DNA of 60,919 bases. It comes from Thiomargarita sp. (GTDB lineage: Bacteria > Pseudomonadota > Gammaproteobacteria > Beggiatoales > Beggiatoaceae). Position 1 is the first letter of the stretch, and the number at the start of each line of letters is the position of its first letter. The stretch covers positions 1 to 60,919 of the forward strand of contig DYPD01000004.1 of the NCBI GenBank assembly GCA_020720115.1, in the 5' to 3' direction. The notes under the pieces were generated by a model that saw only the letters and a program-made list of their open reading frames with translations, did not search any database and had not been told where the DNA came from. The translations under genes and the position numbers were made by a program. Shown here piece by piece: positions 1 through 60,919 of this stretch.

Positions 1-144
1 TTGAATGTCGTTTGAGTTTGGTAGAGGTGTATGAGAAGGTGCTTGAGTAAAGGGTGCGTCAATAAAAAAGAAGGCGCAGAACACCCCAAGCCGTGCCGCG
101 TGGAACGCCGACATGAGAAAACGCTGCTCACTTACACGGCGGCT

Positions 145-660
145 TTACATATGTGCGGCAACGCACCGCCGAAAGGCAGGCAAATGATGTTGCGAAGAAG
201 CATGATAAAGCTGTGCAAACACCTGCATCACATCAGGATACGCCGCCATATACTCCATCAAATGCGCGTACATTTGCGCATTCTGGATTTCCCCCGCTAC
301 GCCCAATTCACAATTTTCCCGCAGCGTTGCAGCAGGTGCGACCAAAGCATACCAGTTGTTGATCGGCATTGGCACTTGATAACGATAAAACAGCGGCGTA
401 AGTGCGGCGATATGGCGCATTTCTGCTTCGATAATGTGGTTAAATGGCACGATATTACCAAAAATCTCCAAAATCCGTTGATACGAGGCTTGTGCGCGAT
501 ATTCATCATATAAGCTCATTTGCAAAGCCTGATGTAGCAAGGGTATGGGGCTTTGAAAATCCAGATGTTTAGTCAATAAATACATGTTTTTCCTTTGCAA
601 AGCCTGATGTAGCAAGGGTATGGGGCTTTGAAAATCCAGATGTTTAGTCAATAAATACAT
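145..660 (-). CDS. Ferritin-like (DUF2202-type) four-helix protein with duplicated N-terminus
   Basis: Probable small ferritin-like diiron protein. The core after the second repeat has the pattern of the DUF2202 ferritin-like family: DEYRAQASYQ, then GNIVPFNHIIEAEMRHIAAL, PLFYRYQVPMP, and a third Glu-rich helix (ENCELGVAGEIQNAQMYAHL), giving Glu/His residues placed like diiron ligands. The N-terminus is odd: a 25-residue block starting MYLLTKHLDF occurs twice in a row because of a 75-bp in-frame DNA duplication. Each copy carries the same ribosome site (AGGAAAAACATG), so translation could start at 660 (171 aa) or at 585 (146 aa). It lies 58 bp downstream of a small Cys-containing gene that has a Fur-like box, so iron-repressed expression is inferred. 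The exact reaction (iron storage, peroxide removal or other) cannot be told from sequence. Confidence 0.72.
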   Translation of the reverse strand: MYLLTKHLDFQSPIPLLHQALQRKNMYLLTKHLDFQSPIPLLHQALQMSLYDEYRAQASYQRILEIFGNIVPFNHIIEAEMRHIAALTPLFYRYQVPMPINNWYALVAPAATLRENCELGVAGEIQNAQMYAHLMEYMAAYPDVMQVFAQLYHASSQHHLPAFRRCVAAHM

Positions 661-668
661 GTTTTTCC
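519..668. repeat. Perfect 75-bp tandem duplication (519-593 and 594-668)
   Basis: Two adjacent identical 75-bp units. Each contains, on the minus strand, the ribosome site, the ATG and 22 codons of the ferritin-like gene. As 75 is a multiple of three, the reading frame stays open through both copies. Confidence 0.95.
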
Positions 669-673
669 TTGAA

Positions 674-702
674 CTCTTCTAGGTTTGTACAACCTAGAAG
701 AG
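674..702 (-). promoter_or_regulatory. 12-bp perfect hairpin in the leader of the ferritin-like gene
   Basis: CTCTTCTAGGTT pairs perfectly with AACCTAGAAGAG around a 5-nt loop. It sits between the small gene at 719-967 and the ribosome site of the ferritin-like gene. On the minus strand there is no U-run after it, so it is more likely an RNA processing or stability element, or an operator, than a simple terminator. Confidence 0.6.
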
Positions 703-718
703 AGTCTCTCGAGGCTTT

Positions 719-967
719 TTATCTTGCCACCCAAGGCGCGATGTCTAAGCGTTCCTGTGCATTGAGGTGTTGCCATTCTTCCAAGGTATCGCGCAGATTT
801 TCACACGCGGTTTGCAGCGCGACACTTGTTTCCGAATTTTCCGCCAAACGCGCTAATAACATGCCAGTTATCGCGCAAGATTGAGTGCAACCACTTAAAA
901 AAGCACGGTTTAAGTGCAAAAAAATACCCGCAACCAAATCACTGTTTGAAATGTCTTGAGTTTGCAT
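719..967 (-). CDS. Small Cys-containing protein of unknown function, Fur-box associated
   Basis: 82 aa, soluble, mainly helical by inspection. It contains three cysteines, two of them as CTQSC in the first half and one in TACENL. I do not recognise a family. The start is supported by GGAG a few bases upstream. A promoter with an overlapping Fur-like box lies just upstream (1003-1032), and the ferritin-like gene follows 58 bp downstream on the same strand, so the two probably form an iron-regulated pair. The cysteines could bind metal or a cluster, but nothing proves this. Confidence 0.6.
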   Translation of the reverse strand: MQTQDISNSDLVAGIFLHLNRAFLSGCTQSCAITGMLLARLAENSETSVALQTACENLRDTLEEWQHLNAQERLDIAPWVAR

Positions 968-1002
968 AAAAAATCTCCTGAGCCGAGTCGTTAAAGTTAA
1001 AT

Positions 1003-1032
1003 AATAATAGTTATCATTCGTTGGTTTGGCAA
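1003..1032 (-). promoter_or_regulatory. Promoter with overlapping Fur-like box
   Basis: On the minus strand, TTGCCA (1027-1032), a 17-bp spacer and TATTAT (1004-1009) form a sigma-70-like promoter. AATGATAACTATTATT (1003-1018) matches 13 of 16 positions of the core Fur box AATGATAATCATTATC and covers the -10 region, as expected for iron-dependent repression. Confidence 0.6.
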
Positions 1033-1121
1033 GCGGTTTTTAAGCATGTTCATGGGCGTTGCGTAACTTCTCTCGTGCGAGTGATCCGTGCTGCATGAGC
1101 CGTTTCGCGCTCTGCACGAAA

Positions 1122-1463
1122 ATGATGTACTTTTGCTATAATAGACTTGTTGCGCCTATAAAACAAGAAAAATCAATGTCTTATAAAAAGTGCTTTGGCT
1201 TGATGACTATGAAAAATCAATGGCTTAGCTGAAATCTGAAAAATTTGGAGTCAGTTATATTCTCGAACTCCGCATTTTTACTGGATTTATGTCGCAACAA
1301 GTCTAATATTACAGAATCTCAGACCCATTTTAATAATGATGTAAATTCCTCTAATAGAAATCTTGAACATGAATTAGAAAAATGCCAACTGGTGATTGAA
1401 CAACAAGCCAAAGAAATTGGTTATCTAAAAGACATCATTGCATTACTCCAAAAACAGGCTTAA
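1122..1463 (+). pseudogene. Small ORF interrupted by MITE copy 1
   Basis: Downstream of the element an open frame encodes a polar, coiled-coil-like tail (HELEKCQLVIEQQAKEIGYL then KDIIALLQKQA), ending at 1463. Removing 1143-1304 and leaving one TA joins ATG ATG TAC TTT TGC TAT AAT directly to this frame and gives a 59-residue ORF. With the element present, the frame runs into a TGA inside it. A TTG at 1245 inside the element could start a 72-aa chimera. No family recognised. It ends 15 bp before the nuclease-like gene at 1479, so the two could have been co-transcribed. Confidence 0.4.
1142..1305. mobile_element. MITE-like element, family A, copy 1 (164 bp)
   Basis: Bounded by inverted repeats TAGACTTGTTGCG and CGCAACAAGTCTA. 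The reverse complement aligns along its length with the element at 5408-5573; shared internal blocks include CCAGTAAAAATGCGG and a segment AATTTTTCAGATT...CAGCTAA(G/C)CC. It encodes no transposase. If the outer TA is read as a target duplication, the ends start GACTTGTTGCG, which would fit mobilisation by an IS630/Tc1-type transposase; that is inference. Confidence 0.75.
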
Positions 1464-1478
1464 GCGGATGAACTTAAC

Positions 1479-2051
1479 ATGACCGACCAAGAACTTAGAG
1501 ATTTAGTCGCCAGTATAGCTGTCGCACAAAAAGAGCTTGCTGCTGCACAAAAAGAAACTGACCGCCAGTTGCGTAAACAACTGACGGAATTAGGCAAACA
1601 AATTGGTGGTTTGGGAAATAAATTCGGACGTTTTACCGAAGGTCAGGCGTTTCCAGCGATGCGCAAGATTTTGCGGGAAAAATTTGCTATTGAAAACATC
1701 TTTCAACGGGTGGAATCTGCGGTATTTGACGAATACCAAGAAATTGATGTGTTGGCATATAGCAACGGTACACGCAATGAAGCTTTTGTAGTGGAAGTTA
1801 AAAGTTTTCTAAATGACCGTGATTTAGCGCAAGTCTTAAATATTATGGAAAAATTTCCGCGAGCTTTTCCTGAACATGCGAATAAAAAGCTGTATGGTAT
1901 TGTGGCTTATGTAGAAGCGCCTAATCGAGAAATTCTGCAAAAAACCTTAGATGCCGGTTTATATCTGGCGGCGATTCATGATGAGCATTTTCGATTAACC
2001 GTGCCTAACGGTTTTCAACCTAAACAGTTTAATCCGTTGTTGAATGAATAA
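1479..2051 (+). CDS. Coiled-coil protein with PD-(D/E)XK nuclease-like domain (DUF3782-like)
   Basis: 190 aa. Residues 1-45 form an Ala/Gln/Lys-rich coiled coil, followed by a compact domain with D90 (EIDVLAYS) and E106-V-K108 (FVVEVKSFL), the spacing of a PD-(D/E)XK nuclease fold. Proteins with this design (DUF3782-like) are numerous in filamentous sulfur bacteria and cyanobacteria; their role is mostly unknown. It is convergent with the ATPase gene at 2071-4164, with only 19 bp between them. No partner gene suggests its substrate. Confidence 0.65.
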   Translation: MTDQELRDLVASIAVAQKELAAAQKETDRQLRKQLTELGKQIGGLGNKFGRFTEGQAFPAMRKILREKFAIENIFQRVESAVFDEYQEIDVLAYSNGTRNEAFVVEVKSFLNDRDLAQVLNIMEKFPRAFPEHANKKLYGIVAYVEAPNREILQKTLDAGLYLAAIHDEHFRLTVPNGFQPKQFNPLLNE

Positions 2052-2070
2052 TCTCATTATATTGTTCAGA

Positions 2071-4164
2071 TCAACGAGTTCTATCAACTTCGCTGCGTAG
2101 CTTTACCCCCGCCATTGAATTGAGCAACACGCCGATGGTTGCGCCGTTGTGGAGTAGTGCGGATAGGACGGGGTTGAGCCAGCCAAACGCCGCACCCGCA
2201 ATGACGGCGGTGTTGACTGTGGTGGAGACGTTGAAGTGTAGGCGGATGAGGTCTAGCGTTTGGTTGCTGAGGCGTTTGGCGTTGACGAGGGTGTGTAGGT
2301 GGTCGTCGAGGAGTACGATGTCGGCGGCGGCGCGGGCGAGGTCTGCGCCTTTGGGCATGGCGATGCCGACGTGGGCGGCAATCAGGGCGGGCGCGTCGTT
2401 GACTCCGTCGCCGATGAACGCGACTGTCTGTCCTTCGTCGCGTAGTTGTTTGACTACTTTGCCTTTGTCTTCGGGCGGGCAGTCGGCAAACACGCGGTCT
2501 ATGCCAAGTTCGGCGGCGAGTGCGTCGGCTTTGTCTTGTTGGTCGCCAGTGAGCATGATGAGGTTTTTTACTCCAGCGGCGCGTAAATCTGCCAGCACTT
2601 GTTTGGCTTCGGGGCGCACGGAGTCGCGCAGTGCGAGCAGTCCGAGCGGTTTGCCGTCAAGCGCCAGATAAAGCAGGGTTTTGCCCGCACGTTCTAGGGC
2701 GTGGATGCTGCGATTGTGCGCCGCAAAAGAAACTTGTTGATGTTCTTCAAGAAAATGCCGACTGCCGATCACCACTTTTTGTCCATTGACTTGGGTGGTT
2801 AAGCCGTGCGCGACTAGGTAGTTGACATCTTCGTGTTCGATGTGTTGGAAGGCGTGTTTGCGGGCTTGCTTGACCACCGCGTCGGCGACCGGATGCGTGG
2901 CGTGTTCTTCGACAGAAGCGGCTAAGGACAGTAGTTGTGCTTCATTCCAGTGTTCAGCACCGAAGCTTTTGACGTTGGTCACTTCCAGTAAGCCAGTGGT
3001 CAATGTCCCCGTTTTGTCGAACACGAAAGTGTCCGCTTCGCCTAGGTTTTCAATGGCTTGCCCGCCGCGAAATAAAATGCCGTGCGTCGCGCCGCGATAT
3101 AGGGCGGATTTGATGGCGACGGGTGTGCCAAGTTTTAGGGCGCAGGCGTAATCCACTAAAAACACCGAGGCGAGGCGGTCAAGATCGCGGGTTGCCGCAT
3201 ACACCAAGCCGCCTAAACCGAGCGTCAAATACACGCGCTGATTAGCTAAATCTTCGGCTAAACATTGGGTTTTGGACTGTTGTTGTAGCGAATTTTCAAT
3301 AAATCGCGCAATTCTCGCCGTTGTCGTGTCGCTGCCGACGCGGGTGGCGAGTATGCGCAAACGCCCTTCTTCCAGCACCGTGCCAGACAGCACTTTGTCG
3401 CCTTTTTCCTTGCGCACCGCCAAGGTTTCGCCGGTGACCGAGGCTTGATTGACCGCCGCGTTACCGCTGAGGACTTTGCCGTCTATCGGAATCAGGTCGC
3501 CAGTGCCAACTTCAATGCGATCCCCTGCCACCAAGTCGCTACAGGCGATTTCGATTAACGCGCCGTCGCGTTCCACCCACGTCTTGCTCGGCATGGGTTT
3601 GAGCAAATGGCGCAACAAACCGTCGGCGCGTGCCTCGGTTTTGTTTTCCAAATAAGCGCCTAATTCGAGCAGACCGAAAGTGGCGATGGCGGTGAAATAT
3701 TCGCCGCGCAACGCCGCCAAACCCACCGCAAGGCTGTCTAAAACCTCGACTTTTATGCCCTCGCTTGCCAGTGTTTTACTGCCTTCCCAGACGATGGGTG
3801 CAACCAGCGTCCAAGTCAGGATTTTGCGTCCTAAGCAGGGTAAAATTGGCAGTAAAAATAAGCTGATAGCCGCCGTAAATACACGCGCTGGCGTAGCGTT
3901 TTCGCGGTTACTTTCGCCAGGTGCAAGACGTTGCTGACGCACCGCGTGAAACTGCCCATTGAGCCAATTCAACAAGGCTTGACGGTGTGCCGCTACGCCG
4001 TCGTAATGCACGATTAAGCTGCTGGCAATGGGATTAAAACGCACACGGCGAATGCCGCTTAAAGCGAGCAAAGCCGCTTCTAAGTGCAAGACATCAATGC
4101 CTTGGTCGGCTAATACAGGGGATTTGAAACGCAGACGTTGCGGGAGTTCGTGGGCGATGTGCAT
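2071..4164 (-). CDS. fezB: P1B-6-type heavy-metal ATPase, FezB-like (ferrosome ATPase)
   Basis: 697-aa P-type ATPase. The phosphorylation motif DKTGTLTTG is at D383, the actuator TGE at 244-246, and GDGVNDAP near the C-terminus. The N-terminal HMA-like domain lacks CxxC and has LPQRLRF at 7-13 instead. The usual CPC in TM4 is replaced by DYACALKLGTP (338-348, one Cys). Both traits fit the P1B-6 group, to which FezB belongs; FezB builds and iron-loads ferrosomes, membrane-bounded iron organelles described in Desulfovibrio, Shewanella, Rhodopseudomonas and Clostridioides. Here it is the last gene of a minus-strand cluster of six that starts behind a Fur-like box and includes two more HMA-like proteins with the same RLR motif. 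Family call is firm; ferrosome formation is inferred from gene content. A plain metal exporter is the alternative. Confidence 0.8.
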   Translation of the reverse strand: MHIAHELPQRLRFKSPVLADQGIDVLHLEAALLALSGIRRVRFNPIASSLIVHYDGVAAHRQALLNWLNGQFHAVRQQRLAPGESNRENATPARVFTAAISLFLLPILPCLGRKILTWTLVAPIVWEGSKTLASEGIKVEVLDSLAVGLAALRGEYFTAIATFGLLELGAYLENKTEARADGLLRHLLKPMPSKTWVERDGALIEIACSDLVAGDRIEVGTGDLIPIDGKVLSGNAAVNQASVTGETLAVRKEKGDKVLSGTVLEEGRLRILATRVGSDTTTARIARFIENSLQQQSKTQCLAEDLANQRVYLTLGLGGLVYAATRDLDRLASVFLVDYACALKLGTPVAIKSALYRGATHGILFRGGQAIENLGEADTFVFDKTGTLTTGLLEVTNVKSFGAEHWNEAQLLSLAASVEEHATHPVADAVVKQARKHAFQHIEHEDVNYLVAHGLTTQVNGQKVVIGSRHFLEEHQQVSFAAHNRSIHALERAGKTLLYLALDGKPLGLLALRDSVRPEAKQVLADLRAAGVKNLIMLTGDQQDKADALAAELGIDRVFADCPPEDKGKVVKQLRDEGQTVAFIGDGVNDAPALIAAHVGIAMPKGADLARAAADIVLLDDHLHTLVNAKRLSNQTLDLIRLHFNVSTTVNTAVIAGAAFGWLNPVLSALLHNGATIGVLLNSMAGVKLRSEVDRTR

Positions 4165-4214
4165 GGCAATAGCTGTGAAACAATCTTAAAAATGATTAAA
4201 CGGGCAAAAGCTGC

Positions 4215-5396
4215 TTAAAATTCAACGGCAATTTGTGCGGTCAGTGCATCGGCTGATTGCCCTGTGCCGCCGCCTTCTACGCCGTAATCTTCGTCGTGCG
4301 CCCATTCAAAGCTTAGTTGGGTGTTGTCCCACGCACCGATAGACCAGCTTAAAAGCCAGCGGTTTTGCGGCAATCCGTGGGCAAGGGCTTCGTCGCTGCC
4401 TTGGTAGCCGATAGCCAGTGTGCTGTCGTGTTGTGCAATGGCGAAGTCGTATGCCGCTTCCAGTTGCCAGGTGTGTGGTTCTGCACCTTGATCTTTCCAT
4501 GCAACTTCAGTGACTTGGAAGTTGTCTGTTGCGCCTAGGTATTCGCCAATTAAGCTGAAATTGCTGTATTTGAGGAGTCCGCTGGCAAACCAGCCGGCGA
4601 CATGATCGGTGACATCGTTGTTGCCGAGGGTTGCGGCGATGGTGTCTTGTAAGCCGCCTTCGCCAATGTCATTAATGAAACCCAAGTTGGTAGTCAATGA
4701 CAGTTCATTGCGTTCCATTGCGTAGCCTAAATGAACGCCCCAGTTGTCAATTTTATTGACGCCGGCTTTTTTGTTATCGCCGTTGAATAGATAAGCTGCA
4801 CCAGAAAAGCCGGCTTGTTCAAAACCAAGTTGTAAGGCAGTTTCTGAAGTTTCGCCGATTTCTAGTGGTAAAGAATCGGAAATCATGTTGCTTGCAAATG
4901 TACCGAAAGGCACAACGCTGCGTCCTGCGAGAATGTACCAAGGTGCATCGGGAGGCGCAATGCGTAGCGTGGCGACATCTACATCTAAGGGGGTGTCGTC
5001 TTCTTCATACAATAAGACGATTTCACCTTTTATCCAGGGATTGACTTGTGCGGTTAAACCGAGTTCAACCGTTGCCACTGAAATATCGTTGCTAGATTCA
5101 CCGCTGTAGGGTTTGTTGTGTTGTGCAGCAACTTCGACAATGCCGGATATTTCAATTTTGTCAGACCATTTGTCAGTGGTCTGAGTGGCAGTGGTCGCGG
5201 CTGTGGTTGTTTGTTGTAGAGCTTTAATTTCTTGTTCTTTGACTTGGATGGTTTGTGCTTGTTGTTGTACGGTTTGTTCTAGTTGTTGTAGGCGTTGTTC
5301 TAGGTATTGTAAACGCTGTTCTACGTTGTCATCAGCCCAAGCCGTTGTGTGTGTGAATGTTGCTCCAATAAGGATGGTTAGAATTTTTTTCTGCAT
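4215..5396 (-). CDS. LbtU-type siderophore porin (outer membrane)
   Basis: 393 aa. It has a signal peptide (MQKKILTILIGATFTHTTAWA), then a coiled-coil segment of repeated Leu/Gln heptads (residues about 25-65), then a beta-barrel with alternating strands and terminal aromatic AVEF. This layout is that of the LbtU family, a TonB-independent ferric-siderophore outer-membrane protein known from Legionella. Its place between the HMA/glycine-zipper genes and the FezB-like ATPase links outer-membrane iron entry with the rest of the cluster. The start lies only 11 bp from the end of MITE copy 2, and no clear ribosome site remains, so the insertion may have altered its expression. Confidence 0.7.
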   Translation of the reverse strand: MQKKILTILIGATFTHTTAWADDNVEQRLQYLEQRLQQLEQTVQQQAQTIQVKEQEIKALQQTTTAATTATQTTDKWSDKIEISGIVEVAAQHNKPYSGESSNDISVATVELGLTAQVNPWIKGEIVLLYEEDDTPLDVDVATLRIAPPDAPWYILAGRSVVPFGTFASNMISDSLPLEIGETSETALQLGFEQAGFSGAAYLFNGDNKKAGVNKIDNWGVHLGYAMERNELSLTTNLGFINDIGEGGLQDTIAATLGNNDVTDHVAGWFASGLLKYSNFSLIGEYLGATDNFQVTEVAWKDQGAEPHTWQLEAAYDFAIAQHDSTLAIGYQGSDEALAHGLPQNRWLLSWSIGAWDNTQLSFEWAHDEDYGVEGGGTGQSADALTAQIAVEF

Positions 5397-5407
5397 AATG
5401 CGCTCGC

Positions 5408-5573
5408 TAGACTTGTTGCGGTATAAAACCCAGTAAAAATGCGGGGTTTGGAAACATGACTCCCTCCCAATTTTTCAGATTTTAGTCAATTTCAGCTAAC
5501 CCATTGATTTTCCGTAGTTGTTAAATCAAGGTGTTTTTTGTAACTTATTGATTTCATAGCCGCAACAAGTCTA
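5408..5573. mobile_element. MITE-like element, family A, copy 2 (166 bp)
   Basis: Starts TAGACTTGTTGCGG and ends CCGCAACAAGTCTA; homologous over its length to the reverse complement of 1142-1305. It is non-coding. It lies between the low-complexity glycine-zipper gene and the porin gene, inside what would otherwise be one operon. Confidence 0.75.
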
Positions 5574-5639
5574 CTAGTGTTGTGGGTTGAGTGAGGCGTG
5601 AGTTATAACCCAACCGAACAAAATGAGTAGGTATTTGGG

Positions 5640-6311
5640 TTATTTTTGGTGCTCTGCTTTGATTTCTGCATCAATATCTTGAATGCGTTCTTTCATTTCT
5701 TCCACGCCGCCTTGTAGCATGTTCCAGAATTTAATCACGGATTTCAAGGTGTTTTTTTGCAAGGATTCATTGGTTAGGATGAAAGTCAATGCAGCACCCG
5801 TGATCGCGCCTTTGGTGAATCGCTCGTCACGGAAGTTGAAAAAGCTGCTTAAGCCGTTGTCGCTGGTTTGGGCTTGCGCGGGATAGGGTGGTTGTGCATA
5901 GCCATAGGCGGGATGTGGCATGGGTGCGTAGCCCGCTGCTTGTGGCATAGGCATGTAGCCGGGGTGCGGATAGCCACCCATTTGTGGTGCGGCTTGCGGT
6001 GCGTAGTGCGGCGGTGGTGGGTAAGCAGGGGCTTGCGCATAGGGCGGTGGCGGCATCGCGCCTGCGTAGGCGGGCGCGGACGTTTGTTCCCAGTAAGCGG
6101 GGGCTTGCGCTGGCGTAGGAGCGCAGTAGTAGGCAGGATAGCCCGGCATTGCGCCATGTCCGCCGTGTCCTGCCTGTCCACCCGCAGCGGCAGTTTGTCC
6201 GTATTGATGTTGTTGTTGCTGTTGTGGAGCTGCGCCCATGCTGTTGTTTATCACGTTTGCATTTCCTTGGGTTTGCACTGGTGCTGCTGCGCCTTTGTTA
6301 GCTTCATTCAT
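5640..6311 (-). CDS. Low-complexity Pro/Ala/Tyr/Gly/Gln-rich protein with C-terminal glycine-zipper helix
   Basis: 223 aa in two parts. Residues 1-150 are disordered-looking and rich in P, A, Y, G, Q, with a Gln run and many PPPPY/APAY/GYPHPGY-like units. Residues about 158-223 hold a hydrophobic glycine-zipper segment (KGAITGAALTFILTNESL) and a charged amphipathic helix (GGVEEMKERIQDIDAEI). The C-terminal half resembles small membrane proteins encoded beside P1B-6 ATPases. A good ribosome site (AAGGATAAACCCATG) supports the start. The next gene upstream ends 10 bp away and carries the same KAGAITG-type zipper. Inference: a membrane-anchored scaffold of a ferrosome-like body, the N-terminal part possibly mediating assembly. 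No enzymatic motif. Confidence 0.65.
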   Translation of the reverse strand: MNEANKGAAAPVQTQGNANVINNSMGAAPQQQQQHQYGQTAAAGGQAGHGGHGAMPGYPAYYCAPTPAQAPAYWEQTSAPAYAGAMPPPPYAQAPAYPPPPHYAPQAAPQMGGYPHPGYMPMPQAAGYAPMPHPAYGYAQPPYPAQAQTSDNGLSSFFNFRDERFTKGAITGAALTFILTNESLQKNTLKSVIKFWNMLQGGVEEMKERIQDIDAEIKAEHQK

Positions 6312-6321
6312 GGGTTTATCC

Positions 6322-6657
6322 TTATTTTTCAGCGGTTGAGGTGAGGGCGTACATCATGGCTGTGCCGGTAACAAACATGGCGGCGAGGGTGGTGAGTTTT
6401 TTCTCACAGCCTAAGTTTTGCCGTACTAGGCTGACGGCACCGACGGTTAAACCCGTGATCGCGCCGGCTTTGAGGATTTCGCCAATGGGGTTGTGGCGTG
6501 TGCTGGCGGGTTTGTGCAGTTGGGTTGCGGTGGAAGCGGCTGCGCCAACCAGTGCGCCCGTTGCCATGCTTTTGAATAGCTCGTGATTTGTTAAAAGTGC
6601 GCCCTGATGTTGCGCGGGATAAGGCGCGGGGACAGGGTAGTAGTCATGGGTACTCAT
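6322..6657 (-). CDS. Small membrane protein with two glycine-zipper segments
   Basis: 111 aa. It has a short Tyr/Pro/Gln N-terminus, then two glycine-zipper hydrophobic segments (ATGALVGAAAS near 33-43 and KAGAITGLTVGAVSL near 64-78) and a last hydrophobic stretch (LAAMFVTGTAMMYAL). The start has a strong ribosome site (GAGGAGTCAAGATG). The KAGAITG motif is shared with the following gene, suggesting the two proteins pack together in a membrane. Position in the cluster behind the HMA-like genes and before the FezB-like ATPase suggests a ferrosome-like accessory role. No exact family name can be given. Confidence 0.62.
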   Translation of the reverse strand: MSTHDYYPVPAPYPAQHQGALLTNHELFKSMATGALVGAAASTATQLHKPASTRHNPIGEILKAGAITGLTVGAVSLVRQNLGCEKKLTTLAAMFVTGTAMMYALTSTAEK

Positions 6658-6688
6658 CTTGACTCCTCTTGGGTTGTTTTCGTGAGGG

Positions 6689-6994
6689 TTAAATTATCAC
6701 ACCAATTTCTGCCAATAAATCAGGCAGTTCGGTACGCGAAGCGCGAATCAGACGCTCCCACCATTGCGGTTGGATGCGCTGGCTGTCGTATTGAATGACC
6801 AGTGAAGCCGCGCTTAAATTTAAGCGCAAATCGGTCACGCCAGGCAGTTGTGTGAGCCAGTCTTGGGCGCGTGCGTTGCCGATTTTTGGCAATAAACCGA
6901 ATGCGTTTGGATGCAACCGTACCCGTAGCCGCCCGCGCACATGATGCACGATGTCTAGCTGGGCGAGCAGTTGGGTGATTAAGTGCCAATCCAT
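6689..6994 (-). CDS. HMA-like domain protein without CxxC (RGRLRV type)
   Basis: 101 aa from the ATG at 6994, which is preceded by AAGG at the right distance; an ATG at 7012 overlapping the upstream stop is also possible (107 aa). It is a single ferredoxin-like HMA-type fold with VRGRLRVRL in the first strand where heavy-metal domains have MTCxxC, followed by TQLPGVTDLRLN and SAASLVIQYDSQ. The same landmarks occur in the gene at 7012-7380 and in the N-terminal domain of the ATPase at 2071-4164. It cannot bind metal through the usual cysteine pair. A role in membrane or partner binding within the FezB-like cluster is inferred. Confidence 0.65.
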   Translation of the reverse strand: MDWHLITQLLAQLDIVHHVRGRLRVRLHPNAFGLLPKIGNARAQDWLTQLPGVTDLRLNLSAASLVIQYDSQRIQPQWWERLIRASRTELPDLLAEIGVII

Positions 6995-7011
6995 ATTTTG
7001 CCTTAGCTCCA

Positions 7012-7380
7012 TTAAATCAATGCTCTAGCAAATGAAGCCGCAGAAGTTTCTAAGCCTTTTTTCAGCAATGCGCCAAATAATACATTGCCCAAAGTGTTGC
7101 CAAATTTGCTGGCAGCCGAATGCGGCGGTGTAAAGACATGGCTGAATTTACTGTGCAGACAACCCGATTTGTGCATTTGGTACAAAATGTCTTCTGCTGA
7201 CACTTGCGTGTGCTCGTATTGCACCAAAATGCTGCCTGCTTTGTGATTGAACGTATGGGCTTGGATGCCGGGCAGTTCGCTTAAAGCGGCGCAAAGCTGC
7301 TCTGCTTTGCAATGTGCATGACGCAGGTGTGCGCTTTGTACGCGCAAACGTCCGGGTAAATTGTGAATGTAGTGACTCAT
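7012..7380 (-). CDS. HMA-like domain protein without CxxC (LPGRLRV type), first gene of the fez-like cluster
   Basis: 122 aa. The N-terminal HMA-like fold has LPGRLRVQS at 9-17, SELPGIQAHTFN and KAGSILVQYEH, matching the HMA-like neighbours and the ATPase N-terminus. The C-terminal 35 residues contain a short hydrophobic glycine-rich segment (FGNTLGNVLFGALL). Cysteines are present but not as CxxC. It is the promoter-proximal gene: a sigma-70-like promoter with a Fur-like box ends about 45 bp upstream. It overlaps or nearly abuts the next HMA-like gene, implying translational coupling. HMA-domain accessory proteins are known in ferrosome operons; the exact Fez letter is not assigned here. Confidence 0.68.
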   Translation of the reverse strand: MSHYIHNLPGRLRVQSAHLRHAHCKAEQLCAALSELPGIQAHTFNHKAGSILVQYEHTQVSAEDILYQMHKSGCLHSKFSHVFTPPHSAASKFGNTLGNVLFGALLKKGLETSAASFARALI

Positions 7381-7423
7381 GAGGATTTATCCCTTGATAC
7401 CGTTAAATAAAACCAATGGCACA

Positions 7424-7452
7424 AATGATAATCCTTTTTATTTAGTTGTCAA
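7424..7452 (-). promoter_or_regulatory. Promoter with Fur-like box ahead of the fez-like cluster
   Basis: On the minus strand TTGACA (7447-7452), a 16-bp spacer and TATCAT (7425-7430). The Fur-like core is read on the plus strand as AATGATAATCCTTTTT (7424-7439), 13 of 16 to the Fur core, and overlaps the -10. Predicts repression by Fe-Fur and induction in iron starvation. Confidence 0.6.
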
Positions 7453-7497
7453 CAGTAAAATGAGAAGTATTTTTATTTTTATAGCCTGTAATGGGCA

Positions 7498-7521
7498 AAA
7501 AATAGCCCTGTCGCGCAGGGC
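7498..7521 (-). terminator. Rho-independent terminator after the hybrid histidine kinase
   Basis: Minus strand: GCCCTG, loop GCGCGA-type, CAGGGC (7505-7510 with 7516-7521), followed by a T-rich run. It separates the kinase gene from the promoter of the fez-like cluster. Confidence 0.65.
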
Positions 7522-7585
7522 AAAAAGACCAACAAGAGTCGTTAATAAAACCGCTTAATGATACAAACCAACAAGCTTCATTTAT

Positions 7586-9925
7586 TTAGCGTATCTGCGT
7601 TTCTTCGTGCAAATGCAGTAAATAACCAATTTCTTGTAATAGTTTACCGATTTCATACGCACTTTTTTGAAAAATCACCAGCTCCGGATGAGTTTTTAGA
7701 ATTTCTTGCTCAGGTGCGGTTAAATCTTTTGCCGTTAAGACTGCAATGGGAATTTTATATAAGGCTAAATCATTTTGCGTGGCATGTAAAAATTCAAAGC
7801 CATCCATTTCTGGCATCATTAAATCTAATAAAATGATGTTAATGTTGACTTTGCTTAATACTTCTAATGCCTCGCGTCCATTGTGCGCTGTGTAAATTTG
7901 GCAAGCTGCCCGCGATAAAACTTTACACATTAAATCTAGCAAATTTTTATCATCTTCGACAATTAAAATTCGATGCTTTGGTTGAATCCAGCTTATTGCC
8001 TCTTTAGGTAAATTATCTACACGGTTGGGTTCTTCAACAATCGGGAAACCTTGTCCTTGCATTAAAGGAAGATAAACATCAAAGCAAGTACCCTGTCCTA
8101 ATTGACTGGAGAGTTGAATGCGTCCACCTAATAATTCAACAAAGCGTTTGCTGATGCTTAAACCCAAACCGGTGCCGCCATATTCTCGTGTGGTTGAGGT
8201 ATCGGCTTGGGTAAAGCTATCAAAAATTTTTGCTTGATCTTGTAAAGCAATGCCAATTCCGCTGTCTTTGATTTTGAAATGTATCCAGCTTGGGCTGCCT
8301 TGCATGTCTGTGAAGTGGCGGACTTTCAAACTAACTTGTCCTTTTTTAGTAAATTTTGCCGCATTGCCGAGTAGATTTAACAGCACTTGTTTAAGTTTGG
8401 CTTGATCGCATTCCATGATGCTTAACGATTCTGGTAAATCAATCATGAAGGTGTTTTGTTGGGTACGCATTTGCGGTTGCAACATGTGTGTGATGTTTTC
8501 CAAGAAAGAACGCAAGGCAAATTGACTATATTCAACCGTCATTTTGTCCGCTTCAATTTTGGATAAATCTAGGATTTGATTAATTAATTCTAATAGATGT
8601 TTGCCTGAATGATGGATTTTTTCTAAATCATCTGTCAATGTCGTTAAGCCTTCTTCCATTGTTTCTTCTTGTAAAATTTCGCTATAGCCAATAATGGCAT
8701 TCAATGGGGTACGCAATTCATGGCTCATATTAGCAATGAAACGATTTTTAGCAACATTGGCTGCTTCTGCTTGTTCTTTGGCGAGCGTTAAATCTTGGGT
8801 GCGTTGTTCAAGGTTTTTCGTATAGGTGCGAATGGTTCGTGAATGTTCACCTAAGCGCTTTGCCATTTTATCAAATGCGCGTGCCAGTACGCCGAGTTCA
8901 TCCTGACGATGGAGGTTTAAGCGTACATCAAAGTTCTTGCCGGTTAATTGTTGCGTTGCCAGTAGCATTTGATGTAAGGGTTTAAGTACCAAATTCGTGA
9001 TTGAAATATAGAGCAGTACAAACACTAAAATGACAATTAAAACGCCAAATAGTAGAATCAGTTGTGCGGTTTCCCAAGTCATTTGGGCAACCGCTTGTTG
9101 CGGCAAGCGCGCGACAAAATACCAGTCCATCGTCGGTAAATGGGCTACTGCTTGATAGGATTGGGTTTCATCCCAATGCGAGCGATTGATGCGTAAGTGA
9201 GTTTGCTCAGGAGGATTGATGGTGCCAGCAATTAATTGATAGTTTTGATCAAATAAGAAATGTTCTGTATTGGGTAAACGCTGCGTATGCAAATCTTCTA
9301 ATACAACGTCTAAGTGAATTTGTGCCGCGATTTTCAGTGGAAAAGCGAGGCGTGATTCTAGCTGTTGCCACACCCATGCCTGTTGTTCTTGATAATGCCA
9401 TTTGCCAGCGGGTGCTTTGGCTTGTTGCAATATTTCAGGCAGTTGCGCTTGTTTCCAACTCGCTTGCTTGGATGACCAGTGCAAAGCCACCTGACTGGGC
9501 GCGTACCATACATATAAATCGCTATATATATCAGGATGATAGGGCAGAATGGCGGCGTGTAAATGCGCACATAGACGGTGCGTCGCTTGGGGTTCGCTTG
9601 ACCATGTTTGCGCTACTGTGCGGCATGTATCCGTTTGTTCTGCGGCTAAGTTGATGCTGGCAAGCGGTGCGTCTTTGAGGTAACGCGCTAACCAGTGTAA
9701 TTGTAATAGCGGTTGTGCAAGCCGCGTTTCTTCTTGTTTACCGCGTTGCTGTGCGGATAGTTCAACAAATTGGATGGCACGTTTTTGAAGCGTGCCAGCA
9801 ATCTGGTTGTACCCCAGAATAGCCATTGAAATCACTAATAGCCCTAACCAAAAACTAAAGCGTTTGAGCAAGATAGCCGTGATGGATTCTTCCACCAGAT
9901 GATAGGGATTGTGCAGTATATTCAT
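7586..9925 (-). CDS. Membrane hybrid sensor histidine kinase (HAMP-HisKA-HATPase-REC)
   Basis: 779 aa from the ATG at 9925, chosen for the GGAG site ahead of it; an upstream in-frame start at 10003 would run into the Fur-like box. Two membrane helices (near 21-41 and 285-310) enclose a periplasmic sensor region of about 240 residues. A HAMP linker, coiled coil, HisKA ([20 protein letters not shown]), HATPase ([38 protein letters not shown]) and a receiver domain ([29 protein letters not shown]) follow. No separate response regulator lies nearby. It sits between the fez-like and feo clusters, and its upstream region shares a Fur-like box with feoA, so a link to iron sensing is plausible but unproven. 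Confidence 0.85.
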
Positions 9926-10002
9926 AGCTAATACTCCGAATGGGATAGGGCATTGGGCTGATGCCTCTTGGATAGTATGTGTTAGCGAAGGATAATATAT
10001 CA

Positions 10003-10089
10003 AATGAGAATTATTATCAACAATATTATTGCAAATAAATATAAATGAGAAATGTTTTTATTTGCGTTTTTCTGCTTATGTGTTATACT
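10003..10089 (+). promoter_or_regulatory. feo promoter region with Fur-like box
   Basis: AATGAGAATTATTATC (10003-10018) matches 14 of 16 Fur core positions. Downstream TTGCGT (10062-10067), a 16-bp spacer and TATACT (10084-10089) could be the feoA promoter. The box also lies about 78 bp upstream of the divergent kinase start. Confidence 0.55.
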
Positions 10090-10130
10090 TAGCCCCTATG
10101 TGGATTTAATGGCTTTTGAGGAATACGAAT

Positions 10131-10412
10131 ATGTTAATGGATACGCACTCAGCATCTACACGCAGTTTTCCGCTGAGTTTGGCGAGCGACGGCGAGTGGC
10201 TGCGGGTCACCACCGTCGTAGGTGGGAAAAATATGCTTAAACGCTTGTTTGCGATGGGAATTACCGATGGCAGTGAATTAGAGGTGATACACCGCCAAAC
10301 CGACAGCGGCATTGTGATCCGCTACGGCGAAACGCGCTGGGCTATCGGTCATGGTATGGCGCATAAAATTAGGGTGGTGAAAATTAACCCACCTTCAGAT
10401 TCAGTAAGTTAA
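10131..10412 (+). CDS. feoA: FeoA-type SH3-like protein (first copy)
   Basis: About 93 aa. The core WLRVTTVVGGKNMLKRLFAM then GITDGSELEVIHRQTDSGIV, ending in MAHKIRVVKI, is the small SH3-like FeoA fold that docks on FeoB during ferrous iron uptake. The start at 10131 is chosen for GAGG upstream; a TTG at 10116 is the alternative. Thirteen bases separate it from a second FeoA gene and all three feo genes run in one direction, so one operon. The presence of two different FeoA proteins is common in proteobacteria, where both are thought to contact FeoB. Confidence 0.85.
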   Translation: MLMDTHSASTRSFPLSLASDGEWLRVTTVVGGKNMLKRLFAMGITDGSELEVIHRQTDSGIVIRYGETRWAIGHGMAHKIRVVKINPPSDSVS

Positions 10413-10424
10413 AAAGGAAATGCG

Positions 10425-10658
10425 ATGAATTTACATCTGAGCGATCTGGACATCGGTGAACGCGGCAAAGTCGTCGGTTTGGAAGAAGGCGAAAAAAGCT
10501 ATCGGCAGAAACTATTGTCTATGGGTTTAACCCCCGGTACGGAATTTAATGTAACCCGTTATGCCCCGCTGGGTGATCCGGTGGAAATTCAAGTGCGCGG
10601 TTTTGCGCTGAGTCTGCGCAAAGGCGAAGCCCATGCGTTGCGCGTTGAGCGGGTATAA
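10425..10658 (+). CDS. feoA: FeoA-type SH3-like protein (second copy)
   Basis: 77 aa, typical FeoA length. Pattern: LDIGERGKVVGLEEGEKSYR, QKLLSMGLTPGTEFNV, PLGDPVEIQVRGFALSLRKGEA. GGAAATGCGATG gives a clear ribosome site. It sits 39 bp upstream of feoB. It is cytosolic and is expected to support FeoB assembly or activity. It is clearly different in sequence from the first FeoA, so the pair is not a recent duplication. Confidence 0.9.
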   Translation: MNLHLSDLDIGERGKVVGLEEGEKSYRQKLLSMGLTPGTEFNVTRYAPLGDPVEIQVRGFALSLRKGEAHALRVERV

Positions 10659-10697
10659 ATTTTTTGCAGCAAGCTTAAATGATCAGGACATTAAACA

Positions 10698-13055
10698 ATG
10701 AGTGAAGCAAATAGTCATATCGTCGGCGTGGTGGGTAATCCGAACTGTGGTAAAACTACCATTTTCAACGCTTTAACGGGTTCTAAACAACGGGTGGGCA
10801 ATTGGCCTGGGGTGACGGTTGATCGCAAAACCGGTTACTACAAACATCAGGGGATCAATATTGAACTGGTGGATTTGCCCGGTATTTATTCGCTGGACAC
10901 CGCCCCTGGTCATACCTCGATTGACGAAGAAATTGCTCAAAATTACACCTTATCGGGCGAAGCCGATTTGATTGTCAACATTCTTGATGCGTCGAATTTA
11001 GAGCGCAATCTGTATTTGACCACGCAACTACTGGACATGGGCGTACCCATGCTGGTGGTGCTAAACATGATGGACGTGGTGCGCGAGCGCGGGCATCAAC
11101 TCAACCTACCCGCGTTGGAACAACAACTGGGGGTGCCGATAGTGCCGTTGATTGCCTCGCGCAATGAAGGCATCGCCGAACTGCGCGACATGATTAACCA
11201 ATGCGCGGCGCATCCCAAAGTATCGCCGACGCAAGTCACCTACACCGACCGCCTCGAAACCGCCGTCAAGCAACTCAGACAGGCACTAGAGCCGCATTTG
11301 CAAGCCGAACAAGTGATTCATGCGCGTTGGCTCACCTTAAAACTGCTGGAAGGCGATCTCGCCTTTGCCCAAGCCACCGACGCGGACGTGGCAAAGCAAG
11401 CCGTTGCTCTGCGCGAAGCGGTGGAAACCGAATTTGAAGAAGACGTTGACATTCTGGTTGCCGATGCGCGTTACAGTTTTATTGGCACTATCAGCGATAC
11501 CTGTTTGCGCAACAACGGCGAATTTGCCCGCAGTTTATCCGACAAAATTGACCATATCGTACTCAATCGCGTGTTAGGCATCCCGATTTTCCTGTTGGTG
11601 ATGTACCTCATGTTCATGTTTACCATCAACATCGGCGGTGCCTTTATTGACTTTTTCGATGGCTTGGTAGGCACTTTACTGGTGGACGGCAGCGCGCATG
11701 TTCTCAATGGCTGGGGTGCACCCGCTTGGCTTGGCACCTTACTGGCAAACGGCATCGGCGGCGGCATCCAAGTGGTCGCCACCTTCATTCCCGTCATCGC
11801 CTTCCTGTTCCTATTCTTATCGTTTCTCGAAGACTCAGGCTACATGGCACGCGCCGCCTTTGTCATGGATCGCTTCATGCGCCTCATCGGCTTACCGGGC
11901 AAATCCTTCGTACCGATGATCGTCGGCTTTGGCTGCAACGTCCCCGCGATCATGGCAACCCGCACCCTCGAAAACGAGCGCGACCGCCATCTCACCGTAC
12001 TGATGAACCCCTTTATGTCCTGCGGTGCCCGTTTGCCCGTGTATGCCCTGTTTGCTGCCGCCTTTTTCCCCGCCAACGGACAAAACTTAGTGTTCGGACT
12101 GTATTTACTGGGCATTTTAGTCGCGGTATTCACCGGCTTAATCATGAAACATACCTTATTGCGCGGCGAAGCAGGCTATTTCGTCATGGAACTACCCTCT
12201 TACCACCTGCCTACCTTCAAAGGCGTGACGCTACGCACCTGGGATCGCCTCAAAGGATTCATCGTCCGCGCTGGACAAATCATCGTCCCGATGGTCATCG
12301 TCATCAGCTTCCTCAACGCCTGGGGAACCGACGGCACCTTTGGCAACGACAACACCGACAAATCCGTACTCAGCGAAATTGGACGCAGCCTAACCCCCGC
12401 CTTTGCCCCGATGGGCATTCAAGAAGACAACTGGCCCGCGACCGTCGGTGTCTTCACCGGCGTACTCGCCAAAGAAGTGGTGGTCGGCACCTTAGACGCG
12501 ATTTACACCCAACTTGGCGCAGCCGAAGCCGCCGCTGCGGGCGAAGCCGCTGCCGCGTTTGATTTATGGGGCGGCATCAGCGCGGCATTTGCCACCATCC
12601 CCGCCAACCTTGGCGGCATCGCAGACAAACTCCTTGATCCCCTTGGAATAAGCATTGGTGATGTCGGCAACATCGAAACCGCCGCCGCCGAACAGGGAAT
12701 CACCAACGCCACGTTTGGCGCGATGCAAGCGCGTTTTGGCGGCACTGAGGCAGCCTTCGCCTACTTGCTATTCATCCTCATGTACTTCCCCTGCACCGCC
12801 GCCACCGCCGCTATTTTCCGCGAAACGGGCGCACGTTGGGCGATGTTCGTCGCGGCTTGGACCACCGGCATGGGCTATATGAGCGCGGTGATTTTCTACC
12901 AAAGCGCGACCTTTATGCGGCATCCGCTGCAATCCGTCGCCTGGGTTGGGGGGTTATTAATAGTGTTTGCTTGCGTACTGATACTGTTGCGCATCGCGGG
13001 AAACCAGCGGCAAACTGCTTTACTCAGAGAGAAAGCCTTAGTAATGCCCGGTTAG
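10698..13055 (+). CDS. feoB: Ferrous iron transporter FeoB
   Basis: 785 aa inner-membrane Fe(II) transporter. The N-terminal G domain has the P-loop GNPNCGKTT (13-21), the switch region with NWPGVTVDRKTG, DLPGIYSL and NMMD. A helical spacer follows, then two Gate domains with several membrane helices, including GFGCNVPAIMATRTLENERD and MNPFMSCGARLPVY, the motifs that hold the transport cysteines. Full length for the family. No FeoC follows; the next gene is convergent. Expected to supply Fe(II) under low-oxygen conditions and to be repressed by Fur. Confidence 0.97.
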   Translation: MSEANSHIVGVVGNPNCGKTTIFNALTGSKQRVGNWPGVTVDRKTGYYKHQGINIELVDLPGIYSLDTAPGHTSIDEEIAQNYTLSGEADLIVNILDASNLERNLYLTTQLLDMGVPMLVVLNMMDVVRERGHQLNLPALEQQLGVPIVPLIASRNEGIAELRDMINQCAAHPKVSPTQVTYTDRLETAVKQLRQALEPHLQAEQVIHARWLTLKLLEGDLAFAQATDADVAKQAVALREAVETEFEEDVDILVADARYSFIGTISDTCLRNNGEFARSLSDKIDHIVLNRVLGIPIFLLVMYLMFMFTINIGGAFIDFFDGLVGTLLVDGSAHVLNGWGAPAWLGTLLANGIGGGIQVVATFIPVIAFLFLFLSFLEDSGYMARAAFVMDRFMRLIGLPGKSFVPMIVGFGCNVPAIMATRTLENERDRHLTVLMNPFMSCGARLPVYALFAAAFFPANGQNLVFGLYLLGILVAVFTGLIMKHTLLRGEAGYFVMELPSYHLPTFKGVTLRTWDRLKGFIVRAGQIIVPMVIVISFLNAWGTDGTFGNDNTDKSVLSEIGRSLTPAFAPMGIQEDNWPATVGVFTGVLAKEVVVGTLDAIYTQLGAAEAAAAGEAAAAFDLWGGISAAFATIPANLGGIADKLLDPLGISIGDVGNIETAAAEQGITNATFGAMQARFGGTEAAFAYLLFILMYFPCTAATAAIFRETGARWAMFVAAWTTGMGYMSAVIFYQSATFMRHPLQSVAWVGGLLIVFACVLILLRIAGNQRQTALLREKALVMPG

Positions 13056-13111
13056 TCACCACAAAACTGCCCATACTGACGAGATTTTGATCAATAGGGC
13101 GGAAACTGGCA

Positions 13112-13939
13112 TTAGATTGAGCGCAACAGGGCATCTAGCCAGGTATCAGGCAGCAGGCGCTTGAGCCAGGCAAACAGATGCGCGGGGAAAGTCACCCGAT
13201 AACGCGCTTTCGGCTTGCGGCTTTCTAGCGCATGTATGACTTTTTTTAAGACGGCTTCTGGCGGTAGCGTGAAGGGCGCTGCATGTCCTTCTTTTTCTAG
13301 GCGTTTTTCGACGGCTTCGTAATAGCGGCGATGGGCGCTGGTGGCGGGCACAATATGGCGTTGATAGGCAAGAATTGAATTGGCGCGGATGCGGCTTTCG
13401 ATAGGTCCTGGTTCAATCAGACAACAATAAATGCCGCTGCCGTGTAATTCTAAACGCAGGGTGTCGGTTAAGGCTTCTAGGGCGTATTTGCTGGCGCTGT
13501 AAGCACCACGATAGGTCAGAGTGACGTAGCCTAGCAAGGAGCTGAGTTGCAGAACGCGCCCGTAACCTTGGCGGCGCATGATGGGCAGAATTTGACAGGT
13601 GAGTTCGTGCCAACCAAAGAGATTGGTCTCAAACTGTTCGCGCAACGCGGCGCGGCTTAAATCCTCCACTGCGCCTGGTTGAGCATAAGCGCCATTATTG
13701 ATTAAGGCGTACAGAGTGCCACCGGTGAGTTCTGTTACTGTGGCGACAGCAGCGCGAATCGAATCTGAATCACGCACATCCAGCAATAAGCATTCGATGC
13801 CTTGTTGCTGCAACGCGGCTAAGTCCTTGGTTTGACGCACAGAGGCGATGACTCGGTAGCCGCGCTGGTGTAGTCCTTCGGCTAAACAGCGCCCGATGCC
13901 GCTAGAGCAGCCGGTAATGAGCACACTTTTGCAATCCAT
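13112..13939 (-). CDS. Short-chain dehydrogenase/reductase
   Basis: 275 aa, classical SDR. NAD(P) site TGCSSGIGRCLAEGL near residue 9, NNGAYAQPGAVEDL (variant of NNAG), catalytic Ser in LQLSSLLGYV and YSASKYALEAL with Tyr and Lys. The C-terminal extension with WLKRLLPDTWLDALL may associate with membrane. The substrate is unknown; similar enzymes act on retinol/steroid-like or lipid alcohols. GGAAG precedes the ATG. It is convergent with feoB (56 bp) and is followed upstream by the P-II genes on the same strand, 20 bp apart, so it may be the last gene of that operon. Confidence 0.85.
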   Translation of the reverse strand: MDCKSVLITGCSSGIGRCLAEGLHQRGYRVIASVRQTKDLAALQQQGIECLLLDVRDSDSIRAAVATVTELTGGTLYALINNGAYAQPGAVEDLSRAALREQFETNLFGWHELTCQILPIMRRQGYGRVLQLSSLLGYVTLTYRGAYSASKYALEALTDTLRLELHGSGIYCCLIEPGPIESRIRANSILAYQRHIVPATSAHRRYYEAVEKRLEKEGHAAPFTLPPEAVLKKVIHALESRKPKARYRVTFPAHLFAWLKRLLPDTWLDALLRSI

Positions 13940-13958
13940 GCAAGCTTCCTAATTTTGG

Positions 13959-14324
13959 CTAATTAAAGGCTAAGGCGTCTAAATCGGGCATCTCATCTGG
14001 CAGGTTGAGCGGTGTGGCGCGGTCAATTTTTTCCATGTACATCATGCCGTAGTGGGGTTTGTAGAGTTCGCCCGCTTCGTATAAGTAGGAGAAAATTTCA
14101 TCGGCACGAGCGGCTGGTACTATGGCGATAATCACATTTTTTTCCTGTCCGCCGGCCATGCTGGAGCGGTAATAGGCGCTGCCGCCTATGCCGCGTGCAT
14201 GAAAAATCCCCGCAGTGAAAATCTGCTTCTCATCTTTCAAGCCGCGCAAAATCTTCTGTGCATCCAAGCCTGCGCTGATGATGCAGGTAATCATGCGTTG
14301 CTGATGGCGTACTGGATTAACCAT
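13959..14324 (-). CDS. P-II-like signalling protein (second of a pair)
   Basis: 121 aa, P-II ferredoxin-like fold. Features: RMITCIISAGLDAQKILRGL, FHARGIGGS, EKNVIIAIVPAARADEIFSYL and GMMYMEKIDRATP. It lacks the Tyr-bearing T-loop of GlnB/GlnK and so belongs to the P-II-like rather than the nitrogen P-II group. It overlaps the previous P-II-like gene by 8 bp (13959-14324 against 14317-14712), implying translational coupling. The gene before both encodes a DUF1538 membrane protein, so the likely job is nucleotide- or metabolite-dependent control of that transporter. The ligand is not known. Confidence 0.78.
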   Translation of the reverse strand: MVNPVRHQQRMITCIISAGLDAQKILRGLKDEKQIFTAGIFHARGIGGSAYYRSSMAGGQEKNVIIAIVPAARADEIFSYLYEAGELYKPHYGMMYMEKIDRATPLNLPDEMPDLDALAFN

Positions 14325-14712
14325 CAGTGGTTTCCTCTGGCTGTTCTTCTTGTCCGTGAGAACAAAGCTTTTTGACTATTTCATGCGGCACATAGGTCGC
14401 GGCTTTTTCTAGGGTAGTCATGTGCATAAAGCCACGCCCAGGAATATTCAGTCCGGCTTCCAGATAAATGCGTTCAAAAATCCTATCGGCTTGATCGCCG
14501 GAAACCACCATTTTTACCACTTCTTTTTCTGCGTTGATAGTGATGCCGAGCACGCCTAAGCGATCCTGAATACCGATGCCGCGTGCAAAATAAATGGTTG
14601 CGCCTTGCGCTCCGGCGGCTTGAGCGGCTTTGACGACTTTATCTGCTTCGCCGCGCTGCACTATGCAGGTAATTAGTTTTACATCGGTGAGCACTACCAC
14701 TTCTCGACTCAT
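14317..14712 (-). CDS. P-II-like signalling protein (first of a pair)
   Basis: 131 aa. TDVKLITCIVQRGEADKVVK, IYFARGIGIQDRLGVLGIT, EKEVVKMVVSGDQADRIFER and GRGFMHMTTLEKAATYVP give the P-II fold with its C-terminal strand. It shares the ARGIG element with the neighbouring copy, but the rest has diverged, so the two may form a hetero-oligomer or sense different ligands. Good ribosome site (AAGGAGTGCAAACATG). Lies 11 bp downstream of the DUF1538 gene on the same strand. Confidence 0.8.
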   Translation of the reverse strand: MSREVVVLTDVKLITCIVQRGEADKVVKAAQAAGAQGATIYFARGIGIQDRLGVLGITINAEKEVVKMVVSGDQADRIFERIYLEAGLNIPGRGFMHMTTLEKAATYVPHEIVKKLCSHGQEEQPEETTDG

Positions 14713-14723
14713 GTTTGCACTCC

Positions 14724-16445
14724 TTACCGAGCCGTTTGGCTCAAGGTGACGTCACGTTCTTTTTGGTGATGACTAAGGCGCACTTGCCAACTGACCCACA
14801 AGCCAACGCCAAGGACGCTGATGATGGGACCTATGGAGGCTAATGACAAAATACCGAAGCCATCCAGCGCCCCAACATCTTGCCCTAGCCCCAAGCCGAG
14901 CGCCAGTACCAGCGGCACGGTCACGGGACCTGTGGTGACACCGGCGCTGTCCCAAGCAATATTGACATATTCTTCATGCGCAAAAAATGTCAGCAGCAAA
15001 GCCAATCCGTAACCGGGTACAATGAAATAGATGAGATCAATTTGGGTCATGAGTTTGATCACGCCTAACATGATGCCAAATGCCACACCGAACGACACAG
15101 CGTAAATCAGGCGGTAGCGTTTGAATGCGCCCTGGGTCAAATTTTCCACTGTGATGCCCATTGCGTGTAGCGCGGGTTCGGCAAGGGTTGCGCCAAAACC
15201 CAACAGCCAAGCAAACAACAGCACCAGTAAATAACCAGCGGCGTCTTTTTCCGCATTGGCTATAGCAGCGCCGGCTTGTGTGCCGAGTTCGGATAAGCCG
15301 AAATTTAAGCCGATATTAAATACGATCATCCCCAAAGTGGCTAAAATAAAGCCGTAAATCAAAATCTTAGGTCTTGGCAAAGTACGCTTGAGTACAAATT
15401 TGAGGATTACCAACAGAAAAATAATCAGCGGCACTATGGCGCGTAAGCCCATCAGCACTGCATTGAGCAAAGCCTCTTCAGTGTTGGGCGCAGCTTGCAC
15501 AGCGTTGCTGGTCACGCCGGCTTGTAGGCTGTCAGGATAAAAATTCGCCACATATAGCCCCAATAGCAGCACGCCCAATACCGGAAATAACGAGGCGAGG
15601 GTGACGATGCCAAAACCGGATGGCTCATTTTTTTTGCTGGTAGCGGCAGCAACGCCAATCCCTAAAGCCAGCACCAAGGGCACAGTCACAGGACCTGTAG
15701 TGACCGCGCCAGAATCCCAAGCCAAACCCAACACCGCCCGCAACAGGGGATCGCTGTGCATGTATAGGCTTAAGCCTAAAGTTGGGATTAAGGTGCTGTA
15801 AATTAAAGGTTTTAAACGCCAACCGCGCACCAGACGCAGGGTTGCCAGCACCGCCGCCAAACCAACGCCAATACCGACCATGAGCACTAAGCCATCGCTC
15901 CAGTGATTGAGTAGCGCATACAAAAGCGGTACTTTTTCTGGCGAAACCTGTGCGCCTGCCGCTTTTAGCGCACCAATGGCTGGCTCGGCTAAGGTCACAC
16001 CGATGCCCAGCAAAAAAACAATAAATAAAACGCTGCCGAGGCGCAGTTTGCGCGGCAGCGTATCTCCTAATTCTTCGCCAAAGGGCATCAAACCGCGTTG
16101 CAAGCCTTCAATAAATAGCATCAAACCAATCAGCACCGCCACCACGCCAATAGTAATAATCCAGGGATCGTTGATTTGTTGACGTAAAATCAGCCATTGA
16201 AACAATACCAGATACAACACCAGCGGTAACACCGTTTTGACTTGCTCCATAAAACGGCTTTCCACATAGGGGAAAATCATGTGAAAGACTTCACGCGGAT
16301 GCAGCTTGATCTTGGGTTGTTGATAGGGCAGTTCTTTTCCCTGTGAGTCGTATCGCGGCTTAGGCGTTAGCTGATTGTAGCTAATCTTTTGTTGCTGCAC
16401 GGAAACTGCACTAATGAAATCACCGTAGCGAATTTTTTGGCTCAT
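14724..16445 (-). CDS. DUF1538 integral membrane protein with two repeats (putative transporter)
   Basis: 573 aa from the ATG at 16445; an upstream TTG at 16481 has no support. After a soluble N-terminal part of about 60 residues there are about 12 hydrophobic helices arranged as two similar halves. Each half carries TLAEPA followed later by VTTGPVTVPLVLALG with a preceding WDS, the signature of the DUF1538 family. The repeated polar signature in otherwise hydrophobic helices suggests a two-fold transporter or channel with a conserved substrate site. Substrate unknown. Co-transcription with two P-II-like proteins points to allosteric control, by analogy with AmtB-GlnK and other P-II-linked transporters. 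Confidence 0.82.
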   Translation of the reverse strand: MSQKIRYGDFISAVSVQQQKISYNQLTPKPRYDSQGKELPYQQPKIKLHPREVFHMIFPYVESRFMEQVKTVLPLVLYLVLFQWLILRQQINDPWIITIGVVAVLIGLMLFIEGLQRGLMPFGEELGDTLPRKLRLGSVLFIVFLLGIGVTLAEPAIGALKAAGAQVSPEKVPLLYALLNHWSDGLVLMVGIGVGLAAVLATLRLVRGWRLKPLIYSTLIPTLGLSLYMHSDPLLRAVLGLAWDSGAVTTGPVTVPLVLALGIGVAAATSKKNEPSGFGIVTLASLFPVLGVLLLGLYVANFYPDSLQAGVTSNAVQAAPNTEEALLNAVLMGLRAIVPLIIFLLVILKFVLKRTLPRPKILIYGFILATLGMIVFNIGLNFGLSELGTQAGAAIANAEKDAAGYLLVLLFAWLLGFGATLAEPALHAMGITVENLTQGAFKRYRLIYAVSFGVAFGIMLGVIKLMTQIDLIYFIVPGYGLALLLTFFAHEEYVNIAWDSAGVTTGPVTVPLVLALGLGLGQDVGALDGFGILSLASIGPIISVLGVGLWVSWQVRLSHHQKERDVTLSQTAR

Positions 16446-16534
16446 GGTTAAACACTGTATTGAAATGGAAAACAATAACAATCTAAAGTCGGGCTATTTA
16501 CCTATAAAGAACAGGAACAACGCCTGGAGAGATT

Positions 16535-17281
16535 TTAAGCTGGATTGAGTAGATCAATAAACTGATGGTCAATGTCAAAATGCGTAGCCAGGTGTTCGCC
16601 GAGTGCTTTTGCGCCGAAGCGTTCGGTAGCGTGATGCCCAGCAGCAAAATAATGAATCCCGTATTCTTGCGCAAGATGCTGAGTTGGCTCAGAAATTTCT
16701 CCGCTGATATAGGCATCTGCACCCGCTCTAGCAGCAGCTTCAATATAATCTTGCGCACCGCCGCTGCACCAGGCAAGGCGGCGAATTTGACCTGCTGCCG
16801 GAATATGTAAGGGCGTGCGTTGCAAGCTGTCTGCCAGCAATTGCACTACCGCCGCACCGCTGAGAGGCTGCGCAAACTCACCTTGCAATACCAGCGGCTC
16901 GCATTCTAACGGCGTTATCTGTTGTACGCCCCACAACCGCCCTAGCTGCGCATTATTGCCATAGTCTGGGTGTGCATCCAACGGCAAATGGTAAGCGAAA
17001 AGGTTCAAATCGGCGTTTAACAAGGCGGCTAAACGGCGTTTTTTGATACCAGTGATCACTAGGCTTTCATGCTTCCAAAAATAACCGTGATGCACTAGCA
17101 ACGCATCCGCTTGTGCTGCAAGCGCCGCTTCAATCAACGCCAAGCTGGCGGTGACGCCGGTTACCAGTCGGTGTATCTGCATTTTGCCCTCAACCTGCAA
17201 ACCGTTAGGACAGTAATCCTTAAAGCGGTTGACTTGCAGTAGGCTCTCCAAATAACCCGCTAAAGCGTCTCTATTGACCAT
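16535..17281 (-). CDS. Nif3-like dinuclear metal-centre protein (YbgI family)
   Basis: 248 aa from the ATG at 17281 (GGAGATGCAATG); longer frames upstream overlap the epimerase gene. MVNRDALAGYLESLLQ, NGLQVEG, LVHHGYFWK (metal-binding His pair), FAYHLPLDAH, SGGAQDYIEAA, DAYISGEISEP and the C-terminal AAGHHATERFG are the Nif3/YbgI landmarks. The family forms hexameric rings with a dinuclear metal site; proposed roles include GTP cyclohydrolase I type 2 or hydrolase activity, none settled. 25 bp follow the epimerase gene on the same strand, so co-transcription is likely. Confidence 0.9.
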   Translation of the reverse strand: MVNRDALAGYLESLLQVNRFKDYCPNGLQVEGKMQIHRLVTGVTASLALIEAALAAQADALLVHHGYFWKHESLVITGIKKRRLAALLNADLNLFAYHLPLDAHPDYGNNAQLGRLWGVQQITPLECEPLVLQGEFAQPLSGAAVVQLLADSLQRTPLHIPAAGQIRRLAWCSGGAQDYIEAAARAGADAYISGEISEPTQHLAQEYGIHYFAAGHHATERFGAKALGEHLATHFDIDHQFIDLLNPA

Positions 17282-17306
17282 TGCATCTCCAAATAAAGCC
17301 GCGCAA

Positions 17307-18380
17307 TTATGGGTTGCTGGGTATGCAGCGTAAAACCTGCTGTGCGGCAGCAGCACTGAGCGCATCATAATCGCCCGCATAATAAGACTTAAACCAGTGC
17401 GCAAAACGGCGCACGCCTTCTTCAACGCTGGTTGACGGCTGAAACTGTACGGCTGCTTGCAGTGCGTTGGTATCTGCTAAGGTCGCAGGCATGTCGCCAG
17501 CCTGCATCGGCAACAAATTCAACTGGGCAGTTTTACCCAAGCTGTCTTCTAAAGCATGAATATAGCGCATTAATTCGATAGATTCGCTATTACCAATGTT
17601 GAAAATTCGGTAGGGTGCATAGCTAATGGCGGGATTTGGAGTGTCACTACACCAATTTTCTGAGGCAGTAGCGGGCTGCGCGATAATGCGCGTAACCCCT
17701 TCAATAATATCGTCAATGTAGGTGAAATCCCGCAACATTTTGCCCTGATTAAAAACCGGAATTGCCCGCCCTTCCATGATACCCCTGGCAAATTTAAACA
17801 GCGCCATGTCAGGACGCATCCAAGGACCATAAACAGTAAAAAAGCGCAAGCCAGTACAGGGCAAAGCATACAAATGCGCATAACTGTGTGCCAGCATTTC
17901 ATTGGCTTTTTTAGTCGCAGCGTACAGAGAAATCGGGTGATCGACCGGGTCTTGTTCACTAAAAGGTTGTTTAGTATTAGCGCCATAGACAGAACTAGAA
18001 GAAGCAAACACCAGATGCTTCACCCCACTATGACGACAACCTTCCAGAAGATTGACAAAACCTACCAAATTGGTATCCACATAAGGATGAGGATTTTCTA
18101 TAGAATAACGCACCCCAGCTTGAGCAGCTAAGTTGACCACTACATCAAAAGCCTTACGTTGAAACAACTGTTCAATCAATTTACGTTCACTAATATCACA
18201 ATATTCAAAACTGAAAGCCGCTTGTTCTAACAAAGATGCCAAACGTGCATGCTTGAGTTTGACTTCATAATAATCGTTAAGATTGTCTACACCATGCACT
18301 TGATGCCCGTCTTGCAATAGGCGTTGTGCCAATGCTGCGCCAATAAAACCAGCACTGCCTGTTATTAGAATATGCGCCAT
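17307..18380 (-). CDS. NAD-dependent nucleotide-sugar epimerase (UDP-glucuronate 4-epimerase-like)
   Basis: 357 aa extended SDR. The NAD site is ITGSAGFIGAALAQRLLQDG, followed by GVDNLNDYYEVKLKHARL, which is characteristic of UDP-glucuronate 4-epimerases. Catalytic elements are SSSSVYG and YAATKKANEM; TGLRFFTVYGPWMRPDMALF is a further family block. It would make UDP-galacturonate for surface polysaccharide. No other glycan gene lies beside it apart from glf about 12 kb away. Start at 18380 is the only good one. A strong terminator upstream separates it from the dsr operon. Confidence 0.88.
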   Translation of the reverse strand: MAHILITGSAGFIGAALAQRLLQDGHQVHGVDNLNDYYEVKLKHARLASLLEQAAFSFEYCDISERKLIEQLFQRKAFDVVVNLAAQAGVRYSIENPHPYVDTNLVGFVNLLEGCRHSGVKHLVFASSSSVYGANTKQPFSEQDPVDHPISLYAATKKANEMLAHSYAHLYALPCTGLRFFTVYGPWMRPDMALFKFARGIMEGRAIPVFNQGKMLRDFTYIDDIIEGVTRIIAQPATASENWCSDTPNPAISYAPYRIFNIGNSESIELMRYIHALEDSLGKTAQLNLLPMQAGDMPATLADTNALQAAVQFQPSTSVEEGVRRFAHWFKSYYAGDYDALSAAAAQQVLRCIPSNP

Positions 18381-18474
18381 CTGTTGTTATCCTGTGGTAA
18401 GCAAAAAACAAAATGTTCTAAGTGTAATGGATTAAAGTTGCAATTTTCTTAAACAAAGTTGATATTTTTCAATA

Positions 18475-18511
18475 AAAAAAGCCTGGTCTTTATAAAAGAC
18501 CAGGCTTTTTT
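18475..18511 (-). terminator. Strong terminator at the end of the dsr operon
   Basis: A 17-nt arm starting AAAAAAGCCTGG pairs with CCAGGCTTTTTT around a 3-nt loop. It lies 20 bp after the dsrP stop, and A/T runs on both sides make it able to work in both directions. Confidence 0.9.
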
Positions 18512-18531
18512 GTCAGCTACCTAAACACATT

Positions 18532-19737
18532 TTAATCAAGTTGAGGATTGACCACCGCATCATCTAAAGTATCGGGCATAAAAGGTAGAATGCGCGTACC
18601 CAACACAGTTGCAATGAGCGCAATACTAACGCCAGCCAGACCAAGTAGTAATTCCCATAGCGTCGGCGTATAGCTGCTGACAACGCCATCAAAGAAACTG
18701 GATTCAATCACCTCTTTGCCAGGAAAGATTTCCAGCGGAAACGCCTGACCACCAATGATGATGACATACAGCAGAGAGATACTGCCAAGCACAGTTAAAG
18801 CCGAGCCTATAATCACTGCATTGCGGGTTTTGCCAAAGCTAGGATGATAGAAAATAACCAAAGGCGCAACTGTACCCAACAACACATAACCCAGCCAAAA
18901 CAATACAGTATAAATCCCGCCGTGTAACAGAATAAAGGCTTCAAAAGCATGTTGGTTAGTCAGATACAGATTAGTCAGATGATAAACCGCTACAAAGTAA
19001 AAAACGCCAGCAACAAATACACCGAGCAGTTTTTTCATACGTTGCAGTAAACCATCCCCTAAAGGACGCCCAGTACTCTGGAAAGCAACAATCAAATAGA
19101 GTAAGAAAACCGCCAAACCGAGAGAGAAAGACAATAAAACAAACAAAGGCGCCAGTACCGCAGTATCGTAGGCTTCACGCGCGACCAGAAAGCCAAAAAT
19201 AGAACCTGTACCTGTCGTTAAAATCAAACGCCAAATGAATGCAACAAAACCTGCATAAGGGTAATATTGAGTCATCCGACGTTCCATCATAAACCACAAA
19301 TAGATACCAACAATTAAAAGAAAGCCATTGTATAGGTAAATATTCCAAGAAAAGATAGATTTGAAGTTGTAAGTCGTCATAGCGACAACCAAACGATCAG
19401 GGCGTCCTAAATCTAGTACTAGAATAGCTAAACCACCAATCAACATGGTCATTGCCATTAAACCAGACAAACGCCCTAGCGGTTTATAAGGCTTTTTTCC
19501 AAACACTGTGCCGATAGAAGCCACATTCAAAATACCAGAAGCCGCCACAATCAAAGAAATCGCAAAAATGTGTGGTAAACCCCAAACAATTTGATTACTC
19601 ATGCCAGTGACATAGTGCCCACTGTGTTCCATATAGAAGGCTGCACCTAAACCAATCGCAATGATACTTGCCAGTACACCCAGAATCATAAAGAAACGTG
19701 GATTTTTACCGGGCAGTTCACTATAAGTTATTTTCAT
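18532..19737 (-). CDS. dsrP: DsrP, NrfD-type membrane subunit of DsrMKJOP
   Basis: 401 aa with about 10 hydrophobic helices, NrfD/PsrC-like: FAISLIVAASGILNVASIGT, RLSGLMAMTMLIGGLAILVLDLGRPDR, YNGFLLIVGIYLWFMMERR and a final GLAGVSIALIATVLG helix. DsrP is the quinone-interacting integral membrane subunit paired with DsrO in the DsrMKJOP complex. AAGGAG precedes the ATG and dsrO ends 11 bp upstream. It is the last gene of the operon here, directly followed by a terminator. Confidence 0.95.
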   Translation of the reverse strand: MKITYSELPGKNPRFFMILGVLASIIAIGLGAAFYMEHSGHYVTGMSNQIVWGLPHIFAISLIVAASGILNVASIGTVFGKKPYKPLGRLSGLMAMTMLIGGLAILVLDLGRPDRLVVAMTTYNFKSIFSWNIYLYNGFLLIVGIYLWFMMERRMTQYYPYAGFVAFIWRLILTTGTGSIFGFLVAREAYDTAVLAPLFVLLSFSLGLAVFLLYLIVAFQSTGRPLGDGLLQRMKKLLGVFVAGVFYFVAVYHLTNLYLTNQHAFEAFILLHGGIYTVLFWLGYVLLGTVAPLVIFYHPSFGKTRNAVIIGSALTVLGSISLLYVIIIGGQAFPLEIFPGKEVIESSFFDGVVSSYTPTLWELLLGLAGVSIALIATVLGTRILPFMPDTLDDAVVNPQLD

Positions 19738-19748
19738 CTATTTGCTCC

Positions 19749-20519
19749 TTATAGCCCCTGGTAACGCACGCCAGGGTTAAGTTCCATGTCAGCACGCAAT
19801 TGCATGCTACTGACTTCTTTCAAGCGTTTAGACAGCGCACTTTCTGGATCATTTAAGTCACCAAATAAGATCGCTTCCTGTGAACAACCAACTGCACAAA
19901 CAGGCTGTTCTCCTTGATCTAATTTGTGTACACAGAAAGTACAACTCTCGACTGTGCCTTTTCCACGTGGTGCATGTGGCTTTTGATTTTCCACTGTTTC
20001 ATGCACAAAAGAACGCGCTTTGTAAGGACATGCCATCATGCAATAACGGCAACCAATGCAAATATGCTTATCTACCAACACAACGCCATTATCACGCTTA
20101 AAGGAAGCGCCAGTAGGACACACATCCACGCAAGGCGGATGCTCACAATGTTGACACATCATAGGCAAAGAAGTGACTTTACCCGTTTGTTTATCTTTTA
20201 CCGTTACTTTGCGCATCCACTGGGCATCAGAAGCGGGACGTCCATGACTGGTTAAGCCGTTAGCTTCATTACAAGATTTCACGCAATCATCACAACCTTG
20301 AGCGCATTTGCTGGTATCAATTAACATTCCCCAACGTACTTTGTTGGAAACTGGTTGATCAGCAGTTTTTGCGGCTGAAACCTGTTGCAATACCAAACCT
20401 GGTACTAAAGCAAGACCGGCACTTGCCCCTGCAACTTTCAGGAAAAATTGACGACGCGCATGATCGCCTAATTGCATAGACTCAGGTTGCATATCCGGCG
20501 CTGAATGTTGCTGATTCAT
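19749..20519 (-). CDS. dsrO: DsrO, periplasmic Fe-S subunit of DsrMKJOP
   Basis: 256 aa. A Tat signal with RRQFFLK (22-28) and a hydrophobic stretch to about residue 50 shows export. Four cysteine groups for [4Fe-4S] clusters follow: CAQGCDDCVKSC, CQHCEHPPCVDVCPTGA, CIGCRYCMMACP and CTFCVHKLDQG...CAVGC. It carries electrons between DsrJ and the membrane subunit DsrP. Its ATG overlaps the dsrJ stop (ATGA), so the two are translationally coupled. Confidence 0.95.
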   Translation of the reverse strand: MNQQHSAPDMQPESMQLGDHARRQFFLKVAGASAGLALVPGLVLQQVSAAKTADQPVSNKVRWGMLIDTSKCAQGCDDCVKSCNEANGLTSHGRPASDAQWMRKVTVKDKQTGKVTSLPMMCQHCEHPPCVDVCPTGASFKRDNGVVLVDKHICIGCRYCMMACPYKARSFVHETVENQKPHAPRGKGTVESCTFCVHKLDQGEQPVCAVGCSQEAILFGDLNDPESALSKRLKEVSSMQLRADMELNPGVRYQGL

Positions 20520-21031
20520 GGTTGCGTTTCTCCTGCTGGCTGTCCGGTTTGTTCCGCCATTGCTTTAGCTGAATCAAATTTGATCGGACTAATGAAATCA
20601 GGATTATTGGGGATAGGTTTCACAACAGATTCCATAGGCTTGCTATTGTGGCATTCAAAGCAGTCAATATGCACTGCTGCATAATGATGACAGGTGCTAC
20701 AAAAATGCCGCTCATCCTTGTAACTCACGGGCTGTTGATTTTCATCGTAGGTAACATGGCAATTAATACACTCCAGCAGACTGTGTTTGGTTGTACGAAT
20801 GCCTTGGTGCATAGTTTCGTCGCGCTGGTGCAAAATGAACTGCATATGCTGGCGACGCATAACCTCAGTGGGTTCAACACAGCCTTGCACCTCGCTTACT
20901 TGAGCAATGGCTTTAGGCGTTTCTCGATGAGGTGAAAATAATTCGCTGTCGGCATTAGCAACGTTGCTTAAAAACAAGCCAAGCATTGCAAGCCCAGTCA
21001 GGAATAAAGAAATTATGCGCTTTTGTTTCAT
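20516..21031 (-). CDS. dsrJ: DsrJ, periplasmic triheme cytochrome c
   Basis: 171 aa. An N-terminal signal or anchor (residues 5-27) is followed by three CxxCH heme sites: CINCH (88-92), CSTCH (111-115) and CFECH (124-128). Cys51 in GCVEPTEVMRRQHM matches the conserved cysteine that in Allochromatium DsrJ gives one heme an unusual His/Cys ligation. It is the periplasmic cytochrome of DsrMKJOP. It is separated from dsrL by a 174-bp gap with a long hairpin, the widest gap in the operon. Confidence 0.95.
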   Translation of the reverse strand: MKQKRIISLFLTGLAMLGLFLSNVANADSELFSPHRETPKAIAQVSEVQGCVEPTEVMRRQHMQFILHQRDETMHQGIRTTKHSLLECINCHVTYDENQQPVSYKDERHFCSTCHHYAAVHIDCFECHNSKPMESVVKPIPNNPDFISPIKFDSAKAMAEQTGQPAGETQP

Positions 21032-21064
21032 GGCGACATCTTTAAGTTGAGTTTAGAAACTAGA

Positions 21065-21128
21065 AAGGCGCAAAGAACACACTGTAAAGGATAGGTGAAG
21101 ACCATAACGCTTGTGTTCTCTACGCCTT
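21065..21128 (-). promoter_or_regulatory. Long hairpin between dsrL and dsrJ
   Basis: Arms 21065-21081 and 21112-21128 (AAGGCGCAAAGAACACA with TGTGTTCTCTACGCCTT) pair at 15 of 17 positions around a 30-nt loop. There is no U-run, so a processing or mRNA-stability role that uncouples dsrJOP from upstream genes is more likely than termination. Confidence 0.5.
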
Positions 21129-21205
21129 AGCTAATGAACTATTGAGTGAAACAAACCAATCCATGATCTTGTATCACTCAAGTCTACGGCTTGGAAGCTG
21201 AACCT

Positions 21206-23149
21206 TTATTCACCCAGAGCCATGTCAATGTACCCAGTTGGGCAAACATCTGCACAAATATGGCAACCAATACAACGACTGTATTCGGTATAAACATAAC
21301 GGCCTGTCGTTGTTTCTTGTTTAGGTGTACGGTGTACAGCATCTTGCGGACAATACACAACACAGTTGTCACACTCAAAGCACATACCACAACTCATACA
21401 ACGCTTAGCTTCGCCTTGCGCCTGTTCTGTGGATAAACCTTGCATACGTTCTTTGAAATGTCCCAATACTTCACTGGCATCTACCGGAATATCTGCGCGT
21501 TTATATCTTGGCGTAAAGGGGAAATGTCCTAAAAACAACTCATTAGCCGGGATGATTTCTTGTGAAGAGCGATCTTCATAATTATGCACAGCAAACTTAG
21601 CTTCAGAAGTACCGCGCACTTGCTCGTGTGAATATTCTTCAGGCGCCAGTTCTGCCTCACGCAATTTACCTAGCAAACTGAAATGATGCACATCTACTTT
21701 AGGACGTTTAGCAGTTTCGTGCTGGCGCAGATAGAAATCAACACTGTCTGCTGCAATAGAAGCTTGACCAATAGCAGTTGTTAGTAAATGCGGACGAACA
21801 ATATCGCCAGCAACAAAATGACCCAGGCGTCCTTTCACCTGATAATGATTGTCAGCATCAATGAAGTTGCGGCCATTGTTTAATTCATCCAGACCCGTTA
21901 AATCACCAAATTGACCAATCGCAGAAACAATTAAATCTGCATCAATTACATATTCAGTGCCTTCGATTTTTTCTGGACGATTATTAACCATGTTACATTT
22001 CGCCATTTTCAAACCAATGGCACGTCCACTTTCATCTTTCACAACTTCAATAGGCATTACACTGCCTTGAATATCTACACCTTCGCGTAAGGCATCCTGT
22101 ACTTCATGTTCAGCTGCCGTCATGTTTTCAACGGGGAATAAAGAAGTCAAAGTAACAGTTGCCCCTTCTCTTGCCATGCTGGAAGCGACATCATGCGCGG
22201 TATAGCCCATAACAACATTTTCTGGGCGGTCATTTTCATGAATACTGGTGATATGACCTAAACGACGTGCTACGGAAGCTACGTCAATAGAGGTATCGCC
22301 GCCACCGACTACGACCACCTTGTTTGCGACAACTTGCAGACGCCCTTCATTAAAGGCAGCCAGAAAGTCCACGCCGCTGATGCAGTTTGGTGTGCCTTCC
22401 CAACCTGGGGCTGGTAAACCGCGTCCAGCTTTACAGCCTAAAGCCCAGATGACCGCATCAAATTCTTTTTCCACCATATCCATGCTGACATCTTTGCCAA
22501 CACGAGTATTTAAGCGAGTTTCTACACCCATTTCCAAGATGCGCTTGATTTCGCCATCCAGCATATCGCGTGGAGTGCGGTAACCAGGAATGCCATAACG
22601 CATCATGCCACCAAGGTTGGCGTGGTCATCAAAAATAGTGCAGGCATGACCCTTACGGCGCAACTGGTAAGCGGCTGCTAAACCCGCAGGACCGCCACCA
22701 ATAATGGCTACTTTTTTACCGGATTCTTGTTCCGGTGCTTGAAACTTGTAACCCTGTGCTAACGCATTATCGCCAATAAACTGTTCAACTGAGTTGATAC
22801 CTACAAAATCTTCGACTTGATTACGGTTGCAGCCATCCTGACAAGGTGCAGGACAAACACGCCCCATCACTGAAGGAAATGGATTTGCATCAGTTGAACG
22901 GCGGAAAGCATATTCTTTCCAATCCATGCCTTTAGGTGGTTGTTCCATACCACGCACAATACCTAACCAACCACGAATATCTTCACCAGAAGGACAACTG
23001 CCTTGGCAGGGCGGCGTGCGATGCACATAAGTAGGGCATTTATGTGACCAACTGGCTTGGAAAATCACTTCATTCCAAGGCAGGTGCTCATTATCACCGT
23101 CATCGAAACGGCGAAACGTGAGCTTCATTTCTTCTTTGCTTGCTGACAT
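21206..23149 (-). CDS. dsrL: DsrL, NAD(P)H:acceptor oxidoreductase
   Basis: 647 aa iron-sulfur flavoprotein. N-terminal cysteines (CPTYVHRTPPCQGSCPSGED), FAD site VAIIGGGPAGLAAAYQLRRKG, NAD(P)H site VVVVGGGDTSIDVASVARRLG, and C-terminal ferredoxin-type clusters CMSCGMCFECDNCVVYC and CIGCHICADVCPTGYIDMAL. DsrL is the electron-transfer partner of oxidative DsrAB and is required for sulfur oxidation in Allochromatium. Its presence with dsrEFH supports the oxidising direction. GAGG precedes the ATG. Confidence 0.95.
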   Translation of the reverse strand: MSASKEEMKLTFRRFDDGDNEHLPWNEVIFQASWSHKCPTYVHRTPPCQGSCPSGEDIRGWLGIVRGMEQPPKGMDWKEYAFRRSTDANPFPSVMGRVCPAPCQDGCNRNQVEDFVGINSVEQFIGDNALAQGYKFQAPEQESGKKVAIIGGGPAGLAAAYQLRRKGHACTIFDDHANLGGMMRYGIPGYRTPRDMLDGEIKRILEMGVETRLNTRVGKDVSMDMVEKEFDAVIWALGCKAGRGLPAPGWEGTPNCISGVDFLAAFNEGRLQVVANKVVVVGGGDTSIDVASVARRLGHITSIHENDRPENVVMGYTAHDVASSMAREGATVTLTSLFPVENMTAAEHEVQDALREGVDIQGSVMPIEVVKDESGRAIGLKMAKCNMVNNRPEKIEGTEYVIDADLIVSAIGQFGDLTGLDELNNGRNFIDADNHYQVKGRLGHFVAGDIVRPHLLTTAIGQASIAADSVDFYLRQHETAKRPKVDVHHFSLLGKLREAELAPEEYSHEQVRGTSEAKFAVHNYEDRSSQEIIPANELFLGHFPFTPRYKRADIPVDASEVLGHFKERMQGLSTEQAQGEAKRCMSCGMCFECDNCVVYCPQDAVHRTPKQETTTGRYVYTEYSRCIGCHICADVCPTGYIDMALGE

Positions 23150-23230
23150 TGGGATAGCCTCCTGAACTAATTAAACCATTTGCGCTTTATAGCGACTGCT
23201 TTATTTAAGCTGCTCATCGAGTTAGATAGC

Positions 23231-24757
23231 CTAGCCTTCCTCTTGCCCGGTGAGGATGAGTGCGTTACTGATTAATTGATGAACGCTGACGATCTTGTCC
23301 ATATTAAAACCATAATAAGGCAACACCTTGGTAAACTGGCTTTTGCAGATCGCGCAAATCGCTGCCATATGAGTGACGCCATGTTCTTCAACAACATTTT
23401 TCAAAGCCTGCATACGCGGCAGAGCACCTTTCACTCGTAAATCCATTAAGTCGTCAGTGAGCAAACCGCCACCACCGCCACAACAGAAAGTTTGATCATG
23501 GATTGTATCTGCATCCATATCATAGAAATGATTACAAGCTGCTTTGATGACTTCACGCGGAATAATGAATTGACCGCCAGGCACATTTCCCATACGCGAA
23601 GCACGCGCCACATTACAAGAATCATGGAAAGTGAGAACCATGTCATCATTTCTGGATTTATCGAAATTTAATTTGCCTTCCTGAATCAATCCATAGGTGA
23701 TTTCGCAGATGTGCTGTGGCACAGGATATTTAGGATCAAGGAAATCAAAAGGACCCGCTAAGGTATTAAGGAAACTGTAAGCCACCCGCCAAGCATGACC
23801 ACATTCGCCAAAAACAATGCGTTTAACCCCTAAATCCAGGGCGGCTTTACGAATCCGCAGAGAAATTTTGCGCATGTTTTCGTAACTGCCGATAAACATG
23901 CCGAAGTTTGCACCTTCTGAGGCATAAGAGCTTAACGTCCAGCTAATCCCTGCTTCGTGGAACACTTTGGCGTAGCCCATCAAACCATCAACATGAGGTT
24001 CAGCAAAAAAGTCAGCCGATGGCGTAATCAGCAATACCTCTGCACCCTTTTCGTCTATAGGTAAACGAACTGCTACACCCGTATCCGCTTCAATGTCTTC
24101 TTCTAAACCTTCAAGCGTGTCACGCAAAGCCGGCTCAGGCAAACCTAAGTTGTTGCCAATTCTGTAAACCTTACCAATAATTTCATTACAATATTTTTGC
24201 CCTTTACCAATGGAAGCCATGATTTCACGCGCTGCCATAGAAATATCAGCCGTATCAATTCCATAAGGACAGAATACAGAACAACGACGACATTGAGAGC
24301 ATTGATGATAGTAATTGTACCAATCATCCAATACAGCTTTATCCATTTCTTTTGCGCCAATTAGGTCTAAGCCCCATTGCCACCCCATTTTGCCAAAGAA
24401 TTTACCCGGTAAGGTGTGGTAACGGCGATAGACTTGGCGCAACAAATCCTGACGGGCAACGGGCATATTTTTGGGATCAGATGTGCCTAGCATATAATGG
24501 CATTTGTCCGTACAAGCCCCGCAATGCACACAAGAATCCAAATATACCCGTAATGAACGAAAACAGGAAAGTAAATCACCTAGTTTTTCTACTGCTTTTG
24601 TCTCCCAGTTATCTACTAATTCGCCCGGGTAACCCAGTACCGTTTGAAAGTCAGCTTTTGCCACAAAAGGACCGTCACCTTTCATGGCATCCGGTTTTAA
24701 TATGGGAATCACCGGATATTCGCGCATTTCTGGTATTTCAATGTCGGCTTTAGCCAT
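23231..24757 (-). CDS. dsrK: DsrK, HdrD-like Fe-S subunit of DsrMKJOP
   Basis: 508 aa cytosolic subunit. Two ferredoxin-type clusters (CVHCGACTDKCHYMLGT and CSQCRRCSVFCPYG) and a C-terminal CCG-type region with FGECGHAW and TFCCGGGGGLLTD, which in HdrD/HdrB proteins holds the noncubane [4Fe-4S] site. DsrK is thought to handle the DsrC disulfide/trisulfide chemistry and to pass electrons to DsrM. Strong ribosome site GAGGGAGACAAAAAATG. dsrM ends 26 bp upstream. Confidence 0.95.
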   Translation of the reverse strand: MAKADIEIPEMREYPVIPILKPDAMKGDGPFVAKADFQTVLGYPGELVDNWETKAVEKLGDLLSCFRSLRVYLDSCVHCGACTDKCHYMLGTSDPKNMPVARQDLLRQVYRRYHTLPGKFFGKMGWQWGLDLIGAKEMDKAVLDDWYNYYHQCSQCRRCSVFCPYGIDTADISMAAREIMASIGKGQKYCNEIIGKVYRIGNNLGLPEPALRDTLEGLEEDIEADTGVAVRLPIDEKGAEVLLITPSADFFAEPHVDGLMGYAKVFHEAGISWTLSSYASEGANFGMFIGSYENMRKISLRIRKAALDLGVKRIVFGECGHAWRVAYSFLNTLAGPFDFLDPKYPVPQHICEITYGLIQEGKLNFDKSRNDDMVLTFHDSCNVARASRMGNVPGGQFIIPREVIKAACNHFYDMDADTIHDQTFCCGGGGGLLTDDLMDLRVKGALPRMQALKNVVEEHGVTHMAAICAICKSQFTKVLPYYGFNMDKIVSVHQLISNALILTGQEEG

Positions 24758-24783
24758 TTTTTGTCTCCCTCTTCAAACGAGGT

Positions 24784-25524
24784 TTATTTCGCTTCGGCTT
24801 TTTCCAATTCCGCTGCCCACGGTGCTAAGTGACGTTTTTCTCGGGAATTATCTACTTGATTGCGAGAAGGACTAAAGAAAATACCTGGCGCATGTAGTAG
24901 TTTGCTATACGGAAAAACAATCATAAGTAAAAACACTGTAGTCAAATGTAATAACAAAATCGGATCAGATGGAATCAGTTGCCAATTGAATGACATTGCT
25001 CCCAGAAAGAAAGCTTTAAGTTGAATAATGTCGGTGTGTACCACAAAACTCATCATCATACCGCTCATGCCTATAACCAATAACAGCACCAAGATCAAGT
25101 AATCAGAGGGGGTGCTGATATAGCGAATTCTTTCCACCGTAAAACGCCTAACTAATAAGCCGATTAAACCGATAACCATAGCGAACGCGGCATATTTACC
25201 AAAGGGTTGAATTAAAGCAACCCAGCCCCATACGGGATCAATGAAATAACGCAAATGGCGCAATAAAACGAGCAATAGAGCAAAGTGGAACATCCAGCCA
25301 AATAGCCAAATCCATTTATTAGAACGAAACAAGCTTCTAAATAAAACCACTTCGCTTAAGATGCGTAACACAACTCCACCGCGAGTCAGGGGAGCCGGCA
25401 TGGTAGGAACTTTGAGAGGAGCAGGCGTACGCGCATACTCGTAAATTTTATACCCAACCCCAGCGACTAAAACGATAATCGCAAAATAGAAAAAAAGGGC
25501 ATAAAAACCTGTCAGAAACCACAT
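24784..25524 (-). CDS. dsrM: DsrM, membrane cytochrome b subunit of DsrMKJOP
   Basis: 246 aa from the ATG at 25524, which has a perfect GGAGG; the open frame extends further upstream, but over a hairpin. Six or so membrane helices of NarI type, beginning MWFLTGFYALFFYFAIIVLV, with His residues in WMFHFALLLVLLRHL and LLHLTTVFLLMIVFPYSKLLH fit for heme b. It passes electrons from DsrK to quinone. It is separated from dsrC by a terminator-like hairpin. Confidence 0.93.
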   Translation of the reverse strand: MWFLTGFYALFFYFAIIVLVAGVGYKIYEYARTPAPLKVPTMPAPLTRGGVVLRILSEVVLFRSLFRSNKWIWLFGWMFHFALLLVLLRHLRYFIDPVWGWVALIQPFGKYAAFAMVIGLIGLLVRRFTVERIRYISTPSDYLILVLLLVIGMSGMMMSFVVHTDIIQLKAFFLGAMSFNWQLIPSDPILLLHLTTVFLLMIVFPYSKLLHAPGIFFSPSRNQVDNSREKRHLAPWAAELEKAEAK

Positions 25525-25560
25525 GGTTCTGAAAACCTCCCTGTTGGATGTAGGATAGAA

Positions 25561-25584
25561 AAACAGGGAGAACCCTCCCTGTTT
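25561..25584 (-). terminator. Attenuator-like hairpin between dsrC and dsrM
   Basis: A 10-bp perfect stem (AAACAGGGAG with CTCCCTGTTT), 4-nt loop, followed on the minus strand by a short T-run. Placed after dsrC, it may let part of the transcripts stop there, giving more DsrC than downstream membrane subunits. DsrC is known to be much more abundant than the other Dsr proteins. Confidence 0.55.
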
Positions 25585-25604
25585 GGAATGAATTAAACCA
25601 TGTA

Positions 25605-25940
25605 TTAGATACAACCGGTGGGTTTGGGTAAGCCAGCAAAACGACAAGCTTGTTTGCCAGGTCCATAAGGAAACAACTCATACAAATATTTGCTGTTGCC
25701 CTTATCTTTACCTACTTTTTTGCCAACTGCTTTAGTTAGAACGCGCACTGCTGGGGCAATTTGATATTCATCGTAGTATTCACGCAGAAAATCAATAATT
25801 TCCCAATGCGCATCACTCAATTCCAGTTCGTCTTGACCGGCTAAAAAAGCAGCAACTTCCTTTGACCAATCGCTTAAATTTACCAGGTAGCCTTCTTCAT
25901 CAACTTCGATATCTTTACCACCAACACTGATAGTAGCCAT
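25605..25940 (-). CDS. dsrC: DsrC sulfur carrier protein
   Basis: 111 aa from the ATG at 25940 (GAGGG site); usual family length. The C-terminal arm keeps both cysteines, C99 in ACRFAGLPKP and the penultimate C110 in TGCI, which is the full DsrC form able to form the intramolecular trisulfide, not the TusE-only form. It takes sulfur from DsrE of the DsrEFH complex and presents it to DsrAB; the product is then handled by DsrMKJOP. Lies between dsrH and dsrM. Confidence 0.96.
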   Translation of the reverse strand: MATISVGGKDIEVDEEGYLVNLSDWSKEVAAFLAGQDELELSDAHWEIIDFLREYYDEYQIAPAVRVLTKAVGKKVGKDKGNSKYLYELFPYGPGKQACRFAGLPKPTGCI

Positions 25941-26006
25941 TACTATAACCCTCTTTATATTAGGACTTAAGTGAAAAGAAAAACGGTTGCTTTGTATTAA
26001 ATACAA

Positions 26007-26309
26007 TTACAACCAGGATTGCACTGAAGTATGTTCAGCGACCAAATCCACAAAACCACCATAATCAACGACCTGAATACCATCAAGCAGTTTGTCTTCA
26101 GCTAAACCACGCGCCGCCAGATCAGGACCCAGCACATATAGTTTGCAAGACTGCATTGCCTGAATTAATTGGTCTTCGATTGCAGTACCCTTGATTGCAC
26201 CTACGACGCCATCCTCAATTAAAAGAACAGCACTACCTGGTTTAACTAACCCCAAGCAAGTATTCAGGCTGTTGCGCTCAAAAGGTGATTTATTAACTGT
26301 GTGCAGCAT
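26007..26309 (-). CDS. dsrH: DsrH, subunit of the DsrEFH sulfurtransferase
   Basis: 100 aa, TusB-like. MLHTVNKSPFERNSLNTCLG has the conserved cysteine at 18; LLIEDGVVGAIKGT and LYVLGPDLAARG are family features. It forms the alpha2beta2gamma2 DsrEFH complex that relays sulfur to DsrC. Order dsrE-dsrF-dsrH-dsrC is kept and gaps are about 20-70 bp. Confidence 0.95.
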   Translation of the reverse strand: MLHTVNKSPFERNSLNTCLGLVKPGSAVLLIEDGVVGAIKGTAIEDQLIQAMQSCKLYVLGPDLAARGLAEDKLLDGIQVVDYGGFVDLVAEHTSVQSWL

Positions 26310-26333
26310 TTTCGTTCCCTTTAAGGAATGTTT

Positions 26334-26747
26334 TTAGAAGTTCAGTAGGACGTCCTGTTCCGCCATAATGTCAGCGAGTTCGGCACGACTCACGAGACGA
26401 ATAGAAGGTTTTTCTGCGTAATCTTCATCTTCATCTTCGTAAACAACTTCCATCAAATCATCTATCGCCAAACCGCGCTCTTCTAAGGATTCTTTTTCAA
26501 CATACAGTTTGGTAATGTCGTAGTCTCCTAAAGCATTATAGGTTGGTGAGAAATTTTTCATGCCGATACCACCCGTAGACTGTCCGGCAGTTAGCTGATA
26601 AACGCCATCGCCTATGAAAGCCAGGCTAACATCCTGATCAAATGCAGCACCAATCAACACCACTTCCAGAGACTCTAACGCATAGACAGTTCCGTAAGGT
26701 GGTTTGCGGTTCACATACATGAACTTTTTAATTACGCCTTCACTCAT
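26334..26747 (-). CDS. dsrF: DsrF, subunit of the DsrEFH sulfurtransferase
   Basis: 137 aa, TusC-like. KKFMYVNRKPPYGTVYALES, LEVVLIGAAFDQDVSLAFIGDGVYQLTAGQ and the acidic loop VVYEDEDEDY are seen. No cysteine is present, consistent with a structural subunit while DsrE holds the transferred sulfur. Lies 20 bp after dsrE. Confidence 0.95.
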   Translation of the reverse strand: MSEGVIKKFMYVNRKPPYGTVYALESLEVVLIGAAFDQDVSLAFIGDGVYQLTAGQSTGGIGMKNFSPTYNALGDYDITKLYVEKESLEERGLAIDDLMEVVYEDEDEDYAEKPSIRLVSRAELADIMAEQDVLLNF

Positions 26748-26767
26748 CTTTAAGTTTCCTTTACGCC

Positions 26768-27160
26768 TTAGTCACCAAACACAACCAAACGATCAGACTG
26801 GATACCGGCTTCAATTAATTGACCCAACCCAGAAATACGAAAACCGTCAGCCAAGTTATGCGCATCTTTGCCACCGCGCTTTGCTTCATTTTCATCCAAA
26901 ATACCACGACGTAAAGCAGCTGCAACACAGACGACTAAATCCAGATTATGTTCTTTAGCCAGGGCAGACCAGAGCGCAATAATGTTGCGATCATCCTGTG
27001 GCGGAGAGGCGAGACGGGTGGCGTTTTGTACGCCATCGTGATAAAAAAATACACGAAAAATTTCATGACCTTTTTCTAAGGCTGCTTTTACAAACTGATA
27101 AGCAGAATCAGATGCCTGATGTTGATAAGGTCCTTCATTGATGAGGATGCCAAACTTCAT
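26768..27160 (-). CDS. dsrE: DsrE, catalytic subunit of the DsrEFH sulfurtransferase
   Basis: 130 aa, TusD-like. The catalytic cysteine C78 sits in LVVCVAAALRRGIL, at the same position as the Cys78 that carries the persulfide in Allochromatium DsrE. dsrEFH is a marker of the oxidative Dsr pathway and is absent from sulfate reducers. Lies 24 bp downstream of dsrB. Confidence 0.95.
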   Translation of the reverse strand: MKFGILINEGPYQHQASDSAYQFVKAALEKGHEIFRVFFYHDGVQNATRLASPPQDDRNIIALWSALAKEHNLDLVVCVAAALRRGILDENEAKRGGKDAHNLADGFRISGLGQLIEAGIQSDRLVVFGD

Positions 27161-27184
27161 AAAAACTATCCTTAAAGCCTATGA

Positions 27185-28249
27185 TTAGAAACGGATGTGT
27201 GTAGAGGCATTGAGGCTGCGACGCGCACCACGCCAGTTATCAATATGGAACTTGGTAAAGGGCAGCTCGGTCAATTCAAAGAAACGTGGCCAGCCAATAC
27301 GCTCAATCCAATCATTCATGCGTTCCCATTCACATGCGTCCTCTTTGTAAACTTTGAGGATTTTTTTCACAATAGCACCGGCTTCTGGCCAACGCGGAGG
27401 GTTGTTGGGGATACCCGCAGCAACCAATTTTTGAAAGCTTGGTTTGCTACGTGCATTAGAATGATTACCACCTACCCAGATCGCCAATTTTGAATGTTCG
27501 GGATCGTTAATTTGCATTGGAGGGCAAGGAGGATAGCAGGCACCACAGCAGATACATTTTTTCTCGTCCACTTCTAACGAAGGTTTGCCATTGACTAATG
27601 CGGGGCGAATGGCTGCAACTGGGCAGCGCGCAACGACAGAGGGACGCTCGCAGACATTGGCAACCAAGTCATGATTAATTTTAGGGGGCTTGGTGTGTTG
27701 GATGTTGATAGCAATGTCACCCTGACCACCACAGTTAATTTGGCAGCAAGAAGTGGTTAAATGCACACGATTAGGCATTTCTTCACGCACAAATTCTTCG
27801 TGCAATTCATCCATCAAGGCTTTTACAACGCCAGATGCGTCAGTACCAGGAATATCGCAATGCAACCAGCCTTGAGTGTGAGCTACCATGCTAACGGAGT
27901 TACCAGTACCGCCAACAGGAAACCCTTCGGTTTGCAATTTGGCAACCAAAGGATCAACCTTGCCCTGGTCAGTTACCATAAACTCAATGTTGCTACGAAT
28001 GGTGAAACGCACATAGCCTTCAGCGTATTCATCAGCAATGTCGCATAGCTTGCGAACGGTATACAAATCCATTTGACGTTGCGTACCTGCACGCACAGTC
28101 CAAACTTGATCGCCAGACTTAGCTACATGACGCAGAACACCAGGGCGAGGACGATCATGATAATCCCATGCACCAAAGTTTTTTGCTAAGGTGGGGTGCA
28201 TATACTGAAACGGATCAGGTACGCCACTTTCGATAGGCATATTTGGCAT
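27185..28249 (-). CDS. dsrB: DsrB, dissimilatory sulfite reductase beta subunit (reverse type)
   Basis: 354 aa from the ATG at 28249, preceded by GGGAG; a TTG 15 bases further upstream is the alternative. Siroheme/[4Fe-4S] motif TTSCCQINCGG, second cysteine region RCPVAAIRP, and an inserted ferredoxin domain CICCGACYPPCPPM. Together with DsrA it oxidises DsrC-bound sulfur to sulfite in the cytoplasm. dsrA ends 89 bp upstream. Confidence 0.96.
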   Translation of the reverse strand: MPNMPIESGVPDPFQYMHPTLAKNFGAWDYHDRPRPGVLRHVAKSGDQVWTVRAGTQRQMDLYTVRKLCDIADEYAEGYVRFTIRSNIEFMVTDQGKVDPLVAKLQTEGFPVGGTGNSVSMVAHTQGWLHCDIPGTDASGVVKALMDELHEEFVREEMPNRVHLTTSCCQINCGGQGDIAINIQHTKPPKINHDLVANVCERPSVVARCPVAAIRPALVNGKPSLEVDEKKCICCGACYPPCPPMQINDPEHSKLAIWVGGNHSNARSKPSFQKLVAAGIPNNPPRWPEAGAIVKKILKVYKEDACEWERMNDWIERIGWPRFFELTELPFTKFHIDNWRGARRSLNASTHIRF

Positions 28250-28338
28250 CTTTTTGTCTCCCAAGACTTATTTAGAGACATGGGGCTTACGCCCCATGTT
28301 TGTTATCGTGTCAGCAGATAACTGCTAAATTGAACAAG

Positions 28339-29595
28339 TTAAGCAGCGGCTTTTTCTTCAGCTTTACGCGCAAACCATTTCTCAGCTTCTTCATCCCATG
28401 TATCCATGCGCACATAAGAGCTTTGACGTGGTTCAGACACCATATTCGGGTCAACTTCTAAGCCGATGCCTTCAAGGAAATTCACTAAGCCAATACGCTC
28501 AATCATTTCCCCTGTGCGCTCATGTTCTAGCGCATTTTCTGCGAAGAAATCAATAGTTTCTTCAGCAATTTCAACTAAACGCTCGTAGTCTTCCTCGGTT
28601 TCCAATTTCATGAAAGGAATCACTACTGTACCCATTAAGTCACCGATTTTCAGGGTGCGTTTACCGCCCATTAATACGGTGATACCTTTATCATCGCCAA
28701 CAGACAAGGCTTTGGTCATCACGTTAATGCAGTGCATACAACGCACACAGTTACGATTATCAACCGCCAAGGTGTCGTCATCATTCAATGACAATGCTTT
28801 GGTTGGACAACGAGTGATTACATTATCAATAACGTATTTGCGACCTTTTTTAGCAACGAAGGCTTGCACTTCATCTTGTTTAACCTTCATATCATCGCGC
28901 CAAGTACCGATAATTGCCATATCTGCACGCTCAATAGAATTCATGCAGTCATTTGGACAACCAGAAACTTTGAATTTGAATTTGTAAGGCAGCGCAGGAC
29001 GGTGCATATCATCCAGGAAGTTATTCACCAACATACGGTGCAGCTTTTGCTCATTTGCACAAGATTGTTCGCAACGTGCAGCACCAACGCAAGACATACC
29101 AGTGCGCACAGCAGGACCAGCCCCACCCAAGTCAAAACCCATTGCATTAAATTCATCAAATGCAGTTTGCACTTTGTCTGTAGCAACGCCCTGAAACATG
29201 ATGTCGCCACTTTGACCATGAAAAGCCACCAAACCAGAACCGTGCTTTTCCCAGACGTCGCACATATCACGCAACAGTTTGGAACTGTAGTGCATACCAG
29301 CAGGCGGCTGAATACGCAGGGTGTGAAATTCTTTAGATTCAGGGAATTTAGCTGCTACTTCAGAGAAACGCGGAATAACTCCACCGCCGTAACCTAAAAC
29401 ACCGACAGTACCACCTTTCCAGTAGCCTTTGCGGGTTTCGTAGGAATGCTCTAATTGACCCAATAAGTCAATCATCATATTTTGATAAGGCTTTCCTTCG
29501 TCATTTGCCAGACGTTTGAGACCGGTAATAAAGCTAGGCCAAGGGCCGCTTTCCAGTTGATCCAACATCGGGGTGCTGTGCATCTCTTTTGCCAT
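28339..29595 (-). CDS. dsrA: DsrA, dissimilatory sulfite reductase alpha subunit (reverse type)
   Basis: 418 aa, full length. Siroheme-coupled cluster cysteines C169 and C175 (CVGAARC) with C213 and C217 (SGCPNDC), followed by a ferredoxin domain (RCPTKAL, NCVRCMHCINVMTKAL). It is the first gene of the operon dsrABEFHCMKLJOP. AAAAGGAGAGTAACAATG gives a strong start. A phylogeny of DsrAB would confirm the oxidative type; the gene order and dsrEFH/dsrL already point there. Confidence 0.97.
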   Translation of the reverse strand: MAKEMHSTPMLDQLESGPWPSFITGLKRLANDEGKPYQNMMIDLLGQLEHSYETRKGYWKGGTVGVLGYGGGVIPRFSEVAAKFPESKEFHTLRIQPPAGMHYSSKLLRDMCDVWEKHGSGLVAFHGQSGDIMFQGVATDKVQTAFDEFNAMGFDLGGAGPAVRTGMSCVGAARCEQSCANEQKLHRMLVNNFLDDMHRPALPYKFKFKVSGCPNDCMNSIERADMAIIGTWRDDMKVKQDEVQAFVAKKGRKYVIDNVITRCPTKALSLNDDDTLAVDNRNCVRCMHCINVMTKALSVGDDKGITVLMGGKRTLKIGDLMGTVVIPFMKLETEEDYERLVEIAEETIDFFAENALEHERTGEMIERIGLVNFLEGIGLEVDPNMVSEPRQSSYVRMDTWDEEAEKWFARKAEEKAAA

Positions 29596-30311
29596 TGTTA
29601 CTCTCCTTTTTCAAATAAAAACTTCAAACAACCGAGGTATAGATAAACAACCATGTCACGCCCTTGTCACACAGATTGTTTGGATTATAAACACTTACTA
29701 AAGTCTTTAGCCCTCAGTAAGCTGCATCCTTTCATAGAAAAAGCCACTCTCTGCCGCCAAAGCTGCGCGCTAAAAACAGCGCCTTTAGCTGGACCCTAAA
29801 CAAATTCTATAGCACTATAAAACCACTGAATTGCATTAATGGGGACTAATATACTCCAAGCTAAAGGCTAGGGTCAACCATTTTAAAATAATTTACAAAG
29901 CCTCACATCTATTTAATTCTTTATTTTATATCAAGCGCTTAGGCGCATCTCTGGGAGATAAACCAGGTTAAAATAAAGGATTCCCGTAAAATTTCTAAAA
30001 AAAGCCTCTGAATGTTGATGTTTTATTGCGCTGCAACATCTTTGATTGCTGTTTTGCTTGCAGTATTGCGCTCGCAAAAAAAACCTCAAAACAGATAGCA
30101 AATACCTGTTTTATCTAGTAAGTTAGAGTTTATTAATAGACTAACCTTAGTTGATTTAAGCGGTTTTATCAAGAATTTTCTAAAAAATGCTGTTATGCAC
30201 AGCTTGCGCGTTTTCCTTTTACCTCTAATCTAAACACCTCAGCACTTGCCCTCAAAACTGTTAAGCGATAGCCTCTAGCCTTTAATAATTATGCAAAACA
30301 GGAGTTTTTTT
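29596..30311. other. Non-coding region between divergent dsrA and glf; probable dsr promoter
   Basis: About 716 bp without a credible gene on either strand; AT-rich. On the minus strand TTGACC (29872-29877), an 18-bp spacer and TATATT (29848-29853) form the best sigma-70-like promoter for dsrA, which would give a leader of about 240 nt. No clear regulator site or riboswitch was recognised in the rest. Confidence 0.5.
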
Positions 30312-31433
30312 ATGAAAGTAGACTGGCTTATTGTCGGTGCTGGTTTTACGGGTAGTGTATTGGCAGAGCGCATTGCCAGCCAATTGGGGCAAAAAGTATT
30401 ACTGGTAGATCAACGCAACCATGTGGGCGGCAATGCCTATGATTACTATGATGAGCAGGGTGTTTTGGTGCATCAATATGGTCCGCACATATTCCACGCC
30501 AATGCACGTTATTTATGGGATTATTTGGCGCAATTTACGCAATGGCGCAGTTACTATCATCAAGTGCTGGGGGTTGTTGATGGTCAACAAGTGCCTATTC
30601 CCTTTAACTTCAATTCATTATATGCGCTATTTCCAGCGCACTATGCGGCAAAACTAGAACAACAACTGCTAGAAAATTATGGCTTTAATCTTAAAGTGCC
30701 GATCCTGAAATTACGCGAAAGTGCCAGCGGCGACTTGAAATTTTTAGCTGATTATATTTATGAAAAAGTGTTTCTCGGCTACACCCTAAAACAATGGGAA
30801 TTGTCACCAGAAGATTTAGGCGCTGCCGTGACCGCCCGTGTACCCATTTACCTCAGCCGCGACAATCGCTACTTCCAGGATACTTATCAGGGTTTGCCGT
30901 TACATGGCTACACTGTGCTGTTTCAAAACATGCTCAAGCATCCGAATATTCACATTCTGCTTAACACCCGTTATCAAAGCATCATGCAGGAAGTGCAATA
31001 CAAAAGGATGCTCTTTACTGGACCTATTGATGAATTTTTTGAGCATATGCACGGAGAATTACCTTACCGCAGCTTGAAATTTGATTTACGCTACGAAGAG
31101 CGTGAACAAATTCAAACTGTTGGGACAGTCAATTATCCCAATGAATACAACTTCACGCGCATTACTGAGTTCAAGCACCTCACTGGACAGCGGCATCATG
31201 GCAGTACTTGGGTTGCGGAATATCCGCAAGCCTATGTACGCGGCGAAAACGATCCCTATTACCCCATCCCGCAAGAAAAGTACAAAGCCCTGTATAAAAA
31301 ATATCAGCAAGAGGCTGAAAAAATTCAGGAAAAAGTCTTGTTTGCTGGGCGCTTGGGTGATTATCAATATTACAATATGGATCAAACGGTAGCGCGAGCT
31401 TTAGCGATTTTTGACAAGCAGGTAGCGGTTTAA
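30312..31433 (+). CDS. glf: UDP-galactopyranose mutase
   Basis: 373 aa from the ATG at 30312, which follows AGGAG; an upstream in-frame ATG is less suitable. FAD site WLIVGAGFTGSVLAERIA, then DQRNHVGGNAYDYYD, HQYGPHIFHA, FNFNSLYALFP and the C-terminal FAGRLGDYQYYNMDQTVARAL are typical of Glf. It interconverts UDP-galactopyranose and UDP-galactofuranose for surface glycans. Stands alone apart from coq7, which starts 14 bp downstream and is probably co-transcribed. Confidence 0.96.
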   Translation: MKVDWLIVGAGFTGSVLAERIASQLGQKVLLVDQRNHVGGNAYDYYDEQGVLVHQYGPHIFHANARYLWDYLAQFTQWRSYYHQVLGVVDGQQVPIPFNFNSLYALFPAHYAAKLEQQLLENYGFNLKVPILKLRESASGDLKFLADYIYEKVFLGYTLKQWELSPEDLGAAVTARVPIYLSRDNRYFQDTYQGLPLHGYTVLFQNMLKHPNIHILLNTRYQSIMQEVQYKRMLFTGPIDEFFEHMHGELPYRSLKFDLRYEEREQIQTVGTVNYPNEYNFTRITEFKHLTGQRHHGSTWVAEYPQAYVRGENDPYYPIPQEKYKALYKKYQQEAEKIQEKVLFAGRLGDYQYYNMDQTVARALAIFDKQVAV

Positions 31434-31447
31434 AGGGGCTATTTTTT

Positions 31448-32086
31448 ATGAGAAATCTGAGCTTAGTGGATAATTTAATTATCAATTTTGACCAGGGCGT
31501 TCGTACCCTGCTAGGCAAGCCGCAGGCAACAGAACGCAGCAACCCGGCACAAGCCCACGCAGAAGCCACCCTGTCTGCCGCCGAACAACGCCAGGTTGCG
31601 GGTTTAATGCGGGTTAATCACGCCGGTGAAATTGCTGCGCAGGCGCTTTATCAAGGACAAGCTTTGACTGCGCATTTGCCGCAAGTACGAGCACAAATGC
31701 AGCGTGCAGCATTAGAGGAAAATGATCACTTGCTTTGGTGTGAAACGCGCTTACATGAACTGGGTAGCCATGTGAGCTATTTGGGTGGCTTTTGGTATGC
31801 AGGCTCATTTTTGATGGGTGCTTTGGCAGGTGCGGCGGGAGATAAATGGAGCCTCGGTTTTGTTGCAGAAACTGAACGCCAGGTGATTCGGCATCTGGGC
31901 GCCCATTTAGCGCAATTGCCAGTACAGGATCAGAAAAGTCGAGCCATTTTGCAGCAAATGAAAGTGGATGAAAAGCATCATGCAACCCTAGCTATTAGAG
32001 CCGGCGGTGCGCCCTTGCCAAAGGCGGTGAAACAAACCATGAAAGCGGTTTCAAAGCTAATGACGCAAACTGCTTATTATGTTTAA
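31448..32086 (+). CDS. coq7: Coq7, 2-octaprenyl-3-methyl-6-methoxy-benzoquinol hydroxylase
   Basis: 212 aa. Two-fold ferritin-like diiron pattern: E61 in NHAGEIAAQ, E91 and H94 in EENDH, a third Glu in ETERQV, and DEKHH. Catalyses the last hydroxylation of ubiquinone synthesis with O2. Widespread in beta- and gammaproteobacteria that lack UbiF. Its presence means the organism makes ubiquinone and lives with oxygen at least part of the time, which fits DsrMKJOP feeding the quinone pool. Confidence 0.95.
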   Translation: MRNLSLVDNLIINFDQGVRTLLGKPQATERSNPAQAHAEATLSAAEQRQVAGLMRVNHAGEIAAQALYQGQALTAHLPQVRAQMQRAALEENDHLLWCETRLHELGSHVSYLGGFWYAGSFLMGALAGAAGDKWSLGFVAETERQVIRHLGAHLAQLPVQDQKSRAILQQMKVDEKHHATLAIRAGGAPLPKAVKQTMKAVSKLMTQTAYYV

Positions 32087-32096
32087 TCTGTTATTG

Positions 32097-32129
32097 TTTA
32101 CAGCAATGCTTTAGCCGCATTGCTGTAAA
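32097..32129. terminator. Bidirectional terminator between coq7 and the kinase gene
   Basis: TTTACAGCAATGC pairs with GCATTGCTGTAAA (13 bp, 7-nt loop), with A-rich/T-rich flanks. It overlaps the last codons of the convergent kinase gene. Confidence 0.8.
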
Positions 32130-35100
32130 AAATGTTGCAATTCAGCGACTCTAAAATTCTGTGCCAAGTGTAGTAGATGAGCATAGAAAGCCTGTTCAGC
32201 ATTTTTTGCCCGTTCTTGCAATGGTTCTATGGCGTCTAAAATCGCAGTAACATCCCCCAATTCTGCCATTTTGCGTAAATCATTGAGGGTTTGTTGCGGA
32301 AGTTGCAGTTGTTCACCCGTTAGCTTGGCAAAAACAGAGGTTTTGTAAGCCTTTAACGAAGTTGGCAGTGTATTCTCCGCATCAGTTTCCCAACTCAATA
32401 CCTCCAGCGGCAGCTTAAAAGTAAAACAACTGCCTCGGTTTAGCTGGCTTTCCACTGTAAATTGCGCATCCATTAATTTCAGCAATTTTTGTGTAATCAC
32501 CAATCCCAGTCCGGTACCTGGCTGATAGTATTGCCGATTAAACTGTTGAAAGGGGCGAAACAGCAAGGGCAAATCTTCCGTTGCAATGCCTAAACCCGTA
32601 TCCGTAATAGAAACTCGCATAGCAGCATCACAATACTGCACAGATAAGTTCACGCTGCCTTGTTCGGTAAATTTAATGGCATTACTGAGCAGATTGGAAA
32701 GAATTTGACGCAAGCGTTTTTCGTCGGCTTTTACCAGTCCAGGAAAGCCCTGTGTTTGTGCACACAGCTCTGGCTCATAAACAAATTCAAGGTTTTTTTG
32801 CGCTGCCACTTGGCTAAAAAAATGGCTTATTTCTTGAAAAAAAGATGGCAAAGAAAAATCGCTTATTTGCAATGCAATTTTGCCCGTTTCGATTTTGGAT
32901 AAATCCAAAATATTGTTGATTAATAATAATAAACTTTCACCATTTTGCCGAATACCGCGCAACTGTTCCTGCTGTCCCTTGCTCAATAATTGCTGCTGCA
33001 AAATATGCGCATAGCCTAAAATGCTGCTGAGCGGCGTGCGCAGTTCGTGACTCATGTTAGCCAGAAACGCGGTTTTGGCGCGGTTGGCTGCTTCGGCATG
33101 GTCTTTTGCTTGTTCCAATTCCGCTTCTGCTTGCTTGCGTCGCGTAATATCAAAATGTAGCCCGCTGACTTTGGTGACAGACCCCTGTGCATCGCGCAAA
33201 ATCCAGGCTTGCGCTTGCACCTGGCGGATTGCGCCGCTTGGTTGCAAAATGCGATATTCTAAATCGAAAGAATCCGCTTCATTAAGCGCCTGCTGGAGAA
33301 TGCGCTCGGTAGCGGGCAAATCATTAGGATGCACATAAGCTCGCCAAGCCTCGTAAGTGCCAGCAAAACTACCAGGCGGCAAGCCAAAAATCTCTTCGCT
33401 ACGCACATCCCAAATATTGATGTTGGTGACCGCATCGTACAAAAAAGTGCCCGCGCCCGTGGCATTCAGCGCCAACTGCAAATAACGCTGGTTTTCCCGC
33501 ACAGTTTCTTCCATGCGCCTTTGTTGACTGACATCTCGCCCGATAATCACCAAACCTTCGCGTTCTTTGCGGGGGTTGAATAAAGGCACTTTGGTCATGG
33601 CAAAATAATGCGTATTTCCTTGTTCATCTTGCATTATTTCTTCAAGCTGAGAACAACACCCCTGCTGCCAAACCCGTTCATCACTGGCATAACAGTTTTC
33701 ATGTGTCTCGCGCAAATGCGGTTGCAACACGGCTAAATCTAAGTCAGTTTTGCCTTGCCAAGCTTGCCCGTGCAAGCCAAAAGCCTGCAAACCTGCCGCA
33801 TTCACCACTTGCCAATGCCCCTGACCGTCTTTGAAATAAACCGCATCGGGCAAAGCTTCAATCAGCGTCGTTAAACGCTTTTCACTGTCTTGCAAAGCTT
33901 GTAAATTGCGCTGCTGATCAATGGCGATTGCCGCCAAACTGACAGCTGTTTGAATGAGTTGCTGTTCAATATCAGTGGGGACGCGGGGCGTGCGGTAATA
34001 AACAGCAAAAGCCCCTAACACTTGCCCGTTGCTTGAATGAATGGGTTCAGACCAACAAGAACGCAGCGGGGTTTTTTCCATCAACTCACGAAAATCAGCC
34101 CAATAGGGATGCTGCAAAATATCTTCAGTCACCACGCGCTCACCGCGAGTGACTGCTGCCCCACAAGCCCCCATGCCATCCACAATTTTAATCCCATCCA
34201 CCGCCTGATTATAAAAATCCGGCAAACTCGGGGCAGCGCCCAAGGATAAAGTCGAGCTTTCCGCGTCATAAAGCATGATCGAAATCAACATGCCCTCATG
34301 TACGCTTTCCAAAAACTTGACTAAGGCGTGAAGAATATCGGAAAGCGGCTGTTTTTTTGCAATCATTTCCAAGACTTGCGTGCGACCATTTTGCATCAAG
34401 CGAGCCTGATGTTGCAGACTGACATCTTGTGCCACGCCCTGAACCGCCTCAACATGCCCATTTTCCGCAAACACCGGAAATTCAGTCACACGCAAACGAC
34501 AAAGGTGCCCATTTTTATGATATGCCTCCAATTCATACGAAGGCGTGAAGAATATCGGAAAGCGGCTGTTTTTTTGCAATCATTTCCAAGACTTGCGTGC
34601 GACCATTTTGCATCAAGCGAGCCTGATGTTGCAGACTGACATCTTGTGCCACGCCCTGAACCGCCTCAACATGCCCATTTTCCGCAAACACCGGAAATTC
34701 AGTCACACGCAAACGACAAAGGTGCCCATTTTTATGATATGCCTCCAATTCATACGGTGGCTGCTTTTGCCCTTGAATAGATAATTGTGAGTAATTTTTT
34801 GCCTTCAAATTCAGCTGGTTATCGCTTAAATAAGTGGCGTAATGCAGCAGAAATTCTGCCTGTGAATAACCCAGCACCTGCTTGACAGAAGGGCTAACAT
34901 AAGTGAAAACTCCTCTAATATCATGCCGATAGAAAAAATATTCACTGCCTAAAGATTCAATCAATGTGCGGTACTTGAGCTCATTGTCACGCAATGCCTG
35001 TTCATACTGGCGCATATGCGTCACATCCGAACAACTCCCCACCAGCTTATAAGGCTGCCCACTGTCATCAAACAAAGCGGCGCCCCGATCCACCCAATAG

Positions 35101-35546
35101 CGCCAACGCCCCTCTTTTCCCTGGATGCGGTATTCCACATGTAGCGCATCGCCATGTTCACGGTGATGCACAATCAAAGTATTGATTTTACTAATATCCT
35201 GCGGATGAATACGATTTTGCCAAGCCTCCAATGTATGCGGAAACTCCCCTTGAGCAAAGCCTAACGCCGCATCAATATCGCCAAACCAACGCAAATGATC
35301 CGTGCGAATATCCCACTCATACAGCAAATCGCTGGCAGTTTCCGCCATCAAACGAAATTGCGCCTCGCTTTCCTGAAACTCAGCAGCCCGTTGCTGCACG
35401 CGCTGCTCCAGCGAAGCATAAGCCTTGCGTAGCGTTTCCTCCGCTTGGTGGCGTTGCCAAATATTGACCGCCAAAAACACCAACAGCAAGCAACAGAGGA
35501 CGCCCAAAAACAGCAACAGCAGCGTGGTAATTAAAGGATCGTTCAT
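32111..35546 (-). pseudogene. PAS/GAF sensor histidine kinase split by a 217-bp duplication
   Basis: The N-terminal part (35546 down to 34533) has one membrane helix (residues 4-26), a coiled coil and two PAS domains, then stops shortly after entering the repeat. The second part (32111-34579) opens inside the repeat and holds GAF, two PAS domains, HisKA ([20 protein letters not shown]), HATPase (RQILSNLLSNAIKFT, DTGLGI, GTGLGLVITQKLL) and a C-terminal extension of about 100 residues. Removing one 217-bp unit joins the halves in frame into 1072 aa (1073 codons). 217 is not a multiple of three, so the duplication causes a frameshift. As it stands the kinase half lacks the membrane anchor. It could be a true mutation, a reversible switch, or an assembly error. 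Confidence 0.85.
34323..34756. repeat. Perfect 217-bp tandem duplication (34323-34539, 34540-34756)
   Basis: Two adjacent identical 217-bp units inside the sensor kinase gene, covering the end of a PAS domain and the start of the GAF domain. No differences between copies were seen, suggesting a very recent event. Confidence 0.95.
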
Positions 35547-35681
35547 TAATGTGCCTGGATTTAGCCAAAAGCTGCTTGCAGTGCCATGCCTCATGTCAAC
35601 CAGCCGTTTGGGCTGGTTGGCGAGGCGCTTAACCACCAAGTATAGCCTGGATTCATTGCGACCATTGAATAGCTATATCTT

Positions 35682-37664
35682 TCACACCACCCGTTCGTTG
35701 CCACCGTCAATCGGCACTTGTGCGCCAGTGGTTTTGGCGAATAAATCGCTCGCCATTGCGGCGGCAAGTGCAGCGACATCTTTGGAAGTGACTTCTACGC
35801 CCAGTAAGTTATTGGTTTTGTAGGCTTCTACACTTAAACCATAGTGTTTGGCGCGTTTTTCCAGCACTTCGTCCGTCCAAATGGCAGTGTCGAATACGGC
35901 GTTGGGGTGCAAAATGTTGACACGCACGCCAAACTGCGCCAATTCCAAGGCGGCAACTCGTGCCAGTTGAGTTTGTCCGGCTTTGGCAACCGAATAAGCA
36001 GCAGCGCCGGGTCCAGGCGCGGGTACGTTTTTCGAGGCGATCATGATCAGCGCCGGATCAATGCCACGTTGCAGAAAAGGTACGCAGGCAGTGAGCAGGC
36101 GTTGATGCGCGGTGAGGTTGACTGCCAGACTTTGTGCCCAGCGATCTTCGGGCATATCAGCAATGGTGGCGCTGGGCGGGAAAATGCCAGCGTTGCTGAT
36201 GACTATATCTAAGCCACCAAAGGTAGCGACGGTGTGCGCAACGGCGGCTTGCAGTTGGGCGCTGTCGGTCACGTCACAGGCTATGCCGAGAATGTCTTTA
36301 GCTTTGAATTGATTGACAATTTCTGCGTTCAAATCGAGCGCAGCGACGGCTGCGCCTTGTGCGTTTAGGGTTTCTACGCAGGCTTTGCCAATGCCGCTGG
36401 CAGCGCCCGTGACCAGGGCAATCTTGCCTTGTAATGCGGGAGCGCCGCCGCTTTTGCGTAGTTTAGCTTGTTCTAATTCCCAGTATTCCACCTCAAAAAT
36501 GTCTTTTTCTGGCAACGCTTGCCAGGCTTCCAGTTGTTCGGCGGCGAGAATGGCAGACATGGTGTGTTCGCTGATGTCGTGAATAATGCTGGCTTCTTTG
36601 CTGCTGCACCCGAAGCTGAGCGTGCCTTGTCCTGCCCATACCGCCCAGCAGGGCGCGGCGTTTAGGCAGGTTAAATCGGCGCTTTGGTGGCGCTCAAAAT
36701 AAGCCTGGTAATGGTCGGTGTAGTCCAGCATTGCCGCTAATGGGTCGTTGCTGATGAGTATCGGTGTGCGTTTGGTGCGAATCACATGATCGGGTGTGAG
36801 CGGTCCCCGTTGGGAAAAGGCGGCGACTTGCGCGTGGCTAGAGAAATGCTGCGCGGTGTCGCTACGATTCCAACGCGCTACCACTGCGCTGCCTTGCACT
36901 TGCGCAACGGCTTGGCGAATCTCCGCAAGCTGTTGCAAAGTGGCGCTGTCGGGCGTTGCGCGGTTGGCGGGGGGCGGTGTGATAACCGCTTGATGTTGCT
37001 GTAAATAATTTTCCGCTCGGCTGACCAATTCGAGCATGTTTTCGTAGCTTTCTCGCGCGTCGTTGGCAAAGCTAAAGACGCCATGATTCATCAAAATCAT
37101 ACCTTTGTAGCGCGACCAATCAGCCGTTTGGCTCAGTTCGTAGACTTTTTTTGCCAGCACAAAACCAGGCATAACATAAGGAATAATCAGGCAATCTTGT
37201 GCGTATAATTCGGCAATCCGCGCTGCGCCAGAGGGCGTGTTGCTGACGGTCACGGTGCTGTCGGCGTGGGTGTGGTCAACGAATTGAAACGGGATAATGG
37301 CGTGTAAAATCGCCTCAACGGAAGGATTGGGCGCGTAAGGATCGAGCATGGCAGCCCGTTGTGCCTGCACCATTGCGCTGTCGCTTAAGGTTTCTAAGGT
37401 AGCCATGCGTTGCAAGGTCGTCAAACGCACGGGCGCAAAACCGGCGGCTTCAATGCTGGCTAAATCCCAGCCGCTGCCTTTGACGTATAGCACTTCTTCG
37501 GTTTCGCCAAATAAATTGGTGTAACCGGCTTTGACCGAGGTGTTGCCGCCGCCATGCAGCACCAACGCGGGTTCGCGTCCCAATAGGCGTGAACTGTAAA
37601 CCCGCATGAGCAGGGGATCGTTATTGAAGCTCGCGGCTTCTTGGTCATTCCAGAGACTTTGCAT
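35682..37664 (-). CDS. Bifunctional class II aldolase / short-chain dehydrogenase
   Basis: 660 aa from the ATG at 37664 (a GTG 12 bases upstream is possible). Residues 1-400 are a class II aldolase domain: HGGGNTSVK, FVDHTHADSTVT (zinc His residues), MNHGVFSFANDA. Residues about 410-660 are an SDR: ALVTGAASGIGKACVETLNA, ISNAGIF, YSVAKAGQTQLARVAALELA. This fusion is the family of RhaD/RhaE-like proteins and Bacillus YuxG, often annotated rhamnulose-1-phosphate aldolase/alcohol dehydrogenase. The true sugar substrate is not shown, and no rhamnose genes are nearby. Confidence 0.88.
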   Translation of the reverse strand: MQSLWNDQEAASFNNDPLLMRVYSSRLLGREPALVLHGGGNTSVKAGYTNLFGETEEVLYVKGSGWDLASIEAAGFAPVRLTTLQRMATLETLSDSAMVQAQRAAMLDPYAPNPSVEAILHAIIPFQFVDHTHADSTVTVSNTPSGAARIAELYAQDCLIIPYVMPGFVLAKKVYELSQTADWSRYKGMILMNHGVFSFANDARESYENMLELVSRAENYLQQHQAVITPPPANRATPDSATLQQLAEIRQAVAQVQGSAVVARWNRSDTAQHFSSHAQVAAFSQRGPLTPDHVIRTKRTPILISNDPLAAMLDYTDHYQAYFERHQSADLTCLNAAPCWAVWAGQGTLSFGCSSKEASIIHDISEHTMSAILAAEQLEAWQALPEKDIFEVEYWELEQAKLRKSGGAPALQGKIALVTGAASGIGKACVETLNAQGAAVAALDLNAEIVNQFKAKDILGIACDVTDSAQLQAAVAHTVATFGGLDIVISNAGIFPPSATIADMPEDRWAQSLAVNLTAHQRLLTACVPFLQRGIDPALIMIASKNVPAPGPGAAAYSVAKAGQTQLARVAALELAQFGVRVNILHPNAVFDTAIWTDEVLEKRAKHYGLSVEAYKTNNLLGVEVTSKDVAALAAAMASDLFAKTTGAQVPIDGGNERVV

Positions 37665-37922
37665 AGATAGGATCACTTTGAATAGAGTTAGGGAAAAAAT
37701 GAAGATGGAAGCAGATTTTACTGTTTATGCCGATTTTTAACAGGCATTATAGGTTCGATAACATTCAAACCTAGGCGGCTGAAATCTATTACGCGCCAAA
37801 ATCCATCTCGCCACTCAAGAGCGCAACGCCTATAATGCGCGATAAGCGTAAAATCAAAAGGCTGATGAATAGCGTTGGAAAATAGCGCCAGCAGCCATCT
37901 TTCATCTAAAGGAGACTAGAGT

Positions 37923-38504
37923 ATGTTAGAAATCCGCATTCATGGGCGCGGCGGGCAAGGCAATGTGGTTGCCGCCTATTTGCTTGCCGCCGCCGCTTTT
38001 GAAGTCAATCGCTACGGGCAGGCTTTTCCTAATTTTGGCGCAGAGCGACGCGGTGCGCCAGTGGTCGCTTTTGTGCGTTTAGCCGATCAGCCCATTCGCC
38101 GCCGCTGTCAGGTGCGTTCTCCGGCTTTTTTGATTGTACAAGACGAAGCCTTGCTGCATGTCCCTGGCGTGCTGGATGGTTTGCAAGCGGGCGGCGGCGT
38201 GCTGGTCAATTCTAATCACAGCAGCGAGCAGCTTAACGCACAAATGCAGACCAATAACCTGATTGGGCTACCTGCCACGCCGCTGGCACAGCAAATTTTA
38301 GGGCGTCCGGTGCCTAACACCGCGCTACTGGCAGCGTTTTTGGCGCTGACGGATATGCTGCCGCAAGAAGCCTTGAGCAAGGCGCTGAGTCACCGCTTTA
38401 AGGGCGCTGTGCTAGAGCGCAATTTACAACTGATTAACGTAGCGGCAAGCCAAGTGCCGGCTGGACAATGGAAAACCACCGAAACTGTGGCGGAGGCAGA
38501 ATAA
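37923..38504 (+). CDS. 2-oxoacid:ferredoxin oxidoreductase, gamma subunit
   Basis: 193 aa. IRIHGRGGQGNVVAAYLLAAAAF, YGQAFPNFGAERRGAPVVAF and FLIVQDEALL are the marks of the PorG/PorC family. The gene has a clear site (AAAGGAGACTAGAGTATG). It would be the gamma subunit of pyruvate- or 2-oxoglutarate-type oxidoreductase. The stop overlaps the start of the alpha-subunit gene (TAATG), so the two are co-translated. The usual delta (ferredoxin) and beta (TPP-binding) genes are not found next to it. Confidence 0.88.
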   Translation: MLEIRIHGRGGQGNVVAAYLLAAAAFEVNRYGQAFPNFGAERRGAPVVAFVRLADQPIRRRCQVRSPAFLIVQDEALLHVPGVLDGLQAGGGVLVNSNHSSEQLNAQMQTNNLIGLPATPLAQQILGRPVPNTALLAAFLALTDMLPQEALSKALSHRFKGAVLERNLQLINVAASQVPAGQWKTTETVAEAE

Positions 38505-39673
38505 TGTTGCAAGCACTTGAAGGTTCTCAGGCTATCGCCCGTACTGTGGCGCTCTGTCGTCCACAGGTCGTCTCCGCTTATCCCATCACGCCGCAAACGC
38601 ATATTGTGGAAAATATTTCCAAACTGGTTGCTGATGGACAATTTAATTGCGAATTTATCAGCGTGGAAAGTGAGTTTTCCGCTGCTTCAGTGGCTTTGGG
38701 CGCAGCAATGGCGGGTTCTCGCGCCTATACCGCCAGCGCCTCGCAAGGCATTTTGCTCATGGCAGAAGTGCTTTACAACATCGCCGGAATGCGCGTCCCC
38801 CTGGTGATGACGTGCGCCAACCGCGCTATTTCCGCGCCCCTTTCGATTTGGAATGACCAACAAGATTCAATGGCAGTGCGTGATGCTGGCTGGATTCAGT
38901 TGTACTGCGCCGATAATCAAGAAGCAGTGGACACCACCATCCAAGCCTATCGCATTGCTGAGCGCACCGAATTGCCCGTGATGGTCTGTATGGATGGCTT
39001 TACCCTCACGCACACGTTAGAAGGTATTGATGTTCCAGAACAACAGCAAGTTGATGACTTCCTGCCGCCCTATCATTTCCAACGTGCATTAGACCCGCGT
39101 AATCCCACCAGCATCGGCACATTACTATCGCCCGATTTTTACCCAGAAGCGCGGCATTCACACCACCAAGCACTGCTCAACGCCGCTGCCGAAATCATCG
39201 CCGCCGATCAAGATTGGGGCGCAGTGTGTGGACGCAGTTACGGCGGCTTACTAAAAGTCATAGGCGCGGCAGATGCTGAAATCGCCATCATTTGCTTAGG
39301 TTCAGTATTGGGCACATTGGAAGCTGCATTGTCTGAAATGCAGCCGCAGCGCCCGGTCAAGCTCATCCACTTACGCACGTTCCGCCCGTTCCCAGCAGAA
39401 GCCTTACGCCAAGTCTGCGCTGGCTTAAGCGATGTCATAGTGCTAGAACGCGCCATTGCGCCAGGTAGCGGCGGCATTGTCGGCTTAGAAGTGGTAGCAG
39501 CCTTAAGCCAGTTAGACAGAGTACCGCGTGTCCACAATTGTGCCGCTGGTTTGGGCGGGCGTGACATCCCGATGGAAATATTACCGCAGTTACTCAGCAT
39601 GATTGACGACGAAGACCGCAGTTTCCGCATTATTGACGTAGATGTGAGCAAATTACCCATAGAAGATCGCTAA
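38504..39673 (+). CDS. 2-oxoacid:ferredoxin oxidoreductase, alpha subunit
   Basis: 389 aa from the ATG at 38504. LEGSQAIARTVALCRPQVVSAYPITPQTHIVE, SVESEFSAASVALGAAMAGSR, TASASQGILLMAEVLYN and RVPLVMTCANRA fit PorA. The Pyr and C-terminal domains are complete (SYGGLLK, LERAIAPGSGGIV). The TPP-binding beta subunit would be required for activity. After this gene the operon goes on to a thioredoxin-fold gene and not to porB, so either the beta gene is elsewhere or the locus has lost it. Confidence 0.88.
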   Translation: MLQALEGSQAIARTVALCRPQVVSAYPITPQTHIVENISKLVADGQFNCEFISVESEFSAASVALGAAMAGSRAYTASASQGILLMAEVLYNIAGMRVPLVMTCANRAISAPLSIWNDQQDSMAVRDAGWIQLYCADNQEAVDTTIQAYRIAERTELPVMVCMDGFTLTHTLEGIDVPEQQQVDDFLPPYHFQRALDPRNPTSIGTLLSPDFYPEARHSHHQALLNAAAEIIAADQDWGAVCGRSYGGLLKVIGAADAEIAIICLGSVLGTLEAALSEMQPQRPVKLIHLRTFRPFPAEALRQVCAGLSDVIVLERAIAPGSGGIVGLEVVAALSQLDRVPRVHNCAAGLGGRDIPMEILPQLLSMIDDEDRSFRIIDVDVSKLPIEDR

Positions 39674-39793
39674 CGCCGCTCATTGCTGACGGCTCAAGTT
39701 GTGCGTTGGAATGCCGGTTGCTGTACCGGCATTCTGCCTCGACTGACAGACACCAATGCAATGCTTCTTTTAATTTTCACAGACCAAAATCCA

Positions 39794-40555
39794 ATGCGTT
39801 CTTTAATCCCATTGTTCTGCTTACTCTTGTGCAATACTGTTTGGTGCATTGAAGAAACAGCACCCGCAACCGTACCAGAAACAGTGAAAAATGCAGTGCT
39901 CGAAGAAATCTACAAAATCGGCTTGGTTAAACTCCAACCAGCCACTTTATTGTTTCATTCAGCGCCCGATATGGACGATGTTTACGAAACCATTATTGGC
40001 GCTTATGTATTTCAAATTACCCCAGATGCCAGCACCCTGTTGCGCGGCGATTTGTTTTATACCAACGCGGGTTTGTTACTAGACGAAGCGCAACGCGCAC
40101 AAGTACGGCGCGAAACCCTAGCGTTGCTGGCGGAAGAAGACATGATTTTGTATCCAGCACATGACATAACGCGCTATTGCCTCACGGTTTTCATTGATTT
40201 GGACTGTGAATATTGCGCTAAATTGCGCCATGATGTGCCGCGTTTAACGGCGGCTGGCGTGCGCGTGCGTTTTTTAGCTTTTCCGCAAGCTGGCTTAAAT
40301 TCTCAAACCTTTAGGGACACAGTATCCATCTGGTGCGCACCCAATCGCGCCGCAGCTTTGGCGCGTCAAGAAGCCAAAGAACCGATCGAACCGCGCCAAT
40401 GCGACAACCCGGTTGCCGCGCATTTTCATTTGGCTGAAGCCTTTCAAGTGGAAGGTACACCCACCTTGGTATTTGCTGACGGCGCTATGCAAGCGGGCTA
40501 TCCGGGCTTTAAGCGGCTCATGCAACTACTTGAACAACATCTTCTCACGCAATAG
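39794..40555 (+). CDS. DsbC-like periplasmic thiol-disulfide protein
   Basis: 253 aa from the ATG at 39794 with a signal peptide (MRSLIPLFCLLLCNTVWC); earlier in-frame ATGs lack a site. After an N-terminal DsbC/G-type dimerisation region, the thioredoxin fold has the CEYC active site at 138-141 (FIDLDCEYCAKLRHD) and cis-Pro in VEGTPTLVFADG. Family members isomerise or reduce disulfides in the periplasm. It comes 41 bp before gspD on the same strand; the secretin may need such help, but this is inference. Confidence 0.82.
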   Translation: MRSLIPLFCLLLCNTVWCIEETAPATVPETVKNAVLEEIYKIGLVKLQPATLLFHSAPDMDDVYETIIGAYVFQITPDASTLLRGDLFYTNAGLLLDEAQRAQVRRETLALLAEEDMILYPAHDITRYCLTVFIDLDCEYCAKLRHDVPRLTAAGVRVRFLAFPQAGLNSQTFRDTVSIWCAPNRAAALARQEAKEPIEPRQCDNPVAAHFHLAEAFQVEGTPTLVFADGAMQAGYPGFKRLMQLLEQHLLTQ

Positions 40556-40596
40556 CAAATTTAAATGAAATTCTTAAAAAACTGGAACTTTGATTT

Positions 40597-42645
40597 ATGA
40601 GACATGCACACCCTATTTTACTGCCAACATTCTTGTTTACTCTATGTTTCTGTTCTTCACTACAGGCAGAACAAGTTACCTTAAATCTTAAAGAAGCAGA
40701 ACTGGATACCTTGATTCATATGGTATCGGAAGTTACTGGCAAGAATTTCATTGTAGATGAACGGGTAAAAGGCAAGGTAACAGTTATTTCTGCTGCACCT
40801 ATGGATAAAGAAGAACTCTACCAAACTTTCTTATCAGTGCTCAGTGTGCAGGGTTTTGCTGCGATGCCAGAGGGACACGTCATTAAAATCGTACCAGACG
40901 CAATGGCTAAATCGCAAAATACCCTGGTTGGTAATCAGCAAGTTGCCGGACAAGGGGATGATTATGTGACACAAATTATTGAAATTAAAAATATTAATGC
41001 TGCACAATTGATTCCGATTTTGCGCCCGCTGGTACCGCAACAAGGGCATCTGGCTGCCAATCCTGAAAACAATGTACTGGTTGTTTCGGATCGTTCTTCT
41101 AATATTGAACGCCTGCTTAAACTCATTCGCCGCATTGATCAACCCCAGCAAAATGAAGTAGATGTAGTGATGCTGGAAAATGCCGCCGCAACTGAAGTGG
41201 TGCGTATTCTCAACGCGCTAAACCCACAACCTGTCGGTGGCGGCGGGCAAAATACCCCTGGTAGCGCCAATGTGCTGGCAGACGAGCGCACTAATAGCCT
41301 ATTGATTAGCGGCGATAAAAATGAGCGGCTACGTTTGCGGGGACTCATCACTCATTTAGACACGCCGCTGGAGACCGTCGGCAACACGCAAGTAGTCTAT
41401 TTGCGCTACGCCAAAGCCAGCGAATTGCTGCCCGTGCTACAAGGCGTCAGCGATAGTTTGTCAGGCATTAAACACAGCAACTCCTCTGCTGCCATGCCTG
41501 TCGCAGCGGCGGGTAATGTGGGCAATGTAGCAACGCCTGGTGCGGGTGGCGCGACTGTCTCCACCAATATCCAAGCTGACGACAGCACCAACAGCCTCAT
41601 CATCACAGCCGCGCCCGACGTGCAACAAGCCTTGCAAACCGTGTTACGCCAACTGGACGTGCGGCGGGCGCAAGTGTTGGTAGAAGCCATTATTGCCGAA
41701 GTTGAAGCCAATAAAACGCAGGAATTGGGCGTGCAGTGGATTGTGGAAGGCTTATCTGGCAGCACTGGTCCAGTGGGACTCGTCAATTTTGGCAGCCCTG
41801 GCGGCGGCATTGTAGATGTGGCTTCCAGCCTGTACAACCGCTCCTTACCAAGCGCCACTGCGGTCAATGGCGCAAATATTGGCATCGGGCGCTACGCTGA
41901 CGGCGCCTCCTTTAATTTTGCCGTTTTGTTACGCGCCTTGGCAGCCGACAGCAACACCAATGTATTATCTACACCCTCGCTGGTCACACTAGACAACGAA
42001 GAAGCAGAAATCCATGTGGGGCAAAACGTGCCCTTTATCACTGGACAATACACCAACACGGGTAGCAGCGCGGGTTCTACCAGTCCTTTTCAGACTATCC
42101 AACGTGAAGACGTGGGTATCAAGTTGCGCGTCAAACCGCAAATCAACGAAGGCAACACCATTAAATTAGAAATTCAACAAGAGGTGTCTAGCCTAGTACC
42201 AGGCACAACAGGCACTGCCGACGTAGTGACCAACACCCGCACCCTCAAAACTGTGGTCATGATCGAAGATGGCAACATGCTAGTGCTCGGCGGGCTGATT
42301 GATGAATCCCTGTCTGACACAGCGCAAAAAGTCCCAGGTTTAGGCGATTTGCCCCTCGTCGGCGGCTTATTCCGTTCACAAGGGGTTAAGAAAGTCAAAC
42401 GTAACCTCATGATTTTCTTACATCCAGTCATCATCCGTGACGCCCAGATGGAAAACCAACTGAGCCACAGCAAATACAATTTCATGCGCAACGCACAGTT
42501 AGCACACCGTGCTGACGGCGTGCCCTTCACGCAAAAAGTGGACATTCCGGTGCTCATCGATCTCAACGAATTTCTCACTCAACTCCCCGGCAACACCCAC
42601 CCAGTGCAGCTCCCCCCAGCTCCCACCGAGACTGAACGCAACTAA
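40597..42645 (+). CDS. gspD: Type II secretion secretin GspD
   Basis: 682 aa. Signal peptide of about 24 residues, N0 domain (VTLNLKEAELDTLIHMVSE, GKNFIVDERVKGKVTV), N1-N3 repeats (LIPILRPLVPQQGHLAANPE, VVRILNALNP, LRYAKASELLPVLQG), then the secretin core (VLVEAIIAEVEANKTQELG, VLSTPSLVTLDNEEAEIHVG, VTNTRTLKTVVMIEDG, LGDLPLVGGLFR). Forms the outer-membrane pore. None of the other gsp genes lies in this window, so it is a detached secretin gene. A strong terminator follows at once. Confidence 0.95.
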   Translation: MRHAHPILLPTFLFTLCFCSSLQAEQVTLNLKEAELDTLIHMVSEVTGKNFIVDERVKGKVTVISAAPMDKEELYQTFLSVLSVQGFAAMPEGHVIKIVPDAMAKSQNTLVGNQQVAGQGDDYVTQIIEIKNINAAQLIPILRPLVPQQGHLAANPENNVLVVSDRSSNIERLLKLIRRIDQPQQNEVDVVMLENAAATEVVRILNALNPQPVGGGGQNTPGSANVLADERTNSLLISGDKNERLRLRGLITHLDTPLETVGNTQVVYLRYAKASELLPVLQGVSDSLSGIKHSNSSAAMPVAAAGNVGNVATPGAGGATVSTNIQADDSTNSLIITAAPDVQQALQTVLRQLDVRRAQVLVEAIIAEVEANKTQELGVQWIVEGLSGSTGPVGLVNFGSPGGGIVDVASSLYNRSLPSATAVNGANIGIGRYADGASFNFAVLLRALAADSNTNVLSTPSLVTLDNEEAEIHVGQNVPFITGQYTNTGSSAGSTSPFQTIQREDVGIKLRVKPQINEGNTIKLEIQQEVSSLVPGTTGTADVVTNTRTLKTVVMIEDGNMLVLGGLIDESLSDTAQKVPGLGDLPLVGGLFRSQGVKKVKRNLMIFLHPVIIRDAQMENQLSHSKYNFMRNAQLAHRADGVPFTQKVDIPVLIDLNEFLTQLPGNTHPVQLPPAPTETERN

Positions 42646-42681
42646 AACACAAAAGGCGCTAACCTAGCGCCTTTTGTGTTT
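42645..42681 (+). terminator. Strong terminator after gspD
   Basis: A 17-bp perfect stem (starting AAACACAAAAGGCGCTA) with a 3-nt loop, followed by T residues, beginning at the last base of the stop codon. Confidence 0.92.
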
Positions 42682-42760
42682 AATGCCCCTGCCAAGCCGT
42701 TTTTCTGCCCGTTGCAAAGCAGATAACAAGCTGCTATTGCTCACATACTTCAATGACTTA

Positions 42761-42789
42761 TTGACATAAGTTAAACTAAATTCTAATAT
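42761..42789 (+). promoter_or_regulatory. Sigma-70 promoter of the TonB-like gene
   Basis: TTGACA (42761-42766), 17-bp spacer, TAATAT (42784-42789). It is 42 bp upstream of the start codon. Confidence 0.7.
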
Positions 42790-42830
42790 CTTGCTCCATT
42801 GCTCTTACCTGCCTAACGAGTTAAGCAACC

Positions 42831-43835
42831 ATGAAGATTTATTTAGACACACTTCCGCCCCTAGAAACCCCCGCAGATCGCCTGGCGGTGACACTCTTTA
42901 TCGCCTTCGTTGTGCATCTGTTTTTGCTATTCGGCATTGGTTTTGAGTTTGAACGCAGTGGCAAGCAAGTCAACACCAAGTTAGACATAGTGCTGGTGCA
43001 AACCAAAACCCAAGAAGCCCCAGAAGATGCTAAATATCTAGCCCAAGCCAATCAAGAAGGCGGGGGTGAGGATACCGAAGAAGTGCGTGCCGCAACCCCA
43101 ACCCGCGCCGAATTTCCAGACCCGCAGCCGGAAGTCACCGGCACTTATATGCCGCCGCAATTAGCCGCCGCCAATCAACAGCCTGTAGAACAACAACTGA
43201 CTGCACAGCATTCAATAGAAAAAATCGAACTAGAAAGACAACAAGAAGAAATTCAAACTGATTTAGAAGAAACGGGAGAGGAACTGCAAACTGTACCCGC
43301 CACGCCGCAGCAAAACAAAGCAGATTTGATTCTCAGTGCGCGTAATACGGTTGCCAGCATTCAAGCAGATTTAGATGAAAACTACCGGCGCTTTCAAGAT
43401 CGTCCACCGCATAAATATATCAATGCCCGCACCAAAGCCTCGCATTACGCCAGTTATATGGATGCTTGGCGAGTTAAAGTAGAGGGGCTAGGTACACAAC
43501 ATTACCCACGTCAAGCCCGCAAGCGTAAATTATCCGGTTCTTTAATCATGGAATTGGCGTTGAATGCAAACGGCACTATTTTCAGCGTGGAAATTCTGGA
43601 AACTTCAGGTTATCCCCTGTTAGATGCAGCAGCAATGGAAATTGCCCGCATGGGCGCACCTTACCAGCCTTTTTCAGAAGAAATCAAAGAAGAACTAGGT
43701 AGCAACGGCGTGTTGCACATTATCCGCACCTGGCGTTTTGATAGCCAATCCGGGTTTGCGGGCGTGTCTTCAGATGAGCATTCACGGCTTTCCACCCTAT
43801 CACCCACACAATCCAAGCAGAAAGCTAAAATCTGA
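42831..43835 (+). CDS. TonB-family energy transducer protein
   Basis: 334 aa. One N-terminal membrane helix (LAVTLFIAFVVHLFLLFGIGF), a Glu/Gln/Pro-rich periplasmic linker of about 160 residues, and a C-terminal TonB domain (KRKLSGSLIMELALNANGTI, SVEILETSGYPLLDAAAMEI). It would couple the proton motive force to outer-membrane receptors or, as other TonB-like proteins, serve another envelope role. No exbB/exbD lies next to it, and the porin of the iron region is of a TonB-independent type, so its partner is unknown. Confidence 0.85.
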   Translation: MKIYLDTLPPLETPADRLAVTLFIAFVVHLFLLFGIGFEFERSGKQVNTKLDIVLVQTKTQEAPEDAKYLAQANQEGGGEDTEEVRAATPTRAEFPDPQPEVTGTYMPPQLAAANQQPVEQQLTAQHSIEKIELERQQEEIQTDLEETGEELQTVPATPQQNKADLILSARNTVASIQADLDENYRRFQDRPPHKYINARTKASHYASYMDAWRVKVEGLGTQHYPRQARKRKLSGSLIMELALNANGTIFSVEILETSGYPLLDAAAMEIARMGAPYQPFSEEIKEELGSNGVLHIIRTWRFDSQSGFAGVSSDEHSRLSTLSPTQSKQKAKI

Positions 43836-43842
43836 TGCGGAT

Positions 43843-44424
43843 TTATCCACAATCAGTCAAGCGCTGTGCAAAGAAACTCACCGCATCGAATTGATCCGGC
43901 ATTGTCAAACAATGCTTTAACAACGCAAAATCCAACTCTGGCAATAATCTGCTTTTTTCAATTAACACATAGTCATTTTCTACCAAAGCAAACAACTGAA
44001 AATTGCCTTTCTTCCAAAACCAAACTTCCGGGATTTTATGCGGTTTGTAAATCTCCAGTTTATTAATTGAACCACTGGATACAATGATTTCTAACACCAA
44101 ATCAGGAATGGCTTTATCGCTGCCAATGCAGTAGGATTCATCCGGCTCTCCTGCTGAATAACCGGGTTTATCCAAGTGCACACTGCCGTGTCCATAAAAA
44201 CGTATGCCTTTACTACGCATATAGGTTTCCAATAAATAACCAATGCTGGTTTTAGCGTCTTCATGTTCTGGACTGGGTGACATGATTTCGAGTTCTCCGC
44301 GCAAATAGGTTAATTTGGGATACATGCGATCAGCAAAAACTTGCTCTAGCAACAAAAATTGTTCCCAACCAATCTGTCCGGTATTCACCAACCCTAGCGC
44401 AGATGTTATTGTGCTTGCGTGCAT
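43843..44424 (-). CDS. Uma2 family (DUF820) PD-(D/E)XK protein, copy 1
   Basis: 193 aa. Restriction-endonuclease-like fold: RGELEIMSPSPEHE, EPDESYCIGSDKAIPDLVLE and LEIYKPHKIPEVWFW contain the acidic residues and Lys of a PD-(D/E)XK core. Uma2 proteins are very numerous in cyanobacteria and filamentous sulfur bacteria; their role (mobile element linked or regulatory) is unclear. It is near-identical over about 180 residues to the gene just upstream (44458-45030), the result of a tandem duplication with an offset of 606 bp; only the two ends have diverged. Confidence 0.82.
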   Translation of the reverse strand: MHASTITSALGLVNTGQIGWEQFLLLEQVFADRMYPKLTYLRGELEIMSPSPEHEDAKTSIGYLLETYMRSKGIRFYGHGSVHLDKPGYSAGEPDESYCIGSDKAIPDLVLEIIVSSGSINKLEIYKPHKIPEVWFWKKGNFQLFALVENDYVLIEKSRLLPELDFALLKHCLTMPDQFDAVSFFAQRLTDCG

Positions 44425-44457
44425 TCTATGTCTCCTAAGTGCCTGAAATATCTCAAA

Positions 44458-45030
44458 TTACCCCAAACTCTGCGCAAAGAAACTCACCGCATCGAATTGA
44501 TCCGACATTGTCAAGCAGTGCTTTAACAACTCAAAATCCAACTCTGGCAATAATCTGCTTTTTTCAATTAACACATAGTCATTTTCTACCAAAGCAAACA
44601 ACTGAAAATTGCCTTTCTTCCAAAACCAAACTTCCGGGATTTTATGCGGTTTGTAAATCTCCAGTTTATTAATTGAACCACTGGATACAATGATTTCTAA
44701 CACCAAATCAGGAATGGCTTTATCGCTGCCAATGCAGTAGGATTCATCCGGCTCTCCTGCTGAATAACCGGGTTTATCCAAGTGCACACTGCCGTGTCCA
44801 TAAAAACGTATGCCTTTACTACGCATATAGGTTTCCAATAAATAACCAATGCTGGTTTTAGCGTCTTCATGTTCTGGACTGGGTGACATGATTTCGAGTT
44901 CTCCGCGCAAATAGGTTAATTTGGGATACATGCGATCAGCAAAGATTTCCTCTAGCAACAAGAATTGTTCCCAGTCAATTTGTCCGGTATTCACCAACCC
45001 TGCTGCGGGTGCATTTGTAATTGCGTGCAT
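44458..45030 (-). CDS. Uma2 family (DUF820) PD-(D/E)XK protein, copy 2
   Basis: 190 aa. Same domain and motifs as copy 1. Differences are at the first 20 residues (MHAITNAPAAGLVNTGQIDW) and in the last few (SFFAQSLG). Both frames are intact, so the pair may be functional or very young. The copy nearer the rep gene is upstream in transcription. Confidence 0.82.
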   Translation of the reverse strand: MHAITNAPAAGLVNTGQIDWEQFLLLEEIFADRMYPKLTYLRGELEIMSPSPEHEDAKTSIGYLLETYMRSKGIRFYGHGSVHLDKPGYSAGEPDESYCIGSDKAIPDLVLEIIVSSGSINKLEIYKPHKIPEVWFWKKGNFQLFALVENDYVLIEKSRLLPELDFELLKHCLTMSDQFDAVSFFAQSLG

Positions 45031-45060
45031 AGCAGTTCTCCTCCGCGCAATTTCAATGAT

Positions 45061-47079
45061 TCAACTCAACATTTCTTTTAAACTGGCTAAATGCGCTTTG
45101 CCTTTAGCTTGTTTTTGTTCTGGCGATACCGGCGTAGCGCGTTTGCCACCTTCCCAAATGAGATGTTCCTGCGGTAGTTCACTTAAAAAACGGCTGGGTT
45201 CGCAGCTTTTGGTCTCGCCGTAGCGTTTACGGCGTTGGGCGAGGCTAAAAGTCAGACTTTTTTGCGCACGAGTGATGCCAACATACGCCAGCCGCCGTTC
45301 TTCTTCCAGCATTTCCGGCGTGTCCATGCTGTTGGCGTGCGGCAGAATTTCTTCCTCCATGCCAACCAAAAACACATGCGGAAATTCCAGCCCTTTGGCG
45401 GCGTGCAGCGTCATCAGCGCCACCCGATCCAGCGGTTTGTCTTCTGCTTGGCGCTCCAAAATATCCATCAGGCTCAGGTGCGCGACCAATTCCGGCAGCT
45501 TTTTGTCTTCCGGCGACTGCTCGGTAAGGTTTTGCAGCCAATTGATAAGCTCTTGAATATTCGCCATTTTACGCTCGGCAGTTTTGATTTCGTGCTGATC
45601 TTGTAACCAACCCTCGTATTGGCTGGTGTGCAGCAATTCCTTGGCAAGTTCCACCGAATCCACACCGCGCTCGGCACGGTCATTTAAGTCACCGATCCAA
45701 CGCCCAAAATGCTCCAAACGCTGAAGCGAACGCTCGGATAACAACTCACGCAAGCCCAACTCAAAACAGGCGGTAAATAGGCTCACTTCGCGCTGTTGCG
45801 CGTAATTACCCAGTTTTTCCAGCGTGGAAGTGCCAATTTCGCGGCGCGGCGTGTTAATAATCCGCAAAAAGGCGTTGTCGTCGTCGGGATTCACCACCAA
45901 GCGCAAATACGCCATAAAATCCTTAATTTCCGTGCGCTCAAAAAACGACGTGCCGCCGCTGATAAAATAAGGAATCTTATGCGTGCGCAACACCCGCTCA
46001 AACAGCCGCGACTGATGATTGCTACGATACAGGATCGCATAGTCGGCATATTCGGCGTTGTGGCGGAATTTGTGACTAATGAGTTCAGACACCACGCGCT
46101 CAGACTCAGTGGTTTCATCTTGCGTACTGATCACGCGCAATGGCTCACCCGGACCCTTGTCGCTCCAGAGTTTCTTCTCAAAAATGTGCGGGTTATGTGC
46201 AATCAAATGGTTAGCTGCCTGCAAAATATAACCGCTAGAACGGTAATTTTGCTCCAATTTAACCACCTCCAAACGCGGAAAATCTGCTTGCAACAGCTTC
46301 AAATTCTCCGGCTGCGCCCCGCGCCAAGCATAAATAGACTGATCATCATCGCCCACTACGGTAAACGCCTGCCGCACGCCCGTCAGCAGCTTCAACAACT
46401 CATACTGACAGCGATTCGTATCCTGATACTCATCCACCAACAAATAATGAATTGTGCCCTGCCAACGCTCCCGCACCTCAGCGTTTTCCGCCAACAAGCG
46501 CGTCGGCTGCACAATCAAATCATCAAAATCCAGCGCGTTATAGGCTTTTAACTGGCGCTGATACATTTCGTAGAGTTTTGCCCCCGTATGCGCCGCCTCA
46601 TCTTCCGCTTGCGCCGCCGCCTGCTCGGGACTGAGCAAAGCATTTTTCCAATGGCTGATTTGGAATTGCAACGCCTGCAAACGGTCTTTATCCAGCAAAT
46701 TGTGCTTATTCGACAAGCTTTGCAACAGACTGCTGCTATCGCTGGCATCGAAAATCGAAAAACCCGCTTTATAGCCCAACACCTTGATTTCCTTACGCAC
46801 CATGTTCAATCCCAAGGTGTGAAAAGTAGACACCATCAGCCCACGCTTATCCTTGTTATCCAACAACTCGCCAACCCGCGACTGCATTTCCCGCGCAGCT
46901 TTATTGGTAAAAGTCACAGCCGCGATATGCCGCGCCGCCATCCCCGCCTTTTGCACCAAATACGCGATTTTGCGCGTAATCACGCGGGTTTTGCCGCTTC
47001 CCGCGCCCGCCAGCACCAGCAAAGGCGTATCCAGATTTTTAATCGCCTCGCGCTGGCGAGGGTTTAAATCATTTAACAT
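45061..47079 (-). CDS. rep: ATP-dependent DNA helicase Rep
   Basis: 672 aa, UvrD/Rep superfamily 1. Walker A is AGAGSGKTRVITRKIAYLV, followed by VTFTNKAAREMQSRV, VDEYQDTNRCQYELL, VVGDDDQSIYAWRGA, LEQNYRSSGYILQAAN, TLHAAKGLEFPHVFLVG and EERRLAYVGITRAQ. Length and the MLNDLNPRQREAI start match Rep rather than UvrD. It unwinds DNA 3' to 5' and helps replication forks past obstacles. It is a chromosomal housekeeping gene and not part of the Uma2 pair. Confidence 0.95.
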   Translation of the reverse strand: MLNDLNPRQREAIKNLDTPLLVLAGAGSGKTRVITRKIAYLVQKAGMAARHIAAVTFTNKAAREMQSRVGELLDNKDKRGLMVSTFHTLGLNMVRKEIKVLGYKAGFSIFDASDSSSLLQSLSNKHNLLDKDRLQALQFQISHWKNALLSPEQAAAQAEDEAAHTGAKLYEMYQRQLKAYNALDFDDLIVQPTRLLAENAEVRERWQGTIHYLLVDEYQDTNRCQYELLKLLTGVRQAFTVVGDDDQSIYAWRGAQPENLKLLQADFPRLEVVKLEQNYRSSGYILQAANHLIAHNPHIFEKKLWSDKGPGEPLRVISTQDETTESERVVSELISHKFRHNAEYADYAILYRSNHQSRLFERVLRTHKIPYFISGGTSFFERTEIKDFMAYLRLVVNPDDDNAFLRIINTPRREIGTSTLEKLGNYAQQREVSLFTACFELGLRELLSERSLQRLEHFGRWIGDLNDRAERGVDSVELAKELLHTSQYEGWLQDQHEIKTAERKMANIQELINWLQNLTEQSPEDKKLPELVAHLSLMDILERQAEDKPLDRVALMTLHAAKGLEFPHVFLVGMEEEILPHANSMDTPEMLEEERRLAYVGITRAQKSLTFSLAQRRKRYGETKSCEPSRFLSELPQEHLIWEGGKRATPVSPEQKQAKGKAHLASLKEMLS

Positions 47080-47245
47080 ACCGTGATTGTTTCTCGTTTA
47101 CTCAAAAAATCTACTGTAAAAACCCTAAACACGCTGACTTTCGCGCCGGAGTTGCCGATAACCCTAGGATGTGCTGAGCATTTTTTGCGAAGCGCATTAT
47201 TCGCGGTAAACGATGCTACGCGGGTTGGCGGGTCTTGATTCGGCG

Positions 47246-47515
47246 TTAAAACAACTCACTATGTGAACCTGTCCGCACTAAAACCCGCTTATCTTCTATA
47301 AACTGATAAATCAGCAACCAATCCGGCTTGATATGACATTCCCGATGCGCTTGCCAAGTACTCGTCAAGCTGTGGTCTTTATGCTTTTTCGCCAAAGATT
47401 TGTCGTTTGCCAATAACATCACAATTTCCAACGAGTCTTCTATTTTGCAACGGTTTGACCGTTTGACTTTTTTCAAGTCCTGCTTAAATTGTGAAGTTTG
47501 AACAACTTGCCTCAT
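47246..47515 (-). CDS. YafQ-like toxin (RelE/ParE superfamily mRNA interferase)
   Basis: 89 aa. Aligns with the Escherichia coli YafQ pattern: TSQFKQDLKKVKR, KHKDHSLTSTWQAHRECHIK, PDWLLIYQF and RTGSHSELF, including the conserved His, Asp and final His-Ser-x-Leu-Phe residues used for ribosome-dependent mRNA cleavage. It overlaps the upstream small gene by 4 bp (ATGA), typical of antitoxin-toxin order. Confidence 0.88.
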   Translation of the reverse strand: MRQVVQTSQFKQDLKKVKRSNRCKIEDSLEIVMLLANDKSLAKKHKDHSLTSTWQAHRECHIKPDWLLIYQFIEDKRVLVRTGSHSELF

Positions 47516-47715
47516 GCGTCATCCCACTGATTTTTTAAATCAGCCAAACTGACTCCTTCATATTCACCGCGCTCGGCAGCCTGCATGGACTCTATCGTAG
47601 TTTGATTCGGATAGCGCGACTTGAAATTTAAAAAATCAATAAATTTCAAAACCTCTTGGGCTTGTATTTCTGGCAATGTTTTAACATGCTCATAAATTAA
47701 GTCAGCCGTATTCAT
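47512..47715 (-). CDS. Antitoxin of the YafQ-like module (DUF2281-like N-terminus)
   Basis: 67 aa. TADLIYEHVKTLPEIQAQEV and LKFIDFLNFKSR are the DUF2281-like helical start seen in many small antitoxin genes; the acidic tail (GVSLADLKNQWDDA) would cover the toxin. It is not a DinJ/RelB ribbon-helix-helix protein, the usual YafQ partner. The small gene comes first and overlaps the toxin, so co-regulation is expected. Confidence 0.75.
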   Translation of the reverse strand: MNTADLIYEHVKTLPEIQAQEVLKFIDFLNFKSRYPNQTTIESMQAAERGEYEGVSLADLKNQWDDA

Positions 47716-47843
47716 TTTATTTCATCTCTTTTGCTACAAAAAACGCTTGGTCATGGATAACAGACCTGCCGGGTTGATGGGCTCACTGTGAGGGCTACTC
47801 GCTTCGCCGCCGATTACCGTGAATGTCCGACACGTCGCAAACA

Positions 47844-47874
47844 TTCCGGTCTGGGTTACAAACCCCGACCGGAA
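47844..47874. repeat. Palindrome upstream of the toxin-antitoxin pair
   Basis: TTCCGGTCTGGGTT pairs with AACCCCGACCGGAA at 13 of 14 positions, 3-nt loop. It lies in a 265-bp gap (47716-47980) that holds no gene. It could be a dispersed REP-like element or a terminator of neither gene; no T-run. Confidence 0.5.
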
Positions 47875-47980
47875 CGAGTGAACACAAATCAAGTGTATGA
47901 CAGATTCTGACAGGTTTCTAAAATCTGTAAGGTTTTATCTTACATTGATTTTATGACTCATATAAAATCGCTATAGTGCA

Positions 47981-49387
47981 TTAATTAGGACAATCTACTT
48001 TAAATTCCCATTGTGTACTATTAGCACCATCGCAGTTAGGTATAACTTTTACTGTAATAGTCGAACTATTTCCCTGATAAGTAAGAGGCTGCGATAACTC
48101 TATATAGTTACCTGGACCTACGCATCCAGTATCAAACAAAGTCTTGCCTTCATAAAGCACGAGCATCTGGTCTTTAACTACATGCATAGTATAGCGAAAC
48201 ATAAATGAACCTGAAGTTTTACCCATTTGTACATCATGTGTTTCTGGATTTGAACTTCCAGCCTCAACTAAACCATTGCAAGCCAATGTTGAGGTTGGTG
48301 CGGTGGTGGTGGTTGAGCAATTGGCACAATTTGTTCCATAATTATCTAATATCCACCATATTTTTCCATCATTTGTAGGCATAAACTTCAGATCAGCCCA
48401 CATAGCCAGATTAGGTAATTGCTCTAAGGTTGCAACAGGTATATGAATATCCATATTTTGCTTAATAATTGTGGTGCAGCAAGAATTGCAACCGGTGCTA
48501 GATACTGTATTTGTGTTGGTTGTTAGGGGATTAGTTGCAACAGGGGAAGCTGCTGCTGTGCTGCTATTAGAGGCAGTTTGCCCGCTCGCGCCTGAAAATA
48601 GAGGTGAATTGGTTTGAGTGGTATTGGCGGATGGCGCTTGGGTATTAGATAACCTATTTTGAACATAGGAAGAAGCATTTAAAGCATCAAACCACTTTTG
48701 CGCTATTTTTTCCTCTCCGCTTGAATTAGGATGAACTCTATCTTGAAGTAAATCAGTTGATTCATTAAAACCAGTAAATTGATCCACAATAATAATAGGA
48801 GACTGTGTAGTTGTTTTGGCACTAGCAATTGCTGCCAATTCGGTATTGTAGTTTTGATAGTCGCTAAGTGGAAAACGCCCGCCAACCGTAATAGGATAAA
48901 TTTGCGCTAAAAATATAATCATTGTTGGATTTTTGGTGCGCAGATTATCAATAACCTTACCCACTTCATTTGCCGCTTCATTAGCTTTATAAGGAGCACA
49001 AGAACCGGTAAGATGATTTGCGCCTATATACACTAAAGCAACATCTGGTTGGGTTGTCCAAAGCGAGATAAATCCTTGTAAATCTTGGATACATCCACCC
49101 AGTTTTGCGCTGTGATCCTGATCAAAAGAAACTGAATGCCGACTTGTTGTGTGCCCAACAAAATCAACATCCCAGCCAGCAGCGATCATTTTATCCCACA
49201 AAGGTTTTCGCCAACTTGGTGGAATATTAGTACCCAAGTTGTTATTGCCGACGGTTATGGAATCCCCCATAGGTACTATTTTAATAGGAGCGGCATAAGC
49301 AAAAAGACTCGTTGCGATAAAAAAACTCGTAAACAAAAGCCGGTAAACAAACCTATTGCGTATATTACATACATGCGTTTTTTTCAT
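47981..49387 (-). CDS. Secreted SGNH-family hydrolase with Cys-rich C-terminal domain
   Basis: 468 aa. Signal peptide to about residue 32. The SGNH hydrolase domain (33-245) has GDSITVG (Ser43) as block I, GGCIQDL (block II), IGANHLTG (block III, with Asn but not the usual GxND) and DRVHPNSSG with Asp and His as block V. A Ser/Thr/Asn-rich linker follows, then about 190 residues with cysteine pairs (CNSCC, CANCS) and beta-strand patterns, not recognised, perhaps carbohydrate binding. Expected to cleave ester bonds such as O-acetyl groups of polysaccharides. Divergent from the lipoprotein gene at 49652. Confidence 0.83.
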   Translation of the reverse strand: MKKTHVCNIRNRFVYRLLFTSFFIATSLFAYAAPIKIVPMGDSITVGNNNLGTNIPPSWRKPLWDKMIAAGWDVDFVGHTTSRHSVSFDQDHSAKLGGCIQDLQGFISLWTTQPDVALVYIGANHLTGSCAPYKANEAANEVGKVIDNLRTKNPTMIIFLAQIYPITVGGRFPLSDYQNYNTELAAIASAKTTTQSPIIIVDQFTGFNESTDLLQDRVHPNSSGEEKIAQKWFDALNASSYVQNRLSNTQAPSANTTQTNSPLFSGASGQTASNSSTAAASPVATNPLTTNTNTVSSTGCNSCCTTIIKQNMDIHIPVATLEQLPNLAMWADLKFMPTNDGKIWWILDNYGTNCANCSTTTTAPTSTLACNGLVEAGSSNPETHDVQMGKTSGSFMFRYTMHVVKDQMLVLYEGKTLFDTGCVGPGNYIELSQPLTYQGNSSTITVKVIPNCDGANSTQWEFKVDCPN

Positions 49388-49651
49388 GATGAAGTCCTAA
49401 TTGAGTAAATTGAAGCAATGGTAAATGCAGCTAATCTACACCCAACACACGGAAGCTGTCAAAAAGGTTGTGATGATAATCTCTATATAGTATGAATTAT
49501 TGCAAGATGGATTGGGGCATTTGTTAAAGGTTATAAACTGGCTAGATTGCATAAAAATGCCCTGCTGGGAAAATTTTTAAGTTGCTTCTATTTTTCGTTT
49601 AGGTGTATAGTCTGAGTCTGTTTTTATTTATTATCCACAGAGGGTTGGCTT

Positions 49652-51805
49652 ATGAATTTAAAGTTATTTATGATAGGTATAGCAGCCTTGCTGTTAGCGG
49701 CTTGCGGTGGTGATGGGGGGGCTAGCACAACGCAAAGTGCTGGCGGTGGTTCAGCTATTCCAAGTTCTACGACTACTATTCCAAGTTCTACGACTACTGG
49801 TACGAGCAATAGGGTAACGAATAGCAGTAGCGCGATTGGCGCAACCTTGACGGGTAACAGCTTTGAGCTTGGGGTTATCGGCAATATGCCGTACTACGAT
49901 CAAAATGCTGCCTGGACGAATGCGCGCAATGAGTTAAACACTGCTGCGCTATCCTTTGCTGTGCATTTAGGCAATCTTAAAGGCTTTAATCGCCAATGTG
50001 ACACTACCTATTACACAACACTCTTAAATCAATTTAATGCCTTAACACATTCCTTAATTTATACGCCAGGTGAAAATGATTGGGCAACATGCAGCCGCAT
50101 TGATAACGGTAACTATTATTTTGAAGATCGTTTAAGTTTGTTGCGCAATTTGTTTTTTTCTGGCAACCAAAGTCTGGGGCAAAACAAGCTTACCTTGAAA
50201 CGTCAAAGTACCGAAATGGTCGGGTATGGCGCTTACCCTGAAAATGCCTTATGGACGATCAATAATGTAACTTTTGCGACTTTTCATGTGGTTGGTTATA
50301 ACGATAATGCGGGTCTTCAACCAGGTGATAATACAGCGGCAGGGCTTCAGCGCAGTGGCGAATCGGCTGCGCGTCAGGCTGCAAACCTGGCGTGGTTAAG
50401 CTATGTTTTTACTGCTGCAAAATCCTCTAAGGGGCTCATGTTGTTTATGCACCAGAGCAACCCCGCTTGGGACACTCCTAGCAGCGGCACTACCCCTCCT
50501 ACTGTTTACACCCCTTTCTTTAATAATCTAGTCTCTTTAGCCGGAGCTTATGGTAAACCTGTATTGGTTGCGCAGGGCGGCTCTCTAGCTGGCTCTAATT
50601 TTCGTTTTGATAAACCCAATCTTGCGCCTGGTCAAGGTGCAGATATTCGTTATTTGAACCGACTCCAAGTATTCGGCAACGACGATATGCACTGGGTACG
50701 GGTGTTAGTCAATCCAGATTCAACTGATGTCTTTTATATTCAACCTGAAATTATTGATGAAAATCGTCGTACTGTTTCGGCAGCCACACCCGTAGGCGTA
50801 AAAGGTTGTGCTTTTTGTGTTGATCCGGCACAAAGTTTTGATCTGGGTGTGATTGGTGATCAACCGATTTCAATATTGCCTGATGCTGAATGGAACAACT
50901 TAATGACGGATATGGAACAAGCAAACTTACGTTTTGCTATGCATACAGGTAATATTCGTCCTAATCTTACTAATACCCCGTGCAGTGACGGTCATTATGC
51001 AGGCGTCTTAGCTAAGTTTAATGCTTTTGCTAAACCTTTTTTCTATACCCCGGGTGAAAATGACTGGGTTTTATGTCCGAGCGCTGATCCAACCGAACGC
51101 TTAGCACGCTTGCGTCAGTTCTTTACGATTCAAGGGGATAAAAGTTTTGGACAGCAACCCATGTTCGTTAATAGCCAGAGTGATTTTTTAAGCTATCGGA
51201 AGTATTCAGAAAACAAAATGTGGTCAGTCAATAACGTAATGTTTGCAACTCTGCATACAGTTGGAGATACCACAAGTGCGCCAAACAATAACAATACAAA
51301 CATTCCGCGGAATAATAATTTTAATGACATTACGGGTACTAACGCGGATGAATTTACTGAGCGGCAAGCGGCTAATTTGGATTGGATACATTTAGCTTTC
51401 CAACAAGCCAAAAATCAAAATGCTGCGGGCGTTGCCTTCTTTACACATGGGCATTCTGACTGGTTAGATAACGATGCCTATCCAAGCGCCTCTATTTCAC
51501 AAGCCTATGGTCAGATACTCGAATTACTGCGTAGTGAAACCATTGGTTTTGGTAAACCGGTGCTCTTAGTACATGGGGGTGAATATGGTTATTTCCGTGT
51601 TGATAAACCGCTGACCGATGATGTTGAACCCTTTGATGGAAGCAATAAATTGCTAGAAAACTTCATGCGGGTAGAAAACTTTGGTGGGGCAAGACATGCC
51701 AAAGGAGACTTGTTGCACAATCTTGCGCATTGGGTGCGTATCACTGTTGATCCAAGTCACCCTGATGTATTCTTAGTTCGAGCAGAAATTGTAGAGAACA
51801 ACTAA
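49652..51805 (+). CDS. Lipoprotein with two tandem phosphoesterase-like domains
   Basis: 717 aa. Lipobox LLAACGG (Cys18), a Ser/Thr/Gly linker with a 21-bp DNA tandem repeat (IPSSTTT twice), then two homologous halves starting at about residues 71 and 396. Both contain F(E/D)LGVIG(N/D), H(L/T)GN, (Y/F)TPGENDW, the pattern WxxxxVxFATxHxVG, and a late VRVLVNPDSTDVFYIQPEI or VRITVDPSHPDVFLVRAEI strand. The spacing recalls calcineurin-like metallophosphoesterases. Half 2 keeps FFTHGHSDW and LLVHGGEYG, with His residues; half 1 has FMHQSNPAW and VAQGG instead, so it may be inactive. The function is not known; it should be anchored at the cell surface or outer-membrane inner leaflet. Confidence 0.68.
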   Translation: MNLKLFMIGIAALLLAACGGDGGASTTQSAGGGSAIPSSTTTIPSSTTTGTSNRVTNSSSAIGATLTGNSFELGVIGNMPYYDQNAAWTNARNELNTAALSFAVHLGNLKGFNRQCDTTYYTTLLNQFNALTHSLIYTPGENDWATCSRIDNGNYYFEDRLSLLRNLFFSGNQSLGQNKLTLKRQSTEMVGYGAYPENALWTINNVTFATFHVVGYNDNAGLQPGDNTAAGLQRSGESAARQAANLAWLSYVFTAAKSSKGLMLFMHQSNPAWDTPSSGTTPPTVYTPFFNNLVSLAGAYGKPVLVAQGGSLAGSNFRFDKPNLAPGQGADIRYLNRLQVFGNDDMHWVRVLVNPDSTDVFYIQPEIIDENRRTVSAATPVGVKGCAFCVDPAQSFDLGVIGDQPISILPDAEWNNLMTDMEQANLRFAMHTGNIRPNLTNTPCSDGHYAGVLAKFNAFAKPFFYTPGENDWVLCPSADPTERLARLRQFFTIQGDKSFGQQPMFVNSQSDFLSYRKYSENKMWSVNNVMFATLHTVGDTTSAPNNNNTNIPRNNNFNDITGTNADEFTERQAANLDWIHLAFQQAKNQNAAGVAFFTHGHSDWLDNDAYPSASISQAYGQILELLRSETIGFGKPVLLVHGGEYGYFRVDKPLTDDVEPFDGSNKLLENFMRVENFGGARHAKGDLLHNLAHWVRITVDPSHPDVFLVRAEIVENN
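49757..49798. repeat. 21-bp tandem repeat (two units) in the lipoprotein linker
   Basis: ATTCCAAGTTCTACGACTAC plus one T occurs twice in a row, coding IPSSTTT twice. In frame; gives a variable-length spacer. Confidence 0.85.
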
Positions 51806-51824
51806 CAATTATCAGGGGTTGAAT

Positions 51825-51859
51825 AGAAAAAGCACAAAGCAATGCTTTGTGCTTTTTCT
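51825..51859 (+). terminator. Terminator after the lipoprotein gene
   Basis: AGAAAAAGCACAAAGC pairs with GCTTTGTGCTTTTTCT (16 bp, 3-nt loop), T-rich 3' side. Confidence 0.9.
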
Positions 51860-52057
51860 TTAGTTTGATTGCACAGTGTGCATTCATTATAAAAACGGTT
51901 ATCCATCTAATTTTTTCGTACATACTGCATTTTAAAATATTCTTGCACAATCATTTTTCAGCAAGAGCAGTGCATTTCTTAACAGCTTTTGGCGACAGCA
52001 TCAGCCATTTTTTCCCACTTTCAAGCTGCGCGAGTGCGCAAGGCATCGTCTACGCTC

Positions 52058-52624
52058 ATGAGCATCAAATCAGATCACTGGATTCGCCGCATGGCAGAAC
52101 AACAGCAGATGATCAGTCCCTTTTCGCCGCAACAAGTCAAAAGCGCGGGTGGGCAACGCTTGATTTCTTACGGAACTTCTAGCTATGGCTATGATGTGCG
52201 TTGCGCCAATGAATTTAAGGTGTTTACCAACATTAACTCGATTATTGTTGACCCTAAAGATTTTGACGAAAAAAGCTTTGTGAGTATTCAAGCTGATGTG
52301 TGTCTTATTCCGCCTAATTCTTTTGCACTGGCACGTACCGTTGAGTATTTTCGCATTCCCCGCGAGGTGCTAGTGATCTGTGTCGGTAAAAGCACCTATG
52401 CACGGTGCGGGATTATCGTTAATGTCACGCCCTTAGAACCCGAATGGGAGGGGCATGTTACCTTAGAATTTTCCAATACCACGCCGCTTCCTGCCAAAAT
52501 TTACGCCAACGAAGGCGTAGCTCAGATGTTATTTTTAGGTGCAGACGAAACCTGTAGCACTTCCTATAAAGATCGTAGCGGCAAATACCAAGGGCAACGC
52601 GGTGTCACCTTGCCCAAGGCTTGA
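52058..52624 (+). CDS. dcd: dCTP deaminase
   Basis: 188 aa from the ATG at 52058 ([19 protein letters not shown]), the usual gammaproteobacterial length. [31 protein letters not shown] and [17 protein letters not shown] carry the nucleotide-binding and catalytic residues (Glu in the WEGHVTLE segment). Deaminates dCTP to dUTP for thymidylate synthesis. Trimeric, cytosolic. Confidence 0.95.
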
Positions 52625-52853
52625 TCTCTTGAGTTGGGTTTTGTTCAATGCGGAGCTTTACCTCCAAACACCTTGGCGAATAAAACAATAATCAATTGAT
52701 TTAATTATGGTTTTATTTTCACTACATCAATCTTACCGACCTTTTTAAACGCAGCAAACGCTCTGCGCTTCCGATAGATTTCTCTGGTTTTTTTGCTTAT
52801 TTCCGTAATAGCCGCATAATGCCGCTTTTGCGTGTCCAGAGGTCATAAACACT

Positions 52854-53519
52854 ATGTTTACAGGTATTATTCAAGCGGTTGGTAGTATCGCGGCGTTAGA
52901 ACAGGGCGCGACTGATATGCGCTTGTCTGTGCGCACCGGCAAATTGGATTTAGGTGATGTGCAATTGGGCGACAGCATCGCAGTGAATGGCGTGTGCCTG
53001 ACCGCGGTGGAATTGCCTGGCAATGGCTTTAAAGCCGATGTGTCGGCGGAAACCTTGGCGCATACCACGCTGGGACAATTGGGTATCGGCGGTCGGGTCA
53101 ATCTGGAAAAGGCGCTGACTTTGAGTACGCGCTTAGGTGGGCATTTGGTCAGCGGGCATGTAGACGGGCAGGGCACGGTGCGCGACAGGCGCATGGTGGG
53201 GCGCTCGATTCAGTTTAGCATTCAAGCGCCACCTGCCTTGGCGCGGTATATTTCGCGCAAAGGTTCGATTTGTGTAGATGGCATCAGTTTAACGGTCAAT
53301 GCGCTACATGATGAAAATTCTGCCTGCGTGTTTGAATTAAACATAGTACCCCATACTTTAGCCGAGACCACTTTAGTAACTGCGCAAGTCGGGCAGACGG
53401 TCAATCTCGAAGTGGATTTGGTAGCGCGGTATCTGGAACGTTTGCTGGGGGTTGACCGCGAAGAGAAACCCGCGTCTCGCATAACTGAAGCTTTTTTAGC
53501 ACAACATGGCTTTTTGTAA
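52854..53519 (+). CDS. ribE: Riboflavin synthase alpha chain
   Basis: 221 aa. MFTGIIQAVGSIAALEQG is the family start; two lumazine-binding repeats (GVCLTAVE...SAETLAHT and GISLTVNAL...PHTLAETT) follow. It joins two 6,7-dimethyl-8-ribityllumazines to form riboflavin. ribBX is about 570 bp downstream, with small mobile elements between them, so an originally adjacent rib pair appears to have been split by insertions. The 229-bp upstream gap shows no FMN riboswitch. Confidence 0.95.
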   Translation: MFTGIIQAVGSIAALEQGATDMRLSVRTGKLDLGDVQLGDSIAVNGVCLTAVELPGNGFKADVSAETLAHTTLGQLGIGGRVNLEKALTLSTRLGGHLVSGHVDGQGTVRDRRMVGRSIQFSIQAPPALARYISRKGSICVDGISLTVNALHDENSACVFELNIVPHTLAETTLVTAQVGQTVNLEVDLVARYLERLLGVDREEKPASRITEAFLAQHGFL

Positions 53520-53524
53520 CATTT

Positions 53525-53617
53525 TATAGTCGGATTACTGAATCTTTAAAATAAAAGATATATAAAATCATATGCTTAATAATTATAAAAATATAATTAT
53601 TGAGTAATCCTACTATA
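53525..53617. mobile_element. MITE-like element, family B, copy 1 (93 bp)
   Basis: Ends TATAGTCGGATTACT and AGTAATCCTACTATA are imperfect inverted repeats with outer TA. AT-rich, non-coding inside. Identical in reverse complement to 53779-53871. Confidence 0.8.
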
Positions 53618-53648
53618 ATTGTGTTAGGTCGAAAAACCAGAGAATAAA

Positions 53649-53949
53649 ATGATGCACAGCGTTCAATACGATAACTGCGATATTATCATCCGTTTACCAC
53701 GCACTGCACTACCGCCACAGACTTTAATAAAACTGTTGGAGTGGTTGCAACTTGAAGAAATTCGCCATATCAGCCAATTATAGTAGGATTACTCAATAAT
53801 TATATTTTTATAATTATTAAGCATATGATTTTATATATCTTTTATTTTAAAGATTCAGTAATCCGACTATAACTCAAGCGCAGGCGGATGAATTAGCCAT
53901 AGAAATTAAACAAGCAACCTGGAAAGAATTGCAGCATTATGTCCGCTGA
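53649..53949 (+). pseudogene. Small gene split by MITE copy 2 (antitoxin-like size)
   Basis: ATG at 53649 opens a frame that meets TAG at 53781-53783, inside the MITE (44 codons). On the other side of the element 26 codons in frame lead to TGA at 53947-53949. Taking out 53781-53871 (91 bp, leaving one TA) joins CAATTA to ACTCAAG and yields a continuous 69-residue protein (MMHSVQYDNCDIIIRLP at the start, ELAIEIKQATWKELQHYVR at the end). Its size and an overlapping ATG at 53939 (MSAEAVIKDF, stopped after 17 codons) recall an antitoxin-toxin pair, but no family is recognised. Confidence 0.7.
53779..53871. mobile_element. MITE-like element, family B, copy 2 (93 bp)
   Basis: Exact reverse complement of copy 1 over its whole length; perfect matching continues 1-3 bp further (97 bp in total). 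The two copies face each other around a 161-bp spacer and could pair as a large hairpin. Confidence 0.85.
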
Positions 53950-54091
53950 AGCAGTCATAAAGGATTTTCGCGTTTTTTTGTTCCTCCAATAGAAGTTCTC
54001 ACGGAACAAAAATTTCCGCTTTAATCACAGAAAATGGTAGTTGAGTTGATCTCTCAATGACTTTAACAAGATTTTGTATTTGAGGTTTTGC

Positions 54092-55201
54092 ATGGCATTA
54101 AACACAACTGAAGAACTCATTAACGACATTCGCCAAGGCAAAATGGTCATCCTTATGGATGACGAAGACCGCGAAAACGAAGGCGACTTGATTATGGCAG
54201 CCAGCCGAGTACGCCCAGAAGACATCAATTTCATGGCGCGTTACGGGCGCGGCTTGATTTGCTTAACGCTCACCCAAGCCAGATGCCGACAGCTCCAATT
54301 GCCGCTGATGGTCAACGACAACAACAGCCCCCACAGCACCAACTTCACCGTCTCCATTGAAGCCGCACAAGGCGTCACCACCGGCATCTCCGCTGCTGAC
54401 CGCGCCGTCACAGTGCGAGCAGCAGTAGCAGAAAATGCCAAGCCCTCAGATTTAGTGCAGCCAGGGCATATTTTTCCGCTCATGGCACAACCAGGCGGCG
54501 TATTGCGCCGCGCCGGACACACAGAAGCCGGTTGTGACTTAGCACGGCTGGCAGGCTTAGAACCCGCCGCAGTCATTGTCGAGATATTAAACGAAGACGG
54601 CACAATGGCACGTCACCCCGACCTCGAAAAATTCGCCCAACAACACAACGTCAAAATCGGCACTATCGCCGACCTCATCCACTTTCGCATCAACAACGAA
54701 AAAGCCGTCGAACAAGTCGCCAGTTGCAAACTCCCCACCGAATTTGGCGACTTCACCCTCTACGCCTACCAAGACGCGATAGAAGACGCAGTACACCTGG
54801 CGCTGGTCAAAGGCAACGTACGCAGCGAAGAGCCAACCCTAGTACGGGTGCATTTGCAAAACACCCTCTGCGACCTCACCAACAGCCTCCGCGGCGACTG
54901 CGGCTGGCCCCTGCGAGACGTTCTCAGCCGCATTGCCCAAGCCGACAGCGGCGTAGCAGTGATCCTGCAACAGCGCGAACAACCCAGACACCTGGTCTCA
55001 CGCATTCTGCATTATGCGCAACAAGACGCCGGACAAGACTTACCCGCCCAGCCCAGCAATTGGGACTTACGCACTTTTGGCTTAGGCGCACAAATCCTCT
55101 CCGACCTAGGCGTGCGCCAAATGCGCGTTTTGAGTGCGCCTAAGAAAATCCACGCCATTTCAGGCTTTGGACTAGAAGTTGTTGAATATGTAGACAAATA
55201 A
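54092..55201 (+). CDS. DHBP synthase with degenerate GTP cyclohydrolase II domain (RibBX)
   Basis: 369 aa from the ATG at 54092 (GAGG site). The N-terminal half is 3,4-dihydroxy-2-butanone-4-phosphate synthase: MDDEDRENEGDLIMAA, YGRGLICLTL and the RRAGHTEAGCDLARLAGL block. The C-terminal half resembles RibA, but the zinc motif CLTGD...RCDCG is changed to NTLCD...RGDCG, losing two of three zinc cysteines, and the later arginine/catalytic block (QEGRGIGL) is absent. This is the RibBX form: only the RibB reaction is expected. A separate RibA must be encoded elsewhere. Confidence 0.9.
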   Translation: MALNTTEELINDIRQGKMVILMDDEDRENEGDLIMAASRVRPEDINFMARYGRGLICLTLTQARCRQLQLPLMVNDNNSPHSTNFTVSIEAAQGVTTGISAADRAVTVRAAVAENAKPSDLVQPGHIFPLMAQPGGVLRRAGHTEAGCDLARLAGLEPAAVIVEILNEDGTMARHPDLEKFAQQHNVKIGTIADLIHFRINNEKAVEQVASCKLPTEFGDFTLYAYQDAIEDAVHLALVKGNVRSEEPTLVRVHLQNTLCDLTNSLRGDCGWPLRDVLSRIAQADSGVAVILQQREQPRHLVSRILHYAQQDAGQDLPAQPSNWDLRTFGLGAQILSDLGVRQMRVLSAPKKIHAISGFGLEVVEYVDK

Positions 55202-55287
55202 AGAAACCCTGCGCCCGCCGTTTTAATGAACGACAGCATGTTACAAACCATCCACCCTTGAAGTTACCCGCCCTATTGATAAGATTC

Positions 55288-55320
55288 AGACCTTCCAGGT
55301 TTTAGAAACCTGGAAGGTCT
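55288..55320. repeat. 15-bp perfect palindrome after ribBX
   Basis: AGACCTTCCAGGTTT pairs with AAACCTGGAAGGTCT around a 3-nt loop. It has no T-run, and the ACCTTCCAGGTTT core is of a kind found as dispersed repeats in many genomes; may also act as a weak terminator. Confidence 0.65.
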
Positions 55321-55382
55321 AAGCATACTCTGTGATGTTTCAGCCGAATCTCCTCACCCACTTCCCATCTTCTTCGCTCAAG

Positions 55383-55748
55383 TTAATCATCACCACGCCT
55401 AAAATTACACCATTGTGTCTCACAAGGGACACCATCATTATCACCATCTATCTTTACGTTAGGACAGTTTTCGAGGTAAAACCTAGCTTCTTCACAAGAA
55501 AGCATTTCTGTACAATATTGCTTACCTTCGCAGGCGTAATTATTCTGCGGCTCTGTTATTTGAGGATTCATCACAGGAGAGCTTGGTTCAATAGGGGAGC
55601 CTGGCTCATCCTTTGTTTCTGGTATCAATAGGTTATAAGCAATGGCTGCAATACCTACTATGAAAATAGCCGTAATCCATTTAGTCAATGAATCAGTTAC
55701 AGAGGATTTGGCTTTTTGGTAGTGGTGCAATAAGAATGGTTTTGTCAC
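55383..55748 (-). CDS. Excalibur-domain protein with N-terminal membrane helix
   Basis: 121 aa. One membrane helix (WITAIFIVGIAAIAYNLLI, about 24-42), a Pro/Glu-rich linker, then the Excalibur domain (residues 72-115): YACEGKQYCTEMLSCEEA, FYLENCPNVKIDGDNDGVP and CETQWC, with the DxDxDG calcium loop and six conserved cysteines. Presumably extracytoplasmic calcium-binding; in other proteins the domain accompanies surface or nuclease domains. Here it is alone. Confidence 0.85.
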   Translation of the reverse strand: MTKPFLLHHYQKAKSSVTDSLTKWITAIFIVGIAAIAYNLLIPETKDEPGSPIEPSSPVMNPQITEPQNNYACEGKQYCTEMLSCEEARFYLENCPNVKIDGDNDGVPCETQWCNFRRGDD

Positions 55749-55837
55749 GATAGAACGCAGCCTCCAAGCATAAATATCATCCTGTATGCACCACTACCCA
55801 AAGGGTAAAGGCTTGTAGGAGTCGAAATCCAAGAGGG

Positions 55838-55975
55838 GGTGCGCATTGGTAAGGTATTAATCAGGTTGAATGATACTTGTGCTGAGCGTAGCTGAAGCAA
55901 GAACCGAATGAAGCGAGAGTTTCTCGTTCGGTTCTGTGAGTGCCTCAAGGGGAAGTGCCTTGGGGCTACTCGACC
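55838..55975 (+). other. Possible truncated group II intron / retroelement RNA remnant
   Basis: Starts with GTGCGC, runs through TCAGGTTGAATGATACTTGT, then a hairpin GAACCGAA...TTCGGTTC (55901-55934, with an inner CGAGA/TCTCG) followed by TGTGAGTGCC and ends near CTACTCGACC. This string of landmarks resembles the 3' region of bacterial group II introns, where GAGCCG...CGGTTC and a last CTACTCGAC-like end occur. No reverse transcriptase is present, so it would be a fragment. Based on recall of motif shape only. Confidence 0.4.
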
Positions 55976-55988
55976 GGGTTAATCGGAA

Positions 55989-56549
55989 TTAACCCAGTAA
56001 GCTATTCAAGATACTGCCGCTGAGTAGCGACAATACGAATGCGGTGATAAATCCCCAAAAATAATGGGTGGATAAGGTGTGGCGGAAAATATGCGCGTAC
56101 ACGCTGAGATTCCAGCCGACTAAGAACAGTAACAGCAAAACCGGCAGTGCCGGTGCTGTTTCCCCTTCTTTGGTTAGGCTTAGCCAAATGCCCAGCGGCA
56201 AATTCAACAAGGAAAACAGGCTGCCGGTGCCACTCAAGGCAATGAGGGTTTGATTCAAACGCGCTTGATACCGGACTAAACGCAGCAAGGCTGAAGTGAG
56301 TAGGATGAGCAGCAGGGTTTGCATGGATCCAATGAAGAGCGCCTGATACCAGGGCTGCGTGAGTCCTGCTAAGGCTGCATTCAGCAGCGTATAGAGTCCT
56401 AATGAAAACTGTAAAAAGCGCGGAGAATAGGGTAAATCTTGAGGTCTCAGGCGAAAACGGCTGATGTCAAAAAAAATACGCCAGAGCCGGTATAAATAAT
56501 CGAACATGGGTAAATTGAGCTTTTGAGGGTCTTGGTAAGGGTGACGCAT
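55989..56549 (-). CDS. Hypothetical polytopic membrane protein
   Basis: 186 aa. An amphipathic N-terminus (MFDYLYRLWRIFFDISRFRL) is followed by five hydrophobic segments (FSLGLYTLLNAALAGL, ALFIGSMQTLLLILLTSALL, LFSLLNLPLGIWLSL, LPVLLLLFLVGWNLSVYAHI, FWGFITAFVLSLLSG). It resembles small inner-membrane proteins of gammaproteobacteria (Yip1-like layout), function unknown. Start at 56549 or at 56507 (MFDYLY); neither has a strong site. Confidence 0.65.
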   Translation of the reverse strand: MRHPYQDPQKLNLPMFDYLYRLWRIFFDISRFRLRPQDLPYSPRFLQFSLGLYTLLNAALAGLTQPWYQALFIGSMQTLLLILLTSALLRLVRYQARLNQTLIALSGTGSLFSLLNLPLGIWLSLTKEGETAPALPVLLLLFLVGWNLSVYAHIFRHTLSTHYFWGFITAFVLSLLSGSILNSLLG

Positions 56550-56834
56550 TGATTGAAAAAATGCAGGTATCCTTGGGAGTCAAAGTGCTGCCGAGGGTTA
56601 CAACGAGACTCTAAAAGGCTTGTAGATCAAAAAATTACATTGATTTTTTGCACCTAAAACAAGCCCTTTCAAGCGGCTTTGAGTATAAAACAGTTTGGCG
56701 CAAAAAAGAAACTTCACTAGAATGAGGCAATGCGCCTGACTTCATCGCCAAAATACTCAGATTCAAATTACCCGTTGCGTTGTGCCCTAGCGTCTATACG
56801 TCTTTTCAGTCATTTGCTTTTTTAAGGAATACTT

Positions 56835-58373
56835 ATGCTGTACCAACGTCTTTGTTCGATGGCTTTAACCAGCTTATTGTTGTTGCCCGCCGCCAATCTG
56901 TCTGCGACTTCGCTGGAAGCGGAGATTGATCGCGCTCTGCAAGCCCGCTGCTTGGATAGCAGACAAACGGCAGTTCGTATCCTGTCTGTTGAGGACGGCA
57001 AGGTGATTTATAGCCGCAATGCAGAAACGCCTTTGCTACCTGCGTCTATCCAAAAAGTGCTGACCACTGCGGCAGCACTGCACTATTTGGGACCTGAATA
57101 TCGCTTTACTACCCAGGTGCGTTATACCGGAGAACGCCAAAGTAACCGCATTACGGGTGATCTAGTGCTACGCGGTGGTGGCGATCCTTTCTTACGCGGT
57201 GAGGATTTGTGGAACATGGCTGATAATCTGAAGCGCAGTGGTATCACTCAAATAGAAGGGGGGATTATTGCTGACGTGCATTTGTTTGATGCTTATGATC
57301 GTGCCCCTTCTTGGGATGAGCAGCGCACACAACGCGCTTATGATGCCAAAATCGGCGCTTTATCTTTGAATTTGAATACTATTAGCGTACATGCGCTGCC
57401 TGGGGTGAGGGTTGGCGATCCCTTGCGTGTTTGGCTTGAACCTGCACCTGCTTATATGCAGCTAGATAATCAGGGTTTGACGATGCAGGATACGAAAGAC
57501 AATCGCGGACGCAGTAGCTTTTGGGCAACACGCCAAGCCATCATTCCGGTTGCACAGAACAAAGACGGCGTGTTACCTATAGAAGTTCATGGTCGTTTGC
57601 CAATTGGTGCGGAAGAACAAGTAGGTTTTATCAACGTAGATAATCCAGCGCGTTATACCGCCGAGAGCTTCCGCTATTTTCTCAATAAAGCAGGTATTCA
57701 GGTGCGCGGTGCTACGCAAATCAGCCAACAAATGGTTTCCTCTATTTCGCTTTATCAACACACTTCTGTGCCTTTATCTATGGTTTTGAAGGAATTAAAT
57801 ACCTATTCTAGCAATTTCATTGCAGAACAAATCTTAAAAACCATTGCGGCAGAGCGTGTGCAAGAGCAACAGCCCGCTTCCCATGCGCAAGCCCTGCAAC
57901 AAATAATCGCTTTTTTGCAGCAAGCCGGTATCAGTACCGATGGCTTAAACATTACCGATGGTTCTGGGTTGTCACGGCAAAATCGCTTCACTGCTCATGC
58001 CATGACTGATTTGCTGCGCTATATGTATCCACGTTTTGATGTAGGACCTGATTTTATTTCTTCTTTGCGCGTGATGGGTGCTCGCGGCGCACATTCACGG
58101 CGCTTAAAAAATTCTCCAGCACGCGGGCAAGTGCGTGGCAAAACCGGCACGCTCAATGGCGTCAGCACCTTGACTGGCTATGTGCCTGATCAGCAAGGTA
58201 AAGTCTATGCGTTTGCATTTTTCCTCAGCAACAATAGCTGTGGCTACAGCGGTGCGGATCAAATCGAAGATGCCATTCTCAAAGCCGTGTTTGAAAGCAA
58301 CTCAGCGCCAGCTAACCACGCGCCTGTCATCAGCAGTATGCTCACTGCGCCCACGCAAACACAGGCTAAATAA
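56835..58373 (+). CDS. dacB: D-alanyl-D-alanine carboxypeptidase/endopeptidase (PBP4)
   Basis: 512 aa. Signal peptide to about residue 24. Penicillin-binding motifs SIQK (S71-K74), SSN in TYSSNFIAEQ and KTGTLNG. The central insertion typical of the S13 peptidase family is present. Trims or cleaves peptidoglycan cross-links in the periplasm. AAGGAATACTTATG supports the start. The stop is directly followed by the ATG of the next gene. Confidence 0.95.
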   Translation: MLYQRLCSMALTSLLLLPAANLSATSLEAEIDRALQARCLDSRQTAVRILSVEDGKVIYSRNAETPLLPASIQKVLTTAAALHYLGPEYRFTTQVRYTGERQSNRITGDLVLRGGGDPFLRGEDLWNMADNLKRSGITQIEGGIIADVHLFDAYDRAPSWDEQRTQRAYDAKIGALSLNLNTISVHALPGVRVGDPLRVWLEPAPAYMQLDNQGLTMQDTKDNRGRSSFWATRQAIIPVAQNKDGVLPIEVHGRLPIGAEEQVGFINVDNPARYTAESFRYFLNKAGIQVRGATQISQQMVSSISLYQHTSVPLSMVLKELNTYSSNFIAEQILKTIAAERVQEQQPASHAQALQQIIAFLQQAGISTDGLNITDGSGLSRQNRFTAHAMTDLLRYMYPRFDVGPDFISSLRVMGARGAHSRRLKNSPARGQVRGKTGTLNGVSTLTGYVPDQQGKVYAFAFFLSNNSCGYSGADQIEDAILKAVFESNSAPANHAPVISSMLTAPTQTQAK

Positions 58374-58925
58374 ATGACCATTCGCCGTTACGCCGAACAC
58401 CAACCCATCATCGCCGCCAGCGCCTATCTTGATCCGCTGGCGTTGGTAGAAGGACAAGTTGAAATCGCCGAAGAAGCTTCGATTTGGCCGATGACGGTGG
58501 TGCGTGGCGATGTGAATTACATCCAAATCGGTGCGCGTACCAATGTGCAAGACGGTAGCGTGCTACACGTCACCCACGATAGTCACTACAACCCTGGCGG
58601 GCGCCCGCTGATTTTGGAGCACGACATCACCATTGGGCATCAAGTCAATCTGCACGCCTGCACTGTGCGGCATCATTGCTTGCTGGGCATTGGTTCTATT
58701 CTGCTAGACGGCGCTCTGTTAGAACCTTACACCTTGCTGGCTGCTGGCAGCCTAGTACCGCCCGGCAAAACCCTCGAAAGCGGCTACCTGTGGCGCGGTA
58801 GTCCCGCGCAAAAGGTGCGTCGGCTCAGTGAGCAGGAAATCGAATATTTCTCTTACTCCGCGCAACATTATGTCAAACTGGCACAAGCACACGCGCAGGC
58901 GGCTGCTACAACGACCACCAGTTAA
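58374..58925 (+). CDS. Gamma carbonic anhydrase family protein (YrdA-like)
   Basis: 183 aa left-handed beta-helix protein. Hexapeptide repeats run from EGQVEIAEEASIWPMTVVRG to GSLVPPGKTLESGYLWRGSPA; zinc-type His residues are in VLHVTHDSHY and ITIGHQVNLHAC. YrdA/CaiE-type proteins bind zinc, but carbonic anhydrase activity is unproven for many. It starts right after dacB and overlaps the start of tamA. Confidence 0.9.
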   Translation: MTIRRYAEHQPIIAASAYLDPLALVEGQVEIAEEASIWPMTVVRGDVNYIQIGARTNVQDGSVLHVTHDSHYNPGGRPLILEHDITIGHQVNLHACTVRHHCLLGIGSILLDGALLEPYTLLAAGSLVPPGKTLESGYLWRGSPAQKVRRLSEQEIEYFSYSAQHYVKLAQAHAQAAATTTTS

Positions 58926-60858
58926 AGGCCGTTTCGCTATCTGCTGCCGTGCGTTCAGTGCCTTATTGCTGCTGTTTTGTTGCCTCTCCTTTCCCCTTTT
59001 TGCCGACACCTTACGACTCGACATTCAGGGCATTGATGGCGAATTGCTCAACAATGTCCGCGCTCATCTGGCGCTGGCAAAATTCAAAGCAGATGAATCC
59101 CTTTCCGCCACGCGCATCAAACGCTTATTCAAACACGCCGAACAACAGACGCGCTTGGCATTGCAGCCACTGGGCTATTATCGCCCTGAAATCAAAGCAG
59201 AGCTGATAGAACCAGCGGATACACAAAAAGCCTGGCAGGTGTTGATTCAAGTCAATGCTAAGGATGCCATTCGTTTACACAGAGTGCATTTGGAAATACT
59301 TGGCGAGGCACAGCAAGACGCAGAATTTAACGCCTTAATGCAGAAATTGCCGCTGCAATTAGGCGCGGTGTTGCGGCATGATTTATATGAACAAAGTAAG
59401 AAAGGCTTGCGCGATTTGGCGGAAATGCGCGGTTATTTTGATGCGCATTGGCTACAAAGTCGCATTGAAATCAATCCCGACACTTATCAGGCAACCGCTT
59501 TTTTACAATTTGAAGCGGGTACACGTTACCGCTTTGGCACCCTACATTTTCAGCAGGAACGCTTTGCCGAAGGATTTTTGCAGGCGTTTTTACCTTTTCA
59601 CAGCGGGGATTTTTATCACAACGAAAAGCTGCTGGATTTACAAGCCCGCTTAAGCAACAGCGATTATTTTGACAATATCGAAATTATCCCGCAGCGTCGC
59701 CATACCGCAGAAGGCGCTTGGGTGGATTTAGACATACGCCTAACGCCAAAAACCCAACGCGCTTATCGCGGGCGTTTGGGCTACGGCACCGACACCGGCT
59801 TGCGCGTCGCGCTAGATATGCAGTGGCGCTACTTAAATCGTTACGGGCATCGGTTGCTACCCAATATCGGCTGGAGCCAAAACCGCAACCGCTATCTTGC
59901 CGACGTACGCTATCTGATTCCCACCAGTGATGACCAAGCAGACTATCTGGAAACCACGCTGGCTTATCGTGCGGAAGACTTCAAATCCAGCGACATCAGC
60001 CTGAGCGACAACGCCGCCAGCGGCACAGGCGTCAATGGCAGCACCCGCGTGGTGGATTTATCCCTCGCCTTAAACAAATATCAGCCGCGTCTATTCTTTG
60101 GGCAACGCCTAGACGAACTCTGGAGCTTAAGCTATCTCACTGAAAGCTATGAACTTTTACCGCTATTATTTAGCCAAACCGAACAAGCCTTTTTAGCGCA
60201 ACTGGAAAACTCACAAGCCGAAAGTTTGAATTTAGCGCCATTACGCCCGAATTATGCGCTGCTCTATGCGGGCGTCAGTTGGCTTTATCAGCACAGCGAC
60301 GATCCCATTTACACTTTAAACGGAGAGCAACTGAAGTTTTCTCTGAAAGGCGCAGTCAAGGGCGCAGGTTCAAACGTGAGCTTTTGGCAAGCGCGTCTTG
60401 AAAGCCATTTGATTCGCCGTCTGCATGAACGCGGGCGCTTGATAATGCGCAGCGATTTCGCCTACACCAAAGCCGAAACCCTGTCAGTCCTAGACAACTT
60501 ATTTCAATCCAACGACCTCCCCAAAGCCCTGCAATTTCGCACTGGTGGCGACCGCAGCGTACGCGGCTACAGCTTTGAAGAAATTGACGGCGGCGCACAA
60601 ACCCTGGTCAGCGGCAAACACCTGGTCACTGCCAGCCTGGAATACGAATACCGCTTATTTGATGAATGGAGTCTAGGCGTGTTTTACGACGCGGGTAATG
60701 TCTTTAACAACTTCGACAAAGTGCGCTTAAAACAAGGCACAGGCGTGGGCGTTCGCTGGCATTCGCCCGTCGGATTAGTGCGTTTAGATTTAGGCTATGC
60801 GCTGGACAAAAGCCAAGGACGCTGGCGCATACACCTCAACGTAGGCCCCGATTTTTAG
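58870..60858 (+). CDS. tamA: Translocation and assembly module protein TamA (Omp85 family)
   Basis: 662 aa from the ATG at 58870, which overlaps the upstream gene by 56 bp; an ATG at 58828 is also in frame. Signal segment AFSALLLLFCCLSFPLFA, three POTRA-like domains (about 40-310), then a 16-strand Omp85 barrel with the signature PKALQFRTGGDRSVRGY and a terminal LNVGPDF. It inserts certain outer-membrane proteins with TamB, whose gene would be expected next but lies beyond the window. Confidence 0.88.
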   Translation: MSNWHKHTRRRLLQRPPVKGRFAICCRAFSALLLLFCCLSFPLFADTLRLDIQGIDGELLNNVRAHLALAKFKADESLSATRIKRLFKHAEQQTRLALQPLGYYRPEIKAELIEPADTQKAWQVLIQVNAKDAIRLHRVHLEILGEAQQDAEFNALMQKLPLQLGAVLRHDLYEQSKKGLRDLAEMRGYFDAHWLQSRIEINPDTYQATAFLQFEAGTRYRFGTLHFQQERFAEGFLQAFLPFHSGDFYHNEKLLDLQARLSNSDYFDNIEIIPQRRHTAEGAWVDLDIRLTPKTQRAYRGRLGYGTDTGLRVALDMQWRYLNRYGHRLLPNIGWSQNRNRYLADVRYLIPTSDDQADYLETTLAYRAEDFKSSDISLSDNAASGTGVNGSTRVVDLSLALNKYQPRLFFGQRLDELWSLSYLTESYELLPLLFSQTEQAFLAQLENSQAESLNLAPLRPNYALLYAGVSWLYQHSDDPIYTLNGEQLKFSLKGAVKGAGSNVSFWQARLESHLIRRLHERGRLIMRSDFAYTKAETLSVLDNLFQSNDLPKALQFRTGGDRSVRGYSFEEIDGGAQTLVSGKHLVTASLEYEYRLFDEWSLGVFYDAGNVFNNFDKVRLKQGTGVGVRWHSPVGLVRLDLGYALDKSQGRWRIHLNVGPDF

Positions 60859-60919
60859 CGCCCCCATACGCATCAACTTAACAAATTTCCATAAAAAATG
60901 TTATATTATACAGAAAGAT

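Follow-up and report, generated by a model that had tools for sequence, protein, structure and literature searches.

Gene content of the locus

The window, the whole 60,919-nucleotide stretch of Thiomargarita sp. DNA that was analysed, carries a run of six minus-strand genes, and all six ORFs lie at the place and on the strand given in the sequence-only reading. The Feo genes and the ferritin-like gene that it noticed nearby were likewise confirmed, as FeoA, FeoA, FeoB and a ferritin-like protein (FLP).

145-660, minus strand: FLP, predicted four-helix bundle, distantly DUF2202/rubrerythrin-like
719-967, minus strand: 82-aa ORF beside FLP
2071-4164, minus strand: FezB, P1B-type ATPase with an N-terminal HMA_2-like domain (LPQRLRF) and DYACALKLGTP at the site of the CPC motif
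4215-5396, minus strand: LbtU-family outer-membrane porin, N-terminal coiled coil followed by a beta barrel (NCBIfam; low-confidence model)
5640-6311, minus strand: GZ2, N-terminal half rich in A/P/Q/G/Y, then a conserved C-terminal domain resembling YtxH/DUF5132 (FRDERFTKGAITGAALTF...EEMKER; alignment)
6322-6657, minus strand: GZ1, small glycine-rich protein
6689-7012, minus strand: HMA2, second CxxC-less HMA_2-type protein, VRGRLRVR motif
7012-7380, minus strand: HMA1, HMA_2-domain protein without CxxC, LPGRLRV motif, matched best by the HMA gene that stands divergent in Shewanella/Vibrio-type fez operons
7421-7439, minus strand: candidate Fur-like box, 13/19, overlapping the -10 element
7452-7425, minus strand: candidate promoter TTGACA-16-TATCAT, 11/12
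7586-10003, minus strand: hybrid sensor kinase with HAMP, HisKA, HATPase and receiver domains; its start may lie near 9925
10000-10018: candidate Fur-like box before feoA, 14/19
10116-10412, plus strand: FeoA-domain protein (Pfam 2e-14)
10425-10658, plus strand: FeoA-domain protein (Pfam 1.5e-22)
10698-13055, plus strand: FeoB ferrous iron transporter (Pfam FeoB_N 4e-63, FeoB_C, FeoB_Cyto)

The label of sulfur oxidiser given to the host from the letters fits both its same-family relatives, named Thiotrichaceae and Albibeggiatoa, and the presence of a dsrA gene at 28357-29565 within the window.

The six genes had been placed behind a single promoter with a Fur-like box. A promoter-like site and a 13/19 box were indeed found, and one promoter for the whole operon is plausible; the box is weak when taken alone. 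TTGACA-16-TATCAT is the best of three promoter-like sites (shuffles average 5.9 sites), and a weak minus-strand promoter-like site lies inside the porin gene. In the whole window, 16 Fur-like sites reach at least 13/19 against 5.35 expected. Before the fez genes of at least five relatives, Fur-like boxes reach 14-16/19 (L018, L019, L020 with two, L021, L022, L014 and L041); the window's box is the weakest tested except that of L064 (9/19), and the contigs of the family genome G443 show none above 13.

Fez identity of the ATPase and the small proteins

The ATPase was initially described as of P1B-6 type. It reads ACALK instead of CPC, and its N-terminus scores 28.3 bits against Pfam HMA_2, just under the cut-off of 30. 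Among 98 fez-locus ATPases, the signature D[YHF][AS]C[APGS][LVI][KR] with TP or SP is present in 94, RxR near the N-terminus in 77 and the CPC motif in none. The protein is 66-74% identical to ATPases of Beggiatoa-group and Competibacteraceae relatives, and the FezB search of family genomes gave no match at E 1e-110 in the same-genus genome G001.

The position of the ATPase in a phylogeny had been set beforehand as a refutation test of the ferrosome-like reading, and the protein falls inside the fez-operon clade, not outside it. A branch with 100/100 support groups it with fez-type ATPases of Shewanella, Vibrio, Azospirillum and others; all 29 ATPases with adjacent fez genes lie on one side of this branch and eight other P1B ATPases on the other, in a tree anchored by the genus Shewanella and holding none of the proven FezB of D. 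magneticus, R. palustris, S. putrefaciens and C. difficile. The fez neighbourhoods of the Shewanella-genus rows were tested. The underlying genome scan covered the best 80 of at least 561 relatives, ranked by a Vibrio sequence, and these include five Shewanella and none of the proven FezB. In a first tree of 74 rows, long outgroup rows met each other, and the tree was rebuilt with 37 hand-chosen rows and the longest outgroups removed; the rebuilt tree omits L122 and L123, which bear RxR, have no CPC that was found, and lay outside the fez clade in the first tree. The Deinococcus ATPase L122 reads ISCVLK. That first tree, larger and quickly made, gave a 56 versus 18 split (SH-aLRT 97).

This placement bears directly on the reading of the genes as an ordinary heavy-metal efflux operon for Cu, Zn/Cd or Co, consisting of a P1B ATPase and HMA chaperones. 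The ATPase does exceed the cut-off of the NCBIfam cadmium-family model TIGR01512 (381.5 bits against 313.5), and among solved structures it matches Cu and Zn/Cd pumps best. However, the CPC motif is absent, none of the six operon proteins has a CxxC, the clade shuts out the tested CPC ATPases, and Feo genes and Fur-like boxes lie close by; the efflux operon was rejected on motif and tree, and we consider it highly improbable. A similar separation is seen for the DUF1490-neighboured mycobacterial ATPases (L017, L169), which we take to be CtpC-type: they are P1B ATPases like FezB, and L169 also has an N-terminal RxR, but unlike FezB they carry the CPC motif and lie outside the fez clade.

The small proteins point in the same direction. 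Two CxxC-less HMA-like proteins had been proposed, and HMA_2 homology bears this out: HMA1 passes the Pfam HMA_2 model (42.3 bits, cut-off 30), HMA2 falls just under it (26.5 bits), and the three HMA_2 matches in the organism's own genome at E 0.01 are all within the operon. HMA1 and HMA2 both carry an arginine-rich motif; such a motif, named the R3 motif, is held to be definitive for fez HMA partners. In profile comparison, the four small proteins match four of the five small Shewanella/Vibrio-type fez proteins with hhalign values of 96-99%, namely HMA1 to V_HMAm (99.0%), HMA2 to V_HMAp (99.2%), GZ1 to V_GZ (96.0%) and GZ2 to V_YtxH (99.0%), with GZ2 also matching V_long (97.8%); mismatched glycine-zipper pairs gave 17.8 and 0.4%. 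All four accessory proteins are thus homologous to fez proteins of this type, and the second refutation test set beforehand, a lack of homology to any Fez protein, did not refute the reading either.

Two of them had been called glycine-zipper membrane proteins. Their fez homology stands and constitutes the positive evidence for GZ1 and GZ2 as putative fez membrane partners; the word "membrane" is less well founded, as Pfam matches are sub-threshold (Gly-zipper 13.2 of 28.9 bits, DUF5132 15.1 of 25) and neither protein has a 19-residue stretch reaching a mean hydropathy of 1.6, a strict test that detects only two segments in the ATPase itself. Membrane insertion is therefore putative. The long P/A/Y/G/Q tail ascribed to GZ2 proved to be misplaced, the A/P/Q/G/Y-rich part being the N-terminal 150 residues.

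Grant et al. (2022) reportedly demonstrated ferrosomes in both S. putrefaciens and R. palustris. Six fez genes of R. palustris are RPA2333-2338, according to PMC12016538. In comparison to the six-gene fez operons of the Shewanella/Vibrio type, the Thiomargarita operon holds in common the ATPase clade, two HMA_2-type proteins, GZ and YtxH-like proteins and a Fur-like box. It differs in that all genes lie on one strand with HMA1 first, where the Shewanella/Vibrio arrangement is divergent, and in the LbtU porin between GZ2 and FezB. The complete Shewanella/Vibrio-type set is absent: no separate gene corresponds to V_long, whose low-complexity character GZ2 carries instead, and the porin is the sixth gene. 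Because three-gene fez operons exist, this incomplete set does not decide fez membership. No DUF4405 (FezC-like) domain is among the Pfam matches of the operon proteins. Relatives of the Beggiatoa group and Competibacteraceae (L018/L063, L019, L192, L064, L065) have the same set and order, HMA1-HMA2-GZ1-GZ2-FezB, with the porin absent from the operon, unlike Thiomargarita; in L064 and L065, feoB is directly followed by HMA1, and in L018 an FLP gene follows GZ2 and other genes separate FezB.

Judged by sequence, the six genes are a genuine fez (ferrosome) operon. The ferrosome-like reading is supported by clade and accessory homology, and the genes suggest that the operon's product would form the organelle in Thiomargarita. 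A pump of the fez clade might instead export or detoxify Fe(II) over the inner membrane with no vesicles, as pump homology alone is no proof of vesicles, GZ1 and GZ2 lack a strong membrane segment by the strict test, and V_long is missing. Against this, the accessory set is common to Shewanella/Vibrio-type fez operons, and the Fur-like boxes would imply expression at low iron, which should suit storage better than efflux; export of this kind is improbable.

The LbtU porin and iron entry

The porin noted in the operon belongs specifically to the LbtU family (NCBIfam NF033652, 319.8 bits against a cut-off of 90, E 2.3e-95). Its structural model, which shows a coiled-coil N-terminus, has low confidence (pLDDT 63), and the best fold matches, general porins, serve as support only. 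It was described as an unusual member, which holds for its place in the operon; partial parallels exist elsewhere, and other evidence counts against a fixed link to fez.

The latter evidence favours a real fez operon in which the porin is an unrelated arrival keeping its own function and control. LbtU occurs in 29 of 42 family genomes (single copy in 27), and no tie to FezB was found across the family: it is present in 5 of the 9 FezB-bearing genomes and in 24 of the 33 others; in G005, G006 and G017 it lies on a different contig from FezB. Six family LbtU contexts show no common neighbourhood, save a feoB-like ORF in G003, a 243-bp gap precedes the window's porin gene, and none of the 94 other fez loci has LbtU at the same operon position. 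On the other hand, three Chromatiaceae, including two near-copies (92%), have LbtU close to fez; in L075, a locus with a second ATPase, the distance from the end of LbtU is ~90 bp to the HMA gene and 2.5 kb to fezB. A G443 contig reads FeoA-FeoA-FeoB-FeoC-LbtU-FLP-HMA2 on one strand to the contig end, and another contig of that genome begins GZ1-GZ2-FezB-HMA1. Two LbtU genes adjoin the feoB-like ORF in G003, an OprB-family porin sits between fezB and HMA1 in G023, and the 243-bp gap has no promoter-like site and a best Fur match of 10/19. An unrelated porin carries appreciable weight, though we lean against it.

The ligand of the porin can also be read in two ways. LbtA belongs to the IucA/IucC family, and no IucA/IucC siderophore synthetase was matched in the organism's own genome at E 0.001. 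Legionella LbtU, for which the family is named, is the outer-membrane receptor for ferri-rhizoferrin, as described in PMC11705809, and the title of a paper cited in that work calls it TonB-independent. As L. pneumophila LbtU belongs to the same NCBIfam subfamily, the Thiomargarita protein could be a receptor for a rhizoferrin-like siderophore rather than an Fe(II) channel. Its copy differs from that of Legionella in lying in a fez operon of a genome where the synthetase was not found, and its iron neighbours are ferrous (Feo) genes, which makes a siderophore receptor rather unlikely, with another species' siderophore as a possible substrate. In E. coli, a porin and FeoB are reported as one Fe(II) route in PMC7315122.

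A putatively Fur-regulated fez operon, with entry of iron through LbtU and Feo and with FezB filling ferrosome vesicles, is very probably the best explanation of the locus as a whole. From the observed homology, gene order, clade, motifs, Fur-like boxes and proximity of Feo, LbtU and the ferritin-like gene, we infer a scheme for regulation, the transported ion, vesicle formation and the roles of the porin and the ferritin-like protein. In the host, which would belong to the Thiotrichaceae/Beggiatoa group and oxidise sulfur, scarce iron would take Fur off the promoter and allow the operon genes to be expressed. Iron, either as Fe(II) or in a small chelate, may then cross the outer membrane by way of LbtU, encoded in the operon itself, and afterwards the inner membrane by way of FeoB, encoded close by. 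FezB, whose HMA-like N-terminus is rich in arginine, would move cytoplasmic iron into ferrosome vesicles, with HMA1 and HMA2 as its free HMA-like partners and GZ1 and GZ2 putatively shaping the vesicle membrane. Oxidation or buffering of the iron may fall to the ferritin-like protein encoded nearby.

The ferritin-like protein and candidate ferrosome partners

Feo and ferritin-like genes nearby, together with the added outer-membrane channel, suggest one pathway from iron entry to storage. FeoB is found at 19 of 95 fez loci, a ferritin-like gene at 16 and LbtU at 4, the window included in each; these counts are lower bounds, as many loci have short flanks or contig ends, and they include L033 and L089, probably one record, with L018, L020 and L021 dropped as second copies of L063, L088 and L093. 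The sensor region of the hybrid sensor kinase recurs at the fez/feo loci of three relatives.

FLP is predicted to be a four-helix bundle with high certainty (pLDDT 97.1), and Foldseek returns matches with probability 1.00, the best three having E 4.6e-4 to 9.6e-4 and TM 0.74-0.79 by query. Of its ligand residues, H59, E100 and H134 are invariant and E29 nearly so, with the helix-4 ExxH reduced to H; the helix-2 E is lost in two Azotobacter copies. The window protein fails the Pfam DUF2202 cut-off (12.4 bits against 22), and its relatives L020 (22.4) and L190 (26.7) pass. A 67-bp exact tandem repeat lies at the 5' end of the gene, so that translation may in fact begin at 585.

Of the 42 family genomes, 9 have FezB, and the 5 with a strong FLP match (E below 1e-60, a limit set afterwards) all belong to these 9; weak matches near 1e-9 turn up in three family genomes that lack FezB. 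Elsewhere in the phylum, the family is present in 6 of 396 genomes, none among the 7 with FezB. Strict fez-specificity of the FLP family was rejected, as these six phylum genomes have FLP with no fez gene recognised within 5-9 kb.

To our knowledge, few organisms have been shown to make ferrosomes. With this locus and its relatives, the fez gene set reaches the sulfur-oxidising Beggiatoa group, and they supply candidate ferrosome partners, namely a porin of the outer membrane, Feo, a sensor kinase and a ferritin-like protein. Among the literature matches listed, none pairs the ferrosome with Beggiatoa or Thiothrix, or with a porin or FeoB, and in a search with most subscription papers outside its scope no paper joins DUF2202 with the ferrosome. 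We tentatively propose that in sulfur bacteria LbtU as a dedicated outer-membrane channel, Feo, Fez, a ferritin-like ferroxidase or mineral nucleator built into ferrosomes, and the sensor kinase could form one genetic unit, a module for which the odds are against rather than for. Were this so, ferrosomes would combine a lipid compartment with ferritin-type chemistry and not be an alternative to ferritin.

Fez loci of betaproteobacteria and Azotobacter with FLP (L094, L096, L099, L100, L104-L106, L110; L090 by order) have the same FezB clade and a ferritin-like gene, which lies between HMA and the other small genes. The eight FLP aligned from these loci end in a glycine-rich hydrophobic C-terminal tail, absent from the window FLP, and ferritin-like proteins with a membrane-anchor-like tail are seen in betaproteobacteria, Azotobacter and Arcobacter. 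The 82-aa ORF beside the window FLP has a relative near the Rhodocyclaceae fez operon L104.

Layout and putative promoter of the fez operon

The sequence-only reading had described six minus-strand genes forming a ferrosome (fez) operon, and six ORFs are found at 7380-2071 on the minus strand in the order, from the promoter, HMA1, HMA2, GZ1, GZ2, LbtU-family porin and P1B ATPase, spaced by at most 50 bp apart from 243 bp ahead of the porin. As it had also stated, CxxC is absent from both HMA proteins, and Feo genes and a ferritin-like gene lie nearby. The three HMA_2 matches in the organism's own genome (E 0.01) all fall within the operon, and the presence of dsrA fits a sulfur oxidiser.

Features of the window
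145-660, minus strand: ferritin-like gene, near the operon
7452-7425, minus strand: promoter-like site (11/12 positions), its -10 element overlapped by a Fur-like box
7586-10003: hybrid sensor kinase, near the operon
10116-13055, opposite strand to the fez operon: feoA-feoA-feoB
28357-29565: dsrA (587.5 bits, cut-off 392.85)

Between fezB and the ferritin-like gene, and convergent with fezB, lies an ORF on the plus strand (1479-2051) whose match to DUF3782 is borderline.

The proposed promoter holds up as a promoter-like site, but its Fur-like box (13/19 positions) is weak taken alone, as the window has 16 sites scoring 13 or more versus 5.35 expected. Boxes of 14-16/19 precede fez genes at other loci with relatives of the ATPase (L018, L019, L020 with two, L021, L022, L014 and L041), one of 14 lies ahead of HMA1 at L192, and the window's feo promoter carries one of 14/19. 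No box is present at L064, where HMA1 follows feoB (best 9/19), and the contigs of genome G443 have no Fur-like box above 13.

The ATPase and its small partners

Close matches to the ATPase (58-74% identity) occur in 6 of 39 relatives, the one in G017 being split into two ORFs, the next best reaching at most 37%, and a FezB-type ATPase is found at E 1e-110 in 7 of 396 sampled other genomes of the phylum. Among the best 80 of at least 561 relatives in a genome scan, named loci include Shewanella (n=5), Vibrio, Photobacterium, Ferrimonas, Chromatiaceae, Thauera and Azotobacter. In a careful 37-row tree, a 100/100 branch parts all 29 ATPases with adjoining fez genes from 8 other P1B ATPases, and the window ATPase is sister to L063 (100/98) within a Beggiatoa/Competibacter group (100/100); a larger quick tree is concordant (56 vs 18 rows, SH-aLRT 97), its long outgroup rows having drawn a warning. 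Reading this side of the branch as a clade requires a root outside it, which is assumed because ordinary P1B pumps have CPC. CPC is found in none of the 98 fez-locus ATPases at the position where 94 carry D[YHF][AS]C[APGS][LVI][KR] followed by TP or SP, and 77 have RxR close to the N-terminus; these marks are not exclusive to the fez side, as outgroup L122 (Deinococcus) has ISCVLK and RxR, and RxR is also present in outgroup rows L123 and L169.

Shewanella is a genus containing a proven ferrosome former. A FezB-type ATPase is present in 20 of 146 genomes of its family, 12 of them in Shewanella itself (genus g80), and in the quick tree L041, L043, L045, L145, L154 and L163 (g80 or named Shewanella) all fall inside the clade, five on one branch and L163 in another, the anchor being at genus level. 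L163 belongs to the g80 genome G645, whose locus (L174) carries a six-gene Azospirillum-type fez operon. With this anchor and the assumed root, the placement of the ATPase in the FezB clade is upheld.

Three loci are of separate note. At L023 (genome G017, 6796-8381) FezB is split into two ORFs and HMA1 is the sole fez partner recognised nearby, perhaps a decaying fez locus. L123 (Gloeothece plasmid, 3893-9375) holds a cyanobacterial P1B ATPase near genes annotated DUF5132 and HMA2-domain; the quick tree sets it apart from the fez clade on a long branch, and it is a possible distant cousin of fez. L063, a MAG from a sulfur cave, clusters in the FezB tree with relatives of Beggiatoa type; the name under which it was deposited, Dichelobacter nodosus, looks wrong.

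The homology expected of the accessory proteins was recovered when profiles of up to 10 proteins of the window group were compared with those from 30 Shewanella/Vibrio-type loci. Best pairs scored 96.0-99.2%: HMA1 with the divergent HMA (99.0%), HMA2 with the other HMA (99.2%), GZ1 with V_GZ (96.0%) and GZ2 with the YtxH-like V_YtxH (99.0%). GZ2 also matched V_long, a longer low-complexity protein (97.8%), whereas mismatched pairs scored low (GZ1/V_YtxH 17.8%, GZ2/V_GZ 0.4%). Crossed HMA pairs are likewise high (97.8 and 93.9%) because of the common domain; which HMA corresponds to which is therefore decided by the higher score. The Shewanella/Vibrio-type set has five small genes, and four of them thus find counterparts, the fifth being represented at most by GZ2. 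Tree and profiles together bear out the ferrosome operon as far as sequence can tell; what is new is that the operon occurs in this lineage, with fewer small genes and an enclosed porin, and that Feo, the ferritin-like protein and, less often, LbtU recur near fez.

Porin, Feo and a proposed iron route

The operon porin is a full LbtU-family member, with an N-terminal coiled coil and barrel predicted in a low-confidence model. LbtU occurs in 29 of 42 family genomes (one copy in 27, two in 2), and its frequency in genomes with FezB (5/9) versus those without (24/33) indicates that it is not tied to FezB; fez without any LbtU match is seen in G011, G433, G019 and G023. Its surroundings vary among the six family genomes read, and in G003 two copies adjoin an ORF called feoB-like from the start of its sequence. 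A position between GZ2 and FezB is seen in the window genome only; LbtU lies close to fez in Thiohalocapsa marina (L075), Lamprobacter (L079) and Halochromatium (L086), the latter two porins being 92% identical and hence not independent cases. One G443 contig reads FeoA-FeoA-FeoB-FeoC-LbtU-FLP-HMA2 (FLP, ferritin-like protein), with an unlabelled 82-aa ORF ahead of HMA2; this run stops within 340 bp of the contig end. A second contig begins GZ1-GZ2-FezB-HMA1; from the gene order of relatives, we infer adjacent contigs split by a break. In G023 (L020/L088), an OprB-family porin (PF04966, 8e-37) lies between fezB and HMA1 at 8145-9236. In several lineages fez genes have FeoB, mostly with FeoA, next to them on the same strand (L022, L064, L065, L072, L090, L096, L105 and L106).

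Published work describes OmpC/OmpF with FeoB as a ferrous route in E. coli (PMC7315122) and FupA as an Fe(II) route through the outer membrane in Francisella (PMC5378763), making an outer-membrane partner for Feo/Fez a reasonable proposal by analogy. Legionella LbtU imports ferri-rhizoferrin (PMC11705809); IucA/IucC had no match in the organism's own genome. In the likeliest scheme, Fur would derepress fez and feo under iron limitation, LbtU and FeoB would provide the entry path, and FezB with its HMA partners would load iron into vesicles formed with GZ1/GZ2, to be kept for use or detoxification upon changed conditions. FezC, a heme cytochrome, is proposed to adjust the redox state of iron in ferrosomes (PMC11334425); the operon's Pfam matches include no FezC-like protein, and the ferritin-like protein could fill a redox role.

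Ferritin-like protein and sensor kinase

FLP is detected by profile in 18 of 98 loci (16/95 once three second copies are removed), lying among fez genes in Thauera, Azotobacter, Dechloromonas, Oligella, Arcobacter and others. By eye, 10 of 14 aligned FLPs (L015, L071, L094, L096, L099, L100, L104, L105, L106 and L110) have a glycine-rich hydrophobic C-terminal tail, a candidate membrane anchor; the window FLP is shorter than these and is modelled as a four-helix bundle (pLDDT 97.1) closest in fold to MJ0754, FtnA and bacterioferritins. Matches below 1e-60 occur in 5 of 42 family genomes, all within the nine with FezB (chance ~1.5e-4 by a simple count that ignores kinship and uses a limit chosen afterwards), and three further family genomes, without FezB, give weak matches near 1e-9. 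Against FLP being exclusive to fez, 6 of the 396 other genomes sampled from the phylum carry relatives of it although the stretches read there showed no recognisable fez gene, and it is absent from all 7 FezB genomes of that sample. PF00210 ferritins are present elsewhere in the organism's own genome. At the 5' end of the window gene (519-660), the first codons are duplicated by an exact, in-frame tandem repeat of 67 bp (offset 75), which may be real or an assembly artefact.

It may be guessed that the hybrid kinase senses iron or redox state; among the loci searched, its sensor region recurs solely at the fez/feo loci L018/L063, L019 and L193, the last ordered HMA1-FLP-kinase.
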